This document shows positions 1 to 64,000 of a stretch of DNA of 64,000 nt, piece after piece (within the stretch, counting starts at the first letter, position 1; every line of letters begins with the position of its first letter). The DNA lies in NCBI RefSeq assembly GCF_025136295.1, contig NZ_CP062788.1:1643001-1707000 (forward strand), written 5' to 3'. The stretch is from Aestuariispira ectoiniformans (GTDB lineage: Bacteria > Pseudomonadota > Alphaproteobacteria > UBA8366 > Aestuariispiraceae). Below the pieces are notes generated by a model. It was given only the letters and a program-made list of their open reading frames with translations. It was not told the origin of the DNA and ran no database searches. The position numbers and the translations under genes are program-made.

Positions 1-166
1 AAGCCCAAGCCTTTTCATAATCTATCCCCAATAAAGCGATTCTTGACCATAAGGTCAGTAATTCGCGGTAGGATAGCACCGAATTCGAGGCGAGTCTTGA
101 GGCTTTCGCGGCTGTCAGAATACTGTCATGAAAGGCTGGTTTTTGGAGGGGGGAACCGGAAACGAC

Positions 167-190
167 AAAACCGCGCCGAAGCGCGGTTTT
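167..190 (-). terminator. Intrinsic terminator downstream of rpmJ
   Basis: A perfect 10-bp stem (AAAACCGCGC / GCGCGGTTTT) closes a four-base CGAA loop. The A and T flanks make it usable in both directions. It sits 46 bases past the rpmJ stop codon, so its likely job is to end the rpmJ transcript. Confidence 0.75.
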
Positions 191-235
191 TGATCGTATC
201 TGTTCCAATCGGCCTTGGCCGACTGGCAACAAAAC

Positions 236-361
236 TTAGCCCTGGCGTGCTTTGAAACGCGGGTTGGTTTTGTTGATCACGTACACCCGGCCCTTGCGGC
301 GGATGACGCGGCAGTTCTTGTCACGCTTTTTAAGCGTCTTCAGCGAGCTGGCGACTTTCAT
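236..361 (-). CDS. rpmJ: Ribosomal protein bL36
   Basis: Encodes 41 residues beginning [20 protein letters not shown] and ending NPRFKARQG, the complete bL36 sequence of the longer form with a C-terminal extension. bL36 is a small protein of the large ribosomal subunit. It has a single cysteine and so lacks the four-ligand zinc site of the other bL36 type; this zinc-free form is usual in Alphaproteobacteria. The ATG follows AGGAGAAATAAG, a strong ribosome binding site. It stands alone between a terminator and the methyltransferase gene and is too short for many ORF callers. Confidence 0.95.
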
Positions 362-486
362 CTTATTTCTCCTGCAAGCTGCCACGAGTAGCCCCGGGCG
401 CGCGGGTTATCCAAATTCGCGGCGGAACATAAGGATGGGCGGGGGGACTGTCAACAGGTAGTTTTGCCCGAAAGGTGTTTTTCGGC

Positions 487-1443
487 CTAAATTGTTTCAC
501 TTCCCCGGGTCGCATGGATACGCATATAGCGCAACTCCCCGGATTCCAAGGCGCGTACCAGCCGCAGCCAATATTGCGCCTCATGCATCAGTTCATTGAC
601 CGTGTCGCGGTCCAGGTCCGACTTTTGGAGTTGATTCACATAGGTCGACCAACCGTTCAGCACCAGCGTGCGGTATTCGTCGGTCCTGTCCTCATGAATA
701 TGAAGGTTCATGCTGAGGTTCAGCACGGCACGCTTATATTCCGCCATGGTCCATGGCAGCGGCTTGGTCGGGTGGTTTTCCTGCCAGATCGCAACTGGGC
801 GCGCGTCAATCGAATCGGGTTGCTTGAGGACATAGTCGGTGATCAGAAGGTGCCCGCGCGGCTTCAGGGAATTGAAGGCCTTTTCGATCAGGCTGCCTCG
901 GCTAGGATAGGCGAACATGGACTCGCGGATCATGATTGCGTCGTAACGCTTTTCCGGCAATTCCAGCTTGTTCGGATCAAAGGTCTGGATCGGGGCCCTT
1001 TTTTCCATGCCATGCTTGATGGAAAGGTCGTTGGCGAGGTTGGCGAGTTCCGGGTCTGCCTCCATCCCCTCAATCCACAGGTTGAATTGCTTGGACAATT
1101 CGCGAGTGCCACCGCCCAATCCCGCACAGAGGTCCAGAACGGTCTTCGTTTCGTTCAGTCCCAAAGGTTTGGCGAGCATCATGGTGTATTCGGTGCCGCC
1201 CGGATGAACGACCTCTTCCTGGTCTTCCCCGCCCCAGAGCCTGGTCAGGAAGGACACGCGGCTTTCCGGCCAGTTCGTATCCTCTTCTTCGACGTCATCC
1301 ACATGAATGGCATTGCTGTCCGAATGATCCGGATCATCGCGCTCGAGCTTCAGATACGACTCAGCATCAACGCCCTCCCACCACGCCTTGAAGCGTAACC
1401 GGAAGGGAATCTTCGGTTTATCTTTTGGGCTCTTTGGCGCCAT
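487..1443 (-). CDS. Class I SAM-dependent methyltransferase
   Basis: 318 residues. The SAM-binding motif I is plain at about residues 102-112 (TVLDLCAGLGGG), followed by an acidic residue of motif II near 127-130 (EGMEAD). The first 70 residues are charged and look like an extension outside the Rossmann core; the C-terminal third after about residue 230 is helical. The overall arrangement resembles small-molecule methyltransferases of the phosphoethanolamine or sterol type, but the substrate cannot be read. It lies downstream of clpS-clpA on the same strand, with the clpA terminator in between, so it probably has its own promoter. The start codon is the ATG at 1443. Confidence 0.8.
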   Translation of the reverse strand: MAPKSPKDKPKIPFRLRFKAWWEGVDAESYLKLERDDPDHSDSNAIHVDDVEEEDTNWPESRVSFLTRLWGGEDQEEVVHPGGTEYTMMLAKPLGLNETKTVLDLCAGLGGGTRELSKQFNLWIEGMEADPELANLANDLSIKHGMEKRAPIQTFDPNKLELPEKRYDAIMIRESMFAYPSRGSLIEKAFNSLKPRGHLLITDYVLKQPDSIDARPVAIWQENHPTKPLPWTMAEYKRAVLNLSMNLHIHEDRTDEYRTLVLNGWSTYVNQLQKSDLDRDTVNELMHEAQYWLRLVRALESGELRYMRIHATRGSETI

Positions 1444-1563
1444 CTGGTTAAAAAACCCCGAAACTCCAGGACATTACTTAACCTATTCTTTTACGATTCG
1501 CGTGCCAAGAAAAGAATGTTTGTTTTTTAGGCTAAATTCCGAAGCGAAAACGGGGGCTCAAGA

Positions 1564-1592
1564 AAAAGCCCCGCTGAATTAGCGGGGCTTTT
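1564..1592 (-). terminator. Intrinsic terminator of clpA
   Basis: An 8-bp GC-rich stem (GCCCCGCT / AGCGGGGC) with a GAATT loop, flanked by A and T runs on both sides. It lies 22 bases past the clpA stop and reads as a classical rho-independent terminator on the minus strand. Confidence 0.85.
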
Positions 1593-1614
1593 ATTTGAAA
1601 CGTTCAAATCACAC

Positions 1615-3930
1615 TCAACGATCAACTGTCGCCGGCAGTTTTGATTTCGGTTTCTTTGCCCGGCGGGTTTCCGGATAGCTGAAGGTCAGTTTGTTTTCTT
1701 TTTCATCCACGCCAATCCTGGCAATGCCGCCATTTTTCAGCTTGCCGAACAGCAATTCTTCCGACAGCGGCTTTTTGATATGCTCCTGGATCACACGGGC
1801 AAGAGGCCGAGCGCCATAAAGCTTGTCATAGCCTTTCTTGGCCAGCCACTCCCGTGCTTCGTCGGTCAGTTCGATGGTGACCGAGCGGTCTGCCAACTGG
1901 GTTTCCAACTGGAAGACGAACTTGTCGACCACACGGTGGATCACATCCTCGCTCAGGTGGCTGAACGGAATGATGGCATCCAGGCGGTTGCGGAATTCCG
2001 GTGTGAACAGGCGGTTGATCGCCTCTTCATCGTCACCGATCCGTTCTTCCCGTCCAAAGCCGATGGCGGGTTTTGCAAGGTCGGCGGCACCGGCATTTGT
2101 CGTCATGATCAGGATGACATTGCGGAAGTCGACCGTCTTGCCGTTGTTGTCGGTCAGCTTGCCGTAATCCATCACCTGCAGCAGGATGTTGAACAGGTCC
2201 GGGTGGGCCTTTTCAATTTCGTCCAGCAGCAGCACGCAATGGGGCGTCTGGTCAATGGCATCCGTCAACAGGCCGCCCTGATCAAAGCCGACATAGCCCG
2301 GAGGCGCACCGATCAAACGGGAGACCGTGTGGCGCTCCATATATTCGGACATGTCGAAGCGTTTCAGCTCGATCCCCATGGTTTGCGCCAACTGGCGGGC
2401 AACCTCGGTTTTACCAACGCCGGTGGGGCCGGAGAAGAGATAGGAGCCGATCGGCTTGTCCGGTTCACGCAGACCCGCACGGGACAGTTTGATCGCAGCC
2501 GTCAGGGCATCAATCGCCTTGTCCTGACCATAGACCATGGTTTTCAGGTCACCCTTCAGGCTTTTCAAGGCCTTCCGGTCGTCACGCGAGACCTGCTTCG
2601 GCGGGATACGGGCCATTTTGGCGACCACATTTTCCACATCCTTGGTACTGACGGTCTTTTTCCGTTTGGACGGGGCCAGCAGCATCTGGGACGCCCCGAC
2701 CTCATCGATCACGTCAATCGCCTTGTCCGGCAGTTTCCGGTCGTTGATATAGCGCGAGGACAATTCGACGGCGGATTTGATCGCATCGTTGGTATAGCGA
2801 ACCTTGTGATGCTCCTCGTAATAAGGCTTCAGGCCCATGAGGATTTTCACCGTGTCGTCTTCGCTGGGCTCGTTCACGTCGATTTTCTGGAACCGGCGGC
2901 TAAGCGCGCGGTCCTTTTCGAAATAACCGCGGAACTCCTTATAGGTGGTGGAGCCGATGCAGCGCAGGGTGCCGCTGGCCAATGCCGGTTTCAGCAGGTT
3001 GGAGGCGTCCATGGCCCCGCCGGAGGTGGCGCCTGCGCCGATCACGGTGTGGATTTCGTCGATGAAAAGGATTGCGCCCGGGTATTCTTCCAGTTCCTTC
3101 ATCACCGCCTTCAGGCGTTCTTCGAAGTCACCGCGATAGCGGGTCCCGGCCAGCAACGCGCCCATGTCGAGCGCAAAGATTGTGTCTTTTTCGAGGACTT
3201 CCGGCACCTCTGCATCCACGATGCGCCGCGCAAGACCTTCGGCGATGGCGGTTTTGCCGACACCCGGGTCACCCACCAGCAGCGGGTTGTTCTTCGTGCG
3301 GCGGCACAGAATCTGGATCGTGCGATCGACCTCATTTTCACGCCCGATTAGCGGATCGATCTTGCCGCTCTTGGCCTTTTCATTGAGGTTGATGCAATAG
3401 GCATCCAGGGCCTCATGCCCCTTTTTGTTGACGTCCTCGGCCTGGGCATCTTCATCCGCGCCGCTTACTGCGGCGGCAGCCGGGTCGTTCATACCGGGGG
3501 CCTTGGCAATGCCATGGCTGATATAGGTGACCGCGTCATAGCGGGTCATATCCTGGCTTTGCAGGAAGTATACCGCATGGCTTTCCCGTTCGGAGAAAAT
3601 GGCGACCAGCACATTGGCGCCGGTTACTTCTTCACGACCCGAGGATTGAACATGCACGGCGGCGCGCTGCAGAACACGCTGGAACCCGGCCGTCGGCTTC
3701 GGTTCCTCATCGGCAGTTCCGATCAGGTCGCCCAGGTCATTGTCGAGATAGTCGATGATATCGGCGCGCAACTGATCCATATTGACGTCGCAGGCGCGCA
3801 ATACAGCAATCGCATCCTGGTCCTCCGTCAAGGACAGAAGCAAATGTTCCAGGGTCGCATATTCGTGTCGTCTCGCACCCGCATAAGCGAGCGCGCGGTG
3901 CAGTGTTTCTTCTAACGACTTGGACAGCAT
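1615..3930 (-). CDS. clpA: ATP-dependent Clp protease ATP-binding subunit ClpA
   Basis: 771 residues, the usual ClpA length. It has the N-terminal Clp repeat domain (about 1-145), an acidic linker, and two AAA+ modules with Walker A motifs at 220-227 (GDPGVGKT) and 501-508 (GPTGVGKT). Walker B DEIH sits at about 291-294. ClpA is the hexameric unfoldase that feeds substrates to the ClpP peptidase in the cytosol. It lacks the long coiled-coil middle domain of ClpB. The gene is 45 bases downstream of clpS, so adaptor and unfoldase are most likely co-transcribed. ClpP is not in the window. Confidence 0.97.
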
Positions 3931-3975
3931 GCCTCGAACTAACCTTTCTCCAGACCGCAGTATCGGTCGGTTTGC

Positions 3976-4320
3976 TCAGTCTTTTTCCAAGGTGCATTGC
4001 AGCGGGTGCTGCTCCTGGCGGGCCAGGTCCATGACCTGGGTAACTTTCGTTTCGGCAATTTCATAGGGGTAGACCCCACAGATGCCGACGCCGCGCTGAT
4101 GCACATGAAGCATAATCCTGGTGGCTTCCTCCCGGCTCTTGTTAAAGAGACCTTCCAACACGTAGACGACAAACTCCATGGGGGTGTAGTCGTCATTCAG
4201 CATGAGCACTTTGTACATGGACGGTTTTTTCGTCTTGGGGCGGGTTTTGGTGACCACCCCTGTCTTACCACCGCCATCGCGCTCGTCCTCATCCCGGGAC
4301 ATGAAAACGTTTCGCGTCAT
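3976..4320 (-). CDS. clpS: ATP-dependent Clp protease adaptor ClpS
   Basis: About 114 residues. The core from [20 protein letters not shown] onward is the ClpS signature; the ND pair and the hydrophobic patch form the pocket that binds N-degron residues, and the protein delivers N-end-rule substrates to ClpA. The N-terminal 35 residues are charged and unstructured, as expected. The ATG at 4320 is preferred because the AGGAG site lies four bases upstream of a GTG-ATG pair and is too close to the GTG. Directly upstream of clpA on the same strand. Confidence 0.95.
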
Positions 4321-4664
4321 CACACTCCTTTTTCATTGGGGCGTCCCCCAATAGTCCTAATTTTACCGCTCTACCGTTAACAGGTAGTGAATATCCCACG
4401 TCCCATTATATTGGTCGATTCTATTAATTTTGAAAGGGGAGGAGCCGACGCAGAGGCAAAAACTTTTGTGAAACCGCCTGTTTTCCACCGATGCCCTGCT
4501 TAGGTCGTATAATCTTGTCCATCAGGTCAGCTAATTCGGTCCGCGGGTGGTGGCTGCACACCCATCAAAAAATTGTATCCACCGCAAGAAGCGGGTGTCC
4601 GATGACGTCCCGGCTGTTCATTGTGACGACTGTTAATGGCTGATGATGCGGAAAAGGGAAGTTC
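4321..4664. other. Divergent intergenic region clpS / EamA transporter
   Basis: 344 bases with no convincing gene on either strand. It must hold the promoters for clpS (minus) and the EamA gene (plus). A TATAAT hexamer is present at 4508-4513 on the plus strand but has no good -35 box at 16-18 bases. No repeat or RNA gene was recognised. Confidence 0.5.
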
Positions 4665-5567
4665 ATGAGTTACGCGATGTGGGCGGCATTGTTCGGTTTG
4701 GCGATGTTATGGGGCGGGGCCTTCGTTTTTGTCGGCTATGCGCTGGATTATCTGGACCCGCTGGCGGTGGTGGCATTGCGTGTTTCTCTGGCGGCCCCGG
4801 TGCTATGGGTGGTTGTCCTGTTGAAACAGATTGCCCTGCCGCGATCGTCCTGGATATGGCTGGGGTTTATCGCCCTTGGCGTGATCAATAATGCCGTACC
4901 ATTTTACCTGATCACCTGGGGGCAGCAGCATATCGACAGCGGCCTTGCATCGCTGTTGAACGGGGCAACGCCAATGTTCGGTGCGATTCTGGCGCATTTT
5001 CTGACAGAGGATGAAAAGCTTTCCCTGACAAAAATTGCAGGACTGGTCCTGGGCTTTGTCGGCGTGGCCTTGCTGATGCAGCCGTCGGTCGTGGTCAGCA
5101 TGGACGCCCTTTTGGGACAACTGGCGGTTCTGGGCGGGGCCCTGTCCTATGCCTTTGCGGGCATGGTTGGCAAACGGCTGCGTAATGTGCCGCCGATGAT
5201 GACCGCAACGGGACAGTTGACGGCCTCTTCGCTGATCTTGCTGCCAACCTGTTATCTGAGTGGCGGTTTTGCCACGGCCACGTGGTCGCCTTCGCTTTGG
5301 ATGGTCCTGGCGGCTCTGGCCGTGGCCAGTACGGCAATTGCCTATCTGCTCTATTTCACGCTGATCAAACAGGCAGGGGCGACCAACGCCATGACGGTGA
5401 CCCTGCTGATCCCGCTTTTTGCAACCGTGATGGGGATGGTCTGGTTGGGTGAGCGCCCGACGATGATCAGTTGGGTCTCCATGGTCCTCATTCTGACAGG
5501 CGTCGGTTTGGTGGTGCGCGGCGGGCGCCGGAAAGTTTTGCGGGCACCCGCCAAAGGCACAATCTGA
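4665..5567 (+). CDS. EamA/DMT-family transporter
   Basis: 300 residues made of two homologous five-helix EamA units (about 1-140 and 150-285), giving ten predicted membrane helices. The first helix has the WGGAFVFVG sequence typical of this drug/metabolite transporter superfamily, and the second unit has the usual helix-ending acidic and glycine positions (WLGERPT). These are inner-membrane exporters or importers of small metabolites, often amino acids or nucleobases; the substrate cannot be told. The ATG is preceded by AAAAGGGAAG. It converges with the quinone oxidoreductase gene four bases downstream and appears monocistronic. Confidence 0.9.
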   Translation: MSYAMWAALFGLAMLWGGAFVFVGYALDYLDPLAVVALRVSLAAPVLWVVVLLKQIALPRSSWIWLGFIALGVINNAVPFYLITWGQQHIDSGLASLLNGATPMFGAILAHFLTEDEKLSLTKIAGLVLGFVGVALLMQPSVVVSMDALLGQLAVLGGALSYAFAGMVGKRLRNVPPMMTATGQLTASSLILLPTCYLSGGFATATWSPSLWMVLAALAVASTAIAYLLYFTLIKQAGATNAMTVTLLIPLFATVMGMVWLGERPTMISWVSMVLILTGVGLVVRGGRRKVLRAPAKGTI

Positions 5568-5571
5568 CAGC

Positions 5572-6570
5572 TTATTCCACTGTCATCATGATTTTGCCCA
5601 TATGGGCGCTGGTTTCCATCAGGGCATGGGCCTGGGCGGCTTCGGCCATGGGGAAAGTCTTGTGGATGATCGGTTTGATCTTGCCCGCATCCAACAGCGG
5701 CCAGACCCGGTCTTTCAGGGCCTTGGCGATGCCTGCCTTCACGTCATCCGGTCGCGGACGCAGGGTGGAGCCGGTAATCGTCAGCCGGTCGGTCAGAACG
5801 CGCCGGAAATTGATTTCCGCCTTCGGGCCACGCAGGAAGGCCAGGAAGTTGTAGCGCCCGTCGGATGCCAGCACATCGATCCCGCCCTGAATATAGTCCC
5901 CGGCAACCATATCGAAGATCACATTGACGCCTTTGCCGTCGGTGGCGGCCTTGACGGCCTCGACCCAGTCTTCGGTCTTGTAGTTGATGGCATGGTCCGC
6001 GCCCAGGTCGCGGCAGAACCGGCATTTCTCTTCGGAGCCTGCGGTGACAATTACTTTTGCGCCAAAGGCCTTGGCCAATTGAATGGCTACTGTGCCGATA
6101 CCGCTGCTGCCGCCATGCACCAGCAGGGTTTCACCCGCCTGCAGATGGGAACGGTCGAAAACATTGGTCCAGACCGTGAAGAAGGTTTCGGGCAGAGCCG
6201 CCGCCTGAACCATATCAAAGCCCTCGGGCACCGGCAGGCAGTGGTCTGCATGGGTCAGGCAGTATTCCGCATAGCCGCCGCCCGGTGTCAGGGCGCAGAC
6301 CTTGTCGCCGACCGTCAGGTTTTTGACCTTGTCGCCAACCGCCGCGACCGTACCCGCAACTTCAAGGCCCGGCAGGTCCGATGCGCCCGGAGGCGGTGGG
6401 TAGAGGCCCGCGCGCTGCATAACGTCGGGCCGGTTGACCCCCATGGCGGCAACCTTGATCAGCACCTGCTCCGGCGCTGGTGCTGGCACGGCTCGGGTAG
6501 CGGACTTCAGGACGTCCGGTCCACCGGGTTCAGAAATTTCAATGACGGTCATTTCTGCAGGCAGCGACAT
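5572..6570 (-). CDS. NAD(P)H quinone oxidoreductase, PIG3 type
   Basis: About 332 residues of the zinc-free medium-chain dehydrogenase/reductase superfamily. The N-terminal GroES-like half carries NRPDVMQRAGLYPPPPGASD, characteristic of the TP53I3/PIG3 quinone oxidoreductases, and the cofactor-binding half has the glycine motif VHGGSSGIGTVAIQLAK. The family reduces quinones with NADPH in the cytosol. The start is placed at the ATG at 6570, because GGGAGAAGG lies eight bases upstream; the more upstream in-frame start would bury that site. It is divergent from the DUF1192 gene, an arrangement that recurs in Alphaproteobacteria. Confidence 0.88.
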   Translation of the reverse strand: MSLPAEMTVIEISEPGGPDVLKSATRAVPAPAPEQVLIKVAAMGVNRPDVMQRAGLYPPPPGASDLPGLEVAGTVAAVGDKVKNLTVGDKVCALTPGGGYAEYCLTHADHCLPVPEGFDMVQAAALPETFFTVWTNVFDRSHLQAGETLLVHGGSSGIGTVAIQLAKAFGAKVIVTAGSEEKCRFCRDLGADHAINYKTEDWVEAVKAATDGKGVNVIFDMVAGDYIQGGIDVLASDGRYNFLAFLRGPKAEINFRRVLTDRLTITGSTLRPRPDDVKAGIAKALKDRVWPLLDAGKIKPIIHKTFPMAEAAQAHALMETSAHMGKIMMTVE

Positions 6571-6640
6571 GCACCTTCTCCCTTGCATGGATATTTACAG
6601 GTGCCGATACTGACCATTGCAAAGCGCAAAGTAAATACGG

Positions 6641-6835
6641 ATGGCAGCCATGGATACAGATGATTTGGAACCGAACCGGTCGGTCTTGGGCGAGCCCAAG
6701 GATCTGGAAGTTCTGTCGGTTACGGCACTGGAGGAATATATCGTCGAACTGGAGGCGGAAATAACGCGTGTCCGCAAGGCGATTGCAGGCAAGCATTCCG
6801 CGAAAACGGCGGCAGAGTCCTTCTTCAAGTCGTAA
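6641..6835 (+). CDS. DUF1192 family protein
   Basis: 64 residues. The core LSVTALEEYIVELEAEITRV and the closing ESFFKS are the pattern of the short DUF1192 proteins of Alphaproteobacteria: a single amphipathic helix followed by a conserved aromatic tail. Function is unknown. A second ATG at 6650 is an equally possible start, as neither has a clear ribosome binding site. It sits back-to-back with the quinone oxidoreductase. Confidence 0.8.
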   Translation: MAAMDTDDLEPNRSVLGEPKDLEVLSVTALEEYIVELEAEITRVRKAIAGKHSAKTAAESFFKS

Positions 6836-6916
6836 AACTTTTTATGTTGCAGTTGCGAAAAGTCCCGACTGCGTTAGAATTTTCGCAAATCCAAATTCAT
6901 GCAGGGAGTATCAGGG

Positions 6917-7699
6917 ATGCTTAAGGGTAAAGTCGCAGTTGTAACCGGGTCGACCAGCGGTATCGGGCTTGCCATGGCCAAGGCGTTGGCGGGGCAGGGG
7001 TGCAACATCATGTTGAACGGCCTGGGCGATGTGGCGGCAATCGAGGCGACACGCAAGGCCTTGGCCGATGAGACCGGCGTCGAGGTTGCGTTCAACGGCG
7101 CGGATATGTCCAAGCCCGACCAGATCAGGGGGCTGATCCAGGAGACGGCGGACCGTTTTGGCGGCCTGCATATTCTGGTCAATAATGCAGGGATTCAGTA
7201 TACCTCCTCCATCGAAGAATTCCCGGAGGATCGCTGGGATGCGATTATCGCGATCAACCTGTCGTCGGCGTTCCATTCCACAAAGGCCGCATTGCCGCAT
7301 ATGAAGAAGGCTGGCTGGGGCCGGGTCATCAATACCGCCTCTGTGCATGGTCTGGTTGCCAGCATTCATAAAGCCGCCTATGTGGCGGCGAAACACGGCA
7401 TCATGGGGCTGACCAAGGTGACGGCGCTGGAAACGGCGGAAGACCCGATCACCTGCAACGCTATCTGCCCCGGTTGGGTGCGGACCGAACTGGTTGAAAA
7501 ACAGATCGCTGCACGGGCCGGTGAGGCCGGATTGAGTGTTGAAGACGCTGCCCGCCAGTTGGTGGAGGAAAAACAACCCTCTAAAACCTTTGTGACGCCG
7601 GAAATGCTGGCGCAGGTGGCGGTATTCCTCTGTTCCGATGCGGCATCGCAGATGACTGGCGTCAGTGTCCCGGTCGATGGCGGCTGGACTGCACAGTAG
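6917..7699 (+). CDS. bdhA: D-3-hydroxybutyrate dehydrogenase
   Basis: 260 residues, the exact family length. A classical short-chain dehydrogenase with the NAD-binding motif GSTSGIG at 11-17, NNAG at 89-92 and the catalytic tetrad N114, S142, Y155, K159. The stretch after TASVHGLVASIHKAAY and the C-terminal lid match 3-hydroxybutyrate dehydrogenases. The enzyme interconverts D-3-hydroxybutyrate and acetoacetate, linking polyhydroxybutyrate breakdown to central metabolism. The ATG at 6917 is chosen over the one 18 bases upstream because AGGGAG lies just before it and all family members begin there. It is followed by the tandem small-RNA genes. Confidence 0.93.
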   Translation: MLKGKVAVVTGSTSGIGLAMAKALAGQGCNIMLNGLGDVAAIEATRKALADETGVEVAFNGADMSKPDQIRGLIQETADRFGGLHILVNNAGIQYTSSIEEFPEDRWDAIIAINLSSAFHSTKAALPHMKKAGWGRVINTASVHGLVASIHKAAYVAAKHGIMGLTKVTALETAEDPITCNAICPGWVRTELVEKQIAARAGEAGLSVEDAARQLVEEKQPSKTFVTPEMLAQVAVFLCSDAASQMTGVSVPVDGGWTAQ

Positions 7700-7735
7700 A
7701 AAAATATAATAAAAACATGGGGTTGCCGGGTGGAT

Positions 7736-7751
7736 TGCAAATTAATTTGCA
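7736..7751. promoter_or_regulatory. Perfect 16-bp palindrome
   Basis: TGCAAATTAATTTGCA is a perfect dyad four bases before the conserved promoter box of the first small-RNA gene. It has no counterpart in front of the second copy. It could be an operator that regulates only copy 1; this is inference. Confidence 0.4.
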
Positions 7752-7754
7752 GTG

Positions 7755-7786
7755 TTAACGCCTTGTTAGGGAAGATAGGTTACAAA
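7755..7786 (+). promoter_or_regulatory. Promoter of small-RNA copy 1 with CtrA-like box
   Basis: The 17-bp block at 7755-7771 (TTAACGCCTTGTTAGGG) is shared, apart from two pyrimidine changes, with the second copy. It contains TTAA-N7-TTAG, close to the TTAA-N7-TTAA site of the cell-cycle regulator CtrA. A -10-like TACAAA is at 7781-7786 and the conserved RNA begins at about 7790. The spacing from box to conserved RNA is 18 bases in both copies, so the block overlaps the -35 position. Confidence 0.55.
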
Positions 7787-7789
7787 TTA

Positions 7790-7893
7790 GTTGTCTACCC
7801 CAAGGCCCAATTCCCACCCTTACCCATTGGGCCGAGTGACACTCTAAGACCCCTGTTCGACTGAGCCGCTTTACCCAAAGCGGCTCTTTTTTT
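7790..7893 (+). ncRNA. Candidate small RNA, tandem copy 1
   Basis: About 104 nt, ending in an intrinsic terminator. It begins GTTGTCTACCCCAAGGCCCA, identical in copy 2. Hairpin 1 pairs 7804-7811 (GGCCCAAT) with 7826-7833 (ATTGGGCC) around a 14-nt C-rich loop containing CCCACCC. A 21-nt segment at 7838-7858, identical in copy 2, links to the terminator stem GAGCCGCTTT / AAAGCGGCTC (loop ACCC) followed by seven T. No open reading frame explains the conservation. The C-rich loop could pair with G-rich ribosome binding sites of target mRNAs, as in other alphaproteobacterial trans-acting sRNAs. I cannot assign it to a named family. Confidence 0.8.
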
Positions 7894-7939
7894 GCCTGTA
7901 TCGGGCCAATGAAATTATCCTGTAGAATGCTATCTTTCT

Positions 7940-7971
7940 TTAACGTCCTGTTAGGGTTTTCATCCTATAGT
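7940..7971 (+). promoter_or_regulatory. Promoter of small-RNA copy 2 with CtrA-like box
   Basis: The block at 7940-7956 (TTAACGTCCTGTTAGGG) repeats the copy 1 box with two changes and again has TTAA-N7-TTAG. A -10-like TATAGT lies at 7966-7971 and the conserved RNA start is at about 7975, the same geometry as copy 1. The sequence between box and RNA start is otherwise unlike copy 1 except at the -10. Confidence 0.55.
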
Positions 7972-7974
7972 GAG

Positions 7975-8075
7975 GTTGTCTACCCCAAGGCCCATACCCA
8001 CCCCTTACTATATGGGCCGAAGCGACACTCTAAGACCCCTGTTCAACTAGAGCCGCAATTTGCGGCTCTTTTTCT
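7975..8075 (+). ncRNA. Candidate small RNA, tandem copy 2
   Basis: About 101 nt, 185 bases downstream of copy 1. Hairpin 1 pairs 7989-7996 (GGCCCATA) with 8011-8018 (TATGGGCC); relative to copy 1 two stem positions change together on both sides, so pairing is kept by compensatory change. The 14-nt loop again has CCCACCC. The identical 21-nt linker is at 8024-8044. The terminator pairs AGAGCCGC with GCGGCTCT and is followed by TTTTT. The terminator also lies 20 bases past the stop codon of the opposite gene at 8092. Confidence 0.8.
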
Positions 8076-8091
8076 TTGTTGAACCAAGTGG

Positions 8092-10539
8092 TCAGGACTT
8101 CACCCGCAGGCTTTTCGGGTCATAAAGCGGGGACAGGCTGGCCCTGGCCGTAAAGCGCTGTCCGGCGACTTCGATTTCGAACGTCCCATCATCTACAAAG
8201 GCCTTGTCGATGATAGCCCCGTCCTGGCTGACATAGCCCAGGCCAATCGCGCTGCCGATGCTGTGCCCATAACTGCCGGAGGTCAGGCGTCCGACGATCT
8301 CGCCATTCCGCCAGATCGGCTCATCGTGGTAGAGCATGGGTGCCGTATCCTCCAACTGGAACTGGACCAGACGCCGGGTCAGGCCATCGGCCTTTTGTCG
8401 TTCCAGAACCTCGCGCCCGATGAAGGGGATATTGGTTTTCAATTTACAGGCAAAACCCAATCCCGCCTCCAGGGGTGTATCCTCGTCAGCAATATCATGA
8501 CCCCAGTGGCGGTAACCCTTCTCTGACCGAAGCGAGTCGATTGCATGGGTGCCACAAAGTTTCAGGTCGAAGGCCTTGCCAGCCTCCACGATGGCATCGA
8601 AGACATGGGTGGCAAACTCTGTAGGGATATACAGCTCCCAGCCCAATTCCCCGACGTATGTGATGCGATGGGCGCGGACCCGGGCCATGGCGAGGTCGAT
8701 TTCACGGGCCGTGCCGAAGGGGAAGGCCTCATTGCCGAGGTCGGTATCGGTTAACGTTTGCAGCAGGGCGCGGCTGTTCGGGCCCATGACACTGAGGACG
8801 GCTTCGCCGGAGGTTACATCGGTGACGGTGACAAAAGCATCGCCTGGAATATGGCGTTTCAGCCAGGTCAGGTCGCGGGTTGCAACCGCCGTGCCGGTGA
8901 CGACCAGATAGCGGTCATGGGCAAGGCGTGTGACGGTAAGGTCCGCTTCGATCCCGCCGCGCTCGTTCAGCCATTGGCTATAGACGATCCGGCCCACCGG
9001 CACGTCCACGTTATTTGCGCAGATAGTCTGCAGCACGGCCTCGGCGTCGCGGCCCTGGACCATAAATTTGGCGAAGCTGCTTTGATCGAACAGGCCCACA
9101 TTGTTGCGTACGGCCAGATGCTCGTCGCGCCAATGGGGGAACCAGCTTGCCTTGCCCCAGCTATAGTCATATTCCGGTTTTACACCATCTGGCGCAAACC
9201 AGCCCGGGCGCTCCCAACAAGCACTTTCGGCAAAGCAGGCCCCCTGCGCCGCCAACCGGTCGTGCAGTGGGGTTTTACGGATATTGCGGGCGGTTTCCGC
9301 CTGCAGATGCGGCCAATGCATGCCGTAGAGGCGGCCCAGGGATTCCGTTGAGCGTGTCTTGAGATAGCGTGGGTTAGCCTGGAAAGCGGCCATGCGGCGG
9401 ATGTCCACATCCCACAGATCCATGGGCGGATGGCCGTTGATGATCCATTCGGCGAGCGCCTTGCCTGCGCCGCCTGCGGACTGGAAGCCGGTGGAGTTGA
9501 AGCCCGCCGACACGTAGTAGTTTTTGAGATTGGGCGCTTCGCCCAGAAGGTAACGGTTATCCGGGGTGAAGCTTTCCGGGCCGTTGAAGAATTTCCGAAT
9601 GCCGACCGATTGCAGGGCGGGCACGCGCTGCATGGCCTGTTCAAGGATCGGCATGAAATGTTCCATGTCTTCCGGCAATTCGTCGAAACAGAAGTCTTCC
9701 GGAATACCGTCGGCCCCGCCCCAGGGCTTGGACCGGTATTCGAAGCCGCCGATCAGGAGCTTGCCGGTATCTTCCTTGTAATAGGTGCGGTCGTCGGGCA
9801 CGCGAAGGACGGGCAGGTCGCTTGGAACATCCGCCATGTCCTCTGTGATAATATAGAAATGCTCACAGCCATGCAGGGGAATATCAACGCCGCTCTTTCG
9901 ACCAAGTTCCCAGCCCCACAGGCCGCCGCAGTTGACCACATGGCGCGCCATGATGGTTCCCTGTTCCGTCTCGACGCCGACGGCGCGGTCGTCTTCGGTC
10001 AGGACATTGAGGACCTTTACGTTTTCCAGCAGTTGCGCGCCATACATACGCGCACCCTTGGCCAGCGCCGTGGTGGTGTCGATGGGGTTACCCTGCCCGT
10101 CACCGGGGATATAGATGCCGCCGACGGCATCGTCCACGTTCAACAGCGGCCAACGTTCTTTGGCCTCTTCCGCACGCAATTCCTGGATGTCCAGGCCGAA
10201 AGTACGGGCGGTGGACATCTGCCGGCGCAACTCCTCCATCCGGCCGTCATGGGTGGACACCGTGACTGAGCCGTTTTGTTTGATGCCTGTCGGTTGTCCG
10301 GTCTCCTCCTCCAACTGATAGTAGAGGTCCGCGGTGTAGCGGGCCAGCAGGGTCATGTTGAGGGAACTGCGCAATTGTCCGATCAGGCCCGCTGCATGCC
10401 AGGTCGTACCGCATGTCAGTTGCTTGCGTTCCAACAGGACCACATCCGATTGTCCCATTTTGGCGAGATGATAGGCGAGCGAGCAGCCGACAACGCCGCC
10501 CCCGATTATGACGACTTGTGCTTGCTTGGGCAGGCTCAT
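8092..10539 (-). CDS. FAD-dependent dehydrogenase, dimethylglycine/sarcosine dehydrogenase family
   Basis: 815 residues with the four-part layout of dimethylglycine and sarcosine dehydrogenases: an N-terminal DAO domain with the FAD motif IIGGGVVGCSLAYHL (about 11-25), the TWHAAGL sequence whose histidine carries covalent FAD in characterised relatives, a central FAO_M domain, and a GcvT-like folate-binding half with its C-terminal barrel. The family oxidatively demethylates N-methylated glycines and passes the one-carbon unit to tetrahydrofolate. The exact substrate is uncertain. It is divergent from a LysR regulator 102 bases away, which probably controls it. Confidence 0.9.
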   Translation of the reverse strand: MSLPKQAQVVIIGGGVVGCSLAYHLAKMGQSDVVLLERKQLTCGTTWHAAGLIGQLRSSLNMTLLARYTADLYYQLEEETGQPTGIKQNGSVTVSTHDGRMEELRRQMSTARTFGLDIQELRAEEAKERWPLLNVDDAVGGIYIPGDGQGNPIDTTTALAKGARMYGAQLLENVKVLNVLTEDDRAVGVETEQGTIMARHVVNCGGLWGWELGRKSGVDIPLHGCEHFYIITEDMADVPSDLPVLRVPDDRTYYKEDTGKLLIGGFEYRSKPWGGADGIPEDFCFDELPEDMEHFMPILEQAMQRVPALQSVGIRKFFNGPESFTPDNRYLLGEAPNLKNYYVSAGFNSTGFQSAGGAGKALAEWIINGHPPMDLWDVDIRRMAAFQANPRYLKTRSTESLGRLYGMHWPHLQAETARNIRKTPLHDRLAAQGACFAESACWERPGWFAPDGVKPEYDYSWGKASWFPHWRDEHLAVRNNVGLFDQSSFAKFMVQGRDAEAVLQTICANNVDVPVGRIVYSQWLNERGGIEADLTVTRLAHDRYLVVTGTAVATRDLTWLKRHIPGDAFVTVTDVTSGEAVLSVMGPNSRALLQTLTDTDLGNEAFPFGTAREIDLAMARVRAHRITYVGELGWELYIPTEFATHVFDAIVEAGKAFDLKLCGTHAIDSLRSEKGYRHWGHDIADEDTPLEAGLGFACKLKTNIPFIGREVLERQKADGLTRRLVQFQLEDTAPMLYHDEPIWRNGEIVGRLTSGSYGHSIGSAIGLGYVSQDGAIIDKAFVDDGTFEIEVAGQRFTARASLSPLYDPKSLRVKS

Positions 10540-10641
10540 GGCTGCGGCCTCTTCCTTCGGGTTGGTGATTGTTTGAAGGATACAGCCTTTGCCATATCAG
10601 CAACAAATCGATAAAAAAGATAAAACAAATAGGTCTAGACG

Positions 10642-11502
10642 ATGAATTATAAACGCCTGCAGGCCTTTCACACTGTGGCAACCCATGGCAGCTATACCAA
10701 GGCCTCTCAGGCCATGAATATTTCCCAGCCGACCCTGTCCGACCATATCCGTGCGTTGGAAGAAGAATATGGTGTCCGGCTGTTTCGTCCCAGGGGGCGG
10801 GGGATTGAATTAACCGCGCTTGGTGTGCGTTTGCTTGAGTGTACCCAGCGTCATGCCGTCATCGAGCAGGAGATGGATGGCGTTCTGCGCGCGGCCGGGT
10901 CGTTGACGACGGGCCGACTGATGGTCGGGGCCCCTGCACCGCACAATATTCTGCCTCTGCTGGGGCATTTCAGCCGCCAGTATCCGGGGATCGAGGTAAC
11001 ATTGACGCTGGGAAACGATCGCCAGTTGCGCCGTGATCTGGATGAGGGGCGGATCGACGTCGCCGTACAGTCGGAAGGTAGCCTCAGGGATAAGGATCAT
11101 CACGCGCTTCTGAAGCGTTCGGTCCATCGCGCCGTCGTGCCCGTCGGCGATCCATGGGCGCACAGAAAAAGCGTCACCATGGCGGAGTTGTGTTCGCGGC
11201 CCCTGATCCTGCGGGAAGAGGGGTCTTCAACGCGGGCGGCTCTTGAACAGGCGCTTGCGGATCGGGGGATGCGCCCGACGAGATTTATGGAAATCGGAAG
11301 TCGCGAAGGGGTGCGTGAGGCGGTGGCGGCAGGCTTTGGCGTTGGCATCATCGCGGATACCGAATTGGGGCATGATGACCGCCTTTGCGCCATCCGGATT
11401 CGCAATGCTTCACTGGCTGTATCTGAATACCTTGTGTGCAAAAAGGAGATTCAGGAAGACCGGATAATTGCGGCGCTTTATGCCGTATTGGCGACGGGGT
11501 AG
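10642..11502 (+). CDS. LysR-family transcriptional regulator
   Basis: 286 residues. The N-terminal winged helix-turn-helix (YKRLQAFHTVATHGSYTKAS, then ISQPTLSDHIRALEEEYGVRLF) is clear, followed by a periplasmic-binding-like effector domain. The sequence resembles the LysR regulators found beside aminoethylphosphonate catabolic genes, but no phosphonate genes are present here. Being divergent from the FAD/GcvT dehydrogenase, it most likely senses a methylated amine or glycine derivative and activates that gene. This role is inferred from position only. Confidence 0.88.
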   Translation: MNYKRLQAFHTVATHGSYTKASQAMNISQPTLSDHIRALEEEYGVRLFRPRGRGIELTALGVRLLECTQRHAVIEQEMDGVLRAAGSLTTGRLMVGAPAPHNILPLLGHFSRQYPGIEVTLTLGNDRQLRRDLDEGRIDVAVQSEGSLRDKDHHALLKRSVHRAVVPVGDPWAHRKSVTMAELCSRPLILREEGSSTRAALEQALADRGMRPTRFMEIGSREGVREAVAAGFGVGIIADTELGHDDRLCAIRIRNASLAVSEYLVCKKEIQEDRIIAALYAVLATG

Positions 11503-11555
11503 ATCGAAATTTTGAGTCTGAAATTTGTTTAAAAACAATTGTTTATTTTAAATTT

Positions 11556-11597
11556 GGCAAAGGCGTGTAAAAAAAATGTCACCTTTGCCATTTTTTT
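11556..11597 (+). terminator. Terminator-like hairpin after the LysR gene
   Basis: GGCAAAGG (11556-11563) pairs with CCTTTGCC (11582-11589) and is followed by A and seven T. The loop is long (18 nt, A-rich). It lies 53 bases past the LysR stop codon. Confidence 0.65.
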
Positions 11598-11882
11598 ACT
11601 TTGACGTCTCAATCAGGTGCGGCTAACGTTCGTTCCGCAGGTAAGCAAGTTGAACAGGGGAACGGAAAATCGGACGGGGGAAAAATCCGAATTCCGTATG
11701 TTCAAAAAAGGCTTGAGGGAGGGGTCGCTACGGCGACCCCTTTACTTCTTTCAGGGGATAGCCAGGGCGCCCCTCTTTCTCAAAATCCCAAGCTTTCGAA
11801 GTTTATTATCGGTTGAGCGTGAGCAAGACCGGCGTTACCTTTTCCGCAATGCGATAAAGAGAACAAGGGACGCTGGGGAGAC
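11598..11882 (+). promoter_or_regulatory. Structured leader region of metY
   Basis: About 285 bases with no gene. Three foldable blocks precede metY: a short stem TGCGG/CCGCA near 11617-11640; a larger one pairing ACGGAA with TTCCGT (about 11661-11697) with an inner CGGA/TCCG stem; and a strong hairpin GGGGTCGC-TACG-GCGACCCC at 11721-11740 followed by TTTACTTCTTTC. The order (folded aptamer-like domain, then terminator-like hairpin, then the gene 140 bases on) is that of an attenuator or riboswitch. I could not match it to SAM-II, SAM-I, cobalamin or SAM/SAH consensus from memory. Confidence 0.45.
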
Positions 11883-13184
11883 ATGGTCAAACCCGATTTT
11901 TTGAATTTCAATACGCTGGCGCTGCACGCGGGGCAGCAGCCGGACCCTGCCACAGGCGCGCGCGCCGTACCGATCTATCAGACCACATCCTATGTGTTCG
12001 ATAGTACGGAACATGCCGCCGCATTGTTCAACCTGGAACAGGCGGGCCACATTTATTCCCGTATTTCCAATCCCACCGTTGCGGTGCTGGAGGAAAGGCT
12101 GGCGGCCCTTGAAGGCGGTGTCGCTGCTATCTGCACGGCAAGCGGCCATGCGGCGCTGTTCCTCGGCATTTCCACATTGATGGGGCAGGGCGGCCATATT
12201 GTGGCGTCCCGGGCGCTTTATGGTGGCTCCATCAACCTGTTCACCCATACCCTGCCGCGCTTTGGGATCGAAACCACCTTTGTCGACCCGCGGGACCCGG
12301 AAGCCTTCAAGGCGGCGATCCGTCCGGAAACGCGGCTGGTCTTTGGTGAGTTGCTGGGCAATCCGGGGCTGGAAGTGCTGGATATCGAGGCCGTGTCCAA
12401 GGTTGCCCATGATGCCGGGGTGCCGTTGATGATCGATGCCACCTTCAACACGCCCTACCTCTGTAAGCCATTTGATTATGGTGCGGATTTCACGGTTCAC
12501 TCGGCCACCAAATGGCTGGGCGGGCATGGTGTTGCCATGGGCGGTGTACTGGTGGATTCCGGTCGCTTCGACTGGTTCGCCAATGACAAGTTCCCGACCA
12601 TGACGGAACCCTATGCCGGCTATCACGGTATCGTCTTTGCGGAAGAATACGGCCCTGCCGGTTTCATCATGCGGGCGCGTGCGGAAGGCCTACGCGATTT
12701 CGGTGCGGCGATGAGCCCGGCCAATGCCTTCTATCTGTTGCAGGGGATCGAGACCCTTCCGGTGCGTATGGACCGCCACGTGTCGAACGCGGCGAAGATT
12801 GCGGAATTCCTGGCCGGTCATGAAACGGTCGCCTGGGTGAACTATCCGGGGCTGGAAAGCCATCCGGATCACAAACTGGCACAGAAATATCTGCCGAAGG
12901 GGCCGGGCTCCGTTCTATCCTTCGGTGTGAAGGGTGGCCGCAAGGCGGGTGCCAAATTCATTGAAAGCCTGAAGGTCTTCAGTCATCTCGCCAATGTGGG
13001 CGACGCGAAATCGCTTGTCCTGCATCCGGCCAGCACCACCCATCAACAGCTTTCCGCTGAACAGTTGACGGCAGCCGGTATCGGTGAAGACCTGATCCGC
13101 ATGTCCGTCGGTCTGGAAGATGTGGATGACCTGATTGTTGATTTGAGCAAGGCCCTGCGGGCCGCATCGAAGGTGGCCGGCTGA
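11883..13184 (+). CDS. metY: O-acetylhomoserine sulfhydrylase / aminocarboxypropyltransferase
   Basis: 433 residues of the Cys/Met metabolism PLP family. The N-terminal FNTLALHAGQQPDPATGARA and PIYQTTSYVFDSTEHAA are the family signature and the PLP lysine is in HSATKWLGGHG. Length and the long C-terminal half (YPGLESHPDH) fit the MetY branch, which makes homocysteine from O-acetylhomoserine and sulfide, rather than the shorter cystathionine enzymes. The ATG follows GCTGGGGAG. Its stop codon overlaps the start of the next gene (ATGA-type overlap at 13182-13186), so the hydrolase is translationally coupled. A structured leader precedes it. Confidence 0.93.
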   Translation: MVKPDFLNFNTLALHAGQQPDPATGARAVPIYQTTSYVFDSTEHAAALFNLEQAGHIYSRISNPTVAVLEERLAALEGGVAAICTASGHAALFLGISTLMGQGGHIVASRALYGGSINLFTHTLPRFGIETTFVDPRDPEAFKAAIRPETRLVFGELLGNPGLEVLDIEAVSKVAHDAGVPLMIDATFNTPYLCKPFDYGADFTVHSATKWLGGHGVAMGGVLVDSGRFDWFANDKFPTMTEPYAGYHGIVFAEEYGPAGFIMRARAEGLRDFGAAMSPANAFYLLQGIETLPVRMDRHVSNAAKIAEFLAGHETVAWVNYPGLESHPDHKLAQKYLPKGPGSVLSFGVKGGRKAGAKFIESLKVFSHLANVGDAKSLVLHPASTTHQQLSAEQLTAAGIGEDLIRMSVGLEDVDDLIVDLSKALRAASKVAG

Positions 13185-13999
13185 TGGAATTCACGGTTAA
13201 CAATACGAAAATTTTCGCCAATACGGGCGGGAATGAATTTGACGCGTCCAAACCGGTGATCATCCTGGTGCATGGCGCGGGCATGGATCATACGGTTTGG
13301 GGCGCGCAGTCCCGCTATTTGGCAAATCAGGGCTTTTCCGTCCTGTCGATCGACCTGCCCGGTCACGGCAGAAGCGGCGGTGAGGTGCCGACCTCCATCG
13401 ACGCGCTGGGGGATTTCCTGGCCGATCTTATTAAGGTATCCGGTGCGGATAAGGCTGTCCTTGTCGGGCATTCCATGGGGGCACTGGCCTGTTTGCAGGC
13501 CGCTGCTGTCCATCCGGATCAGGTCAGCGGTCTCGTGCTGTGCGGCGTGGCGGCGGAAATGCCCGTCCATCCCGACCTGCTGGCATTGGCGGAGGCCAAT
13601 GACATCCGTGCGGCAGAGCTTATCGCCTCCTGGGGGCATGGCAGTGCGGCACAGAAGGGCGGCAATGTGGCGCACGGCGTCTGGATGGTCGGTGCGGCGG
13701 TGCGGCTGCTGGAGAAATCCCCGCCGGGGTCTCTGGCGAAGGACCTTGCGGCTTGTGACGCTTATAAAATTGCGGTGGAACAAGCGGGCAAGGTCAAATG
13801 CCCGACCCTGTTGCTGATGGCGGCAGAGGACAAGATGAGCCCGGTCAAGGTAGCAGCCCCGCTTTTGGAGGCGATCAAGGATGTGGAGCAGCATGTTATC
13901 AGCGGCAGCGGCCATATGATGATGCTGGAAGCACCGGAAATCGTGCGGCAGACCCTGAGGGATTTCGCCCGGGGTGTTTCGGCAAAACAGGCGGTGTAA
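13184..13999 (+). CDS. Alpha/beta hydrolase
   Basis: 271 residues with the full alpha/beta-hydrolase set: oxyanion HG at 30-31, DLPGHGRSGG near 58-66, nucleophile serine 97 in GHSMG, and a late histidine in GSGHMMMLEAPE. The substrate is not evident. It begins on the last base of metY and is followed after two bases by a thioesterase, so the three form an operon. Position suggests it could act on an ester such as an acyl-homoserine side product, but that is only a guess. Confidence 0.88.
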   Translation: MEFTVNNTKIFANTGGNEFDASKPVIILVHGAGMDHTVWGAQSRYLANQGFSVLSIDLPGHGRSGGEVPTSIDALGDFLADLIKVSGADKAVLVGHSMGALACLQAAAVHPDQVSGLVLCGVAAEMPVHPDLLALAEANDIRAAELIASWGHGSAAQKGGNVAHGVWMVGAAVRLLEKSPPGSLAKDLAACDAYKIAVEQAGKVKCPTLLLMAAEDKMSPVKVAAPLLEAIKDVEQHVISGSGHMMMLEAPEIVRQTLRDFARGVSAKQAV

Positions 14000-14001
14000 A
14001 C

Positions 14002-14442
14002 GTGACTGCGGTGGACCGGCCAAGGCGTGAGGATTTCCCGCATATCCGGGAAATACCGACCCGCTGGATGGACAATGACGTTTATGGTCACGTGAATAAT
14101 GTGACCTATTATTCTTTCTTCGACACGGTGGTAAACCGGCATCTGATTGATGAGGCGGGGTTGAACCCCGCCGCCAGCCGCGAGATCGGCCTGGTGGTGG
14201 AAACGCAATGCCAGTACTTCCGTGAGCTTTCCTTCCCCGAAGTGATCGAGGCAGCCATGCGGGTCACCAAACTGGGCCGGACCAGCGTCATCTATGAGAT
14301 TGGCCTGTTCAAAAAAGGTGAGGACGACATCGCCGCCTTCGGCCATTTCGTCCATGTCTATGTGGACCGCGAGACGCGCCGCCCGGTTGAGCTGCCGGAA
14401 CGGGTGCGGACCGCTTTGCAGCCGCTGGTCACTCACGGCTAA
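14002..14442 (+). CDS. Acyl-CoA thioesterase, 4HBT hotdog family
   Basis: 146 residues from a GTG start two bases after the hydrolase stop. The hot-dog signature TRWMDNDVYGHVNNVTYYSFFDT has the catalytic aspartate of the 4-hydroxybenzoyl-CoA/YbgC-type thioesterases. These cytosolic enzymes cleave acyl-CoA thioesters. The reading frame continues upstream into the hydrolase gene, but the GTG placement gives family length and operon spacing. Its last codons lie within the first of two 20-bp direct repeats that flank the following islet. Confidence 0.85.
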   Translation: MTAVDRPRREDFPHIREIPTRWMDNDVYGHVNNVTYYSFFDTVVNRHLIDEAGLNPAASREIGLVVETQCQYFRELSFPEVIEAAMRVTKLGRTSVIYEIGLFKKGEDDIAAFGHFVHVYVDRETRRPVELPERVRTALQPLVTHG

Positions 14443-14476
14443 AGGACGGAAAACCCAAAGGGATAACAGAGACTGG

Positions 14477-14496
14477 ATGCCCATCCGCGTGGGCAT
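14477..14496 (+). terminator. Hairpin after the thioesterase gene
   Basis: ATGCCCA pairs with TGGGCAT around TCCGCG, 35 bases past the stop codon. There is no T-run, so it is a weak terminator or a 3'-end stabiliser. Confidence 0.35.
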
Positions 14497-14531
14497 GAGC
14501 GAGGGCTGTTGCTTGATCCTTCACCCGGCGG

Positions 14532-14625
14532 GTCCCGGCCCGCGCCGGGATGAGCGGTGTTCTTTTGTTATATGTCATTCACTTCTCTTTCCCTTACCCC
14601 GTTCGTCCCGGCACAAGCCGGGATC
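14532..14625. repeat. REP-like palindromes, inverted pair
   Basis: Copy a at 14532-14557 (GTCCCGG..CGCCGGGATGAGCGG) and copy b at 14598-14625 in the opposite orientation (CCGTTCGTCCCGG..GCCGGGATC). Each is an imperfect palindrome with a CCCGGC/GCCGGG core and an asymmetric GA-GCGG end. Five more copies occur in the window. Confidence 0.7.
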
Positions 14626-14647
14626 TCGTGCAAGCTGCGCTGGCTCA

Positions 14648-14942
14648 CTACAAGTCTTCTGCCAGTTCACGCCAATCCGGGTTCATGTCTTCAATCAGCT
14701 TAATCTTCCAGCAGCGCTTCCAGTTATTGATCCGACGTTCGCGGGTTAAGGCACTTTCGCGCGAGGGGGGGCATACCAGACCAGCCGTTCACAGTTATAC
14801 TTGTCTGTGAACCCGCCAAGAATATGGTTGCGATGCATCCAGGCGCGCCGGATGAGATCATCCGTCATTCCGATATAGAGCACACCACCGCGCCTGTTGG
14901 TCATGATGTAAACGAAGAAAGCGACCGGCCTATTCTCCCCAT
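14648..14942 (-). pseudogene. GIY-YIG endonuclease, frameshifted
   Basis: Reading the minus strand gives FFVYIMTNRRGGVLYIGMTD then DLIRRAWMHR and, at the end, NNWKRCWKIKLIEDMNPDW and RELAEDL, which is an almost complete URI/GIY-YIG family protein (GIY-YIG as VYI and YIG, catalytic Arg in IRR). The frame has no start: it meets a TGA upstream of the domain, while the only suitable ATG (14942) is in another frame and would join after seven codons if one base were restored. A single-base deletion near 14921 is the simplest reading. REP-like palindromes flank it. Confidence 0.7.
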
Positions 14943-14978
14943 GTGGGCTTATCCTATCTCAGATGCGAGTTGCATAAG

Positions 14979-15092
14979 ATCCCGGCCTACGCCGGGACGA
15001 ACGGGGATTATGAAAGGTTTTGGTGAAGGAAATTAGATAAGGGGCCATCGCCCCATTGCGTAAAAGATCCCGACCTGCGCCGGGACGAGCGG
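14979..15092. repeat. REP-like palindromes, direct pair
   Basis: Copy c at 14979-15005 (ATCCCGGCCTACGCCGGGAC + GAACGGG) and copy d at 15066-15092 (ATCCCGACCTGCGCCGGGAC + GAGCGG), same orientation as copy a. Between them is a short A/T-rich spacer without a gene. Confidence 0.7.
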
Positions 15093-15210
15093 AGGTCATG
15101 AAATAACTTGGTGGGAAACAGTGGGGCTATGCCCTTTTATGGGTATGATGACGTGGATATGTGGGTTTGAACGGGGTTGTGTGTTGTCTTCTCGATATCG
15201 ACAACTTTCC

Positions 15211-15237
15211 CGTTCGTCCCGGCGAAAGCCGGGATAT
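15211..15237. repeat. REP-like palindrome
   Basis: Copy e, CGTTCGTCCCGGCGAAAGCC + GGGATAT, opposite in orientation to copies c and d. Spaces around it (15093-15252) hold nothing else I can recognise. Confidence 0.65.
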
Positions 15238-15261
15238 CGGACAGGATTTTGCCACTCACAG

Positions 15262-15289
15262 CTAAAGGACGGGTGAACCCGTCCTTTAG
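15262..15289 (-). terminator. 13-bp perfect hairpin after ahpD
   Basis: CTAAAGGACGGGT and ACCCGTCCTTTAG form a perfect 13-bp stem with a two-base middle. It is 28 bases past the ahpD stop and probably ends that operon; it lacks a long T-run. Its left arm is part of the 20-bp direct repeat also found at the thioesterase stop. Confidence 0.6.
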
Positions 15290-15316
15290 GGAGTTGAACC
15301 TTGTGTGGGCCTGTGT

Positions 15317-15850
15317 TTAGGCGGCCATGGCGTCTTCGCCATCCAGCACGGCTGCAACCGCGTGGATGATGGAGGCAATTTTGACAGCAGCCTGGATTTC
15401 CGATCCGGTGAGACCGGCCTTGCGCAGTTCGATCTCATGGCTGTCGATGCACATACCACAGCCGTTTACGGCGGATACTGCCAGCGAATAAAGCTCGAAA
15501 TCGGCTTTTTCGACGCCCGGATTGGCCATCACATTCATGCGCAGGCGCGGCGGCATGGTTTGGTACTCCTTCTCGGAGGCCAGATGGATGAAGCGATAGT
15601 AGATATTGTTCATCCCCATGACGGCGGCGGCGGCCTTTGCAGCATTTGCCGCGTCCTCGGACAGATGCGGCAGGGCCTCATCGGAAATCGCGCGGATAAC
15701 CTCCTTGTTGCGGCTGGCGAGCGCCGAAGCCAACAGGGTGCCGTAAAGCTGCTGCTCGGTCAGTGCGGTTTCTTTTGCCGCCGAGGACAGGTTCAGGCGA
15801 ATGTCCTTGGCGTAATCCGGGATACGGCTTTTCAATGCGTCAATGCTCAT
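15317..15850 (-). CDS. ahpD: Alkyl hydroperoxide reductase AhpD-like protein
   Basis: 177 residues of the carboxymuconolactone decarboxylase/AhpD fold. The catalytic CGMC pair is C131 and C134, with H138 three residues on and E120-like acidic residue in [14 protein letters not shown], matching AhpD, a thiol peroxidase that also supplies electrons to AhpC. It overlaps the 51-codon ORF by ATGA at 15847-15850 and lies in a grxC-ahpC-ORF-ahpD run divergent from oxyR, so peroxide induction is expected. Confidence 0.92.
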
Positions 15851-16002
15851 GATGACGGCTCCTTAACATTCTTCTGTTCTTTGAAGGCTTGGGCACAGGC
15901 GAGGTCACTGCTGCAGGCTTTGACCCTTGTGCGTTTATCTCGGAAGTGCCAGGCCCGGACGTTCAACTCGGTTAATGCGGTCAGGGTATCGTGATTACGC
16001 AT
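15847..16002 (-). CDS. Small uncharacterised protein in the ahpC-ahpD operon (51 aa)
   Basis: A 51-codon ORF starting [20 protein letters not shown] and ending VKEPSS. Its ATG is preceded at five bases by a perfect AGGAGG, the best Shine-Dalgarno site in the neighbourhood, and its TGA overlaps the ahpD ATG, so it is placed to couple ahpD translation. It has two cysteines, C30 and C36 ([11 protein letters not shown]), no membrane segment and a basic middle (RDKRTRVK). I recognise no family. It could be a redox-sensitive small protein or merely a leader ORF for ahpD. Confidence 0.7.
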
Positions 16003-16051
16003 GGCATCCTCCTATTCAATTGTTGAACCCATTTGAAGACCGGGAGGGTTG

Positions 16052-16079
16052 GGGCCACCACCGGGGGAGTGGTGATGGC
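16052..16079 (-). promoter_or_regulatory. Hairpin between ahpC and the small ORF
   Basis: GGCCA-ending and TGGCC-beginning arms around a G-rich loop form a GC-rich hairpin 20 bases past the ahpC stop, with no T-run. It may cause partial termination or 3'-end processing, giving more ahpC than ahpD message. Confidence 0.4.
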
Positions 16080-16097
16080 CCGCCCGGGTGTTGGCTG

Positions 16098-16649
16098 TTA
16101 CGCAGCCAGCGTATCGCCGCCGACAGCGCGGTTGCAGGGGCACAGTTCGTCCGTCTGCAGGGCGTCCAGAACGCGCAGGGTGTCCTGCGGGTTACGGCCG
16201 ACGTTCAGGTTGTTGACATAGACGTGCTGGATGGTGTTGTGCGGGTCGACAACGAAGGTCGCACGCAGGGCAACGCCTTCTTCGGAACGCACGCCCAGGC
16301 CGTCGATCAGATCGCCGGTGGTGTCAGCAAAGGACCACTGGTTCAGACCGTTCAGGTCCTTGTGCTCACGGCGCCATGCCAGCTTGCAGAATTCGTTGTC
16401 GCTGCTGCCGCCCAGGACGACTGCGTCACGCTCTTCGAAATCTTCTGCCAGTTTGGCGAATTCGACGATTTCGGTCGGGCAGACGAAGGTGAAGTCTTTC
16501 GGGTAGAAGAAGATTACCTTCCACTTACCTTCAAAGCTGTCCTGTGTGATTTTTTCGAAAGCGGATTCACCGTTTTCTTCGTGGCTGTTGAAGCCCGGTT
16601 TAACACCAACGACTTCAAATTCCGGCAATTTTTCACCAACACCCAACAT
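16098..16649 (-). CDS. ahpC: Peroxiredoxin AhpC
   Basis: 183 residues. The peroxidatic cysteine is C57 in DFTFVCPTEIVEF, the universal 2-Cys peroxiredoxin motif, preceded by FFYPKD. Two cysteines near the C-terminus, C170 and C172 (ELCPCNR), are candidate resolving residues and differ from the single VCP cysteine of enteric AhpC, consistent with the AhpD-dependent type. It reduces organic hydroperoxides, peroxynitrite and low hydrogen peroxide. Downstream of grxC, upstream of the small ORF and ahpD. Confidence 0.93.
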   Translation of the reverse strand: MLGVGEKLPEFEVVGVKPGFNSHEENGESAFEKITQDSFEGKWKVIFFYPKDFTFVCPTEIVEFAKLAEDFEERDAVVLGGSSDNEFCKLAWRREHKDLNGLNQWSFADTTGDLIDGLGVRSEEGVALRATFVVDPHNTIQHVYVNNLNVGRNPQDTLRVLDALQTDELCPCNRAVGGDTLAA

Positions 16650-16698
16650 GGTTAACTCCTTTAGTTTGGGTTGAAAAAGAAACTTGGTTTGACTGTGA

Positions 16699-16950
16699 CT
16701 ACTGGCCGATGAGGGCCATGAAGTCGGCGCGCGGCATCATGGAAAGGTCGTCAGCCCCGCCAATATGCGTCTCGCCGACGAAAATCTGAGGAACCGTATT
16801 GCGCCCTTGGGCCCGATCCTGCATAACCGCGAAACCATCCTGATCGTTGGTCACATTGATGCGGTTATAGGCCACTTTACGCTTGGTCAGCAGGCGTTCA
16901 GCGCGCTCGCAGTAAGGGCAGTTGTCCTTGATGTAAACGTCGACTGACAT
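16699..16950 (-). CDS. grxC: Glutaredoxin 3
   Basis: 83 residues with the CPYC active site at 11-14, the TVPQIF cis-proline segment (read as NTVPQIFVG) and GGADDL glutathione-binding residues, all standard for monomeric dithiol glutaredoxins. It is the first gene of the run toward ahpC-ahpD, 49 bases before ahpC, and is directly divergent from oxyR. Glutaredoxin could reduce the peroxiredoxin; the linkage supports a joint peroxide response. Confidence 0.93.
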   Translation of the reverse strand: MSVDVYIKDNCPYCERAERLLTKRKVAYNRINVTNDQDGFAVMQDRAQGRNTVPQIFVGETHIGGADDLSMMPRADFMALIGQ

Positions 16951-17012
16951 GGTTCTCTCTCAATTCGTTAAACTGTGTTTTCGTTTTGACATCTGGAATG
17001 TAGCGAGTGTTC

Positions 17013-17094
17013 TCGATACAGTCTAATTCTTAATATCAATTACTGTTATCGACAAAATCGATTTCTATATTTAAGGTAAATTCGAATTTATCGA
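17013..17094. promoter_or_regulatory. Candidate OxyR operator, grxC/oxyR intergenic
   Basis: The divergent region has repeated CGAT half-sites: TCGATA (17013-17018), the dyad ATCG-N7-CGAT (17048-17062) and TCGA-N5-TCGA (17082-17094). The ATCG-N7-CGAT dyad fits the T-N11-A form of LysR-type sites, and several half-sites along one face suit a tetrameric regulator such as OxyR. The region is A/T-rich and serves both promoters. Confidence 0.5.
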
Positions 17095-17107
17095 TGTGAG
17101 GATTCCC

Positions 17108-18025
17108 ATGCCTTTGCCAACGATGAGGCAGCTTCAGTATTTGTCGGCCGTCGCCGAACATCTGTCATTCAGCGGGGCGGCGGATGCCTGTTTTGTGACC
17201 CAGTCGACCCTGTCTTCCGGGATCAAGGAACTGGAAACCCTGATCGGGGCAACGCTGGTGGAACGGACCCGGCGCAAGGTGATGCTGACCCCTTTGGGGC
17301 GGCAGGTTCTGGAAAAGGGTGAAAAGATTCTTGAGATTGCCCGCGAGATCGAGGATATGGCCGCCGACGCGGAAGAACCGTTGTCGGGCACTTTGCGTCT
17401 GGGCGTGATCCCGACTATCGGGCCGTTTCTGCTGCCGACCTTGATGCCTGCCCTGCAGGATGCCTTTCCCAAGGTCAAACTGGAAGTGCGGGAGGATTTG
17501 AGCGCCTCTCTCGTGGACAAGCTGTCCCACGGGCAGTTGGATGTGGTGCTGTTTGCCCTGCCTTACGATGCGCCGGACCTGGTCACGGTGACGGTCGGGC
17601 ATGACCCCTTTGTCCTGTTGGAAAATACCAAGGCCGAATCGACCCGCGGCGGGCGAGAAATCCTGTCATTGGAGGAACTGGGGCAGGGGGATCGGTCCGT
17701 CCTATTGCTGGAAGACGGGCACTGCCTGCGCGACCATGCGCTGTCTGCCTGCCAGTTGGACACGGTCAACGACGCCTTCCGCGCCAGCAGCCTGCATACC
17801 CTGGTCCAGATGGTCGGGCAGGGGCTGGGCGTGACCTTGCTGCCGGAGATGGCGGTGACCAGCGGCATCCTGAATACCGCGCCCAATCTCAAAATCCGTA
17901 GTTTCGCCGACCCGCAACCCTCGCGCCGCATCGGCCTCGCCTGGCGCAAATCGGCGGCCCGCGCCCGGGACTATAAAATCCTCGCGGATTTTTTGAGCGA
18001 GTGGTTGAAGGAAATTGCCCGCTAA
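17108..18025 (+). CDS. oxyR: Hydrogen peroxide-inducible regulator OxyR
   Basis: 305 residues, LysR type. The N-terminal helix-turn-helix is followed by the effector domain with the redox pair C206 and C215 in EDGHCLRDHALSAC, the same nine-residue spacing as the disulfide-forming pair in E. coli OxyR. The ATG at 17108 is preferred to the GTG twelve bases before it because GAGG lies six bases upstream. Divergent from grxC-ahpC-ORF-ahpD, which it most likely activates when oxidised. Confidence 0.93.
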   Translation: MPLPTMRQLQYLSAVAEHLSFSGAADACFVTQSTLSSGIKELETLIGATLVERTRRKVMLTPLGRQVLEKGEKILEIAREIEDMAADAEEPLSGTLRLGVIPTIGPFLLPTLMPALQDAFPKVKLEVREDLSASLVDKLSHGQLDVVLFALPYDAPDLVTVTVGHDPFVLLENTKAESTRGGREILSLEELGQGDRSVLLLEDGHCLRDHALSACQLDTVNDAFRASSLHTLVQMVGQGLGVTLLPEMAVTSGILNTAPNLKIRSFADPQPSRRIGLAWRKSAARARDYKILADFLSEWLKEIAR

Positions 18026-18114
18026 ATTGTCCCGGTCACAATTTTGCTTTTGGGGATGGGGCCGCGCGCAGCCTATATCTGTTGGAAACAACAGGAATAG
18101 CGGAGATCGGGACG

Positions 18115-18600
18115 ATGACGGCAATGTTGATGCGTTACAAGGCCTGGGCCGACGAGCGGGTGTTCGAGGCGGTGCGCGGCCTGCCTGAGGAAGAAATCTA
18201 CAAGCACCGCAAGACCCATTTCAAAAGCATCGCCCATACCCTGAACCATGTCTATGTGATCGACCGGATTTTCCAGGGCCATCTGACGGGCCAGGCCCAT
18301 GGCTTCACTGCGCGCAATACCAAGGAAACGCCCCGGATTGAGGATCTCTGGGCGCAAGTTCAGGAATTGGACGCCTGGTATATCGATTATTTCGATCAAC
18401 TGTCAGCCGAGGCGCTGGCGAAAACCGTGCATTTCAAATTCGTCGATGGCGGCGAGGGGGCCATGACCCGCAGCGAGATCGCCGTTCATCTCGCCAATCA
18501 CGCCACCTATCACCGGGGCTTTGTCGGCGACATGCTGAACCAATGCGGCGTCACCCCGAAGGCCACCGACTTGCCGGTCTACCTTCGGGATGTGCATTGA
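18115..18600 (+). CDS. DinB-family protein
   Basis: About 161 residues forming the four-helix DinB/YfiT-like bundle. The metal-binding histidines are visible as H in TLNHVYVIDR and the pair in LANHATYHRG. Members bind divalent metal and often act as thiol-dependent transferases; function here is unknown. The frame is open from 18001, but the ATG at 18115 (GGAG upstream) gives normal length and avoids overlap with oxyR. Confidence 0.8.
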   Translation: MTAMLMRYKAWADERVFEAVRGLPEEEIYKHRKTHFKSIAHTLNHVYVIDRIFQGHLTGQAHGFTARNTKETPRIEDLWAQVQELDAWYIDYFDQLSAEALAKTVHFKFVDGGEGAMTRSEIAVHLANHATYHRGFVGDMLNQCGVTPKATDLPVYLRDVH

Positions 18601-18687
18601 CTAACGCATAGCGCTTTCTGGCTGAACTTACGTATCACCGTGTTGATCGTGGGGGGCCGAGTATAGATGGCTGAGTGCGCTGTCTGA

Positions 18688-18771
18688 GGTCCCGGCCTTC
18701 GCCGGGATGAGCGGTAAGATTATTGGAAACCAAACCCATACCCCGTTCGTTCCGGCGAAGGCCGGAATCTC
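18688..18771. repeat. REP-like palindromes, inverted pair
   Basis: Copy f at 18688-18714 (GGTCCCGGCCTTCGCCGGGA + TGAGCGG) and copy g at 18743-18771 (CCGTTCGTTCCGGCGAAGGC + CGGAATCTC) face each other across 28 bases, as in a BIME. The surrounding 18601-18861 has nothing else recognisable. Confidence 0.7.
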
Positions 18772-18861
18772 CAGCCGCCCGCTTCAACCGAATTGATGGC
18801 GGAGTGACAGGGGCGAGCTTACAACGAAATAATATCGCGTGCTTGCTATCGGCAAGGGCAA

Positions 18862-19167
18862 TTAGCTGAACACCGGACGCGTGAAGCTGCGCTCATAGGA
18901 GAGGAAGCAGCGGGTGTCTTCCCAATATTTCACCGCGGCCTGGCAGTCGGGATCATTAGCCGCTTCCTGACGATAGACCTCATAGGCAGCGAGGCTGTCG
19001 AAGCTGAACAGCGCATAGGCGATGTCGCTCGGACCTTCATGGGGCAGGAAATAGCCGTGATGTTTGCCGCCGAATTTCTCCACCAGCGGAATCCACATTT
19101 TCGCGTAAGTCTCGAATTCCGCGATTTTGTGGGCGTCGATCACATAGCGCAACGTACAGGTAATCAT
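18862..19167 (-). CDS. NIPSNAP-family protein
   Basis: 101 residues. The pattern ITCTLRYVIDAHKIAEFETY, then WIPLVEKFGGKHHGYFLPHE and the closing SYERSFTRP is the NIPSNAP ferredoxin-like fold. Function is not known; members are found in varied catabolic clusters. It is the last gene of a minus-strand run starting at the GST gene, 22 bases after the DUF1801 gene. Confidence 0.85.
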   Translation of the reverse strand: MITCTLRYVIDAHKIAEFETYAKMWIPLVEKFGGKHHGYFLPHEGPSDIAYALFSFDSLAAYEVYRQEAANDPDCQAAVKYWEDTRCFLSYERSFTRPVFS

Positions 19168-19189
19168 ATTGTCTTCCCCCGTTTGGAGC

Positions 19190-19597
19190 TTATTGGTGAT
19201 AGGTGAGCGCCCGCCGGATCAGGATGGTGAGCTTGTCGAGCGGCAGGTCTGTCTCGGTGGTGAAATGAACGGCGCGTTTGCCTTCGAAGGTGAAGTCATC
19301 CGGGAACAGGTCCCGCATCTCCGCCATCACCGTTGTCTGGCAATGGGTGTAAAGGGCAAAGCCACCCTGTTTGGGCAGACCCAGACGGATGGTGGTGCCG
19401 GATTTTGTCTTGGGTGTCAGATAGGCGGGCTGGCCCCATTTCAGGCATTCCTGCACGGGGCCGACGCCTTCGGTTTCGGCGGCAATCTCGAAGATCAGGC
19501 TGCGCAGTTGCAGCAACCCTTCGTGAGCCTCTGATGGAAAGGCGTCAAAGGCCTGTTCCACGGCGGGGTCGGCGAAGGGATATTTGCTGTCTGTCAT
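19190..19597 (-). CDS. DUF1801 family protein
   Basis: 135 residues. The stretch EIAAETEGVGPVQECLKWGQ followed by PAYLTPKTKSGTTIRLG matches the YdhG/DUF1801 fold, in which a tryptophan-glycine-proline turn is conserved. No function is assigned. It follows kynA by 18 bases and may be co-transcribed with it. Confidence 0.78.
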   Translation of the reverse strand: MTDSKYPFADPAVEQAFDAFPSEAHEGLLQLRSLIFEIAAETEGVGPVQECLKWGQPAYLTPKTKSGTTIRLGLPKQGGFALYTHCQTTVMAEMRDLFPDDFTFEGKRAVHFTTETDLPLDKLTILIRRALTYHQ

Positions 19598-19615
19598 GGG
19601 GCCTGGAGTCTCAGC

Positions 19616-20476
19616 TTAAAGTTCGGTGCGCAGATTCCATAGCTCGGGGAAGAAGGTATAGGCAAGGGCCTTTTCCAGATAGGTGACCCCGCCGGTGCCG
19701 CCCGTTCCCCGGCGCATGCCGATGATGCGGCTGACGGTTTTCAGATGGCGGAAGCGCCATTGCTGGAAACTGTCCTCCAGGTCCACCAGCTTTTCCGCCA
19801 GTTCGTAGAGTTCCCAGTGATCACTTGTGTTGTGATAGACGGTGATCCAGGCGGCCTCGACACTGTCATTGGCCTCATGACGCTGGGCGAAATCGCGGTT
19901 CAGGACGGCCTCGTCAATGGCAAAGCCCCTGCGCGCCAGCAAGGCAATGCATTCGTCATAGAGGCTGCGCCCATTCAGCGCCTCCACCAGCGGCCTGTGA
20001 ATATCGTCGCGATGCTGATGCGGGGCGAGCAGGGCCGGGTTCTTGTTGCCCATGCGGTATTCGATCTCGCGATATTGATAGGACTGGAAGCCGGAACTAT
20101 GGCCCAGGGCGTCCCGGAAGCTCAGGTAATCCGCCGGCGTCATGGTGGCCAGCACCGACCAGGACTGGATCATCTGCGTCTGGATCTTGGAGACGCGGGA
20201 CAGCATCTTGAAGGCGGGCTGCAGATTGTCTGCTGCAATCATGCCCTGGGCGGCCTTCAGTTCATGCAGGATCAGCTTCATCCACAACTCGGTCGCCTGA
20301 TGGATGATGATGAACAGCGGTTCGTCATGCTCGTCCGACAGGGGATGCTGGGCGGAAAGAAGAGTGTCCAGGCCCAGATAGTCGCCATAGGACATGTCGC
20401 CGCTGAAATCCGCATGCGCGCCTTTGGGCATGATTGGCGAGGCAGTGGTATTTTCCTGATCTTTATTGTTTGTCAT
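19616..20476 (-). CDS. kynA: Tryptophan 2,3-dioxygenase
   Basis: About 286 residues from the ATG at 20476. The sequence [20 protein letters not shown], then [20 protein letters not shown] carries the heme-binding histidine region of TDO, and [15 protein letters not shown] the substrate loop. It is a tetrameric cytosolic heme enzyme that opens the indole ring of tryptophan to give N-formylkynurenine. The longer frame reaches into kynB; the chosen start sits one base after the kynB stop, as expected for coupled genes. Confidence 0.95.
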
Positions 20477-20477
20477 T

Positions 20478-21113
20478 TCAGTCCTCAAGCGAACGAAGGA
20501 TGGCGCGAACCGGGGCCGCATCCAGATTGGCGAGTTTCAGGGGCAGGGCGATCAACTCGTAAACACCTGCGGGAACATTATCCAGGACCAGGCCTTCCAG
20601 AATCGCCATCTGCGCGCTGCGCACGGCGTGATGGGCATCCATGGTCTTGGAGGTCTGCGGGTCGAGCGAGGGGGTGTCCGTGCCCACCAGCTTCACATGG
20701 CGTTGTGCCAGCGCCTCTATGGTCTCCGGGGCGATGGCCTTGAACCTTTCGTCCCACTGGTCGACCGGTGCTTTGTCGTAGGTCCGGAACAGCACACGGC
20801 TCACCCCGATCTGCAGATGGTCGGCGAAATGCGCGGGCAGAACCGGCCCGTCAAAGTCACGGACATCAAAAAGCTGAACGGCGCCCAGATAATAATCCAG
20901 CGGCACATCGGCAATGGCCGCCCCGTTGGCATCATAATGGAACGGGGCATCGGCATGGGCACCTGTATGGGTGGACATGGCAAAGCGCGACACATTCACC
21001 GGGCATTCGTCGTTCAGTTCCCAGGTGCGGCTTTCGCTGTAGTCCGTATCGCCGGGCCAGACGGGAATGCCGGGCCGGATGGCGGGGCTGATGTCCCAGA
21101 TTTTTCGTGTCAT
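20478..21113 (-). CDS. kynB: Kynurenine formamidase
   Basis: About 211 residues, family length. It has the cyclase-type metal site [13 protein letters not shown], and [18 protein letters not shown] at the start. KynB hydrolyses N-formylkynurenine, the product of the next gene. The ATG at 21113 follows GAGGGAACGCC; the upstream in-frame start would overlap that site. kynU (kynureninase) is not in the window, so the pathway is completed elsewhere or stops at kynurenine. Confidence 0.95.
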
Positions 21114-21126
21114 GGCGTTCCCTCTT

Positions 21127-21732
21127 CTATCCGGCGTCAATGGTAACATAACCGGGAAGGGCAGAGATGCGTTCCATCCAGCCGTTGATTGCGGGATAAC
21201 CTGTCAGGTCGAAACCGCCTTCCGGTGCCACATGGGTATAGGCGTAAAGCGCAATGTCGGCGATGCTGCAGCGTTGTCCGACAAACCAGTCATGATCGCG
21301 CAGATGTATTTCCATGACGTCCAGAGCCGCATAACCACGTTCCATCTTTTCCGGCAGAGCCGCTTCGCGTTCCGGCGTCATGCCTGCAATGGAGCGCCAG
21401 AAGCGTGCGACGGCGATATAAGGCTCGTGGCTGTATTGCTCAAAAAATATCCAGCGCAGAACCTGTGCCCGGTCAAAGGTATCTTCGGGCAGGAAGGGCG
21501 TGTTTTCCGCCAGATAGAAGAGGATCGCACCCGATTCCGGTAACGAGCGCCCGTCTTCCAGCAGAAGCATTGGGATTTTGCCTGCGGGGTTTCTGGACAG
21601 GAACTCATCCGTGTGGGTGGCGCCGGCCAGAATATCAACTTCCTCATAGCGGTAGGAATGACCCAGAAGCCGTAACAGCAACCGCACTTTGTAACCGTTT
21701 CCGGATGGTCGGTAGTCGTAAAGCGTTAACAT
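21127..21732 (-). CDS. Glutathione S-transferase family protein
   Basis: 201 residues with a thioredoxin-fold N-domain (LTLYDYRPSGNGYKVRLLLR; NPAGKIPMLLLEDG; LPESGAILFYLAE) and an all-helical C-domain (VGQRCSIADIALYAYTHVA). The serine of the SGN motif is the usual catalytic position. It is first in the run to kynB, 13 bases before it, so a role in tryptophan catabolism is possible but unproven. Confidence 0.88.
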   Translation of the reverse strand: MLTLYDYRPSGNGYKVRLLLRLLGHSYRYEEVDILAGATHTDEFLSRNPAGKIPMLLLEDGRSLPESGAILFYLAENTPFLPEDTFDRAQVLRWIFFEQYSHEPYIAVARFWRSIAGMTPEREAALPEKMERGYAALDVMEIHLRDHDWFVGQRCSIADIALYAYTHVAPEGGFDLTGYPAINGWMERISALPGYVTIDAG

Positions 21733-21845
21733 CGCCAGCGCCTTGTATTTTATGCTTAAACTATTGCCAATGTGGCGCGGTGTGCTGATCTGCGCAAGTG
21801 AGGATTTATGAGCCTTTGGCCAAGAAAAACTTTGTCAAAGAAAAT

Positions 21846-21867
21846 GGGCGCGCCGGGGAGCGCGCCC
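21846..21867 (-). terminator. Intrinsic terminator of hsp20
   Basis: GGGCGCGC and GCGCGCCC form an 8-bp GC stem with a six-base loop; on the minus strand it is followed by ATTTTCTTT. It lies 33 bases past the hsp20 stop. Confidence 0.75.
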
Positions 21868-21899
21868 AATAAGGACAGGGGAGGGGAGAGGGAGTTTAG

Positions 21900-22355
21900 T
21901 TACTTATTCTCGATAGCCTTCTGGCTGTCGCCGTTCGAGATCGGAACGCTTCTCGGTTTTTTCGCTTCCGGCACAATGCGGGTCAGTTTGACATGCAGCA
22001 GGCCGTTTTCCAGCTTTGCGCCCTCGACCTTGATGAATTCCGCCAGCGAAAAGCGCCGTTCAAAAGCACGTTCTGCGATGCCGCGATGCAGGAAAACACG
22101 TTCCTTTTCCGCATCCTGGCCGTTGTCATGGCGACCGGTAATCTTCAACTGGTTGTCCTGAATCTCTACATTCAGGTCTGCCTCTGAGAACCCGGCGACC
22201 GCCATGGAAATCTGGTAGCTGTCGTCGTCCAGCTTTTCGATATTGTAGGGGGGATAGCTGGAGGTATTTTCACTTGCCATATTATCCAGCAGGCGGGCCA
22301 TGCGATCAAAGCCGACCGTCGACCGGAAAAGAGGCGAAAAATCAAATTCACGCAT
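21900..22355 (-). CDS. Small heat shock protein, Hsp20 family
   Basis: 151 residues. The alpha-crystallin domain spans about 35-130, with YPPYNIEKLDDDSYQISMAV at its start, the LKITGRHD strand, RGIAERAFERRFSL and GLLHVKLTR. The N-terminal FDFSPLFRSTVGFDRM is the IbpA/HspD type of Alpha- and Gammaproteobacteria. It holds unfolding proteins for later refolding by DnaK/ClpB. The message leader folds so as to hide the ribosome binding site (see next entry), suggesting control by temperature. Confidence 0.94.
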   Translation of the reverse strand: MREFDFSPLFRSTVGFDRMARLLDNMASENTSSYPPYNIEKLDDDSYQISMAVAGFSEADLNVEIQDNQLKITGRHDNGQDAEKERVFLHRGIAERAFERRFSLAEFIKVEGAKLENGLLHVKLTRIVPEAKKPRSVPISNGDSQKAIENK

Positions 22356-22415
22356 AAGTAGTTCTCCTCATCTGAGCGATACTTACCGCACCTTCCCAAC
22401 AGGCAAAGGTGCCAA
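22356..22415 (-). promoter_or_regulatory. ROSE-like RNA thermometer of hsp20
   Basis: On the minus strand the last hairpin before the ATG pairs AAGTA with TACTT (22380-22384 with 22356-22360). Within it TCGCTC faces GAGGAGA, the ribosome binding site; TCGCT fits the UYGCU motif of ROSE thermometers. A second hairpin pairs GCACCTT (22406-22412 reversed) with AAGGTGC (22388-22394), 7 bp. This two-hairpin leader with a weak, mismatch-rich final stem is the ROSE arrangement known from alphaproteobacterial small heat shock genes. Confidence 0.62.
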
Positions 22416-22473
22416 TCGTTGCGTTCTAACGTTCAGGCCCGATTATCGGCGCCCTTACAAATTACGATGTAAG

Positions 22474-22503
22474 AAGCGGGCCTTGAGCTTTCAAGACCCG
22501 CTT
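22474..22503 (-). terminator. Hairpin between chemoreceptor and hsp20
   Basis: AAGCGGG and CCCGCTT enclose a second stem CTTGA/TCAAG with a single mismatch. It lies 28 bases past the chemoreceptor stop and would terminate that transcript before hsp20. The T-run is short. Confidence 0.6.
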
Positions 22504-22530
22504 TTACAACTTGTAAGTTTTTCGTAATGC

Positions 22531-24675
22531 TTAGATTGATCTGATCTTCGCGGCGAAATCCTGCAATTCCTGCTGCATGACCTGGGCCTGTTGTGCCAGG
22601 GCATTGGCGGATTCCAGAACGCTGGAGGCGGCATCGTTGGTCTGGGCGACCGCTTCGGACACCGCTGTCACATTCTGCGAAACCGCGCTGGTGCCGCCGG
22701 AGGCATGCTGCGCATTGCGGGCAATCTCCTGGGTGGCGGCCCCCTGTTCCTCCACGGCGGAGGCAATGGAGGTCGCAATCGAATCCAGCTCGCTGATCAT
22801 ATCGCTGATCTCGCGGATGGACTTGGCGGACATATCGGTCGCGGATTGAATGCCGGAGACCTGCTGCGAGATTTCTTCCGTCGCCTTGGCCGTCTGACTG
22901 GCAAGGGATTTCACCTCTGTGGCGACCACGGCAAAGCCCTTGCCTGCATCACCGGCGCGGGCCGCCTCGATTGTGGCGTTGAGCGCCAGCAGATTGGTCT
23001 GTTCGGCGATGTCTGAAATCAGGTTGACCACTTCGCCGATCCGTTCTGCGGTCTCTACAAGCCCTGCTACCTGTTTGTTGGTATCGCGGGCCTGGTTGGA
23101 GGCGCGGGACGACATGCTGGTGGATTGTGAGACATTCTGGTTGATCTCGTGGATTGAGGCGGAAAGTTCCTCTGCGGCGGCCGCCGCAGTCTGGACATTC
23201 TCCGAGGCGCTGGTAGATGCGTTGGCGGCTTCGCGGGCCTGACGGTCCGCATCCTGCGCCGTTTCAGAGAGCGTTTCTGCCGTTTCCGTCATAGAGGTCG
23301 CGGCCTGGCCGACGGCCTCAACCGCCTGCTGCATGGCGAGGGTAAAGCTGCTGACCAGATCGTCCAGCGCCTTGGCGCGTTTCTCACGCTCCGCAGCTTC
23401 TGCTTCCTGTTCGGCACGCAGGCGGCGGCGTTCGGCGGCGTTTTCCTTGAAGATCATCAGGGCCTTGGCCATTGCACCGATTTCGTCCTGTCGGTTCTGG
23501 TCATGAATTTCCACATCGAGACCACCTTCTGCCAGCTCCTCCATCGCGCCGGTCATCGCCGTGAGGGGCCGGGTGATACCCTTTGATACCAGAATAGCCA
23601 CGATCACGATGATGGCGAGCAGGGCGACCGTGATAATGAGCATGACCAGTTGCATCTCACGCACCGGTGCGCCGATTTCCTCTTCGGCCTGTGAGGCGAC
23701 AACGGTCCAGCGATGCCCCAGGAAGTCCAGAGGCGCAAAAGCCGCCAGCACCTGGACGCCAACCGGGTTCGTGAAGGTGTCAGAGCCGCTTTCGCCCGCC
23801 TTGATGGCTTCTGTGACGGCGGGGATCACCTTGAATTTCATGAAGGAAGGTTCGTCGGACAGGCGCGAATTACTGCGCCACAGGCCGTCCGTACCGGCCA
23901 GGTATGTTTCGCCTGTCTCACCCAGACCGACGACATTCTGCATCACACTGTCCAGCCTGCTGACCGGCAATTGGATTGCGAGGACCCCTTTGTAGCGGCC
24001 ATTGGTGAAGATCGGCTCGGCAAGAAAGGCGGCTGGCTCTCCGCCCCTTGGGGCATAGGGTTCATAGTCGATGAAAACCTGTTGGCCTTCCTCAAGTTTG
24101 GCGGCTGCGCGGAAGGCCTCTCCCAGTCCGCTGTCCTTGAACTGCCCTGTCATGATGTTTTCTGCAAAATCGGGCCGCTTGAAGACGGAGTAGACGACAT
24201 TGCCCTCGTCATCGATGAGGTACAGATCGTCAAAACCCTGGGCCAGGGTATGGTCGGAGAACCAGGCGTGGTTGCGGATATGCTTGTTCGTGTAGTCCGA
24301 CTTGTCGTCACCGCCTTTATAGAGTTCGCGGTGGTCCGGGTTCGGGTTTTCGTCGATATAAAGGCGCTGCAATTCTGTGGTGGCGTTATCCTTGAGCTTT
24401 CCATAAGCCCTGGCAAAGCGTGAGATTGCCAGCGTCACGGTCTTGTTGGTGACAAGAGAGTGGACGTCGGCGGAAACGCCTTCCAGATAGTCGCTGATCG
24501 CCTGCTTCTTGGCGGACAGAACGCCTGACAGTTTGTCCTGGTTTGATTGATGGGCGAGTGATTGTGCCTGCAAGACGCCAGCCAGCCCCAAAGCCAATCC
24601 TAAAACAAGTACCGAACCAATTACGAGCAGCGGAATCTTTTGTGAAATCTTAAGATTCGTCAAACCACGCAGCAT
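22531..24675 (-). CDS. Methyl-accepting chemotaxis protein with dCache sensor
   Basis: 714 residues. A first membrane helix (about 15-37), a ~290-residue periplasmic dCache-type domain (features [20 protein letters not shown] and a membrane-proximal QVLAAFAPL), a second helix (about 342-364), a HAMP domain ([18 protein letters not shown]), and a cytoplasmic signalling rod with the conserved tip [20 protein letters not shown]. There is no C-terminal pentapeptide for CheR binding. The ligand is unknown. It stands alone; no che genes are nearby. Confidence 0.93.
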
Positions 24676-24877
24676 AAAAATTGTCTCCCAATTCCTATAC
24701 GTCCCGGGCAGGTTTTGTCTGTTTTATGAGCCAGCCAGGCCGTACTTTCCCTAAATCCCATTCCGCGGATGGTCGGGATTAGTGAGTAGACTATGCCAAT
24801 AGATTGTTAATGAAAGTTTTTTTTATGCGTCTTTTTTAGTCAATTATCCTGCAATTTTTGAAATTTAAGGCAAATAA

Positions 24878-24903
24878 AAAGGGCCCGGAAAGACCGGACC
24901 CTT
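24878..24903 (-). terminator. Intrinsic terminator of rpmE
   Basis: On the minus strand AAGGGTCCGG and CCGGGCCCTTTTT form a near-perfect stem followed by a T-run. It lies 23 bases past the rpmE stop. Confidence 0.8.
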
Positions 24904-24926
24904 TGAAACTTGGCTGGAAGACTGTC

Positions 24927-25148
24927 TTACTTCAGGCCAAAGCTTTCGAAGCGCTTGTTGAAGCGTGCCAACTGGCCGCCTTCCTGCAGGCGACGCTCGC
25001 CACCCGTCCAAGCCGGGTGAGACTTGGGGTCGATGTCCAGCTTCAGTACGTCGCCCGCCTTGCCCATGGTGGAGCGGGTAACGTAGGTGGTGCCGTCGGT
25101 CATTTCGACGGTGATTTCGTGGTATTCCGGGTGGATGTCGGCTTTCAT
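24927..25148 (-). CDS. rpmE: Ribosomal protein bL31
   Basis: 73 residues, [20 protein letters not shown] onward, ending [11 protein letters not shown]. There is no cysteine, so it is the zinc-free form. bL31 bridges the two ribosomal subunits. It follows the MotB-like gene by 113 bases and has its own terminator. Confidence 0.96.
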
Positions 25149-25261
25149 TTTTTCTCTCCAGCAACCGTCGCGCCGATGGGCTGCAACGTGTCAGTAAAAT
25201 TCATAATCGCGGCGTTGTAACGGAAGCAGCCCTACGGCGCAACCGGAATCTGTTGGTTTTG

Positions 25262-26464
25262 CTAACGTTGCGTCAGTTTCAATTCGATCCGGCGGTTCCG
25301 GCGATAGGCAATTTCGTCATTACGCGGGTCCAGGGGCTGGAATTCGCCATAACCTGTCGCGGCAAGATGCTTGGCCGGAATACCGTTTTCACGCAGGTAT
25401 TTCACAACGGAGATCGCCCGTGCGGTCGACAGTTCCCAGTTGGAAGGGAAGCGGCTGGAGGCGATTGGCACGGCGTCCGTATGTCCTTCCACCTGAAGGA
25501 TCCAGTTGATTTCGCTCGGAATATTTTGAGAAATTTCGTTCAGGGTCTGGGCCAGTTGCGCGAGTTTGGCCTTGCCGACAGTGCCCAGTTCCGCCGAACC
25601 CGAAGCAAACAGGACTTCGGACTGGAACACGAAACGGTCACCAACGATCTGGATATCCTTGCGTCCACCCAGAATTTTACGCAGACGGCCGAAGAATTCG
25701 CTTCGGTATTTGGCCAGTTCCTGCACCTTGCTGGCCAATGCCATATTCAGGCGTTCGCCCAGCGCCTTGATTTGCGCCTTGGCCTTGCGGTCCCGCTCTT
25801 CAGAGATATCCAGAAGACGGTTCAGTTCCGCAAGCTGGTTTTTCAGTTCCTTCATCTGCTTGTTCATCAGCGCCGCTTCGGCCCGTGCGGCCATGATTTC
25901 CTCATCTGCAGCGGCGAGCTTGGCTTTGCTTTCCTCACTGACCGTTGCCAGTTTGGATTGCAGTTCTTCCTTCAGTGCTTCGAGGGCCTCGACCTGATGT
26001 TGCAGTTCCGCGAGCTTGCCCAACTGGGTTTTGATCTTTTCCTTGCTGGCGTCGACAACCTTATAGGCATCCTCCAGTTCGGCGCGGACCTTTCCAAGTT
26101 GGGACGATTTTTCATCCACCTCCGCCAGGGCCGTGTCGCGGTCGGCACGAAGGCTGGCAAGCTGTGCCTCAAGGTTTTCACGCTTGGCAAGCGAGGCGCG
26201 CAATTCTTCTGAGACGCTTTCTAGGTTGGAACGCAGTTCGTCGTTTGAGGCCTGTTCCAGGCTCAACATGTTTGCCAGTTCGCTGATCTGGTTGTTGAGG
26301 CGGTCGAGGGCGCGGTCCCGGCCCACAAGGGCATCATTCAGGAAAAGCTGGGAGATGACGAAGATCATCAGCAGGAAAATGACAACCATGAGGAGGGTCG
26401 CCAGGGCGTCGACAAAACCAGGCCAGATATTTTGGTCGTTTCTGTTGCGCCTCGCGAGGGCCAT
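25262..26464 (-). CDS. MotB/OmpA-like peptidoglycan-binding protein
   Basis: 400 residues. One membrane helix at about 18-41 carries an aspartate, D19, in WPGFVDALATLLMVV, the position of the proton-binding Asp of MotB. A long coiled coil follows (about 45-265, heptad-rich, KRENLEAQLASLRADRDTAL). The C-terminal third is an OmpA-type domain (VEGHTDAVPIASSRF; NRRIELKL). The build is that of a stator B subunit with a much longer stalk than MotB. It is next to the MotA-like gene, so the two probably make an ion channel; there are no flagellar genes here. Confidence 0.88.
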   Translation of the reverse strand: MALARRNRNDQNIWPGFVDALATLLMVVIFLLMIFVISQLFLNDALVGRDRALDRLNNQISELANMLSLEQASNDELRSNLESVSEELRASLAKRENLEAQLASLRADRDTALAEVDEKSSQLGKVRAELEDAYKVVDASKEKIKTQLGKLAELQHQVEALEALKEELQSKLATVSEESKAKLAAADEEIMAARAEAALMNKQMKELKNQLAELNRLLDISEERDRKAKAQIKALGERLNMALASKVQELAKYRSEFFGRLRKILGGRKDIQIVGDRFVFQSEVLFASGSAELGTVGKAKLAQLAQTLNEISQNIPSEINWILQVEGHTDAVPIASSRFPSNWELSTARAISVVKYLRENGIPAKHLAATGYGEFQPLDPRNDEIAYRRNRRIELKLTQR

Positions 26465-26522
26465 GTCAGCGTCCTTCCTTACTCAATCCGCATGCCTGTA
26501 CGTTTCTGCCTGCTGTTTCCTC

Positions 26523-27692
26523 TCAGGCCTCGCCGCCTTCGGCGAGCGCAGCAATGGTGCGGGCGAGCAACCGGATCTCACTACGAATTTCCTGTACGCT
26601 TTCGTTGCGGCCCCTCGGCAGGTCGGTGACGAGGCGGCCAAGATAGGTATCCATGTTTCGCAGGTGATTGCGGGTCTGGTCATCGATCCCGCCACTGGTC
26701 TGGTTTTCGGCCAGGCGGATCAGGGTGGATTTCAGGTCCTGCTGGCTTTCGGCCAGTTTCAACATCAGGTCCTGTTCCACCCGCATGGAATCGGCGAGCG
26801 CTGACAGTTTCTGCGTTAGGGCGTTGAGGCTGTCCTGCTCCGTCAGCCGACCTTCCTCGCTGCGCGCCATGGTCCGTTGCAGGCGTTCCAGGCTGTCGGC
26901 GGTTTGCTCCAGCAAGGCCTGGATATAGGCCGGTACCGGCTGATCACCTTCGCCAAAGCTGCTGCCGCCGGTCAGGCGGGTAAGGCTGGAAAGCCAGTCT
27001 TCGAAATTCTGATAGAACTGGTTCTGTGCCTGACCCGACTGTAATGCCAGAAAGCCCAGGATAAGCGAGCCTGCAAGGCCGAAGAGAGACGAACTGAAGG
27101 CCGTGCCCATGCCGCTAAGCGGGGCCTGCAATCCCTGTTTCAGGGCGGCAAAGCCCTCGGTGACATCTCCGCCATCGCCACCAATCTGCAGATTGCTGAT
27201 GACGTCGCCAACACTGTTGATGGTCTGCATCAGGCCCCAGAATGTGCCCAGAAGGCCGAGGAAAACCAGCAGACCGACCATATAGCGTGTGGTCTCCCGT
27301 GCTTCGTCCATACGGGTGGCAATACCGTCCAGCAGGGTCTGCATGGCTGTTGTCGAGATGTGCAGTTCGCCACTGCGGGAACTGCGCTCGCTCAGCAGTG
27401 TGGCTGCGGACGCCATCAGGCGGGGCGGCTGTCCGCTGGGGCGCGGCGCGCCGGGGTTGGTATTGCGAAAGGATTCAATCCAGGTGATTTCCTTGTTCAG
27501 CGTCGCCACGGTGCGGAAGGCATGGACGATACCAATAAACAAGGTGGCAAGGATTACGCCGTTCAGAAAGCTGTTGGCCAGAAAGGCGTCGATCAGCCTG
27601 GAATAGGTGACCCCTACACCGACAACGATTACTAGCAGGAACAATCCCATGGTTAGCAAAAAGCGGGTCGGCCGGGTCACGATATCCTCCAA
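26523..27692 (-). CDS. MotA/TolQ/ExbB-like proton channel protein
   Basis: 389 residues. Four membrane helices are seen: about 11-31, 42-60, 138-160 and 205-228. The third and fourth, YMVGLLVFLGLLGTFWGLMQ and GMGTAFSSSLFGLAGSLILG, have the small-residue faces and threonine of MotA/TolQ/ExbB channel helices. A ~160-residue cytoplasmic tail with coiled-coil (LTEQDSLNALTQKLSALADS) follows. It precedes the MotB-like gene by 58 bases on the same strand. The family couples proton flow to movement or energy transfer; which task is unknown here. Confidence 0.85.
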   Translation of the reverse strand: MEDIVTRPTRFLLTMGLFLLVIVVGVGVTYSRLIDAFLANSFLNGVILATLFIGIVHAFRTVATLNKEITWIESFRNTNPGAPRPSGQPPRLMASAATLLSERSSRSGELHISTTAMQTLLDGIATRMDEARETTRYMVGLLVFLGLLGTFWGLMQTINSVGDVISNLQIGGDGGDVTEGFAALKQGLQAPLSGMGTAFSSSLFGLAGSLILGFLALQSGQAQNQFYQNFEDWLSSLTRLTGGSSFGEGDQPVPAYIQALLEQTADSLERLQRTMARSEEGRLTEQDSLNALTQKLSALADSMRVEQDLMLKLAESQQDLKSTLIRLAENQTSGGIDDQTRNHLRNMDTYLGRLVTDLPRGRNESVQEIRSEIRLLARTIAALAEGGEA

Positions 27693-27763
27693 TTGCTCAG
27701 CAGTGGGCGCGCAGCACCCGTCTCTTGTGAGTTACACGGAAATGCGGCGGAAACATGGTCTCT

Positions 27764-28954
27764 CTAGTTCGGAATAACGATGTCGACCCGGTTGGGCGGA
27801 CCGCCTTCGATCTTGTCCCCCAGGGCGCGTACGTCCATACGCGTGCTGCGTACGCCTTGCTTCATCAGATAGGTCCGCACAGACAGGGCCCGGAACAGGG
27901 AAATCCGGCGGGCCTGACTGGGTGATTCGCCGGGGGTGACCGCATAGCCCAGCAGTTGCAGTCGCTGGTCCTGGTTGGCGTCCATGTCCTTGGCGATTTT
28001 GTCTAGCGCACCACGCACGCCTTTCGGCAGGTCAGACACGCCTTCCGGGAATTTGATGGTGGTCCGGTCGTCGCCCATGATCACCGCATCGGGATCAATC
28101 ATGGCAACATCTTCTTCCGGCTCTTCCGGTTGTGCGGTGGCTTCCGGTGCTGTTGTTGCTTCCGGCTGAATTTCGGGCTGCGCGGCCGGCTCCGGTGCGG
28201 GAGCTTCCGGTTCCGCCATCGTCACAGCTTTTTCTTCTGGCTCCGGAACTGCATTCTCATCCGACTGGGCGGAGGCGGTTGGCGTATCGATCTGGTCTTT
28301 TACAGTATCTTCGTCCGGCATCGGCGTGGGTTCAGGCTTGGCGGCAGGGGCCTCATCGGCAACCTTCTTGTCCGCCATGTCCTTCACCGGTTCAGCAGGT
28401 GTCTTGTCTGCTTCTGCCGTGACCGCCGGTTTCGGTGTTTCCTTCGGCTGCTCTGCCGGTGCCGGTTTGGTCTCCGCAACGGCCGGTTCTTCCTTGGCCG
28501 GCAGCGGCGCTGCCTTTTGTGCCTGTTTGCTCTCGCTCTTCACCGGTGCGGCCGGTTGGGCTGCAGGGGCTGCCGCTTTAGGCTTTGACGGTGCGGGGCG
28601 GGGAGCGGTGGCCGCGGGCTGCTGCGTCGGCGTGCCACCAGGCGTGAGCAGGGAAGAGACGGGTGGCCCATCCGAGGGCGCTGTCATGCTGCTGACCGGC
28701 CCGGAGGCTGACGGTGCAGGCTGCGGGCGGGCGGAAGGCCTGGCCGTCGATGGTGTTGCTGGCCGCAAAAGCTGTGGCAGATTCGGCGGGCTGCCCAATT
28801 TTTCCAGCGCCTGAAGATCCACTGTGACCGAATCGTCATAGGTGGCGGTGCCGGTATAATATTTGGTTTGCGCCAATGCACCGGAATTCATCAGGATCAA
28901 CCCTGCGCAAAGGGCGACCCCAGTTCCTGCCATTAATCGTTTCGCGACGGACAT
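27764..28954 (-). CDS. Exported Pro/Ala-rich protein with OmpA-like C-terminus
   Basis: 396 residues. A signal peptide ends near ALAQ (residue 29). Residues 60-290 are a proline-, alanine-, glutamate- and lysine-rich linker (KPAPAEQPKETPKPAVTAEA), like the middle of TolA or TonB. The last 100 residues have an OmpA-like fold (QRLQLLGYAVTPGESPSQAR; SLFRALSVRTYLMKQG; NRVDIVIPN) with the asp/arg peptidoglycan-binding positions only partly kept. It directly precedes the MotA-like gene, so the three may work together across the periplasm. No named family was recognised for the full length. Confidence 0.75.
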   Translation of the reverse strand: MSVAKRLMAGTGVALCAGLILMNSGALAQTKYYTGTATYDDSVTVDLQALEKLGSPPNLPQLLRPATPSTARPSARPQPAPSASGPVSSMTAPSDGPPVSSLLTPGGTPTQQPAATAPRPAPSKPKAAAPAAQPAAPVKSESKQAQKAAPLPAKEEPAVAETKPAPAEQPKETPKPAVTAEADKTPAEPVKDMADKKVADEAPAAKPEPTPMPDEDTVKDQIDTPTASAQSDENAVPEPEEKAVTMAEPEAPAPEPAAQPEIQPEATTAPEATAQPEEPEEDVAMIDPDAVIMGDDRTTIKFPEGVSDLPKGVRGALDKIAKDMDANQDQRLQLLGYAVTPGESPSQARRISLFRALSVRTYLMKQGVRSTRMDVRALGDKIEGGPPNRVDIVIPN

Positions 28955-29130
28955 GCTGCTACCGTACTTGGTTATTATTATTAGACCCCCGATAAACTGC
29001 TTATATCACAACATTATGACGAAGCAGCCGGTTTTCTCCCAAACCGCGCGAAGCATAACCCAGCACTGAACTGCCGACAACAGTCCACTGTCGGTTTTTC
29101 TTACGTAGGACTAAGAATAACGTGGGCGCT

Positions 29131-29931
29131 TTACTTCGCGCTGCGCAGAAGATCTAGCAAACTCTTATGAATTTTATCGTTGCCAGCAACCAAGTCTTCG
29201 GACTTGAACTTATACTGACGGCCCTGGGCATCGGTGACGAAACCACCGGCCTCTTTGACCATCAATAGGCCCGCGGCAACATCCCACGGGTTCAGCCCGC
29301 GTTCCCAGAAGCCGTCATAGCGACCGGCGGCGACATAGGCGAGGTCCAATGCCGCAGCACCCCAACGGCGTACGCCTGCGGTTTTCCCCATGACCTTTTC
29401 GAGGCGGCGCAGGAAAAGCTGATGGCCTTCGCCTTCCTGCATTCCCATGAAGGGGATGCCGGTGGCGAAAATGCTGTCGGACAGGCGCGCGCGCGCGGAA
29501 ACGCGCAGGCGGCGGGAGTTCAAGAAAGCGCCTTTGCCTTTTTCCGCCCAGAACAGCTCGTCCTTCACCGGGTCATAGATGACGCCGGCGATGACTTCGC
29601 CTTTTTTCTCAAGCGCGATGGAAACCGCAAAATGCGGCAGGCCGTGCAGGAAGTTGCTCGTGCCGTCTAACGGGTCGATGATGAAGCGGTGTTCGTCATC
29701 GCTGGCGATCTCTCCGCCTTCTTCCATCAGGAAGCCGTATTCCGGGCGTGCTTTCTGCAGTTCTTCGCGGATGATGCGCTCCGCCTTGCGGTCGGCGGAG
29801 GATACGAAGTCAGCGGGTCCCTTGCGGGACACCTGGAGCTGTTCGACCTCACCGAAGTCGCGAACCAGCGCGCGGCCCGCCTTTTCGGCGGCCTTGGTCA
29901 TTACATTCAGTGCTGCGGAGCGGACAATCAT
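29131..29931 (-). CDS. suhB: Inositol monophosphatase family protein SuhB
   Basis: 266 residues from the ATG at 29931. The metal site is complete: EEGGE (motif A), DPLDGTSNFLHG (motif B) and WERGLNPWDVAAG (motif C). Enzymes of this family hydrolyse inositol phosphates with Mg2+; in bacteria SuhB also acts in rRNA antitermination. The start further upstream in frame was rejected because 266 matches the family and GAAGAGCC precedes this ATG. Confidence 0.93.
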   Translation of the reverse strand: MIVRSAALNVMTKAAEKAGRALVRDFGEVEQLQVSRKGPADFVSSADRKAERIIREELQKARPEYGFLMEEGGEIASDDEHRFIIDPLDGTSNFLHGLPHFAVSIALEKKGEVIAGVIYDPVKDELFWAEKGKGAFLNSRRLRVSARARLSDSIFATGIPFMGMQEGEGHQLFLRRLEKVMGKTAGVRRWGAAALDLAYVAAGRYDGFWERGLNPWDVAAGLLMVKEAGGFVTDAQGRQYKFKSEDLVAGNDKIHKSLLDLLRSAK

Positions 29932-30027
29932 GGCTCTTCTATCTTCTTCTTCTGTTCGGACCTGTCCCAAGGACAAATAGTTATGGCTGCGCAGAAAACA
30001 ACCGCACAGCCATCGTTGTTTTTCGGT

Positions 30028-30597
30028 TTAGCCCTTGAAACGCTCTACGAAAGTTGCGTCGGCGGTGTTCACGACGATCTTTGTGCCGGTCTCGATATAG
30101 GGCGGGACCATAACGCGCACACCGTTGTCGACCACAGCCGGTTTGTAGGAGGAAGAGGCTGTCTGGCCTTTGACGACGGCGTCGGCCTCGACCACTTCCA
30201 TCACGACTGTATCGGGCAGCATTACGCTGATCGGTTCCTCTTCGAAGGATTCGATGGTGACAACCATACCGTCCTGCAGGAATTTCGCCTGTTCTTCACC
30301 GACGAGATCCACGTTCAGGGTGATCTGGTCATAGGTTTCCTGGTCCATGAAGGTATAGTCTTCGCCATCGGCAAACAGGAACTGGTAATCCTTTTGCTCC
30401 AAACGGACGCGCTCGATCGTCTCGGATGAGCGGAAGCGTTCGTTCAGTTTGGTGCCGTCGCGAATGTCTTTCAGTTCAACCTGCAGGAATGCGCCGCCCT
30501 TGCCGGGTTTCACATGCTGCGTTTTTACTGCGCGCCACAGACGGCCGTTATGTTCGATCACGTTGCCGGGCCGAATGGCGTTACCGTCAATCTTCAT
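30028..30597 (-). CDS. efp: Elongation factor P
   Basis: 189 residues with [20 protein letters not shown] at the start, the modifiable lysine K33 in VKPGKGGAF, and the three beta-barrel domains ending [22 protein letters not shown] relieves ribosome stalling at polyproline; such stretches are abundant in TolA and the Pro/Ala-rich protein encoded here. The start is set at the MKIDG methionine, giving standard length. Confidence 0.96.
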
Positions 30598-30703
30598 AGG
30601 AACCACCAATTTGTTTCAGGAATAGAATCCGCAAAAATCGGCGTCTCTATAACCCTTATTAGGCTATAGGACAAGCGGAACCGCGCTTTTGGCTGCCTTG
30701 TGC

Positions 30704-31354
30704 TCAGGACGTAGCGCCGGTAATGGTCTTTTCAAATGCCTTGACCGCGGTCCCTGCGCCTTCAGGGTGGTTCCAGATGCTGGAGACAACAGCGAGGAAG
30801 TCTGCTCCCCGGGTGACACAGTCGCTACAGTTATCCGGTGTAAGCCCGCCGACAGCAACACAAGGCAGTTCCATCATTACCGCCCACCAGCGCAAAGCCT
30901 CCAGGGCGTCCGGGTCTGCATCCATGTCCTTTGTGGCGCTATCGAAGATGGGGCCGAAGCTTACATAATCCGCACCGGCTTCACCTGCCAGCATGGCAAT
31001 GTGGCGGGAACTGAAACAGGAGACGCCAATCGACTGTTCCTCGCCCAGGGACTTGCGAGCCTCTTTAACGGCCTGTTCGCTGACGTTGCCTTCCAGATGT
31101 ACGCCGTCCAGCTTGAGCTCCTTGACGAGGTCGACATGGTCACAGAGCAGGAAAGCCACATCATGGTCCCAGCAGATCGGCGCAAGCCGGCGTGCGGTCT
31201 CAGCCAGTTCGGCTTCGCTTACGCCGGGCATGCGCAACTGGAAACAGGTGACAATATCGTTCGCGACCGCTTCTTTCAGTTGAGCAGCGAAGCCGTCCGG
31301 GTCAAACTTGGGCGGCGAGATCAGATAAAGCTGGGTGGCGATGCTGTCAGACAT
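30704..31354 (-). CDS. thiE: Thiamine phosphate synthase
   Basis: About 216 residues, a TIM barrel with FQLRMPGVSEAE, CDHVDLVKELKLDGVHLEGN, GVSCFSSRH, DYVSFGPIFDS and VAVGGLTPDN, the ThiE phosphate and thiazole sites, though LRMPG and HLEGN replace the more usual QLRxK and HLGQ, so it may be a divergent member. The ATG at 31354 is chosen for length; the frame is open a further 114 bases. It is divergent from ppk2 by 107 bases and upstream of efp and suhB. Confidence 0.8.
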   Translation of the reverse strand: MSDSIATQLYLISPPKFDPDGFAAQLKEAVANDIVTCFQLRMPGVSEAELAETARRLAPICWDHDVAFLLCDHVDLVKELKLDGVHLEGNVSEQAVKEARKSLGEEQSIGVSCFSSRHIAMLAGEAGADYVSFGPIFDSATKDMDADPDALEALRWWAVMMELPCVAVGGLTPDNCSDCVTRGADFLAVVSSIWNHPEGAGTAVKAFEKTITGATS

Positions 31355-31461
31355 GGTGACGATTGGCTCCGGACTTGAATCAAGTGTTCTGCTTATCCGA
31401 TTTCGGGCGACTGTACCAGCCGCAACCGCGCAGTGACCGCAGGTGAGAGGAAAAGAAGAAT

Positions 31462-32244
31462 ATGGCAAAGACGAAGCATCTGGATGCCGTCGATCTGGGC
31501 GTCGGATACGGGGGAAAAGATTATGCCAAGGATCTGCAGAAACTGCAGCGTGAACTGATGGCGGTGCATCTGGCGCGATTTCGCGGCGGCCATCGCACGA
31601 TCATCCTTTTCGAAGGCTGGGATGCGGCAGGCAAGGGGGGATGCATAAAGCGTCTGGTGCATTATCTCGACCCCAGGATGTGCCGCGTCTGGCCGATTGC
31701 CGCCCCGGTAGGCCGGGAGAAGGACCACCATTATCTCTATCGTTTTTGGCAACGCCTGCCGGAACTTGGATGTATGGCAGTCTTCGACCGGTCCTGGTAT
31801 GGCCGGGTTCTGGTGGAGCGGGTCGAGGGGCTCGCCACCGAAAAGGAATGGCATCGCGCCTATGAGGAGATCAATGAATTCGAACGGATGCTGACCGACG
31901 ATGGCGTATTGATTATCAAATTTTTCCTGCATGTCTCGGCAGAGGAGCAGGCCTCGCGTTTCATCAAGCGATTTGAGGACCCGGTCAAACGGTGGAAACT
32001 GACAGAGGCGGATTTCCACAACCGCTCATTGCGGCCCATCTACGCGGAGGCGATAGAGGATATGCTGGAGAAAACCTCCACAGGGAATGCGCCCTGGCAG
32101 ATTATCCCGGCCGAATCAAAAAAGGGGGCCCGGATTGCCGTCCTGCAGAAATGCATCGAAGAGATGAGCAAAGGCATAGACCTGTCGCCGCCTGAAATCT
32201 CGACAGAGATTGAAAATCTCATACGCGCCCTGGAGGCGGGATAA
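31462..32244 (+). CDS. Polyphosphate kinase 2 family protein
   Basis: 260 residues. Walker A GWDAAGKGG at 52-60, Walker B FDRSWYGR at 108-115 and the lid NRSLRPIYAEA are PPK2 family marks. These enzymes transfer phosphate between polyphosphate and nucleoside di- or monophosphates. The class (AMP or ADP acting) is not clear. A good ribosome binding site (GAGAGGAAAAG) precedes the ATG. It is convergent with the four-repeat gene. Confidence 0.9.
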   Translation: MAKTKHLDAVDLGVGYGGKDYAKDLQKLQRELMAVHLARFRGGHRTIILFEGWDAAGKGGCIKRLVHYLDPRMCRVWPIAAPVGREKDHHYLYRFWQRLPELGCMAVFDRSWYGRVLVERVEGLATEKEWHRAYEEINEFERMLTDDGVLIIKFFLHVSAEEQASRFIKRFEDPVKRWKLTEADFHNRSLRPIYAEAIEDMLEKTSTGNAPWQIIPAESKKGARIAVLQKCIEEMSKGIDLSPPEISTEIENLIRALEAG

Positions 32245-32260
32245 GGCAGCAGGGCGTGCG

Positions 32261-33334
32261 TTAAGCCAGGATTGACAGCCGGGCCGCCAGAATTTCGGAA
32301 TCCATGCTCTTCGGCTTGTTCAGGCCCGTCAGATTCACGACTGACAGTTCCCGGGCAACGATATTTTTCCCGGTGGAGTCGAAATCGAGATAGAAGCCTT
32401 TTTTCTGCCCGTAAAGCGCCAGGGCGTCTTCCTGCCATTGTGCCGAAGTGGTCGGGTCGTCCTCGTCGGTAATCTTCAGGAAGTCCGGCAAAACATTCTT
32501 GGTGGATACCTGGCCCGTCGTGGGATCGCGAAGCGCGTTGCTGCGAACGACGACATCGCCATCGTCATTCAGGTCCAGGAAAAAGTCGTCCTTGTCGGCA
32601 TGATAGCCGATGGCCGCATATTCCCAGGTTTCAGTGGCGGAACTGACGCCTTTGAAGATACGGTCGAGCTTGTCGCGCGCGGCCAGAAGCTTCAGGCGGT
32701 CGTCCACATTTTCCACGTCAGAGAAATCGTGATCGAGCTGGTTAACAACGGTCAGTTCCCCGTTTGCATCGAGGGCAAGTTTTACCGGCTCTCCCCGTTC
32801 TTTATAAAGCTGGAAAGATTTTTCCCAGGTTTCTTCCGCCGGGGAATGTGCTTCCATTTCCAGAATGCGCACGACGCCGTAGGCGAGTTTACCGCCCAAT
32901 TCCGCCTTCTTGTCTTTGAGGTCGACGACTTTCGTCAACTCGTCCAACGATTCCAGGGATCTTGCGATTTTTTCCTGCTGTGCGGTGTTGTGGTCCGGCA
33001 GGGGGGTCTCGCGCTGGGCAATGGTTTCCAACTGGCCTTGCTCGTTGATATAGAGCTTGAAAGGCTGCCCGGTCAGTTGCAGGTAGCCTGCCGTGGTTTC
33101 CCATTCTGCGGATGGTTCGATCAGTCCCTGGCGGATACCTTCAAGACGGTTCAGGGCCGAACGGAAAATCTGCTGACGGCTTGCGTTCAGCTTGGCGTTG
33201 TCCAACGTCGCCTGAATGTTGATCGTCGCGGTTTGCTTCGGCTTGAACTCACCGGGTTTCGATTTGCTCAAGGCACGGCTCAACAGCGTCGTAACGCCGG
33301 AGGCTGATCCGTAAGGGTTGATCGGGTTAATCAC
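32261..33334 (-). CDS. Uncharacterised protein with four internal repeats
   Basis: About 357 residues from a GTG at 33334, chosen because GGCGGAG lies six bases before it; an upstream in-frame GTG at 33409 would place that site inside the gene. Four degenerate copies of a ~32-residue unit occur at about 75-105, 165-197, 233-264 and 296-328: W-E, then a tyrosine, Q/K-x-P/D-F-x-L-x-L-D and G-x-L-x-V. They read AEWETTAGYLQLTGQPFKLY, ETWEKSFQLYKERGEPVKL, ETWEYAAIGYHADKDDFFLD, and AQWQEDALALYGQKKGFYLD. There is no signal peptide or membrane segment. I recognise no family; a beta-rich repeat or scaffolding role is possible. Confidence 0.7.
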   Translation of the reverse strand: MINPINPYGSASGVTTLLSRALSKSKPGEFKPKQTATINIQATLDNAKLNASRQQIFRSALNRLEGIRQGLIEPSAEWETTAGYLQLTGQPFKLYINEQGQLETIAQRETPLPDHNTAQQEKIARSLESLDELTKVVDLKDKKAELGGKLAYGVVRILEMEAHSPAEETWEKSFQLYKERGEPVKLALDANGELTVVNQLDHDFSDVENVDDRLKLLAARDKLDRIFKGVSSATETWEYAAIGYHADKDDFFLDLNDDGDVVVRSNALRDPTTGQVSTKNVLPDFLKITDEDDPTTSAQWQEDALALYGQKKGFYLDFDSTGKNIVARELSVVNLTGLNKPKSMDSEILAARLSILA

Positions 33335-33480
33335 CTGAATTCTCCGCCTTTCTGGCCCATTGCGTGGTGATTTACTATAAGCAAATAGCTTGCCAGATTC
33401 TTCTGACACCCCAGCTTATAACACAGATGTTTCGTCTTGTGGAGTGATGAATCGCACAGGTTGAAGGGGTTTTTAAACAG

Positions 33481-33505
33481 AAATCCCCGCGCGAGGCGGG
33501 GATTT
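33481..33505 (-). terminator. Intrinsic terminator of gap
   Basis: AAATCCCCGC and GCGGGGATTT form a strong stem around GCGAG; it lies 32 bases past the gap stop and could also serve the four-repeat gene's upstream side as insulation. Confidence 0.8.
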
Positions 33506-33536
33506 CCTGCATTCAGCGGGCTGAATTTTTAAAGGA

Positions 33537-34544
33537 TCAGTCCAGCATGCCCATCGTTGCGGCGGTGTCCAGCATACGGCAGGAGAAGCCCCATTCGTTG
33601 TCATACCAGGACATGACCTGCACCAAGCGGCCTTCGCTGACCTGTGTCTGGGTCAGGTCGAAGATGGAACTTGCCGGGTGGTGGTTGAAATCGGTGGAAA
33701 CCAGCGGCAGGTCATTGACCGCCAGAACGCCTTTGAGGCTGCTTGCAGCCGCGGCTTTCATGGCTTCGTTGATTTCCTCGATGGATGTTTCGCGCGCGGC
33801 GTCGAATTTCAGGTCGACGATCGAAACATTCGGGGTCGGCACGCGAACGGAAGACCCGTCCAGCTTGCCAGCCAGTTCCGGCAGGACCAGACCAACGGCC
33901 TTGGCGGCTCCTGTCGTGGTCGGCACCATGGACATACCGGCCGCACGGGCACGGCGCAGGTCCTTGTGGGAGTTGTCCAGGATACGCTGGTCGCCGGTAT
34001 AGGCGTGGATCGTGGTCATGAAACCACGTTCGATGCCGATGGTGTCCTGCAGAACCTTGGCGACCGGCGCCAGGCAGTTCGTCGTGCAGGAAGCATTGGA
34101 GACGACCCGGTGTTCCGGCTTGAGGTTTTCATGGTTCACACCATAAACCACCGTCAGGTCGGCATCTTTTGCCGGGGCGGAGACGAGAACGCGTTTCGCG
34201 CCAGCGTCGATATGGGAAGACGCTTTTTCCTTGGTGTTGAAATGACCACTGCATTCCAGAACCACATCGACGCCCAATTGTTTCCACGGTGCATTATGCG
34301 GATCACGATGGCTGGTTACCTGGATCTTGCCTTTCCCCATATCCAGCCAATCGCCGCCTTTGGTGACTTCGCCCTGGAACCGGCCATGGACGCTGTCATA
34401 CTGCAGCAAGTGGGATGCACTATCGATGGAACCCGGTGTGTTGATAGCAACGAATTCCAGATCGTTGCGGCCCAGTTCCTGCGCGGCGCGCAGCACCAGG
34501 CGACCGATCCGACCGAAACCGTTGATCGCGACCCGAACAGCCAT
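33537..34544 (-). CDS. gap: Glyceraldehyde-3-phosphate dehydrogenase
   Basis: 335 residues. NAD-binding VAINGFGRIGRLVLRA, catalytic C153 in SNASCTTNCLAP, and the closing WYDNEWGFSCRMLD are all canonical. It acts in glycolysis, gluconeogenesis or the Calvin cycle by oxidising glyceraldehyde 3-phosphate. It follows tkt on the same strand; a terminator sits between them, so expression is partly separate. Confidence 0.97.
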   Translation of the reverse strand: MAVRVAINGFGRIGRLVLRAAQELGRNDLEFVAINTPGSIDSASHLLQYDSVHGRFQGEVTKGGDWLDMGKGKIQVTSHRDPHNAPWKQLGVDVVLECSGHFNTKEKASSHIDAGAKRVLVSAPAKDADLTVVYGVNHENLKPEHRVVSNASCTTNCLAPVAKVLQDTIGIERGFMTTIHAYTGDQRILDNSHKDLRRARAAGMSMVPTTTGAAKAVGLVLPELAGKLDGSSVRVPTPNVSIVDLKFDAARETSIEEINEAMKAAAASSLKGVLAVNDLPLVSTDFNHHPASSIFDLTQTQVSEGRLVQVMSWYDNEWGFSCRMLDTAATMGMLD

Positions 34545-34589
34545 GTTTTCCTCCGTCTACGATATAAAACCTGCGTGAATAAAAAAATG

Positions 34590-34608
34590 GGCGCCGTTTG
34601 CCGGCGCC
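34590..34608 (-). terminator. Intrinsic terminator of tkt
   Basis: GGCGCCGGCAAACGGCGCC on the minus strand (stem of six to seven bp) is followed by CATTTTTTTATT. It lies 14 bases past the tkt stop and before the gap promoter. Confidence 0.75.
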
Positions 34609-34622
34609 TCTATTTTGATCGT

Positions 34623-36602
34623 CTAGAGTCGTTCTTTCGCGGTGGAGACCACCGCATCGGCGGTTATGCCGAAATGCTCGTAAAGAGCAGGTGCCGGGGC
34701 AGATGCGCCAAAGCCGGTCATGCCGACAAAACCGCCATCCAGTCCCAGATATTTATCCCAGCTCTGACGCAGGCCCGCTTCTACGGCGACCCTTACGCCC
34801 TGACCAAGGACGTCATTCTTGTAGGCGGCGTCCTGGGCGTCGAACAGTTCCATGCAGGGAACGGAGACGACTGCCGTCGGAATGCCTTCCGCCTGCAGTT
34901 TTTCGCGGGCGGCAACAGCGATCTCAACTTCGGAACCGCTGGCCATCAGCGTCACCTTGCGGTCACCACCTTCGGCATCGCGCAGGACATAGGCCCCACG
35001 GGCAACCAGGTTGTCTTCGGTGTGCTCTGTGCGCAGGGTCGGCAGACCCTGACGGGTGAGCGCCATAACCGATGGCGTTTCTTCGGTCTCCAGGGACATG
35101 GCCCAGGTTTCAGCCGTTTCCACCGTATCGCAGGGGCGATAGACATTCAGGTTCGGGATGACGCGCAGGGCGGACAGATGTTCCACCGGCTGATGGGTCG
35201 GGCCGTCTTCGCCCAGACCGATGCTGTCATGGGTCATGACATAGACCACACGCTGTTTCATCAGCGCGGACAGGCGGATCGACGGGCGGCAATAGTCGGT
35301 GAAGACCAGGAAGGTCGCGCCGTAAGGAATCAGGCCGCCATGCAACGCGATGCCGTTCATGGCTGCTGCCATGCCGTGTTCACGCACGCCGTAATAAACA
35401 TAAGAGCCGCTGAAGTCATCCGGGGTTACCGGTTTCATGCCTTCAGCTTTGGTGTTGTTGGAGCCGGTCAGGTCGGCAGAGCCGCCCAGCATTTCCGGAA
35501 TGGCCTTGCTCAACACATCCAGCGTCTTCTGAGAGGAAACCCGGGTCGCCAGTTTCGGCTGCTCTTCCGAGGTCTGCTTTTTGAAGGCATTCACGGCTTC
35601 CGACCAGCCTTCCGGGAGTTCACCGGCCTGGCCGCGCCAGAAGGTTTCCTGCAGGTCCCTGTCCTTCGCGGACAGGGTTTCTTCCCAGGCCTTGCGCGGT
35701 GCCTGGCCCTGCACACCGACGGCACGCCATGCCGCCAGGACCTCTTCGGGGATTTCGAACGGACCATACGGCCAGCCCAGCGCCTCACGGGCACCGGCGA
35801 TCTCATCCGGGCCCAGCGGTGCGCCGTGGCAGGAGGATTTGCCCGCCTTGGTCGGTGCGCCAAAACCGATGGTGGTCTTGCAGGCGATCAGGGACGGCGT
35901 GTCCGTGGTTTTTGCCTGGGCGATGGCTGCCTCAATGGCTGCCGGGTCGTGGCCGTCGATGGCCTGGACATCCCAGCCGCTGGCCTTGAAGCGGGCCAGT
36001 TGGTCATCGGATACTGCCAGATCGGTAGAGCCGTCGATGGTGATGCCGTTATCATCGAACAGGACAACCAGCTTGCCCAGCTTCAGGTGGCCCGCCATGG
36101 AGATGGCTTCGTGGCTGATGCCTTCCATCAGGCAGCCGTCACCGGCAATGGTGTAGGTGTAATGATCGACCACGTCATCGCCGTAGCGGGCGGCGAGCAG
36201 ACGCTCAGCCAGCGCCATGCCGACGGCATTGGCAATGCCCTGGCCCAGCGGCCCGGTGGTGGTTTCGATGCCGGTGGCGTGACCAAATTCCGGGTGGCCG
36301 GCGGTCTTGGCGCCCAACTGGCGGAAATTCTTGATTTCCTCCAGCGTCATGTCTTCATAGCCGGTCAGATAGAGCAGCGAATAAAGCAGCATCGACCCGT
36401 GACCGGCGCTCAGGACAAAGCGGTCGCGGTCCGGCCAATGTGGCTTGGCAGGGTCGAATTTCAGAAATTTGCTGAACAGGACCGTTGCGACGTCCGCCAT
36501 GCCCATGGGCATGCCAGGATGGCCGCTTTTCGCCTGTTGTACTGCATCCATTGCCAACGCACGGATTGCGTTGGACATATCCTTATGATTCGCTGAAGAC
36601 AT
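34623..36602 (-). CDS. tkt: Transketolase
   Basis: 659 residues. Thiamine diphosphate motif [13 protein letters not shown], the GHPGMP loop at the start, [17 protein letters not shown] and the C-domain are all present. Transketolase moves two-carbon units between sugar phosphates in the pentose phosphate pathway. It precedes gap, and divergent DUF4164-zapA lie 271 bases upstream. Confidence 0.97.
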
Positions 36603-36873
36603 GAGTTTTCCGGTTCTCGCGTAAAAAAAGAGAAGCGATCGTCACGATCCTTCTTGGATATCCAAAAGGCCCATCGGGCTATTACACGGCGCGCGCAAAA
36701 TGCAATTCTACGCCCGTAAGGTCAACGGATTCTTTAGCCGTGCGGGAAAAAAGACATATCTTCTCCCGAGGGCGGGCATTGACCGGCGTATCAGATGCGC
36801 CTACTTTTCGACAAAATTTGCCAATATCGATATCCTATTCAGTAAATCGATCGAGTGAAAGTCAGCTACGAAT

Positions 36874-37125
36874 ATGAGTCGTTTGGAACAGTCGCGCGCC
36901 CGTCTGGAAAATGCCCTGTCACGCCTGGAAGCAGCGGTGGCGGAAAAGACTATAGATCTTGGGGAATTGCGTGGGGAAAAGGCCAGGACGGAAGACCTGG
37001 CGGAGGCCCATGACGCCCTGAAAGAGGACCACGAGGCGCTTGCAAGGCTGACTGATGAAGTGTCCAGCCGCCTTGAAGGTGCGCTGCTTCGGTTGTCCAA
37101 AGTGCTGGCGGAGGAAAAGGCATGA
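36874..37125 (+). CDS. DUF4164-family coiled-coil protein
   Basis: 83 residues, a single coiled coil: LEQSRARLENALSRLEAAV and LTDEVSSRLEGALLRLSKVL. It resembles the small DUF4164 proteins encoded just before zapA in Alphaproteobacteria. It overlaps zapA by ATGA, so translation is coupled and a role near cell division is plausible. Confidence 0.8.
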   Translation: MSRLEQSRARLENALSRLEAAVAEKTIDLGELRGEKARTEDLAEAHDALKEDHEALARLTDEVSSRLEGALLRLSKVLAEEKA

Positions 37126-37472
37126 GCCAGGTCGACCTTACCATCAACAATCGTGTCTACACCGTGGCCTGCGATGACGGCCAGGAGGCACAGTTGCAGA
37201 ACCTGGGCTCTGAAATCGCAAAACGCGTCGATCAGCTTGTCGGTGCGGTCGGGCAGGTTGGCGAGGCTCGCCTCATGCTTATGGCGGGACTGATGTTTGC
37301 CGACGAACTTGCCGAGGCAAAAGCGCAGGTGGAGCGTGCGCGTCAGGAAGGCGCGGCCATGGCTTCGCAAAATGCAGAAAATGCCGGTGTGGCGGAGGAT
37401 GATACCGCAGAATTGCTGGATCGGCTGTCTGAACGGCTGGAAACTATTGCAGCAAGGCTTGAGGCATCCTAA
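37122..37472 (+). CDS. zapA: Cell division protein ZapA
   Basis: 116 residues. The N-terminal globular domain QVDLTINNRVYTVACDDGQE and the following long coiled coil ending DRLSERLETIAARLEAS are ZapA. It bundles FtsZ protofilaments at midcell. The next feature, 6S RNA, is the usual neighbour. Confidence 0.92.
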   Translation: MSQVDLTINNRVYTVACDDGQEAQLQNLGSEIAKRVDQLVGAVGQVGEARLMLMAGLMFADELAEAKAQVERARQEGAAMASQNAENAGVAEDDTAELLDRLSERLETIAARLEAS

Positions 37473-37491
37473 TTAAAGGGCAGGGCGTATG

Positions 37492-37650
37492 CTGCCCTGT
37501 GCGTGAGCTGTTTCTATCCCGGGGGCTACAATCTTTCCTCTAGGGAACTGCCTCTGTTGAGGTTTAGGCCTCGATATCGCGGTGCCCACCTGGTTTACCA
37601 GGCTCCGGAGGATACAGATACAGACACGGCAGGCGCGGCTGCGTCCTTAT
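37492..37650 (+). ncRNA. ssrS: 6S RNA
   Basis: A ~140-160 nt RNA region between zapA and the 5-FTHF cyclo-ligase gene, the conserved place of ssrS. The ends pair (CTGCC..TGT with ACA..GGCAG, about 37492-37500 with 37620-37632), there is an internal, mostly helical arm and a hairpin-rich middle (CTCTGTTGAGG; ACCTGGTTTACCAGG). 6S binds sigma70 RNA polymerase and represses it in stationary phase. Exact ends are not determined from sequence alone. Confidence 0.85.
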
Positions 37651-37712
37651 TGATTTATTTATGGATTGAATGATTGCCGCGGGCCCGGCCCCGGATGATA
37701 GAGAGGTGCGCA

Positions 37713-38285
37713 ATGGATCTGGCCGAGATCAAACAGCAAGCCAGGAAAGAAGCCTCGTTGCGTCGGAAAGAAGCGGCCCAAAAGGATGACGGCTCTGCCA
37801 TCGGCCAGATTACGGACCATTTCCTCCGTGCGGCGTCACCTAAGGCGGGTTCGGTGGTTTCCGGTTTCCTGCCGATTGGAAGCGAGTTGGACCTGCGCCC
37901 CATGCTGGCGCGGTTGACCGACGAAAGCCATTTGATCGTGTTGCCTTGTGTGGTCGGCAATGATCAGCCGCTGGTCTTCCGCCAGTGGATGGTTGGTGAT
38001 CCGCTGGTCAAGGAAAGCTTTGGCACGGTCGCCCCGGCGGACAGCGCGCCTGAACATGCGCCGGATATCCTGCTGGTCCCCATGCTGGCCTTTGATCGCA
38101 AAGGCTATCGTCTGGGCTATGGCGGTGGTTTCTACGACCGCTCGCTGCAGATGCTGCGGGAACAGAAGAAGGTGCTGGCCGTCGGTGTGGCCTATTCCGC
38201 GCAGGAAGTGGAAGCTGTGCCGCATGATAACCTGGACCAGCCTTTGGACATGGTCGTAACGGAGCAAGAGGTGATTCGCCCATGA
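37713..38285 (+). CDS. fthC: 5-formyltetrahydrofolate cyclo-ligase
   Basis: About 190 residues from the ATG at 37713, preceded by GAGAGGTGCGCA. RLGYGGGFYDRSL is the family signature loop. The enzyme turns 5-formyl-THF into 5,10-methenyl-THF with ATP and often sits by 6S RNA. A longer frame begins at 37674 but its start is not supported. It overlaps ymdB by ATGA. Confidence 0.92.
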   Translation: MDLAEIKQQARKEASLRRKEAAQKDDGSAIGQITDHFLRAASPKAGSVVSGFLPIGSELDLRPMLARLTDESHLIVLPCVVGNDQPLVFRQWMVGDPLVKESFGTVAPADSAPEHAPDILLVPMLAFDRKGYRLGYGGGFYDRSLQMLREQKKVLAVGVAYSAQEVEAVPHDNLDQPLDMVVTEQEVIRP

Positions 38286-39097
38286 AGTTCTTATTCCTGG
38301 GAGATGTGGTCGGCAAACCGGGGCGTGACGTCGTCACGGGCAACCTGCCGCGCATCCGCGAACAACTGAACCTCGATTGCGTGATCGCCAATGGTGAGAA
38401 TGCGGCCCACGGATTTGGCCTGACGGAAAAGATCTGCAAGGAGCTTTTCGAGGCCGGGGTCGATGTGATTACGACCGGAAACCACGTCTACGACAAGGCG
38501 GAAATCATCCCTGTTATGGAACAGGATGACCGCATCATCCGGCCGGACAACTACCCGGCGGGCTCTCCGGGCAAGGGCAGCATTCTCTACGATACGCCGT
38601 CGGGTCATCGTATTCTGGTCGTTAATATCATGGGCCGCCTGTTCATGGAGCCTTTGGACAATCCTTATGAAAGCCTGGACCGGCTTTTGCCGGATGGCGC
38701 GCCCGGTGACAGCGGTTTTGATGCGGTGCTGGTCGATGTCCATGCAGAGGCCACCAGTGAGAAATACGGCTTCGGTCATTATTGCGATGGCCGTGCGTCG
38801 CTGGTGGTCGGGACGCATACGCATGTGCCGACGGCTGACGCGCATATTCTGGCGGGCGGTACTGCCTATCAGACGGATGCGGGAATGTGTGGAACCTATG
38901 ATTCAGTGATCGGGATGAACAAGGAAGACGCGGTGGCGCGTATGTCGGGCCGCATTCCGAAACCCCGGCTGTCTGTTGCGGAAGGCGAGGGCACTCTTTG
39001 CGGTGTCTATGTGGAAACCGATGCCCGCAGTGGCCTTGCAACCCATGTGGCGCCAATCCGCGTCGGTGGCCCGCTGCGCGCGGCCTGGCCGCTTTAG
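38282..39097 (+). CDS. ymdB: YmdB-family metallophosphoesterase
   Basis: 271 residues. FLFLGDVVGKPGRDVV, GENAAHGFGL, TTGNHVYDK and GTHTHVPTAD give the complete dinuclear metal site of the TIGR00282/YmdB phosphodiesterases. These act on cyclic nucleotides in characterised relatives. It overlaps fthC by four bases. Confidence 0.93.
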   Translation: MKFLFLGDVVGKPGRDVVTGNLPRIREQLNLDCVIANGENAAHGFGLTEKICKELFEAGVDVITTGNHVYDKAEIIPVMEQDDRIIRPDNYPAGSPGKGSILYDTPSGHRILVVNIMGRLFMEPLDNPYESLDRLLPDGAPGDSGFDAVLVDVHAEATSEKYGFGHYCDGRASLVVGTHTHVPTADAHILAGGTAYQTDAGMCGTYDSVIGMNKEDAVARMSGRIPKPRLSVAEGEGTLCGVYVETDARSGLATHVAPIRVGGPLRAAWPL

Positions 39098-39123
39098 GTC
39101 AAACGCCCTGCTCTTGCTTTTCA

Positions 39124-39433
39124 ACAAAAAAAGCCCGTCGTCTGTTAAGACGACGGGTAACAGTTAGAGGCCAGTATGGGGTACAAGATGGTCGGCGGCG
39201 TGGGTTAGACCGCCGGCCGAGGTCCTCTTCCGGCGACTGCAACCTCACCCGCAGCCGACACGATTTGCGAAGGGGACCTTGCAATGCCAGCAAGGCGGCT
39301 GTTTCGGGTTGAGATCCAAACAGTCGGGCTTGCGGCATTATTGCCGTCCACACGCAGGGCAGGTGAACGGACAATTCGGATAAATGGGAGGGGGGACGCC
39401 GCAGGTATCATGCCTGCGTTGCGCAAAATCGCC
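39124..39433 (-). ncRNA. Candidate ~310-nt structured RNA
   Basis: Between ymdB and yebC the minus strand has a -10-like TATATA (39446-39441), a start near 39433, about 300 bases of strong hairpins and the terminator above. Stems: GGATAA with TTATCC (39434-39439 with 39378-39383); CGCAGG/CCTGCG inside it; CGGCA/TGCCG; ACTGTTT/AAACAGT; CCTTGC/GCAAGG; a long-range AGGTCC/GGACCT; and GGCCGGCGG/CCGCCGACC just before the end. No frame is open and well started. It does not match what I know of tmRNA, RNase P RNA, SRP RNA or 6S. A -35 box is not convincing. Confidence 0.6.
39134..39157 (-). terminator. Strong minus-strand terminator
   Basis: CCCGTCGTCT-GTTA-AGACGACGGG is a perfect 10-bp stem. The T-run (seven T) lies on the minus-strand side only, at 39132-39126; on the plus strand the stem is followed by TAACAG. 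It therefore ends a minus-strand transcript, not ymdB, although ymdB may share it. Confidence 0.8.
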
Positions 39434-39446
39434 TTATCCCTATATA

Positions 39447-39890
39447 GATGATCGGCAGTCATGCAGGCCCCCCAAACTGGTTACCGGGATGTCTACGCAA
39501 CTCTGTCTCGAGGCCAATCTCTGAAGGCAAAATTGCAAGACAAACGACCAGAATTCGTTTTGTCTCTCTAACTGCTAGCTATATATGAAACTTTAACGAG
39601 AGTAAAGTATTAAAATTCCCGTAAATGTCTTGGTGGCTTCATTTTTTCGCTGCGGCATAACGCGCAAAGAAGGGGAACTTTGTCATGGCGTATGGCCCTA
39701 ATCTCGCCATATTGACTGCCTAGTAAGCCGCAATAATGCGAAGTCTGCCTGAATTGGGGCTGTGAAGATCGGCGAATCATATTAAAAGAATCGACAATCC
39801 GGAATTCATTAGTAAAAACGCTGGTGATGGCTAGAAGCCAACAGAAATCATAGGATTATTGTGTCGAGAGTTAAGTAGAAGGTCAGTCTC
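39447..39890. other. Non-coding region upstream of yebC
   Basis: About 440 bases, rather A/T-rich after 39560. No gene seen on either strand. It should hold the yebC promoter. No repeat or tRNA was recognised. Confidence 0.45.
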
Positions 39891-40640
39891 ATGGCAGGTC
39901 ATTCCAAGTTTAAGAATATTATGCATCGTAAGGGCGCGCAGGATAAAAAGCGCGCCGGTCTCTTCGCCAAGCTGGGTAAGGAAATCATGGTCGCCGCCAA
40001 AATGGGTGGTCCGGACCCGGATTCCAACTCCCGCCTGCGTCTGGCAATCGCGACTGCGAAATCTCAGTCCATGCCGAAGGACAACATCGAACGCGCCATC
40101 AAGAAAGGCGCTGGCGGTGACGAGGCGGATACGCTGGAGGAAATCCGGTATGAAGGTTACGGCCCGGGCGGCATCGCGGTTATCGTCGATGTGTTGACGG
40201 ACAATCGCAACCGGTCCGCTGCGGATATCCGCGCGATTTTCAACAAGGCAGGCGGCAGCATGGGTGAATCCGGCTCCGTTGCCTTCATGTTCGACCGCGT
40301 TGGTGAAATCCTGTTGCCGACCGAAGTCGGTGATAACGACACCGTTTTCGAAGCAGCCCTGGAAGCAGGCGCGGAAGACGTTTCCAGCAGCGAAGATGGT
40401 CACGAGATCATCTGCCAGCCCGATGATCTTCATGCGGTCGCTGGTGAACTGGAAACCAAATTCGGCGATCTGAAAGGCTGCAAGCTGGCCTGGAAGCCGC
40501 AGAACCTGGTGCCGGTCGACGAGGATAAAGTCGAAAGCCTGTTCAAATTCCTGGACGCTCTGGACGACAATGACGACGTTCAGAACGTAACGGCCAACTT
40601 TGACGTGGCGGACGACGTCATGGAGAAACTCGCAGGCTAA
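39891..40640 (+). CDS. yebC: YebC/TACO1-family translational regulator
   Basis: 249 residues. It starts [20 protein letters not shown], the family signature, and includes [20 protein letters not shown]. YebC proteins aid ribosomes at polyproline and were long annotated as transcription factors. It is 18 bases before ruvC, the usual order in Alphaproteobacteria. Confidence 0.95.
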
Positions 40641-40658
40641 GGCCTGCGAGGATTGGTT

Positions 40659-41174
40659 ATGCGCTTAATCGGCTTGGACCCGGGACTTCGCCATACTGGA
40701 TGGGGTATTATCGAAACGGACGGAAACCGTCTGTCCTTCGTGGCCTCCGGTGTTGTCAGTCCAAAGGCCGATTGGGCGCTGGCTGATCGTTTGAAGGCGC
40801 TGCATGACGCGCTCATGCAGATTCTGGAACATCATGCGCCGCATGATGCCGCTGTCGAAGAAACCTTTCTGAACAAGAATCCCAGTTCAACATTGAAGTT
40901 GGGGCATGCGCGCGGTGTCGTGCTGCTTGCGCCGGCTCTCTATGGGATTCCGGTTTCCGAATATTCCGCCAAGTCCGTAAAACAGGCGGTGGTCGGGACC
41001 GGGGCGGCGACCAAGGATCAGATTGGTATGATGGTGCGCACGCTGTTGCCCGGCTGCAATCCGAAATCGGAAGACGCCGCGGACGCGTTGGCCGTTGCGA
41101 TTTGCCACGGCCATCGGGCCGGGACGCAGCAGCATTGGGCGCAGAATATTTCAACAGGTCGGGGGCGCGCATGA
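40659..41174 (+). CDS. ruvC: Holliday junction endonuclease RuvC
   Basis: 171 residues. Catalytic acids: D7 in GLDPG, E in [10 protein letters not shown], and the late pair in [13 protein letters not shown]. RuvC cuts Holliday junctions symmetrically with RuvAB. The ATG at 40659 has GAGG nearby; the TTG two codons upstream is less likely. Its stop overlaps ruvA (ATGA). Confidence 0.95.
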
Positions 41175-41794
41175 TTGCGGTGTTGAAGGGGCTGGTCGAT
41201 AATGTCGGTGAAGACTGGGCGGTAATCGATGTCAACGGCGTCGGCTATCTTGTCTTTTGTTCGCGCCGGACATTGGGGCAATTGCCGGGGCAGGGTGAGG
41301 CGGTTCGCCTGGAAATCGAAACCCATGTCCGCGAAGATCATATTCATTTGTACGGTTTCCAGGCTATTGCCGAGCGGGACTGGTTCCGTCTGCTGACCAC
41401 GGTGCAGGGCGTCGGGGCAAAGGTTTGCCTGGCAATTCTTTCTGTGTTGGGCCCTGATCAACTGGTGCAGGCCGTTGCCGCCCAGGACAAGACGGCGATT
41501 ACGCAAGCCAATGGTGTTGGCCCCAAACTGGCCGCACGTATCGTCAGCGAATTGAAAGACAAGGTCGGCGGTTTCTCGCTGGGTGGTGCAGCACTCGCTG
41601 ACGGTGCGGGTGAGACGGCAGCGGCCCCCGCCAACGCCAACACAGTTTCCGACGATGCGGTTTCCGCCCTGATCAATCTGGGCTATGGGCGCACAGAGGC
41701 TTTCAGTGCCGTTGCCAAGGCCAGCAGCCGCCTGGGAGGTGACGCGCAGGTCGGGGAGCTGATCCGTGCGGGCCTCCAGGAATTGAGCCAGTGA
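41171..41794 (+). CDS. ruvA: Holliday junction helicase subunit RuvA
   Basis: 207 residues from [20 protein letters not shown]. Two helix-hairpin-helix motifs ([36 protein letters not shown]) and the C-terminal domain III that binds RuvB are present. The frame extends upstream into ruvC but this start is the coupled one. Confidence 0.95.
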
Positions 41795-41801
41795 GGGGCA
41801 G

Positions 41802-42851
41802 ATGGAAGACCGTGTAGTTGACCCTTCCGAAAAGCAGGGTGACAGGCCGGAGCAAGGCTCCACCCGTCCGCAGATGCTGTCCGACTTCATCGGACAAAAA
41901 GCGGTTCGTGAGAATCTGTCAGTCTTTATTGAAGCGGCGCGCAAACGCGGCGACGCCATGGACCACACCCTGTTTTATGGACCGCCCGGCCTGGGTAAAA
42001 CCACACTGGCGCAGATCGTTGCCCATGAACTGGGGGTCAGTTTTCGAGCAACCTCCGGCCCGGTCATTGCCAAGGCGGGCGATCTGGCGGCGCTGCTGAC
42101 CAACCTGCAGCCGCGTGATGTGTTGTTCATCGATGAAATCCATCGTCTGAACCCGGCTGTAGAGGAAATCCTCTACCCGGCGATGGAGGATTTCCAGTTG
42201 GACCTGATTATCGGGGAAGGGCCTGCGGCGCGTTCTGTGCGGATCGACCTGCCGCCGTTCACCCTGGTCGGGGCAACGACGCGTGCGGGTCTGATTACCA
42301 CGCCGCTACGTGAGCGTTTCGGCATCCCGTTGCATATGAATTTCTACACGGAAGATGAACTGACTTATATTGTCTCCCGGAATGGCCGGCTGCTGGGCAT
42401 GAACCTGGCGGACGACGGGGCGCGTGAAATTGCCCGGCGCAGCCGTGGCACGCCGCGCGTGGCGGGCCGGTTGACACGGCGTGTGCGTGACTTTGCCGCC
42501 GTTGCGGGAGACGACGTGGTCGATGCGGCTGCGGCCGATGCGGCCTTGCAGCGATTGGATGTCGATCCGCGCGGGTTGGACAAGATGGATCGCCGTTACC
42601 TTTCCTGCATGGCGAAAAACTATGGCGGCGGGCCGGTTGGCGTCGAGACGCTTGCCGCGGCACTTGCCAACGAGCGTGACGTGCTGGAAGAGGTGGTGGA
42701 ACCCTTCCTGATCCAGCAGGGGCTTGTGCAGCGTACGCCCCGTGGCCGGATGCTGACGCCGCAGGGGTGGAGCTATATCGGTCTGGAAGCGCCGAAATCC
42801 GCCAAAGAACAGCTTGATCTTCTGAATTCTGGGGAACCGGATGATGCTTGA
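41802..42851 (+). CDS. ruvB: Holliday junction helicase subunit RuvB
   Basis: 349 residues. Walker [10 protein letters not shown] (60-68), Walker [12 protein letters not shown], sensor [19 protein letters not shown] and the C-terminal winged helix. It is the AAA+ motor that drives branch migration. Seven bases after ruvA; overlaps ybgC. Confidence 0.97.
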
Positions 42852-43263
42852 CGGTTCTGTCCATAATTTTGCCACACGGATTTATTACGAAGATACGGAT
42901 GCCGGTGGCATCGTCTATTACGCCAACTATTTGAAATTTGCCGAACGGGCCCGGACTGAAATGCTGCGCGATTTGGGATACGACCACAGCCGCATGACCC
43001 GCGACCACGGGTTGATGTTTGCCGTGCGTCGTTGTGAGGCGGATTATCGCCGGCCCGCGCGGCTGGATGATTTGTTGACCATCCGGACGCGGGTCTCTGA
43101 TTTGCGCGGCGCCAGCATGGCCATGGAGCAACAGATCATGCGCGATGACGAGTTGCTGGTGACGGTAAAGGTCAAACTGGCCTGCATCGACCAGGATGGC
43201 CGGCCAGGTCGAATCCCGGCGGAGATACTGGAACGGGTGCAGCCGCATTTGAAGAATTGCTGA
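42841..43263 (+). CDS. ybgC: Acyl-CoA thioesterase YbgC
   Basis: 140 residues. The hot-dog catalytic motif [20 protein letters not shown] has the aspartate of the YbgC group. It is usually the first gene of the tol-pal operon and is thought to act on phospholipid-linked acyl-CoA at the inner membrane. It overlaps the ruvB stop, so ruvB and tol-pal are joined here. A second ATG is three bases in. Confidence 0.93.
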
Positions 43264-43290
43264 CGGATTAGGAAAGCAGGGAAGACAGGA

Positions 43291-44013
43291 ATGGAACAAG
43301 CAGCGATGGATACGGTTAGCCTCGCCGGGGCGATGGAGGTCCATGAATTGTCGATCATGGGCCTGTTTTGGCAGGCAGACTGGATCGTCAAACTGGTGAT
43401 GATTGCGTTGGTGCTTGCCTCTGTCTGGTGCTGGGCGATCATTATCGAAAAGCTGATGAAGCTGCGCAAGCTACGCCGCCTGGCGAATCGCTTTGAAGAT
43501 GCTTTCTGGTCCGGCGGGTCGCTGGACGATCTGTATGAGCGCGTTGGTCAGTATCCCGCCGATCCCATGTCTTCGGTCTTTTCTTCCGCCATGCGCGAAT
43601 GGCGCCGGTCTGCCTCTCGTGGTCTGAACGGCTCCTCCGGTGTCAGCCTGAACGAGCGGATCGAACGTGTCATGCAGGTGACCCTGTCCCGCGAAATGGA
43701 CCAGTTGGAACGCTATTTGCCTTTCCTGGCGTCGGTCGGGTCTTCGGCTCCTTTTGTCGGCTTGTTCGGGACGGTCTGGGGCATCATGAACAGTTTCGCC
43801 AGCATTGCGGCGACCAAGCAAACCAGCCTGGCTGTTGTGGCACCGGGCATTGCCGAGGCCCTGTTTGCGACGGCCCTGGGTCTTGTCGCTGCAATTCCGG
43901 CGACCATTGCCTATAACAAAATCTCCACCGACCTGGGGCGTTTCGGAAACCGCCTGGAATCCTTTAGCCAGGAGTTCAGCTCCATTATCTCCCGCCAACT
44001 GGACGAGGGCTGA
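43291..44013 (+). CDS. tolQ: Tol-Pal system protein TolQ
   Basis: 240 residues with three membrane helices (about 25-48, 145-168, 180-205). LASVGSSAPFVGLFGTVWGI and GIAEALFATALGLVAAIPAT are the channel helices. With TolR it makes the proton-driven stator that energises TolA for outer-membrane constriction. Confidence 0.95.
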   Translation: MEQAAMDTVSLAGAMEVHELSIMGLFWQADWIVKLVMIALVLASVWCWAIIIEKLMKLRKLRRLANRFEDAFWSGGSLDDLYERVGQYPADPMSSVFSSAMREWRRSASRGLNGSSGVSLNERIERVMQVTLSREMDQLERYLPFLASVGSSAPFVGLFGTVWGIMNSFASIAATKQTSLAVVAPGIAEALFATALGLVAAIPATIAYNKISTDLGRFGNRLESFSQEFSSIISRQLDEG

Positions 44014-44018
44014 TCGCC

Positions 44019-44462
44019 ATGGGTGCCTCGATGATGGGTGGAAACAGTCGCCGTTACGGTGGACGCCGCCGTTATACGCCAATGGCTGAGATTAACGTGA
44101 CCCCCATGGTCGACGTGATGTTGGTGTTGCTGATCGTCTTTATGGTAACTGCACCGCTGATGACTGTGGGAGTTCCGGTCGATCTGCCCAAGACCAAGGC
44201 GGCCCAACTCACCGACAGCGAGGAACCGCTGGTCCTCACGGTCAATAAAGACGGCAAGATCTATATCCAGGAAACTGCGATCGAACTGGAGAACCTTGTG
44301 CCACGCCTGCAGGCGATTACCGAAAACAATGCGGATATCCGTATCTTCGTGCGCGGTGACAAGGAAATCGCCTATGGCAAGGTGATGGAGGTCATGGGCC
44401 AGGTCAGTGCGGCCGGCTTCAAGAAAGTGGCGCTTCTGGCCAAGTTGCCCGGACAGAAATAG
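44019..44462 (+). CDS. tolR: Tol-Pal system protein TolR
   Basis: 147 residues. One N-terminal helix with the proton-binding D32 in INVTPMVDVMLVLLIVFMVT and a periplasmic ExbD/TolR domain ending KKVALLAKLPGQK. Five bases after tolQ. Confidence 0.95.
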   Translation: MGASMMGGNSRRYGGRRRYTPMAEINVTPMVDVMLVLLIVFMVTAPLMTVGVPVDLPKTKAAQLTDSEEPLVLTVNKDGKIYIQETAIELENLVPRLQAITENNADIRIFVRGDKEIAYGKVMEVMGQVSAAGFKKVALLAKLPGQK

Positions 44463-44474
44463 GCTCGAAGCGGC

Positions 44475-45410
44475 ATGCGCGTTTCCTTGATCGTCTCAGC
44501 TTTGTTTCATGTGGCCGTCATTGTCGTGGCGATCTTTGGCCTGCCTTTCTGGAAACCGGACCCGATCGACATTCCACCGCCTGCGGTTGAGGTGGAGATC
44601 GTGTCGGACATTGAAGACACAGTGCCGGAACCTGAGCCGGAGGCTCCCAAGCCGCAGCCGAAACCGACAAAGGCTCCGCCGCCAAAGCCGACACCTCCGG
44701 CTCCCAAGCCTGAGCCTGCACCCGAGGAGGTGAAACCGGAGCCCAAGGCACAGCCTGAGCCGGAACCGGAAGTGGAACCCATTCCGGTCGAGAAACCCAA
44801 GGAACTCGAGCCGAAAAAGCCGGAACCCAAGAAGCCCGAACCGAAACCGGTGGAAAAACCGAAGACGGTTGTGAAGATGCCTCATCCTGCGGCCAAGCCG
44901 AAGGAGCCGCCGCGCGATGATTTCAGTTCGGTCCTGAAAACCGTTGAAAAACTGGAAGACAAGCCGCGCACGCCGAAGACACAGGATAAGCCGAAGAAGA
45001 AAGAGGAGCCGAAAAAAGCGGTCAGCCTCGAGGAAGCTTTGGCAAAGGCCCTGAAGAAAGACAATCAGCCAAAACGTAAGGATGACCGCAAGCCGCAGAT
45101 GGGCCAACGTCTGACGGATAGTGAGATGGATGCGGTCAAACAACAGATCGCCAGCAACTGGAACATTCAACCAGGGGCAAGAGACGCGGAAAACCTGATT
45201 GTGCGGTTGCGGGTTCTGGTGAACCCCGACATGTCCGTACGCAGTGTGCAGATCGTGGACAACGGCGAATCCAGTAATCCCTTCTGGGCGGCGGCTTCAC
45301 GTAGCGCGCGTACGGCAGTTTTGAAAAGCAGCCCGCTGGAATTGCCACCTGGAAAATACGATGTGTGGCAGGTGATCAACTTCACTTTTGACCCGAAACA
45401 GATGTTCTAG
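44475..45410 (+). CDS. tolA: Tol-Pal system protein TolA
   Basis: 311 residues: an N-terminal membrane helix (about 4-24), a long Pro/Lys/Glu domain II (45-190, e.g. KPTKAPPPKPTPPAPKPEPA) and a C-terminal domain III (QQIASNWNIQPGARD onward). TolA spans the periplasm to reach Pal/TolB. The repetitive central part is the one region of unusual base use in the cluster. Confidence 0.93.
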   Translation: MRVSLIVSALFHVAVIVVAIFGLPFWKPDPIDIPPPAVEVEIVSDIEDTVPEPEPEAPKPQPKPTKAPPPKPTPPAPKPEPAPEEVKPEPKAQPEPEPEVEPIPVEKPKELEPKKPEPKKPEPKPVEKPKTVVKMPHPAAKPKEPPRDDFSSVLKTVEKLEDKPRTPKTQDKPKKKEEPKKAVSLEEALAKALKKDNQPKRKDDRKPQMGQRLTDSEMDAVKQQIASNWNIQPGARDAENLIVRLRVLVNPDMSVRSVQIVDNGESSNPFWAAASRSARTAVLKSSPLELPPGKYDVWQVINFTFDPKQMF

Positions 45411-45591
45411 GGATTGATGCGGGTTTGCCCGGTGACGGGGAATCGCGCTATGGGCACAAGGGGATTTGGCGGCGGCCGGTCTGTCATTATTTTGCCTTTC
45501 TTTCCGGCAATAGTGCAGGCACAGTTGCGAGCCAAGGTAGGAAACGGTTGAAAGACCAGTGAATTTCAGATCCGGAAGAGGTTTCTAAAAG

Positions 45592-46935
45592 ATGATTGGG
45601 TTCCCGCAAGCGATTAAAAAGACCACTTGCATCGCCTTGGCAATGGCGGCTGCCATCGGCCTGGCCGGATTGACCCAGTCTGCCCGGGCGGAAGTGAATA
45701 TCGACATCACGCAGGGCAATGTTAAGCCGCTGCCGATTGCGATTACGGATTTCTTTGGCGGGGCACAGAAAGAAGCGGAGGTTGGTACCGATATCGCCAG
45801 CGTCATTTCAGCCGATCTGGAGCGCTCCGGTATTTTTGAACCGATCGACAAGGGCGCTTTTATCCAGTCGGTCGCCTCGATGAAAGTAAAACCCCGGTTT
45901 TCCGATTGGCGTGTGATCAACGCGCAGGCGTTGGTCAACGGGTCGATCAGCCTTCTCGATGACGGCCAGATTCGCGTTGAATTCCGCCTGTGGGATGTTT
46001 TTTCCGAAAGCCAAATGGTCGGTCAGGCCTTCGAGACGATCCCCAGCAACTGGCGGCGCGTATCGCATATGATCTCCGACATCATCTATAAACGCCTGAC
46101 CGGGGAAAGCGGCTACTTTGATTCCAAGATTGTCTATATTGCGGAAAGCGGCTCCAAGAAAAACCGGATCAAGCGGTTGGCGATCATGGACCAGGATGGT
46201 GCAAACCAGCGCTTCATGACGGACGGCCGCAGTCTCGTGCTGACCCCGCGCTTTTCGCCGAAACGTCACGAAATCACCTACCTCAGCTATTACAATAACA
46301 AGCCCCGCGTCTATCTGTTCAACATCGAGACCGGACGCCGGGAACTGCTGGGTAGTTTCAACGGTATGACCTTTGCCCCGCGCTTTTCGCCCGACGGCGA
46401 TTCGGTAATCATGAGCCATGCGGAACGCGGGAATTCCGATATTTACGTCATGGACCTGGCGACGCGCCGCCCGACGCGTCTGACAAGTGACCCTGCAATT
46501 GACACCTCGCCCTCCTATGCGCCCGACGGCAGCCAGATCGTTTTCAACTCCGACCGTGGCGGCAGTCCGCAACTTTACGTCATGGATTCTGATGGCGGGA
46601 ATGTGCGCCGTATTTCCTTTGGCAAGGGGGTATATTCCACACCGGTCTGGTCGCCGCGTGGCGATCTGATCGCTTTCACCAAGCAGACCGGCGGCCTGTT
46701 CTATATCGGTGTGATTCGCCCGGATGGCAGCGGTGAGCGCCTGTTGACCAAGAGTTTCCTTGATGAGGCGCCGACCTGGTCGCCCAATGGCCGTGTCCTG
46801 ATGTTCTTCCGTCAGGAACCGGGAGAGCGCGGTCGCACGCGTCTCTTTTCCGTGGATCTGACCGGATACAATCTGCGGGAAGTGGTAACTCCGGGTGATG
46901 CGTCGGACCCTGCGTGGTCCCCTCTGAACCCGTGA
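45592..46935 (+). CDS. tolB: Tol-Pal system protein TolB
   Basis: 447 residues. Signal peptide to about ARA (residue 38); N-terminal domain; then a six-bladed beta-propeller with repeats such as [20 protein letters not shown] and [20 protein letters not shown]. TolB binds Pal in the periplasm. A 181-base gap separates it from tolA, holding no ORF, so it may have its own promoter. Confidence 0.95.
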
Positions 46936-47147
46936 TCGGGCATGGGCAAAGATGCAACACCGCAAAAAATACAGAAAATTTAACTAAATAGGGACTTGAA
47001 TTATCCGGCCCTACGCTTGAATATCCGATCGATGCATGTTTAATATTGTGCGAGGCACAAATCGGCCCGGCCGAATAATTGTGCAACCGGGGTTTGAGGA
47101 AGCTGTTTTTTGGTAATGGCTTCGGCACTAGTATCAGGGGATGCTAA

Positions 47148-47684
47148 ATGCGCTTTAAGATTTTAAGTTTACTGGCTGCACTGTTCTTGGTTGCGGCTTG
47201 CTCCACGGGCGCGGATGAATCCGCAAGCGGCAGCAGCGATGGTGGGGCTACTGCTTCGTCCGCTGGCAGCAACGGTTCGTCTGTTTCCTCCAGCGGCGTC
47301 GATGACGTTGTCGCTGGTTCTGAACGTGAATTCCTTGTTAAAGTTGGCGATCGCGTCTTCTTTAACTTTGATGAATCCAACCTGCGTTCCAACGCACAGG
47401 ACACGCTGGCCAAACAGGCTGCGTGGCTGCTGAAATATCCGCAGGTTATGATTCAGGTTGAAGGTCACTGCGATGAACGCGGTACCCGTGAATACAACCT
47501 GGCACTGGGTGAGCGTCGTGCGAACTCTGTGAAAGAATACCTGGTTAGCCTGGGCGTTTCCGCAGATCGTATTTCCACGATCTCCTACGGTAAAGAGCGT
47601 CCGGCGGTTGAAGGTTCCAATGCGGAAGCATGGGCTCAGAACCGTCGTGGTGTTACCCGTATCGTTAGCGGCGCAAGCAGCTAA
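47148..47684 (+). CDS. pal: Peptidoglycan-associated lipoprotein Pal
   Basis: 178 residues. A lipobox LVAAC at 14-18 (lipidated C18), a Ser/Gly-rich linker (20-55), then an OmpA domain with VEGHCDERGTREYNLALGER and the peptidoglycan-binding D and R. It anchors the outer membrane to the wall. 212 bases after tolB. Confidence 0.97.
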   Translation: MRFKILSLLAALFLVAACSTGADESASGSSDGGATASSAGSNGSSVSSSGVDDVVAGSEREFLVKVGDRVFFNFDESNLRSNAQDTLAKQAAWLLKYPQVMIQVEGHCDERGTREYNLALGERRANSVKEYLVSLGVSADRISTISYGKERPAVEGSNAEAWAQNRRGVTRIVSGASS

Positions 47685-47710
47685 GGCAACCGGTACAAAC
47701 GGTTTAGTGT

Positions 47711-47739
47711 AAGGCAGGCCGCGAAAGCGCGCCTGCCTT
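47711..47739 (+). terminator. Hairpin after pal
   Basis: AAGGCAGGC and GCCTGCCTT flank CGCGAAAGCGC, giving a long GC-rich stem followed by ATTCTTG. It lies 27 bases past the pal stop and probably ends most pal messages. Confidence 0.7.
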
Positions 47740-47811
47740 ATTCTTGCCTGAAAAGTCTCCTATTTTTGCAGGCAAGATGCATTTGGTTGATTAAGATCGG
47801 TCTCGTTGGTG

Positions 47812-48861
47812 ATGATGGTACAAAGCTTTCCCGCAGTTGATTCGGTTTCCTTCGTGCGTCGCGCAAAACACTGTCTTGCGGCTGCCGTTGTCGCGACATC
47901 CGTTATTGCGGTGTCTCCTGCTGCTTTTGCACAGGACAACAACCAACAGCTTCAGCACCAGATCCAACTGTTGCGCCGGGAGTTGACCGATATCCAGAAG
48001 GTCGTGTTCAAAGGCGTGGCTCCGGCCTCTGTCGCGCCGTCTGCAACCTCGGCAACCGGTGGTGACGTTCCGGCCTCCATTGCAGGTCGCCTGCAGGTGA
48101 AAATGCAGGAGCTGGATGAACAGCTTCGCGACCTGAATGGCCGCTATGAAGAGATGGATAACCGTATCCGCCGTGTGGAAACGCGCCTGGACAAGCTGGT
48201 GGAAGACATAGATTTCCGCCTGCGTGCTTTGGAAGACGGTGGCGTTGCGGCAGGTAATGCCGGTCAACAGCAACAGACCACGCCGCAGGTGTCCTCCAAC
48301 ACGTCGACGGCGGCAACCGGGGGCGACGGCACGGAAACAACCATTATTTCATCGCAAGGTGCGCAGGGGCCTGCTGCCCCGCATACATTGGGCACTTTGA
48401 GCCAGTCCGACCTTCAGGCCGTACAGCCCGGTACCCAGACGGCGAGCGCAAACCCGACGCCTGCCGCTGTCGCGAATACGCCCAAGGGGCAATATGACCA
48501 GGCGATGAGCCTGTTGCATCAGCATGATTTCGACGGTGCGGAAAAGGCTCTGCGCGGTTTCCTGGACCAGTATCCGGAAGATAAACTGGTCGGCAATGCG
48601 AAATATTGGCTAGGTGAAACCTACTATGCCCGCCAGAAATATGCAGAAGCCGCACGTGTTTTCAGCGACGCCTATATGAAGGACAAGCAGGGAACAAAAG
48701 CCACGCACAGTCTTTTGAAACTGGCGATGTCTCTCGAACAGATCGGGCAGACCGACGCGTCCTGCGTTGCGTATCAGGAGCTGATCAGCAAACATGGTGA
48801 TGCAGAGCCGCGCATTCTCGACCGCGCCCGTTCTGCCCGCAAGAAACTCAAGTGTCAGTAA
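47812..48861 (+). CDS. cpoB: Cell division coordinator CpoB (YbgF)
   Basis: About 349 residues. Signal peptide ending near AFAQ; a coiled-coil N-domain (QQLQHQIQLLRRELTDIQKV) that trimerises; a Ser/Thr/Gln linker; and a TPR domain (YDQAMSLLHQHDFDGAEKAL; KYAEAARVFSDAYMKDK). CpoB links Tol and PBP1B in cell-wall synthesis. TTG, GTG, ATG, ATG are four successive in-frame starts at 47806-47815; the first ATG is taken. Confidence 0.88.
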   Translation: MMVQSFPAVDSVSFVRRAKHCLAAAVVATSVIAVSPAAFAQDNNQQLQHQIQLLRRELTDIQKVVFKGVAPASVAPSATSATGGDVPASIAGRLQVKMQELDEQLRDLNGRYEEMDNRIRRVETRLDKLVEDIDFRLRALEDGGVAAGNAGQQQQTTPQVSSNTSTAATGGDGTETTIISSQGAQGPAAPHTLGTLSQSDLQAVQPGTQTASANPTPAAVANTPKGQYDQAMSLLHQHDFDGAEKALRGFLDQYPEDKLVGNAKYWLGETYYARQKYAEAARVFSDAYMKDKQGTKATHSLLKLAMSLEQIGQTDASCVAYQELISKHGDAEPRILDRARSARKKLKCQ

Positions 48862-48899
48862 AGGCGCGGCCTGACTGGCGCTAGGACCGGCAGGACAGT

Positions 48900-50231
48900 A
48901 TGGCGCCGCTGACCCAGGAAGAATTCTCAGACTATATGGCCACCTGTATGCCCGAAGGTATGCCGGTGGCCCTTGCCTGTTCGGGCGGGCCGGACAGTAT
49001 GGCGCTTGCTCTTCTGCTGCGGGATTGGTGTGAAGACAGAAATGCTTCCCTGACTGCCCTCATTGTCGATCATGGCCTGCGCCCGGAATCTGCTCAGGAA
49101 GCCGCCCAGGTGAGGGGCTGGCTGGCCGAGGCGGATGTAGAGGCCCAAATCCTCACGCGCACTGATGATGAACCAATCAAAAGCGATATCCAAAACCGGG
49201 CGCGAAGCCTGCGCTATTCACTGCTGACCGATTGGTGCAGGGCGAACGAGGTGCGTGACCTCTTCCTGGCGCACCACCTTGATGATCAGGCGGAGACCTT
49301 CATGATCCGTCTGGCGCGGGGGAGCGGCGTTGACGGATTGGCGGTGATGACCCCGCATGAGATTCGCCAGGGGGTAAACCTGCATCGCCCCTTATTGTCG
49401 GTGCCCAAGGCGCGGCTTGTGGCGATATTGGATGAGGCAGGGCAAGACTATGTGCGCGACCCCAGTAACGAAAGCGATGCCTTCACCCGTGTGCGCTGGC
49501 GTAAATTGATGCCCGGTCTGGCTGAAGAGGGGCTGACGGCGGAACGCCTTCACGCAACGGCAATGCATATGCAACGGGCGAGCGCAGCGCTTGCGTCACA
49601 GCGCCAACGCCATCTCGACCGAAGTGGTCGCCTGTTTCCGGATGGCAGTTGCCGCCTCGTATTGAAAAGCTTCCTCGACGCCGATGACGATATCATCCTG
49701 CGTAGTCTGGCCTTTGTACTGCAGGCAATGACGGGGGCCGATTATGTGCCCCGGTTCGGTTCACTCTCACGGGTGCTGGGCGAACTAAAATCTACCTTGT
49801 TAAGAGACGGTCAAGGTTTCGATAGTACCTTGGCAGGGTGCCGGCTGGCCCTGCGTAGAGATGTCCTTTGGATTGCCAGGGAATTTGCGGCGATCGGCGA
49901 GGATCTTCCTCTGAACAAAGTTGGCCGGATGCAATGGGATGGGCGGTTTGACGTTGATGTGCAGGTGACAATGCCCGGCTTCCGTCTAGGGCCGTTAGGA
50001 CCCGATGGATGGCAAGGCCTGCGGCGGTCCCACCCGGACTTCGTTGTGAAAACCGCACATTTCCCGGCGTTTGTACGGCATGTATGGCCGGGGCTGTGGC
50101 AAGGTGACGCACTGGTTGAGCCGATTTGGCCTCTTGACGGCCAAGTCGCTGAAAAAATGGTAATTCAGCTTCGATCCGGGCGGTTCTTTGGGAGTTCGGC
50201 CTTTTCAAGCCCTGCCTGGAACACTATGTAA
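48900..50231 (+). CDS. tilS: tRNA(Ile)-lysidine synthase
   Basis: 443 residues. PP-loop SGGPDS at 28-33 and the AHHLDDQAETFMIRLARGSG motif define TilS, which makes lysidine at C34 of tRNA-Ile so that it reads AUA. The C-domain is more divergent, as is normal. It lies between cpoB and ftsH, a conserved order. Confidence 0.94.
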   Translation: MAPLTQEEFSDYMATCMPEGMPVALACSGGPDSMALALLLRDWCEDRNASLTALIVDHGLRPESAQEAAQVRGWLAEADVEAQILTRTDDEPIKSDIQNRARSLRYSLLTDWCRANEVRDLFLAHHLDDQAETFMIRLARGSGVDGLAVMTPHEIRQGVNLHRPLLSVPKARLVAILDEAGQDYVRDPSNESDAFTRVRWRKLMPGLAEEGLTAERLHATAMHMQRASAALASQRQRHLDRSGRLFPDGSCRLVLKSFLDADDDIILRSLAFVLQAMTGADYVPRFGSLSRVLGELKSTLLRDGQGFDSTLAGCRLALRRDVLWIAREFAAIGEDLPLNKVGRMQWDGRFDVDVQVTMPGFRLGPLGPDGWQGLRRSHPDFVVKTAHFPAFVRHVWPGLWQGDALVEPIWPLDGQVAEKMVIQLRSGRFFGSSAFSSPAWNTM

Positions 50232-50305
50232 AGGGGCGGAACGCTGGACGTAAAGGGTGCTTTGGTGTTCAATGCGCGAGCGTGGAACGGAAGGGTTAAG
50301 TTCAA

Positions 50306-52228
50306 GTGAATATTTTCGGCAGAAATCTGGCATTGTGGATCATCATCATTTTGTTGATGGTGTTTCTCTTTAACGTCTTTCAGTCAAACAGTCCGCAGGG
50401 CAACGCGCAGAATATGCCCTATTCGGAATTTGTCTCCCAGGTGGATGACGGGGCGGTCAAGGACGTCACGATCAAGGGACCGGAAATTACCGGCCATCTT
50501 GAAAGCGGACCTTCTTTCAAGACCTATTCCCCGAACGACCCCACGCTGGTGCAGCGCCTGACCAAAAACGGCGTGACTGTACAGGCTGCACCGCCGGAAG
50601 ATGGTATGCCGACCCTGTTCACGTTGCTGCTGAACTGGTTCCCGATGCTGCTGCTGATCGGTGTGTGGATTTTCTTCATGCGCCAGATGCAGGGCGGTGG
50701 TGGCAAGGCCATGGGCTTTGGCAAGTCCAAGGCCAAACTGCTGAACGAGAAACTTGGCCGGGTTACCTTTGAAGACGTCGCCGGTATCGATGAGGCGAAA
50801 CTGGAACTGCAGGAAGTTGTTGAGTTCCTGCGCGACCCGCAGAAATTCCAGCGTCTGGGCGGTAAGATCCCGAAAGGCGTTCTGCTTGTCGGTCCTCCGG
50901 GTACCGGTAAGACCCTGACGGCTCGCGCGGTTGCCGGTGAGGCGAATGTTCCCTTCTTCACCATCTCCGGTTCTGACTTCGTGGAAATGTTTGTTGGTGT
51001 CGGTGCGTCGCGTGTCCGCGATATGTTTGAACAGGGCAAGAAAAACGCACCCTGCATTATCTTCATCGACGAAATCGACGCTGTTGGCCGCCATCGTGGT
51101 GCTGGCCTTGGCGGCGGTAACGACGAACGTGAGCAGACCCTCAACCAGTTGCTGGTGGAGATGGACGGCTTTGAGGCCAATGAAGGTGTGATCCTGATTG
51201 CCGCTACCAACCGTCCGGACGTGCTGGACCCGGCGTTGCTGCGTCCGGGCCGCTTCGACCGTCAGGTTGTTGTGCCGAACCCGGATATCCTGGGCCGTGA
51301 AAAGATTTTGAAAGTGCACATGCGCAAAGTGCCGCTGGCGCCCGATGTGGATGCCCGTGTGGTCGCACGCGGAACCCCCGGTTTCTCCGGTGCGGATCTG
51401 GCGAACCTGGTGAATGAGGCCGCCCTTATGGCCGCTCGCCGCAATCGCCGCGTGGTTACCATGCAGGAATTCGAAGACGCCAAGGACAAGGTTATGATGG
51501 GCGCGGAACGCCGCTCCATGGTCATGACCGAAGACGAGAAAAAGCTGACGGCCTATCACGAGGCAGGTCATGCGGTGGTGATGCTGCACGCCAAGGGCCA
51601 TGAGCCTCTGCATAAGGTCACTATTATTCCGCGCGGTCGTGCCCTGGGTGTGACTATGTGGCTGCCGGAACGCGACAAGCTTTCCCAGTCCGAAACCGAA
51701 CTGAAAGCACAGTTGCAGAGCATGTTCGGTGGCCGTGTTGCCGAAGAGATGATCTTCGGTAAGGAGAATGTGACTACCGGGGCTTCCAACGACATCATGC
51801 AGGCGACCCGTATCGCCCGTAAGATGGTCACGGAATTCGGTTTCTCCGACAAGCTTGGCCGCCTGCGTTACAGCGATAATGAAGAGGAAGTCTTCCTGGG
51901 CCATAGCGTAACCCAGAAGAAGAATATCTCTGATGCGACCGCCAAGTTGATCGACGAGGAAATCCGTCGGTTGGTGGAAGAAGGTGAAGCGGGTGCCCGC
52001 GACATTCTTGAGAAGTTCAAGAATGAACTGGAAGCGATTGCCCAGGGGCTGCTGGAATACGAAACCCTCGACCGTGACGAAGTCGATGCGCTCATCCGTG
52101 GTGAAAAAATCCGCGAAGGTGGCGACGACGGTGGCGCGGCTTCCGGTGGGGAACACAAGAAGTCCAAGACTTCCGTTCCGACCTCCGATGGTCCGGTTGG
52201 TGTGGGGCCGAACCCCGAACCGGCCTGA
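50306..52228 (+). CDS. ftsH: ATP-dependent zinc metalloprotease FtsH
   Basis: 640 residues from a GTG start. Two membrane helices (9-24 and 104-124) flank a small periplasmic domain; Walker A GPPGTGKT at 196-203; SRH and Walker B ([12 protein letters not shown]); and the zinc site HEAGH near residue 420. It degrades membrane proteins and regulators such as LpxC or sigma32. A terminator follows. Confidence 0.97.
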
Positions 52229-52251
52229 CGGACAGTCGGGAAGACCTGATA

Positions 52252-52280
52252 AAAACCCGGTGCCTTGCACCGGGTTTTTT
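52252..52280 (+). terminator. Intrinsic terminator of ftsH
   Basis: ACCCGGTGC-CTT-GCACCGGGT is a perfect 9-bp stem with A-run before and six T after. It also ends the convergent LysR gene, whose stop codon is directly beyond. Confidence 0.9.
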
Positions 52281-52282
52281 CG

Positions 52283-53239
52283 TTATTTGACGTTCTGTCT
52301 GTGGCCGGGATGACCGTTGTGACCTGTACCGGCGGATGCATGGCCGGGGTCTTGCAGCCATTGCCTGAATGTTTCCAGATGAGGGTGATCTTCCGCCCGG
52401 CGATGACTGACCAGATAATAGGACCCTACCTTTAATGGCGGGACATCCAGGGGGGCTACAAGGCGGCCCGCGGCCATATCTTCCTTAACCAGGCTGATGT
52501 CGCCCAACACGATCCCCTGGCCCGAAGCCGCGGCATGCAGGGCGATATCAAGATAATCGAAGGCAACCATCTTTCGGGCTTTCAGGTCGGGATAGCCGAA
52601 TTGCTCAAGCCAATAGCTCCAGTCGTCATGTGATTTGAAGCACAGGCAGTTCAGCAACGTGTGATTGGCCAGGTCATCGACTGTATCAAGCGGCGGTGCT
52701 GTTTCCAGATAAGACGGTGCGCAGAGAGGGACCATCCATTCCTCGGCAATCTCGTCGAAACGCAGGCTTGGTCTGGGCTCGGGCCGGATATAGTCGACTG
52801 CATAGATAATCCCTGCGTTGAAGTCCTCGGTGTCCGGGTCAAAGAAATGCCAGGATGTGGTGAGATTGATGTCGATTTCGGGGTGGCTTGTCTGAAACAG
52901 ATGCAATTGCGGTATCAACCACCGTACTGCCAGCGATGGCGGAACCTTGATCCGCAGTTCCTCGTCGGCCTTGTTGGCCTCCCGCATCGCCTGGGTCAAT
53001 TGCCCGAAGGCGTCTTGAAAGGCAGGCAGCAACATCTCGCCTTTGCGTGTCAGCGTGAGGCGTCTTTGGCTTCGGTCGAACAGGGGAAAACCCAGATGTT
53101 CCTCCAACGCCTTGATCTGGCGGCTGACCGCGCCCTGCGTGACATTCAGTTCATCGGCCGCTTCGGCGAGGCTGGTATGACTGGCGGCGGCGGTGAAGGC
53201 GCGCATTGCATTCAGAGGAAGGTTTGCGAGTTTTACCAT
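52283..53239 (-). CDS. LysR-family regulator, GcvA type
   Basis: 318 residues. LPLNAMRAFTAAASHTSLAE and ELNVTQGAVSRQIKALEEHL are the GcvA-like helix-turn-helix; the effector domain has the usual LPPSLAVRWLIP-like segment. The target is not known. It is divergent from the first DUF1127 gene by 97 bases and convergent with ftsH. Confidence 0.87.
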   Translation of the reverse strand: MVKLANLPLNAMRAFTAAASHTSLAEAADELNVTQGAVSRQIKALEEHLGFPLFDRSQRRLTLTRKGEMLLPAFQDAFGQLTQAMREANKADEELRIKVPPSLAVRWLIPQLHLFQTSHPEIDINLTTSWHFFDPDTEDFNAGIIYAVDYIRPEPRPSLRFDEIAEEWMVPLCAPSYLETAPPLDTVDDLANHTLLNCLCFKSHDDWSYWLEQFGYPDLKARKMVAFDYLDIALHAAASGQGIVLGDISLVKEDMAAGRLVAPLDVPPLKVGSYYLVSHRRAEDHPHLETFRQWLQDPGHASAGTGHNGHPGHRQNVK

Positions 53240-53336
53240 CTATGAGTTTTTCTCAATTTAATTCTTATGAATAGTCGATATTAAACGGAATAGCCAAAGC
53301 ATATCATGATTATGGGTAAAGTCATGAGGTGATGCT

Positions 53337-53567
53337 ATGTTTGTGACAGAAAGAGTTGAGGACTGTTGCGCCACGGTGTTTCGTAACACGGATACAGGGT
53401 GGTTTTCAGGCTTGTGGCATCGTTATCTGATCGCGCGTCAGGAACGGGAGGCGATAGCGCGCCTTGCCCGGTCCGGGCCCCACTTGTTGGCGGATATTGG
53501 CCTGCCGCCGATGGGGTGCCGGGGGCCGCAAGTCGAAAGTGATCCACTTTTGCGCTTCATGCCATGA
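53337..53567 (+). CDS. DUF1127-family small protein
   Basis: 76 residues. [20 protein letters not shown] followed by [11 protein letters not shown] is the YjiS/DUF1127 pattern. These proteins influence RNA turnover or metabolism and are often stress- or carbon-regulated. GAGG precedes the ATG. It is divergent from LysR and 85 bases before glmM. Confidence 0.78.
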
Positions 53568-53652
53568 GATTTACAGACTTGCCGATTTTCCGGGAAGGGG
53601 GTACCACAAAAGAAGGAAATGCTGCTGCAAGAATAACGATAGGCTGTCCAAC

Positions 53653-54999
53653 ATGGCGCGGAAATATTTTGGTACCGATGGCATCCGCGGTACTGCCAAT
53701 ATTCACCCCATCACCCCTGATCTGGTTTTAAGGCTGGCCTTGGCCGCCGGTCGGCATTTCAGGCGCGGTGAGCATCGGCACAAGGTGGTGATTGGCAAGG
53801 ATACCCGGCTTAGCGGTTATATGCTGGAACCGGCGCTGGCGGCCGGGTTCACCTCGACCGGCATGGACGTCTTCATGGTCGGGCCGATCCCGACACCGGC
53901 GGTCGCCATGCTGACGCGGTCCCTGCGCTGTGACCTTGGCGTGATGATTTCCGCCTCCCACAATCCGTTTCAGGATAATGGCATCAAGCTTTTCGGGCCG
54001 GACGGGTTCAAGCTGTCGGACAGCGATGAGGAGGCCATCGAGGCCCTGATGGACGCACCGGCGGAGGATCTCGCCCATCCTACCAAACTGGGCCGGGCCA
54101 TGCGTCTGGAAGATGCACGCGGCCGTTACATGGAATTCGTGAAACAGAGCTTCCCGTCCGGGCTGACGCTGGAAGGGCTGAAGATCGTCGTGGATTGCGC
54201 CCATGGCGCGGCCTACAAGGTTGCGCCGGAAGTTCTGTTTGAGCTTGGGGCGGAGGTTATCCCCATTGCGGTTCAGCCGACCGGCACCAACATCAATGAC
54301 CGTTGCGGCGCAACGGCACCAGCGGTCATGTGTGAACAGGTCGTTTCCCACGGGGCTGATCTCGGGATCGCCCTGGATGGGGATGCGGACCGGTTGATCG
54401 TTTGTGACGAAACCGGACATGTTCTGGACGGCGATCAGGTCATGGGGCTGGTCGCAACGTCACTTGCCAAGCGTGACCAGATGCGCGGACCCCTTGTGGC
54501 GACGGTCATGTCCAACCTTGGGCTGGAACGTCATTTGAAAAGCCTTGGTATTGATATGCAGCGCACCCCGGTCGGCGACCGGTATGTGGTTGAGGCGATG
54601 CGCGAGATGAATTGCAATCTGGGTGGGGAGCAATCCGGCCATATCGTTCTGGGCGACCATGCGACGACCGGGGACGGCCTTGTCGCCGCGCTGCAGGTTC
54701 TGGCCGTGCTGGTGGAGCAGGGCGGACCGATGAGCACGCTGGGCCGGGTTTTCGAACCCGTGCCGCAGTTGTTGCAGAATGTCCGTTTTGACGGTGCGAA
54801 GGGGCAGCCGCTGGACCATGATGATGTTCAGTCCGCAATCAAGGCAGGCGAAGAACGTCTGGCGGGAAGCGGTCGCGTCTTGATCCGAAAATCGGGGACG
54901 GAGCCGGTTATCCGTGTGATGGCAGAAGGAGATGACGAGGCCATGGTTGGCGCCGTCGTGTCCGACATCTGTGCTGCCATCGAAAGTGCCAGCCGATAA
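53653..54999 (+). CDS. glmM: Phosphoglucosamine mutase
   Basis: 448 residues. [16 protein letters not shown], the phosphoserine S102 in [12 protein letters not shown], metal loop DGDADRL and the C-terminal [15 protein letters not shown] are complete. GlmM makes glucosamine-1-phosphate for peptidoglycan. A longer frame from 53464 overlaps the DUF1127 gene and is rejected for length and start. Confidence 0.96.
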
Positions 55000-55009
55000 C
55001 GGGCCTCTC

Positions 55010-56452
55010 CTAATAAATCGCGATATCGGTGCCCGCGCCGCCTTCCTGGTAGAGGGCGGCGAGGCTGTCCAGTGCCCGTTCCACGGTCTTGCGCTCCCGC
55101 GGGGTGCCAAGGCATATGCGCACAGCCTGCTGGGCCGCATTGCGGTCGATAACGAAGGCGCCGCTGGACCCCAGTTTGACCCCGCGCCGTTCGGCGGAGA
55201 GGATATAGTCTGCTGCCATGTCCGGGGCCGGAATCTGCAGCCAGGCATGCATGGAGCCTTTCGGCATTACATAATCCGCCTCTAATGGATCAAAGCGTTC
55301 CTTGAACAACAGGTGACGGGCCGCGATTTCTCGCCGGTGGTCTTCCAGGATGGCATCGGCGGTGCCTTCATCCACCCAGTGACGAAAAATCTCCGCCGTG
55401 ATGGGGGAGGCAAGGCCGCAGGTGGCCCGGATTGAGGCCTCCATCGCGGGGATCAGGCGTTCCGGTCCGGTGGCGATGCCTACGCGCAGGCCCGGCGCCA
55501 ATGTCTTGGCGGCGCTGGTCACGAGGATTGTATGGTCCGGTGCATAAGCGGCGATCGGCGGCGGCGCATCGTCCAGAAGCAAGGCGAAAATGTCGTCTTC
55601 GATGATCACCACGTCATAGCGCGCTGCAATCGCTGCAATTGCCTGACGCCGTTCCGACGGCATGACTGCATTCGTCGGATTGTTGGGCGTGCAAACGGTG
55701 TAAAGCGCCGGCGGGCGGTGGCTTTGGCAGTAGGCTTCGAATGCCTCCGGGATCAGGCCATCCGCATCCATCGGCAGGCCGTGCAGAGACAGGCCCAGAT
55801 TGCGGGCGATGCTTTTCAGGCCGCCATAGCTCATGGCCTCAGTCGCGACGACCTGGCCGGGCTGTGTCACAGCGGACAGGCCGATAAAGGTGCCGTGCTG
55901 GCCTCCACTGGCGACGAGCGTATTTTTAGCTGTTGTGCCCGGTAGCCGTTTTGCCATCCATCTGGCGGCGGCCTCCCGATGCGCCGCCATGCCGGCATTG
56001 GGCTGATAGGACAGGAAGCTCGGAAAGTCCGGCGACTGGATCATAGAGGCCATGCTGGTCTGTGCATCGGCAATTTCGCGGCCTGGTGGCGGATAGTTCA
56101 GAGCCATATTCGCAGGCTTGTCCGGTTCGTCTTCCGCATAGGCAGGCATCAGGGGAACGGATGTGGCAAGGCCACGTGCCCCGTTGGTGGATTCCGCATG
56201 GGACCGTACATAGGTGCCGCGGCCAACCTCCCCGGAAACCAGTCCGCGCCGTTCCGCTTCCTGATAGGCGCGGGTAATGGTGCCGACGGTAACGCCCAAT
56301 TCCCAGGCAAGTTCCCGATGCGGCGGCAGCTTTATACCTTCACGAATATTTCCTGCGGCAATGTCATCGGCCAAAACATCTGCAATTGCGCGATATTTCG
56401 GTCCGTGCCGATCCGTTATGTCCGGTTTCCAGGTTAATGTGCGTATTGTCAT
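55010..56452 (-). CDS. MocR-type (GntR/aminotransferase) regulator
   Basis: About 480 residues: a GntR winged helix (LPPHRELAWELGVTVGTIT) joined to a fold-type I aminotransferase domain with SAAKTLAPGLRVG, the PLP lysine region, and YTVCTPNNPTNAVMP. Such proteins bind PLP or an amino acid and activate divergent genes. The ATG at 56452 has no Shine-Dalgarno, but a -35/-10 pair places the transcript start at or beside it, so the message may be leaderless. It is divergent from the dehydratase-decarboxylase-PhzF operon. Confidence 0.88.
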   Translation of the reverse strand: MTIRTLTWKPDITDRHGPKYRAIADVLADDIAAGNIREGIKLPPHRELAWELGVTVGTITRAYQEAERRGLVSGEVGRGTYVRSHAESTNGARGLATSVPLMPAYAEDEPDKPANMALNYPPPGREIADAQTSMASMIQSPDFPSFLSYQPNAGMAAHREAAARWMAKRLPGTTAKNTLVASGGQHGTFIGLSAVTQPGQVVATEAMSYGGLKSIARNLGLSLHGLPMDADGLIPEAFEAYCQSHRPPALYTVCTPNNPTNAVMPSERRQAIAAIAARYDVVIIEDDIFALLLDDAPPPIAAYAPDHTILVTSAAKTLAPGLRVGIATGPERLIPAMEASIRATCGLASPITAEIFRHWVDEGTADAILEDHRREIAARHLLFKERFDPLEADYVMPKGSMHAWLQIPAPDMAADYILSAERRGVKLGSSGAFVIDRNAAQQAVRICLGTPRERKTVERALDSLAALYQEGGAGTDIAIY

Positions 56453-56490
56453 GGTGACAATGTTTAAATTGACACCCTTCAATTGTCAAT
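56445..56490. promoter_or_regulatory. MocR operator and promoter region
   Basis: Two inverted repeats: ATTGTC-N5-GACAAT (56445-56461), overlapping the mocR start codon, and ATTGACA-N9-TGTCAAT (56468-56490). The minus strand has TTGACA at 56489-56484 and TAAACA at 56466-56461 with 17-base spacing. The repeats thus cover the promoter of the regulator and would allow self-control. Confidence 0.6.
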
Positions 56491-56546
56491 AGAAAGTATA
56501 AATTGTACTGATTGATATCAAATTCGGGCAAGAAAGGATCAATTGT

Positions 56547-56801
56547 ATGCGTACATTATGGATTTTGCCCGGATGGTTTGGCTTCATCTTTGGACCAGCG
56601 CCTTCCGGGTCACTGCTATCGTCTCCGCGTTCGACTGTTGCAGGGCAAGCCGTGAATTGGGTGAAATTGCCGGTGGTATGGTACCGTCGATGGAGCCAGC
56701 GGTTGGACCTGGCGGAGTTGGAGGATTATTTGCTGACGGATATCGGGCTGGACCGGCGCGACGTGCATCGCGAGACAGCCAAGGCTTTCTGGCACAGATA
56801 A
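56547..56801 (+). CDS. DUF1127-type small protein
   Basis: 84 residues. The C-terminal half, WYRRWSQRLDLAELEDYLLT + DIGLDRRDVHRETAKAFW, has the DUF1127 layout (LxxDIGL-xR-xD-x3-E-x3-PFW). The N-terminal half is hydrophobic and variable. It leads the operon of the threonine dehydratase and may be co-regulated by the MocR protein. Confidence 0.7.
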   Translation: MRTLWILPGWFGFIFGPAPSGSLLSSPRSTVAGQAVNWVKLPVVWYRRWSQRLDLAELEDYLLTDIGLDRRDVHRETAKAFWHR

Positions 56802-56829
56802 CCGCCCACGCAGATAAAGAAAAGTTGGG

Positions 56830-56855
56830 GAGCGGGCGCAGGGGCGCCTGCTCCT
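56830..56855 (+). promoter_or_regulatory. Strong hairpin between DUF1127 and dehydratase genes
   Basis: GGAGC-G-GGCGC-AGGG-GCGCC-T-GCTCC forms 11 base pairs (one G-T). It is 28 bases past the DUF1127 stop and ahead of the GGGAG site of the next gene. It lacks a T-run, so it may stabilise the 3' end of the DUF1127 message or define a processing site. Confidence 0.5.
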
Positions 56856-56875
56856 CATTGGCAGGGAGAGTATAC

Positions 56876-57841
56876 ATGTCGACATTTAGTCTGGCCCAAC
56901 TGGAAGCGGCTGCGGAACTGGTGCATTCCGTCTTTCCGGGGACACCGCAGTACCAGTGGCCGCTGTTGAGCCGCCGCACGGGATGTGAGACCTGGGTGAA
57001 GCATGAAAACCACACGCCTGTAGGGGCGTTTAAGATACGTGGCGGTCTGGTCTATATGAAGGATCGCCTGGACCGGGGAGAAAACGGCGGCGTGATTGCC
57101 GCGACACGTGGTAACCACGGCCAGAGCATTGCAACGGCGGGCGCGCGCTACGGCATCCCGGTGACGATCGTTGTGCCGAAGGGCAACAGCCGGGAAAAGA
57201 ACGCCGCGATGCAGGCACAGGGCGCGGAACTGATCGAAATCGGCAACGACTTCCAGGAAGCTTTCGAACAGGCGGGCAAGATTGCGGAGGAACGCGGCCT
57301 GTTCATGCTGCCGTCCATGGATATGAAGCTTGTCGAAGGCGTTGCGAGCTACGCGCTGGAGCTTTTCCGGGCGCAGCCGGACCTTGATACGGTTTATGTG
57401 CCGATCGGCATGGGATCGGGCGTTTGTTCCGTTATTGCCGCGCGCGATGCCCTTGGCTTGCGTACAAAGGTTGTCGGCGTCGTTTCGGAAGGGGCGCCGG
57501 CCTATGCGCTGAGTTTCGAGGCAGGGAAGGCGATCCCGACTGAACGGGCGGATACATTCGCGGATGGTGTGGCCTGCCGGTCGCCTCTGCCCTATGTGGT
57601 GGACATGATCCGCAGCGGGGCCGACCGGGTGGTGACCGTGTCGGACGCGGAAATCGAGGCGGCGATCCGTGCCTATTACACCGACACCCATAATATCGCC
57701 GAAGGGGCAGGGGCCGTGCCGTTGGCCGCGCTTATGCAGGAAAAGGATAAAATGGCGGGCCGTAAGGTTGGCGTCATTCTCACCGGCGGCAATATCGACC
57801 GGGACGTCTATGTTGATATTCTCAGCCGCGGGGACGAATAA
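56876..57841 (+). CDS. Threonine/serine dehydratase
   Basis: 321 residues, fold-type II PLP. The Schiff-base lysine is in VGAFKIRGG, GNHGQS and the glycine loop in PIGMGSGVCSV follow; EGAGAVPLAALMQEK closes it. There is no regulatory ACT domain, so it is of the catabolic type. It deaminates threonine or serine; the substrate in this operon is unproven. The ATG at 56876 is set by GGGAG eight bases before; the longer frame starting upstream is in the DUF1127 region. Confidence 0.88.
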   Translation: MSTFSLAQLEAAAELVHSVFPGTPQYQWPLLSRRTGCETWVKHENHTPVGAFKIRGGLVYMKDRLDRGENGGVIAATRGNHGQSIATAGARYGIPVTIVVPKGNSREKNAAMQAQGAELIEIGNDFQEAFEQAGKIAEERGLFMLPSMDMKLVEGVASYALELFRAQPDLDTVYVPIGMGSGVCSVIAARDALGLRTKVVGVVSEGAPAYALSFEAGKAIPTERADTFADGVACRSPLPYVVDMIRSGADRVVTVSDAEIEAAIRAYYTDTHNIAEGAGAVPLAALMQEKDKMAGRKVGVILTGGNIDRDVYVDILSRGDE

Positions 57842-57844
57842 GTC

Positions 57845-59269
57845 ATGTCGGATAAAATGTTTGGCGATGCTGTGCCGGACCGTCTGGATCGGCTGCTTCA
57901 TGAAACGGCAGACAATGCCCTGCGATTTTTGGGCGGGTTGAACGATCGTGCGGCGGCTGTTGTGCCCTCTCCCGTATTGACCAAGGGGCCGCTGCCGGAG
58001 GAAGGCGTCGGCCTGGACGGGGCGATGGCGCAATATCAAGCGGAGATCGAACCCTATCTGAGCGCCAGCGCCGGTAGCCGTTATTTTGGTTTTGTGACAG
58101 GCGGCGTGACCCCAGCCGCCCTGGTCGGCGACTGGCTTGCGTCAGCCGTCGACCAGAACCCTCCGAACCCGGGAGAATCCATCGCTCCCTCCGTTACGGA
58201 TGCAACCATCGGGCAACTGTTGGACCTGTTCGACCTGCCTCGGGAACAGTTTGATGGATGTTTCACAACAGGAGCGACGGCGGCCAATTTTCTGAGCCTG
58301 ATTGCCGCGCGGGAATGGTGGGCGGATAAACTGGGCGTGGATGTGACCGGCGACGGCATGGCCGCCCTGCCGGACCTGAAAATTTTCAGCGCCTGCCCGC
58401 ACAGCAGTATGGTCAAGGTTATGGGCCTGTCCGGCGTCGGTCGGAACGCCCTCGTGCCGGTGGATCAACTGCCGCAAAGTGAGGCGATGGACCCTGAGGC
58501 CCTGGATAAGGCCCTGTTGGAAAGTGATGCAAGCGCCAAAATCGTCGTGGCCTCGGCAGGTACGGTAACTGCCACGGATTTCGACGATCTGAACCGCATT
58601 GCCGATATCTGTGCGTCGCATGATGCCTGGCTGCATGTGGATGGGGCGTTTGGTCTGTTCGCCCGTTGCCTGCCGGAAATGGCGGGCCGCGTGGCTGGTA
58701 TCGAACGCGCGGATTCAATCACCGCCGATTTCCACAAATGGCTGAATGTGCCCTATGACTGCGGCCTGTTCCTGACCCGGCATGTGGAGGCCTTGGAAAA
58801 GGCCAACGCGATGGACGTGGCCTATCTCAAAATTGAAGGTGAGGCACCGACCTATATGAACCGGTCGCTTGAAAACTCTCAGCGGTTCCGGGCGTTGCCC
58901 GTCTGGATGACGTTGCAGGCCTATGGGCGCGATGGCGTGCGGGATGTTGTCAGGCGGAATTGTTCCTTTGCCGCGAAGCTGGCTGACTGGATCGAACAGG
59001 CAGAGGGGTTTGAACTTCTGACGCCCGTGAAACTGAATGTGGTTTGCTTCCGGGCCCTGTTCGACACAGATGATCAGGATGCGGCGAACAAAGCCTTCCT
59101 GCAGACACTCAATGAGGCCGGAAGCATTTTCTGTACACCGGGAGCGTTGTTCGGCAAGGCAGGTGTACGGGCGGCGATCAGCAACTGGCGCACGACGGAA
59201 GACGACCTGCCGGTCACGTTCAAGGCGCTGGAAGAGGCCCATGCGGCAACGGCGCAAGGTTTGAAGTAA
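57845..59269 (+). CDS. Group II PLP-dependent amino acid decarboxylase
   Basis: 474 residues. TADFHKWLNVPYDCGLFLTR holds the PLP lysine and HVDGAFGLFARC the carboxylate-pairing Asp region, in the aromatic-L-amino-acid decarboxylase/glutamate decarboxylase class. It begins three bases after the dehydratase stop. The amine product is not predictable. Confidence 0.87.
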   Translation: MSDKMFGDAVPDRLDRLLHETADNALRFLGGLNDRAAAVVPSPVLTKGPLPEEGVGLDGAMAQYQAEIEPYLSASAGSRYFGFVTGGVTPAALVGDWLASAVDQNPPNPGESIAPSVTDATIGQLLDLFDLPREQFDGCFTTGATAANFLSLIAAREWWADKLGVDVTGDGMAALPDLKIFSACPHSSMVKVMGLSGVGRNALVPVDQLPQSEAMDPEALDKALLESDASAKIVVASAGTVTATDFDDLNRIADICASHDAWLHVDGAFGLFARCLPEMAGRVAGIERADSITADFHKWLNVPYDCGLFLTRHVEALEKANAMDVAYLKIEGEAPTYMNRSLENSQRFRALPVWMTLQAYGRDGVRDVVRRNCSFAAKLADWIEQAEGFELLTPVKLNVVCFRALFDTDDQDAANKAFLQTLNEAGSIFCTPGALFGKAGVRAAISNWRTTEDDLPVTFKALEEAHAATAQGLK

Positions 59270-59279
59270 GGAACAGGCC

Positions 59280-60071
59280 ATGGAACTTCCGATTTATCAG
59301 ATTGATGCCTTCACTACCGAGACATTTCGGGGCAATCCGGCGGCAGTGGTTCCGCTGAAATCCTGGCTGCCGGATGAGGTGCTGTTGAAGATTGCGGCGG
59401 AAAATAACCTGTCTGAGACGGCCTTCTTTGTGCCCCATGATGGGGAAGAGGCGGATTATTTCCTGCGCTGGTTTACGCCTGCAACCGAAGTTGATCTCTG
59501 CGGCCATGCGACGCTGGCGTCATCCTATGTGCTGTTCAACCTGTTGGGTTGGGACAAGCCGGAAATCCGTTTTGCCACGAACGAAGCCGGGCTGCTGACG
59601 GTACGCAAAGACGATGACCGGTTGGAACTGAATTTCCCTGCCCGTGTGGCAAAGGAAGTTCCCATGCCGGAGGGACTGGTTGAGGCCTTGAGGGTGGAGC
59701 CTGTTCGTTTCCTGAGGGCAGCTAAGAACCTGGCGGTATTTGAAACGGCGGAGCAGGTTCTTTCCGTCGAGCCGGATCTGGACTTTATCGCCGGTATGGA
59801 AGGGGACGGTCTGGTCATCACTGCACCTGGCGAGGATTGTGACTGTGCCTCCCGTTATTTCGCACCCCATGCCGGAATTCCGGAAGACCCGGTTACCGGC
59901 TCTGCGCACTGCACGGTCGTTCCCTACTGGTCGAAGGTTCTGGGAAAGGCGGACCTTCATGCCCGTCAGGTCTCTGCGCGCGGTGGTGATCTCTATTGTC
60001 GGATGGAGGGGGATCGCGTCACCATGGCTGGCGATGCCCGGCTTTATCTTCGCGGTACGATATACATCTAA
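59280..60071 (+). CDS. PhzF-family isomerase
   Basis: 263 residues. IYQIDAFTTETFRGNPAAVV, WFTPATEVDLCGHATLASSY and the late EDPVTGSAHCTVVPYW are the family motifs, with the catalytic glutamate in NNLSETAFFV. PhzF-like enzymes catalyse isomerisations of small cyclic acids; only a few are phenazine enzymes. Ten bases after the decarboxylase. Confidence 0.9.
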   Translation: MELPIYQIDAFTTETFRGNPAAVVPLKSWLPDEVLLKIAAENNLSETAFFVPHDGEEADYFLRWFTPATEVDLCGHATLASSYVLFNLLGWDKPEIRFATNEAGLLTVRKDDDRLELNFPARVAKEVPMPEGLVEALRVEPVRFLRAAKNLAVFETAEQVLSVEPDLDFIAGMEGDGLVITAPGEDCDCASRYFAPHAGIPEDPVTGSAHCTVVPYWSKVLGKADLHARQVSARGGDLYCRMEGDRVTMAGDARLYLRGTIYI

Positions 60072-60096
60072 CTATCGGCAACTATTGTGTAAAATG

Positions 60097-60114
60097 CCCG
60101 CCCTATTGGGCGGG
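60097..60114 (+). terminator. Intrinsic terminator after PhzF gene
   Basis: CCCGCCC and GGGCGGG form a 7-bp stem with loop TATT, followed by TGTTTT. It ends the amino-acid operon. Confidence 0.8.
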
Positions 60115-60198
60115 TGTTTTGCATATTTAGCATATTGGAATTGACCTGAACGGTATCATAGGATTGATTCCATCTTCTGACTGCAGAGGTGGGGGAAG

Positions 60199-62916
60199 AT
60201 GGAAGACGGGTTCTTTCTGATAATAGGTCTGCTATTCCTGGCCGCGCCGATCATGGCCATCGTGGCTTTGGTGCAAATTGGCAAGCTCAAGACCGAGGTG
60301 GCGAACCTTCGGCGGGCCATAGTCATCATGCGTGCCCGCCAGGAGGAGGCTGCTGCGCCTGCTGCTGAGGCACCTGCCCCCGCGGCAGCAGCGACGGTGG
60401 AGGCACCGGCCACTGCCGAGGCGTCGGAAATCCACGCAGAGGTGCGTGAGGAACCTGAACCGGCTGCTGAGACACCCACGCAGGTGGCGCCCGAAGTGGC
60501 TGTCCCGGACGCGGCATGGACGCCGGAAGCCACCCCCCGGGAAGAAAAGAAATCCACCTCATGGCTTGAAGAGGCGCTCGCCTTCCGCTGGCTGGTCTGG
60601 CTGGGTGGGGCGACCTTGGCGCTTGGTGGGATATTCTTCGTGCAATACAGCATGGAACGCGGCCTTATCTCGCCGCTGGTGCGGATTGCCCTTGCGATGG
60701 GTCTGGGCGGCATTCTGGTCTTTGCGGGCGAATGGTTCCGTCGCCGTCCGCTGCGCAAGGCGATTGCAGCCCTGCGCCCGGATTATATTCCCTCCGCGAT
60801 TACGGCCGCCGGTGTTGCGATCCTCTACGGCAGTACTTATGCCGGTTACGCCCTTTATGACATATTTGCCCCGCTGCTGGCCTTTGCCTTCCTGGCTGCC
60901 ATCTCGGTACTGGCTTTGGGGTTGTCGCTGGTGCAGGGGCCGTTGATTGCGGCGTTGGGCGTGGTCGGTGCCTATGTCGTTCCTCTCCTGATTGGCAGCG
61001 ATGAGCCGAGCTACTGGAGCCTGTTCAGTTATCTGACCATCGTGGGCGCGGCAGTCCTGGCAATTGTTCACACGCGCCATTGGTGGAGGGCTGCCTGCTG
61101 TGTCATTGCCGGGTCAGGTCTCTGGTCTGCGATGGCAATGCCTTTCGCGGATGGTCTGGAAGACCTGATTCCGCTCGCAGTCTTCATCCTGCTTGCCTTT
61201 ATCGGGCAGCTATCGCTGCTGAAAACCCTTCCCTTAATTCCGGAAAATCAGAAATGGCAGCGTCCGGCGTTGGTGGTTTTTGTCGCAAGCTGTGTAACGG
61301 CCCTGCTTCTGTTCGCTTTGGGCCTCAGGGAAGAAAACGGGGTTCTGTCACTGGCGGCAATGGCGGTTTTCACCGGAGTGACGATTTTCGCCGCCTGGTC
61401 CACGCCTGCTGTTGAACGCATGGCCCCTGTCCCGGCTGTCATGGGACTTGTCGTTCTGGTCTGCTGGGCTCTGCCGGGGGAGGTTTATCCGTTGGGGTTC
61501 GACGCCATCGGTGTCTTCGGTCGTTTACCAGTCGGCGGGCCAATGGACGATCTGGGAACCTTTCTGGCCTCGGCAGTACTCTTTGCTGTTTTCTTCGGCG
61601 GGGTCGGGCATCTGGCGCTGACCCATGTCCGGCATAAGGGGCTTTGGGCATTGCTGTCCGCGGCTGTTCCGGTCCTGACGTTGGCAATTGTCTATTATCG
61701 CTGCGATGCCTTGATGGTTGACCTGGGTTGGGCCGCGCTTGGCCTTCTTCTGGCGGCCATGGCTGTGGGGCTGGCGACGCGTTTGCACAGGCATCCGCAG
61801 GCCCGCGCGCTGGAAATCGGTGTCGGGCTTTATGCAGTGGCGACGATTGGCGCGATCTCGCTGGCGGCAACCATGACCTTGTCCGAAGTCTGGCTGTCGG
61901 TTGCACTGGCTGTGCAACTGCCTGCGCTTGCCTGGGTCAATGGGCATATCCGACTGCCTTACGGGCGACATGTCGCGCTTGTGGTGGGCGGTATCGTATT
62001 TGTCCGGCTTATCCTGTTGCATACATTCTTTGGCACGACCTTTGACGTACCTGCCAGGACAGCCTGGATCTTCTATGGCTATGGCATTCCAGCCGTTGCC
62101 TATTATCTTGCTGCCCGCTGGTTCCACCAGGAACGGGACAGCATCACCGTGCATTTCCTGGAAAGTTTTGCTGTCGCCGCCGCTGTGCTGACCGTCAGCC
62201 TGGAAATCCGCTATTGGGTGAATGGTGCCCTGATGGTGGAGCGTTATGGTTTGCTGGAACAAAGCCTGCAGTCCGCAAGCTGGCTGGCAAGCGCACTGGG
62301 TTTTTACGTCCGCTACAAGCGTATGCCGCGCCCGGTTTCCTATTGGGGCGCACGTATCCTCGGCCTGATGGCGGTCGTCCAGATCGTGGTTCTGCAGCTT
62401 GTCTTCAATAACCCGCTGTTCACCGGCGAGGAAATCGGCCATTGGCCTGTCGTGAATATTCTGCTTGTGGCCTATGGCGTGTCGGCGGCCTTCGCAGCCC
62501 TGTTTGCATGGCAGGGCTGGAAGGACCGCCGTCCCTGGCTGTTGTGGGGGGCAGGCGGGGCCGCATTGGCGTTGGCCTTCCTCAACCTTACCCTGGAAAT
62601 CAGACACTGGTTCCAGGGGGCTGGCATTCGCTTTGGCGTTGTCGAGGATGCGGAACTCTATACCTATTCCGCCGGTTGGCTGGTTTTTGCGGGATTGCTG
62701 ATGCTGGCCGGTTTCTGGCGTCACCTTCCGGTGTTGAGAAAGGCCGCTCTGGGGATTGTCCTGCTCACAGTAGTGAAGGTCTTTGTTCTGGATATGGCCG
62801 GGCTGACCGGATTGTACCGGGTGGCCTCTTTCATGGGGCTGGGGGCAAGCCTGTTGCTGGTCGGTTTCCTGTATCAGCGGTTTGTCTTGGTTCCTGAGCA
62901 GGCAAAAGCAGACTAG
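60199..62916 (+). CDS. DUF2339 multi-spanning membrane protein
   Basis: 905 residues. A short N-terminal helix and coiled coil (LKTEVANLRRAIVIM), a Pro/Ala/Glu linker (about 50-120), then more than twenty hydrophobic segments to the end. The first core segment, LAFRWLVWLGGATLALGGIF, and AALRPDYIPSAITAAGVAIL match the DUF2339 family, an inner-membrane protein of unknown function. There is no close operon partner. Confidence 0.88.
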   Translation: MEDGFFLIIGLLFLAAPIMAIVALVQIGKLKTEVANLRRAIVIMRARQEEAAAPAAEAPAPAAAATVEAPATAEASEIHAEVREEPEPAAETPTQVAPEVAVPDAAWTPEATPREEKKSTSWLEEALAFRWLVWLGGATLALGGIFFVQYSMERGLISPLVRIALAMGLGGILVFAGEWFRRRPLRKAIAALRPDYIPSAITAAGVAILYGSTYAGYALYDIFAPLLAFAFLAAISVLALGLSLVQGPLIAALGVVGAYVVPLLIGSDEPSYWSLFSYLTIVGAAVLAIVHTRHWWRAACCVIAGSGLWSAMAMPFADGLEDLIPLAVFILLAFIGQLSLLKTLPLIPENQKWQRPALVVFVASCVTALLLFALGLREENGVLSLAAMAVFTGVTIFAAWSTPAVERMAPVPAVMGLVVLVCWALPGEVYPLGFDAIGVFGRLPVGGPMDDLGTFLASAVLFAVFFGGVGHLALTHVRHKGLWALLSAAVPVLTLAIVYYRCDALMVDLGWAALGLLLAAMAVGLATRLHRHPQARALEIGVGLYAVATIGAISLAATMTLSEVWLSVALAVQLPALAWVNGHIRLPYGRHVALVVGGIVFVRLILLHTFFGTTFDVPARTAWIFYGYGIPAVAYYLAARWFHQERDSITVHFLESFAVAAAVLTVSLEIRYWVNGALMVERYGLLEQSLQSASWLASALGFYVRYKRMPRPVSYWGARILGLMAVVQIVVLQLVFNNPLFTGEEIGHWPVVNILLVAYGVSAAFAALFAWQGWKDRRPWLLWGAGGAALALAFLNLTLEIRHWFQGAGIRFGVVEDAELYTYSAGWLVFAGLLMLAGFWRHLPVLRKAALGIVLLTVVKVFVLDMAGLTGLYRVASFMGLGASLLLVGFLYQRFVLVPEQAKAD

Positions 62917-62933
62917 GCGACGATAGTGAGGAC

Positions 62934-62959
62934 GCCCCGCCATCGGAAGATGGCGGGGC
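62934..62959. terminator. Bidirectional terminator
   Basis: GCCCCGCCATC-GGAA-GATGGCGGGGC is an 11-bp perfect stem, 17 bases past the DUF2339 stop and 12 before the fdhA stop. It can serve both convergent genes; T-runs are poor. Confidence 0.65.
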
Positions 62960-62971
62960 GCAGTTCTGCGG

Positions 62972-64000
62972 CTAGCTTGCCTTTGCCAGATCCCCATGCG
63001 GGTCCAGCACATATTTTGCGGCGGCCCCTCCGTCGAAGGCGTGATACCCCTCGGCTGCATCGTCCAGGGGGATGATCTTTGCATTGACGATTTCTGCAAT
63101 ATTCAGCCGGTCATGCAGAATAGCCTGCATCAATTGACGGTTATATTTGATGACCGGGGTCTGCCCGGTATGGAAGCTTTGTGCCTTCGCCCAGCCAAGG
63201 CCAAAGCGCAGGCTCAGACTGCCCACTTTGGCGGCCTCGTCGACCGCACCCGGATCCTCGGTCACATAAAGTCCCGGGATGCCGATGGAACCGGCGGCGC
63301 GGGTGACTTCCATCATCTGGTTCAGGACGATCGCTGGCTGTTCCCCGCCTTTGTGGCCGCGTGCCTCAAAGCCAACGGCGTCAATGGCGCTGTCCACTTC
63401 CGGATCGCCGGTAACCTCTGCCACCATCTCGCCAAGACGGTCATGTTTGCCAAGGTCGATCGGGACAAAGCCCATCTTTTCCGCATGGGCCAGGCGATCC
63501 GGGTTGAAATCGCCGATCATCACAACGGCAGCCCCCAGGATGCGGGCGGAGGCGGCTGCGGCCAGGCCGACTGGACCGGCGCCCGCCACATAGACGGTGG
63601 AGCCGACACCGACGCCTGCATTGATTGCGCCATGAAAACCGGTGGGCAGGATGTCGGACAGCATGGTCAGGTCCTTGATTTTCGCCATCGCGCGGTCCTT
63701 GTCCGGGAAGCGCAGCAGGTTGAAATCAGCATAGGGGACCATGACATAACGAGCCTGTCCGCCGATCCACCCGCCCATGTCCACATAGCCATAGGCACCC
63801 CCGGCGCGTTCGGGATTCACGGTCAGGCAGACGCCGGTGTCCTGGCTTTTGCATGTACGGCAACGACCGCAGGCGACATTGAAGGGAACGGAAACCAGAT
63901 CGCCGACCTCGAGCATCTCCACATCAGCGCCTTTTTCGATGACCTCGCCAGTGATTTCGTGACCCAGGACGAGGCCTTCCGGTGCGGTGGTCCGCCCGCG
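62972..64000 (-). CDS. fdhA: Glutathione-independent formaldehyde dehydrogenase (5' end beyond window)
   Basis: At least 343 codons; the frame runs off the right edge with no start. Visible parts: LVLGHEITGEVIEKG, zinc-site cysteines in CGRCRTCKSQDTGVC, the NAD fold VAGAGPVGLAAAASARILGA, VGFEARGHKGGEQPAIVLNQ, and FGLGWAKAQSFHTGQTPVIK. These match the long zinc alcohol dehydrogenases that oxidise formaldehyde without glutathione. It may serve to remove one-carbon product of the dimethylglycine-type oxidase, but the genes are distant. Confidence 0.88.
   Translation of the reverse strand, partial: RGRTTAPEGLVLGHEITGEVIEKGADVEMLEVGDLVSVPFNVACGRCRTCKSQDTGVCLTVNPERAGGAYGYVDMGGWIGGQARYVMVPYADFNLLRFPDKDRAMAKIKDLTMLSDILPTGFHGAINAGVGVGSTVYVAGAGPVGLAAAASARILGAAVVMIGDFNPDRLAHAEKMGFVPIDLGKHDRLGEMVAEVTGDPEVDSAIDAVGFEARGHKGGEQPAIVLNQMMEVTRAAGSIGIPGLYVTEDPGAVDEAAKVGSLSLRFGLGWAKAQSFHTGQTPVIKYNRQLMQAILHDRLNIAEIVNAKIIPLDDAAEGYHAFDGGAAAKYVLDPHGDLAKAS

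Follow-up and report, generated by a model that had tools for sequence, protein, structure and literature searches.

Tandem small RNA genes of Aestuariispira ectoiniformans with conserved complementarity to the start of a metY leader

Two similar units of about 100 nucleotides stand side by side in a 64,000-nucleotide stretch of Aestuariispira ectoiniformans DNA (contig NZ_CP062788.1, hereafter the window, whose positions are used unless stated otherwise), which raises the question of what these units are and with what they might interact. The original prediction described them as a tandem pair of structured small RNA (sRNA) genes 185 bases apart, and the sequence agrees in every structural detail. 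Copy 1 (7790-7892, with an approximate 5' end) and copy 2 (7975-8073), both on the forward strand, are delimited by their folds, by their start-to-start spacing of 185 and by the sRNA model R1, in copy 1 also by blastn. As described, the first 20 bases (GTTGTCTACCCCAAGGCCCA) and a 21-base linker (GACACTCTAAGACCCCTGTTC) are identical in both copies. Hairpin 1 (7804-7833 in copy 1, 7989-8018 in copy 2; predicted fold and stems written out by hand) has the stem arms GGCCCAAT/ATTGGGCC in copy 1 and GGCCCATA/TATGGGCC in copy 2, i.e. two positions are altered on both sides and all pairs are kept, which is the compensatory change that had been claimed. It encloses a C-rich 14-nt loop that retains CCCACCC in both copies (TCCCACCCTTACCC at 7812-7825, CCCACCCCTTACTA at 7997-8010). 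Each copy ends in its own predicted intrinsic terminator, at about 7863-7893 and 8049-8073, and these are two of the three terminator-like sites found by the terminator scan in 7300-8600, where 1.4 are expected; the scan itself places them at 7863-7886 and 8049-8069. Folding energies amount to -32.4 kcal/mol (z -4.8) for copy 1 and -30.0 kcal/mol (z -4.5) for copy 2, and none of 200 shuffles of either copy was as stable. No listed ORF of at least 60 aa overlaps either unit, as had been noted. The genome holds these two copies only (blastn at E 0.001; R1 at E 0.1); R1 assigns 105.3 bits to copy 1, from which it was built, and 88 bits to copy 2, which is outside its seed. At the level of sequence, a side-by-side pair of small regulatory RNA genes is confirmed, and we infer that both are transcribed. 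Elsewhere in the window, 61520-61593 (forward strand) matches R1 weakly (16.8 bits, E 0.01), and 37486-37645 (forward strand) encodes 6S RNA (RF00013, 59.7 bits).

A scan of 7300-8600 for consensus sigma-70 promoters found none. Read directly from the sequence, both copies carry the box TTAAC-N5-GTTAG, CtrA-box-like (TTAACGCCTTGTTAG at 7755-7769 in copy 1, TTAACGTCCTGTTAG at 7940-7954 in copy 2), and a -10-like hexamer (TACAAA at 7781-7786, TATAGT at 7966-7971) at the same 185-base offset, so that the promoters of identical spacing exist as sequence elements. The pattern TTAACNNNNNGTTAR occurs five times in the genome (4.36 Mb), including the two sites at these copies, and its reversed control matches 14 times, so this pattern by itself shows no enrichment. 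A TTAAC-N6-TTAR box with at most one mismatch, a pattern framed only after promoters of the sRNA genes had been seen, precedes 40 of 44 homologous sRNA genes, versus 2.5 expected in shuffles (consensus TTAACCATTTNTTAG). The CtrA box has the consensus TTAA-N7-TTAA, TTAACCAT, which the sRNA promoter box resembles. CtrA is encoded in the genome (413.9 bits, cut-off 350), and the region upstream of ctrA possesses no box by the same patterns. Both sRNAs would probably be switched on by a CtrA-type activator via the TTAAC-N6-TTAG box, which overlaps the -35 region.

With respect to known families, the sRNA region gave ten Rfam matches up to E 10, all of them below the cut-off of their family. Neither AbcR (alpha-r15) nor alpha-r14 is among these ten, so membership in either is unsupported. 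Of the suggestion that the copies are duplicated trans-acting sRNAs in the manner of AbcR, the tandem sRNA genes are supported (structure, terminators, a conserved box, homologues with changing but paired stems), and the kinship with AbcR is not. GcvB (22.7 bits, cut-off 42, E 0.005) was rejected, its match spanning both copies. The nearest family is BjrC1505 (RF02356), with 32.6 and 19.3 bits on the two copies and a cut-off of 50. The idea of a new family is correct insofar as every Rfam match stays below its cut-off, but taken together the evidence points to far-diverged relatives of BjrC1505.

The BjrC1505 model, searched against 387 genomes of the class, matches in 44 with E <=0.001 and above cut-off in 18, the own genome not among them. 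Thirty loci were fetched and 26 parsed; five of these are situated before metY (G195, G083, G275 and G043, where the match, above cut-off, lies 350-453 bases before metY, and G108, below cut-off), and the first four possess a metY leader with the complementary element described below. For the other 21, the roughly 1.4 kb downstream contains no metY. BjrC1505 also matches, below its cut-off, 7 of 13 sRNA loci scanned outside the family. The best window matches of model R2, which contains no Aestuariispiraceae sequences, are the two copies (22.3 and 18.6 bits), aligned at model positions 73-110 of 110 only, i.e. the 3' arm and terminator and not the 5' half. The copies score below cut-off and R2 reaches arm and terminator only; we therefore regard them as divergent BjrC1505 relatives and not as members by Rfam's rule: with their box, their 3' half and the position before metY in four distant genomes, they look like far-diverged kin of that family. 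The two are arranged in a similar way, with an upstream box, a hairpin, an arm and a terminator of the GAGCCGC type; they differ in the GACGCCUCCCUGUU motif of BjrC1505, which is replaced in our copies, and profile homology is confined to the 3' half. In the accessible portions of the literature searched, BjrC1505 is a table entry (PMC6337395) and no functional study of it was found.

Two observations concern the Rfam models themselves. The RF02356 match to window positions 7933-8075 seems to start ahead of the transcript and to cover the TTAAC box, and the seed of this family may include promoter DNA. The models of suhB (MmgR), SorX and SorY match, below cut-off, the sister sRNAs of other genomes (L180, L199, L192, L156, L198, L184, L174, L179 and L147), covering arm and terminator in the alignment viewed; several alphaproteobacterial sRNA families may share one such 3' module.

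Within Aestuariispiraceae, the sRNA is present in 11 of 13 further genomes (G001-G003 and G005-G012; DNA search of 98 genomes plus inspection), with two copies in G003 and three in G005, amounting to 16 copies including our two. G004 and G013 possess the metY leader, and no sRNA was found beside it. Hairpin 1 was written out by hand for 11 of the 16 copies (G001, G006, G007, G005b and G005c were left out), and all 11 are perfectly paired around a C-rich loop, so stem pairing is kept in these homologues as the original prediction required. Predicted folds of G001, G006, G007 and G005b differ in layout. Full-length fold z values of the 16 copies range from -1.9 to -6.5, the weakest being G002 and G008. 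A nine-sequence family alignment, two rows of which are misaligned in hairpin 1, has changes on both sides at 7 of 14 pairs. On the wide alignment A5, RNAalifold retained only four pairs, all in the terminator, and hairpin 1 is therefore without covariation support at this range; its support comes from the own family, i.e. from the both-sided changes, the fold z values and the hand-written stems.

Searched over 289 genomes of the class, R1 has strong matches only in G000, G003 and G009, none in G004, and no match at all in 228 genomes. Among weak matches read elsewhere, L205 and L206 are BjrC1505 matches above cut-off and L208 is one below; by eye L204 is similar and L207 is not. Six of nine named records hold sRNA loci of the family. 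Named bearers are Pacificispira spongiicola (G010), Hwanghaeella grinnelliae (G002), a Hwanghaeella MAG (G008), Curvivirga aplysinae (G005) and an alphaproteobacterial MAG (G001); Hwanghaeella, Pacificispira and Curvivirga are members of Aestuariispiraceae. The sixth record, titled Mesoflavibacter (CP051228.1, L108), carries the locus of G011, its sRNA scoring 100.3 bits, and is probably a mislabelled alphaproteobacterial genome. The remaining three, from Corynebacterium, Propionibacteriaceae and Chloroflexota, have no R1 match and were left aside.

The pre-terminator stretch ACCCC(C)TGTTCAACT shows stronger conservation than the hairpin, and this arm 3' of the hairpin has a candidate partner that the original prediction had not seen, the leader of metY. 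The arm reads GACCCCTGTTCGACT in copy 1 (7848-7862), with one G-U in the predicted pairing, and GACCCCTGTTCAACT in copy 2 (8034-8048), where 13 bases are exactly complementary to the leader. The complement AAGTTGAACAGGGG has a single mismatch-free site in the 4.36-Mb genome, at 11647-11660 in the metY leader, 3.6 kb away; with up to two mismatches, 34 matches compare with 33 for the control. A further site, AAGTCGAACAGGGG at genome position 3021940, is complementary to the copy 1 arm, looks coding by eye and was taken as chance. The leader, on the forward strand throughout, comprises a presumed promoter read from the sequence (TTGACG, 17 nt, TAACGT; 11601-11629), comparable TTGAC promoters being visible by eye at this position in relatives, the element GCAAGTTGAACAGGGG (11645-11660), defined by its complementarity to the sRNA arms and its conservation, and a terminator-like hairpin with T-rich tail (11720-11745; sequence and predicted fold) in the gap before metY (11883-13184; O-acetylhomoserine aminocarboxypropyltransferase, NF006004, 761.7 bits, cut-off 636). 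It looks like a transcription unit of its own, equipped with promoter and terminator and followed by metY. Up to E 10, 11590-11900 has no riboswitch match, and a SAM riboswitch as metY leader was rejected, two weak sRNA models being the only matches up to that value. The predicted unpaired fraction is 0.80 and 0.87 for the two arms and 0.44 for the leader element, which is more paired than not; over 28 outside pairs, the means are 0.61 for both arm and element.

GCAAGTTGAACAGGGG is found in all 13 relatives of the family, in 11 of them exactly and in G005 and G007 with a single A-to-G exchange, by which a G-U pair is retained. In 12 of the 13 it lies before metY, 181-334 bases ahead of the metY motif. 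The exception is G005 (L079, 1500-2467), in which the element precedes a hydrolase gene, 43% identical over 240 aa to the one found behind metY in the window, and metY seems to be gone from that place, as if the leader had outlived metY and had a use of its own. In nine relatives (G001, G002, G005, G006 and G008-G012), roughly 130-260 bases separate the sRNA arm from the element downstream of it; elsewhere the distance is 3.6 kb (own genome), 2 kb (G007) or 4-7 kb (G003).

Outside the family, the element occurs within 3 edits before the best metY orthologue in 12 of 12 genomes, in 11 of them within 420 bases and in L155 at about 600; G267 and G396, which have more distant matches only, were left out of this set. 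G070 belongs to an order in which 35 of 50 genomes yielded a metY orthologue at E 1e-190, and the element is present in 29 of the 30 loci read (L177 and L196 with 3 edits). A sister sRNA with the arm GCCTCCCTGTTAACTTGCC or a variant stands just upstream in 26 of these 30; of the rest, L173 is cut by the contig end and L155, L176 and L177 have no sister sRNA (L148 and L155 are counted in both outside sets). In most of this order, a second helix GCCUC/GAGGC extends the pairing to about 20 bp. By eye, the sister sRNA before metY has lost its arm in L152 and L154 (G170 and G321; CCTCCCTTCC...), with the leader element kept.

The element is located at the presumed start site and its GTTSAAC is partly palindromic, as would suit an operator or start-site signal conserved for reasons of its own, with the complementarity as a by-product. 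We regard this as very improbable, since many of the single changes in the element are A-to-G and keep G-U pairs, the second helix is retained outside the element in most of G070's order, and cognate duplexes are better than permuted ones. The last point was quantified on 44 sRNA-leader pairs (16 of Aestuariispiraceae, 27 of G070's order, one of G158), for which cognate duplexes average -31.2 and permuted duplexes -26.7 kcal/mol, ancestry uncorrected. With one pair per genus (21), the values are -32.1 versus -27.1, and 0 of 20000 permutations are as good, again without correction for ancestry. These two results mostly reflect the split of Aestuariispiraceae versus the rest. Outside the family, P is 0.005 for 14 genera and 0.0003 for all 28 pairs, likewise uncorrected for ancestry; inside it, the near-constancy of leader and arm leaves P at 0.21 (7 genera). 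Against letter-shuffled leaders, the real energy is reached by 0 of 300 in 19 of the 21 pairs, by 3 of 300 in L196 and by 1 of 300 in L197.

Individual double changes are a better sign of pairing than the permutation tests. The L196 leader GTGGACAGG faces CCTGTCC in its sRNA, and the G043 leader CGAGTTC faces GAACTCG. In G070 and G335 the elements are one base shorter in leader and sRNA alike, with one A-G mismatch kept in G335. Counter-examples in length are L194 and L195 (15-nt arm, 14-nt element) and G003 (14-nt arm, 15-nt element), and arms of the L175/L178/L179 type need a bulge to pair with the leader.

A second sRNA also has a claim on the leader. It consists of ACGTCTCCCAGACGTGAAGCCTCCCTGTTCAACTTGCC plus a terminator, is present in two copies on the minus strand of the genome (4057374-4057389 and 4059567-4059582; L051 and L052) and shares the CCCTGTTCAACTTG arm with the tandem pair. 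No Rfam family scores above cut-off on its loci scanned, and in the two own loci only the SorY and SorX models touch it, below their cut-offs. Its predicted pairing with the metY leader spans 16 bases with one G-U. It was found in 12 of 13 relatives, and its exact 16-base pattern, searched in 387 genomes, adds 15 others from 7 families, among them some in which metY has no sister sRNA in view. It could accordingly be the true partner, the arm of the tandem pair being similar through a common target class. This appears unlikely: where the leader changed in length (G070 and G335), the second sRNA kept its 15-nt arm (L124 and L126), but the metY-adjacent sRNA has the shorter arm.

Each sRNA of the tandem pair would combine a C-rich loop on its hairpin with an arm that is mostly single-stranded and directly precedes the terminator. 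This arm, ACCCCUGUU in our copies, is similar to an anti-Shine-Dalgarno sequence; most relatives from other families have CCUCCCUGUU instead, with CCUCCC versus GGGAGG. The metY transcript would start with the complement of this arm and then reach an intrinsic terminator; a short leader RNA would therefore pair with the arm over 13-20 bp. Such a leader would titrate the sRNA as a decoy transcribed nearby, and transcription of the metY unit would tune the sRNA, or the same pairing could act on the leader itself.

The latter alternative implies that the sRNAs control metY directly, pairing with the leader altering its stability or terminator read-through, and that a CtrA-type signal sets homocysteine synthesis. 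It draws on the same conserved pairing over the first 15-20 leader bases and on the terminator-like hairpin between element and metY in the leaders read, next to which the 5' element is brought back (predicted fold in the own genome and G006, by eye in G003 and G008). The pairing site, however, is situated roughly 105-425 nt before metY (605-632 in L155), no conserved antiterminator is seen by eye, and G005 keeps the element where metY is absent, all of which makes direct control, the main rival, rather improbable. A decoy is the likeliest role because the leader start, which mimics a Shine-Dalgarno sequence, lies far from the metY start, a terminator follows it, and it survives in G005 without metY. 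The whole reading, i.e. duplicated, divergent BjrC1505 relatives driven by a CtrA-type box and paired with a terminated metY leader, most likely as decoy, we judge about evenly balanced between right and wrong.

Sponges derived from leaders or mRNAs are known in SroC and RbsZ. The metY leader would likewise be a short RNA of a metabolic transcript complementary to an sRNA, here as a prediction from sequence; a difference is that sponge candidate and sRNA adjoin in several families. Conserved complementarity of sponge and sRNA seed, as expected of such pairs, is found here. Another methionine-gene leader with a terminator, that of metZ in Sinorhizobium meliloti, terminates and yields the short RNA RZ, according to the portion of the source available (PMC9373788); it is a SAM-II riboswitch, but ours has no riboswitch match up to E 10. 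AbcR1 and AbcR2 of S. meliloti are described, in the text available, as lying in tandem between SMc01226 and lsrB (PMC7143759). Tandem arrangement is common to both systems, but our copies have no ar15 match, score 12.4 bits with suhB (cut-off 41) and have other neighbours and another promoter box. CcnA of Caulobacter, as far as the consulted part of its description goes, is a CtrA-controlled sRNA whose CCCC loop acts on GGGG in 5' UTRs (PMC8959179). It differs in its 182 nt and its place at the replication origin from our sRNAs of about 100 nt, whose predicted pairing with ctrA does not exceed shuffles: a CcnA-like action on ctrA was rejected, as 26 of 100 and 68 of 100 shuffles were as good as the sRNA 5' halves against the ctrA 5' region.

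The new point is a complementarity of sRNA 3' arms to the start of a metY transcript, conserved in many related bacteria and suggestive of a regulator coupled to its decoy or target. A more far-reaching version, tentative and in our estimate rather less probable than not, would see an old alphaproteobacterial circuit of CtrA-controlled anti-Shine-Dalgarno sRNAs and a terminated metY leader, neighbours in several families, in which an sRNA-decoy pair links the cell cycle to methionine supply and the second sRNA is captured by the same leader. For the little-studied alphaproteobacterial sRNA family BjrC1505, the locus provides a candidate partner and a testable mechanism, and it draws attention to a metabolic leader in which, judged by eye, the conserved part is complementary to sRNA arms. 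Should this reading hold, sRNAs under CtrA-type promoters would be tuned by the transcription of a methionine gene.
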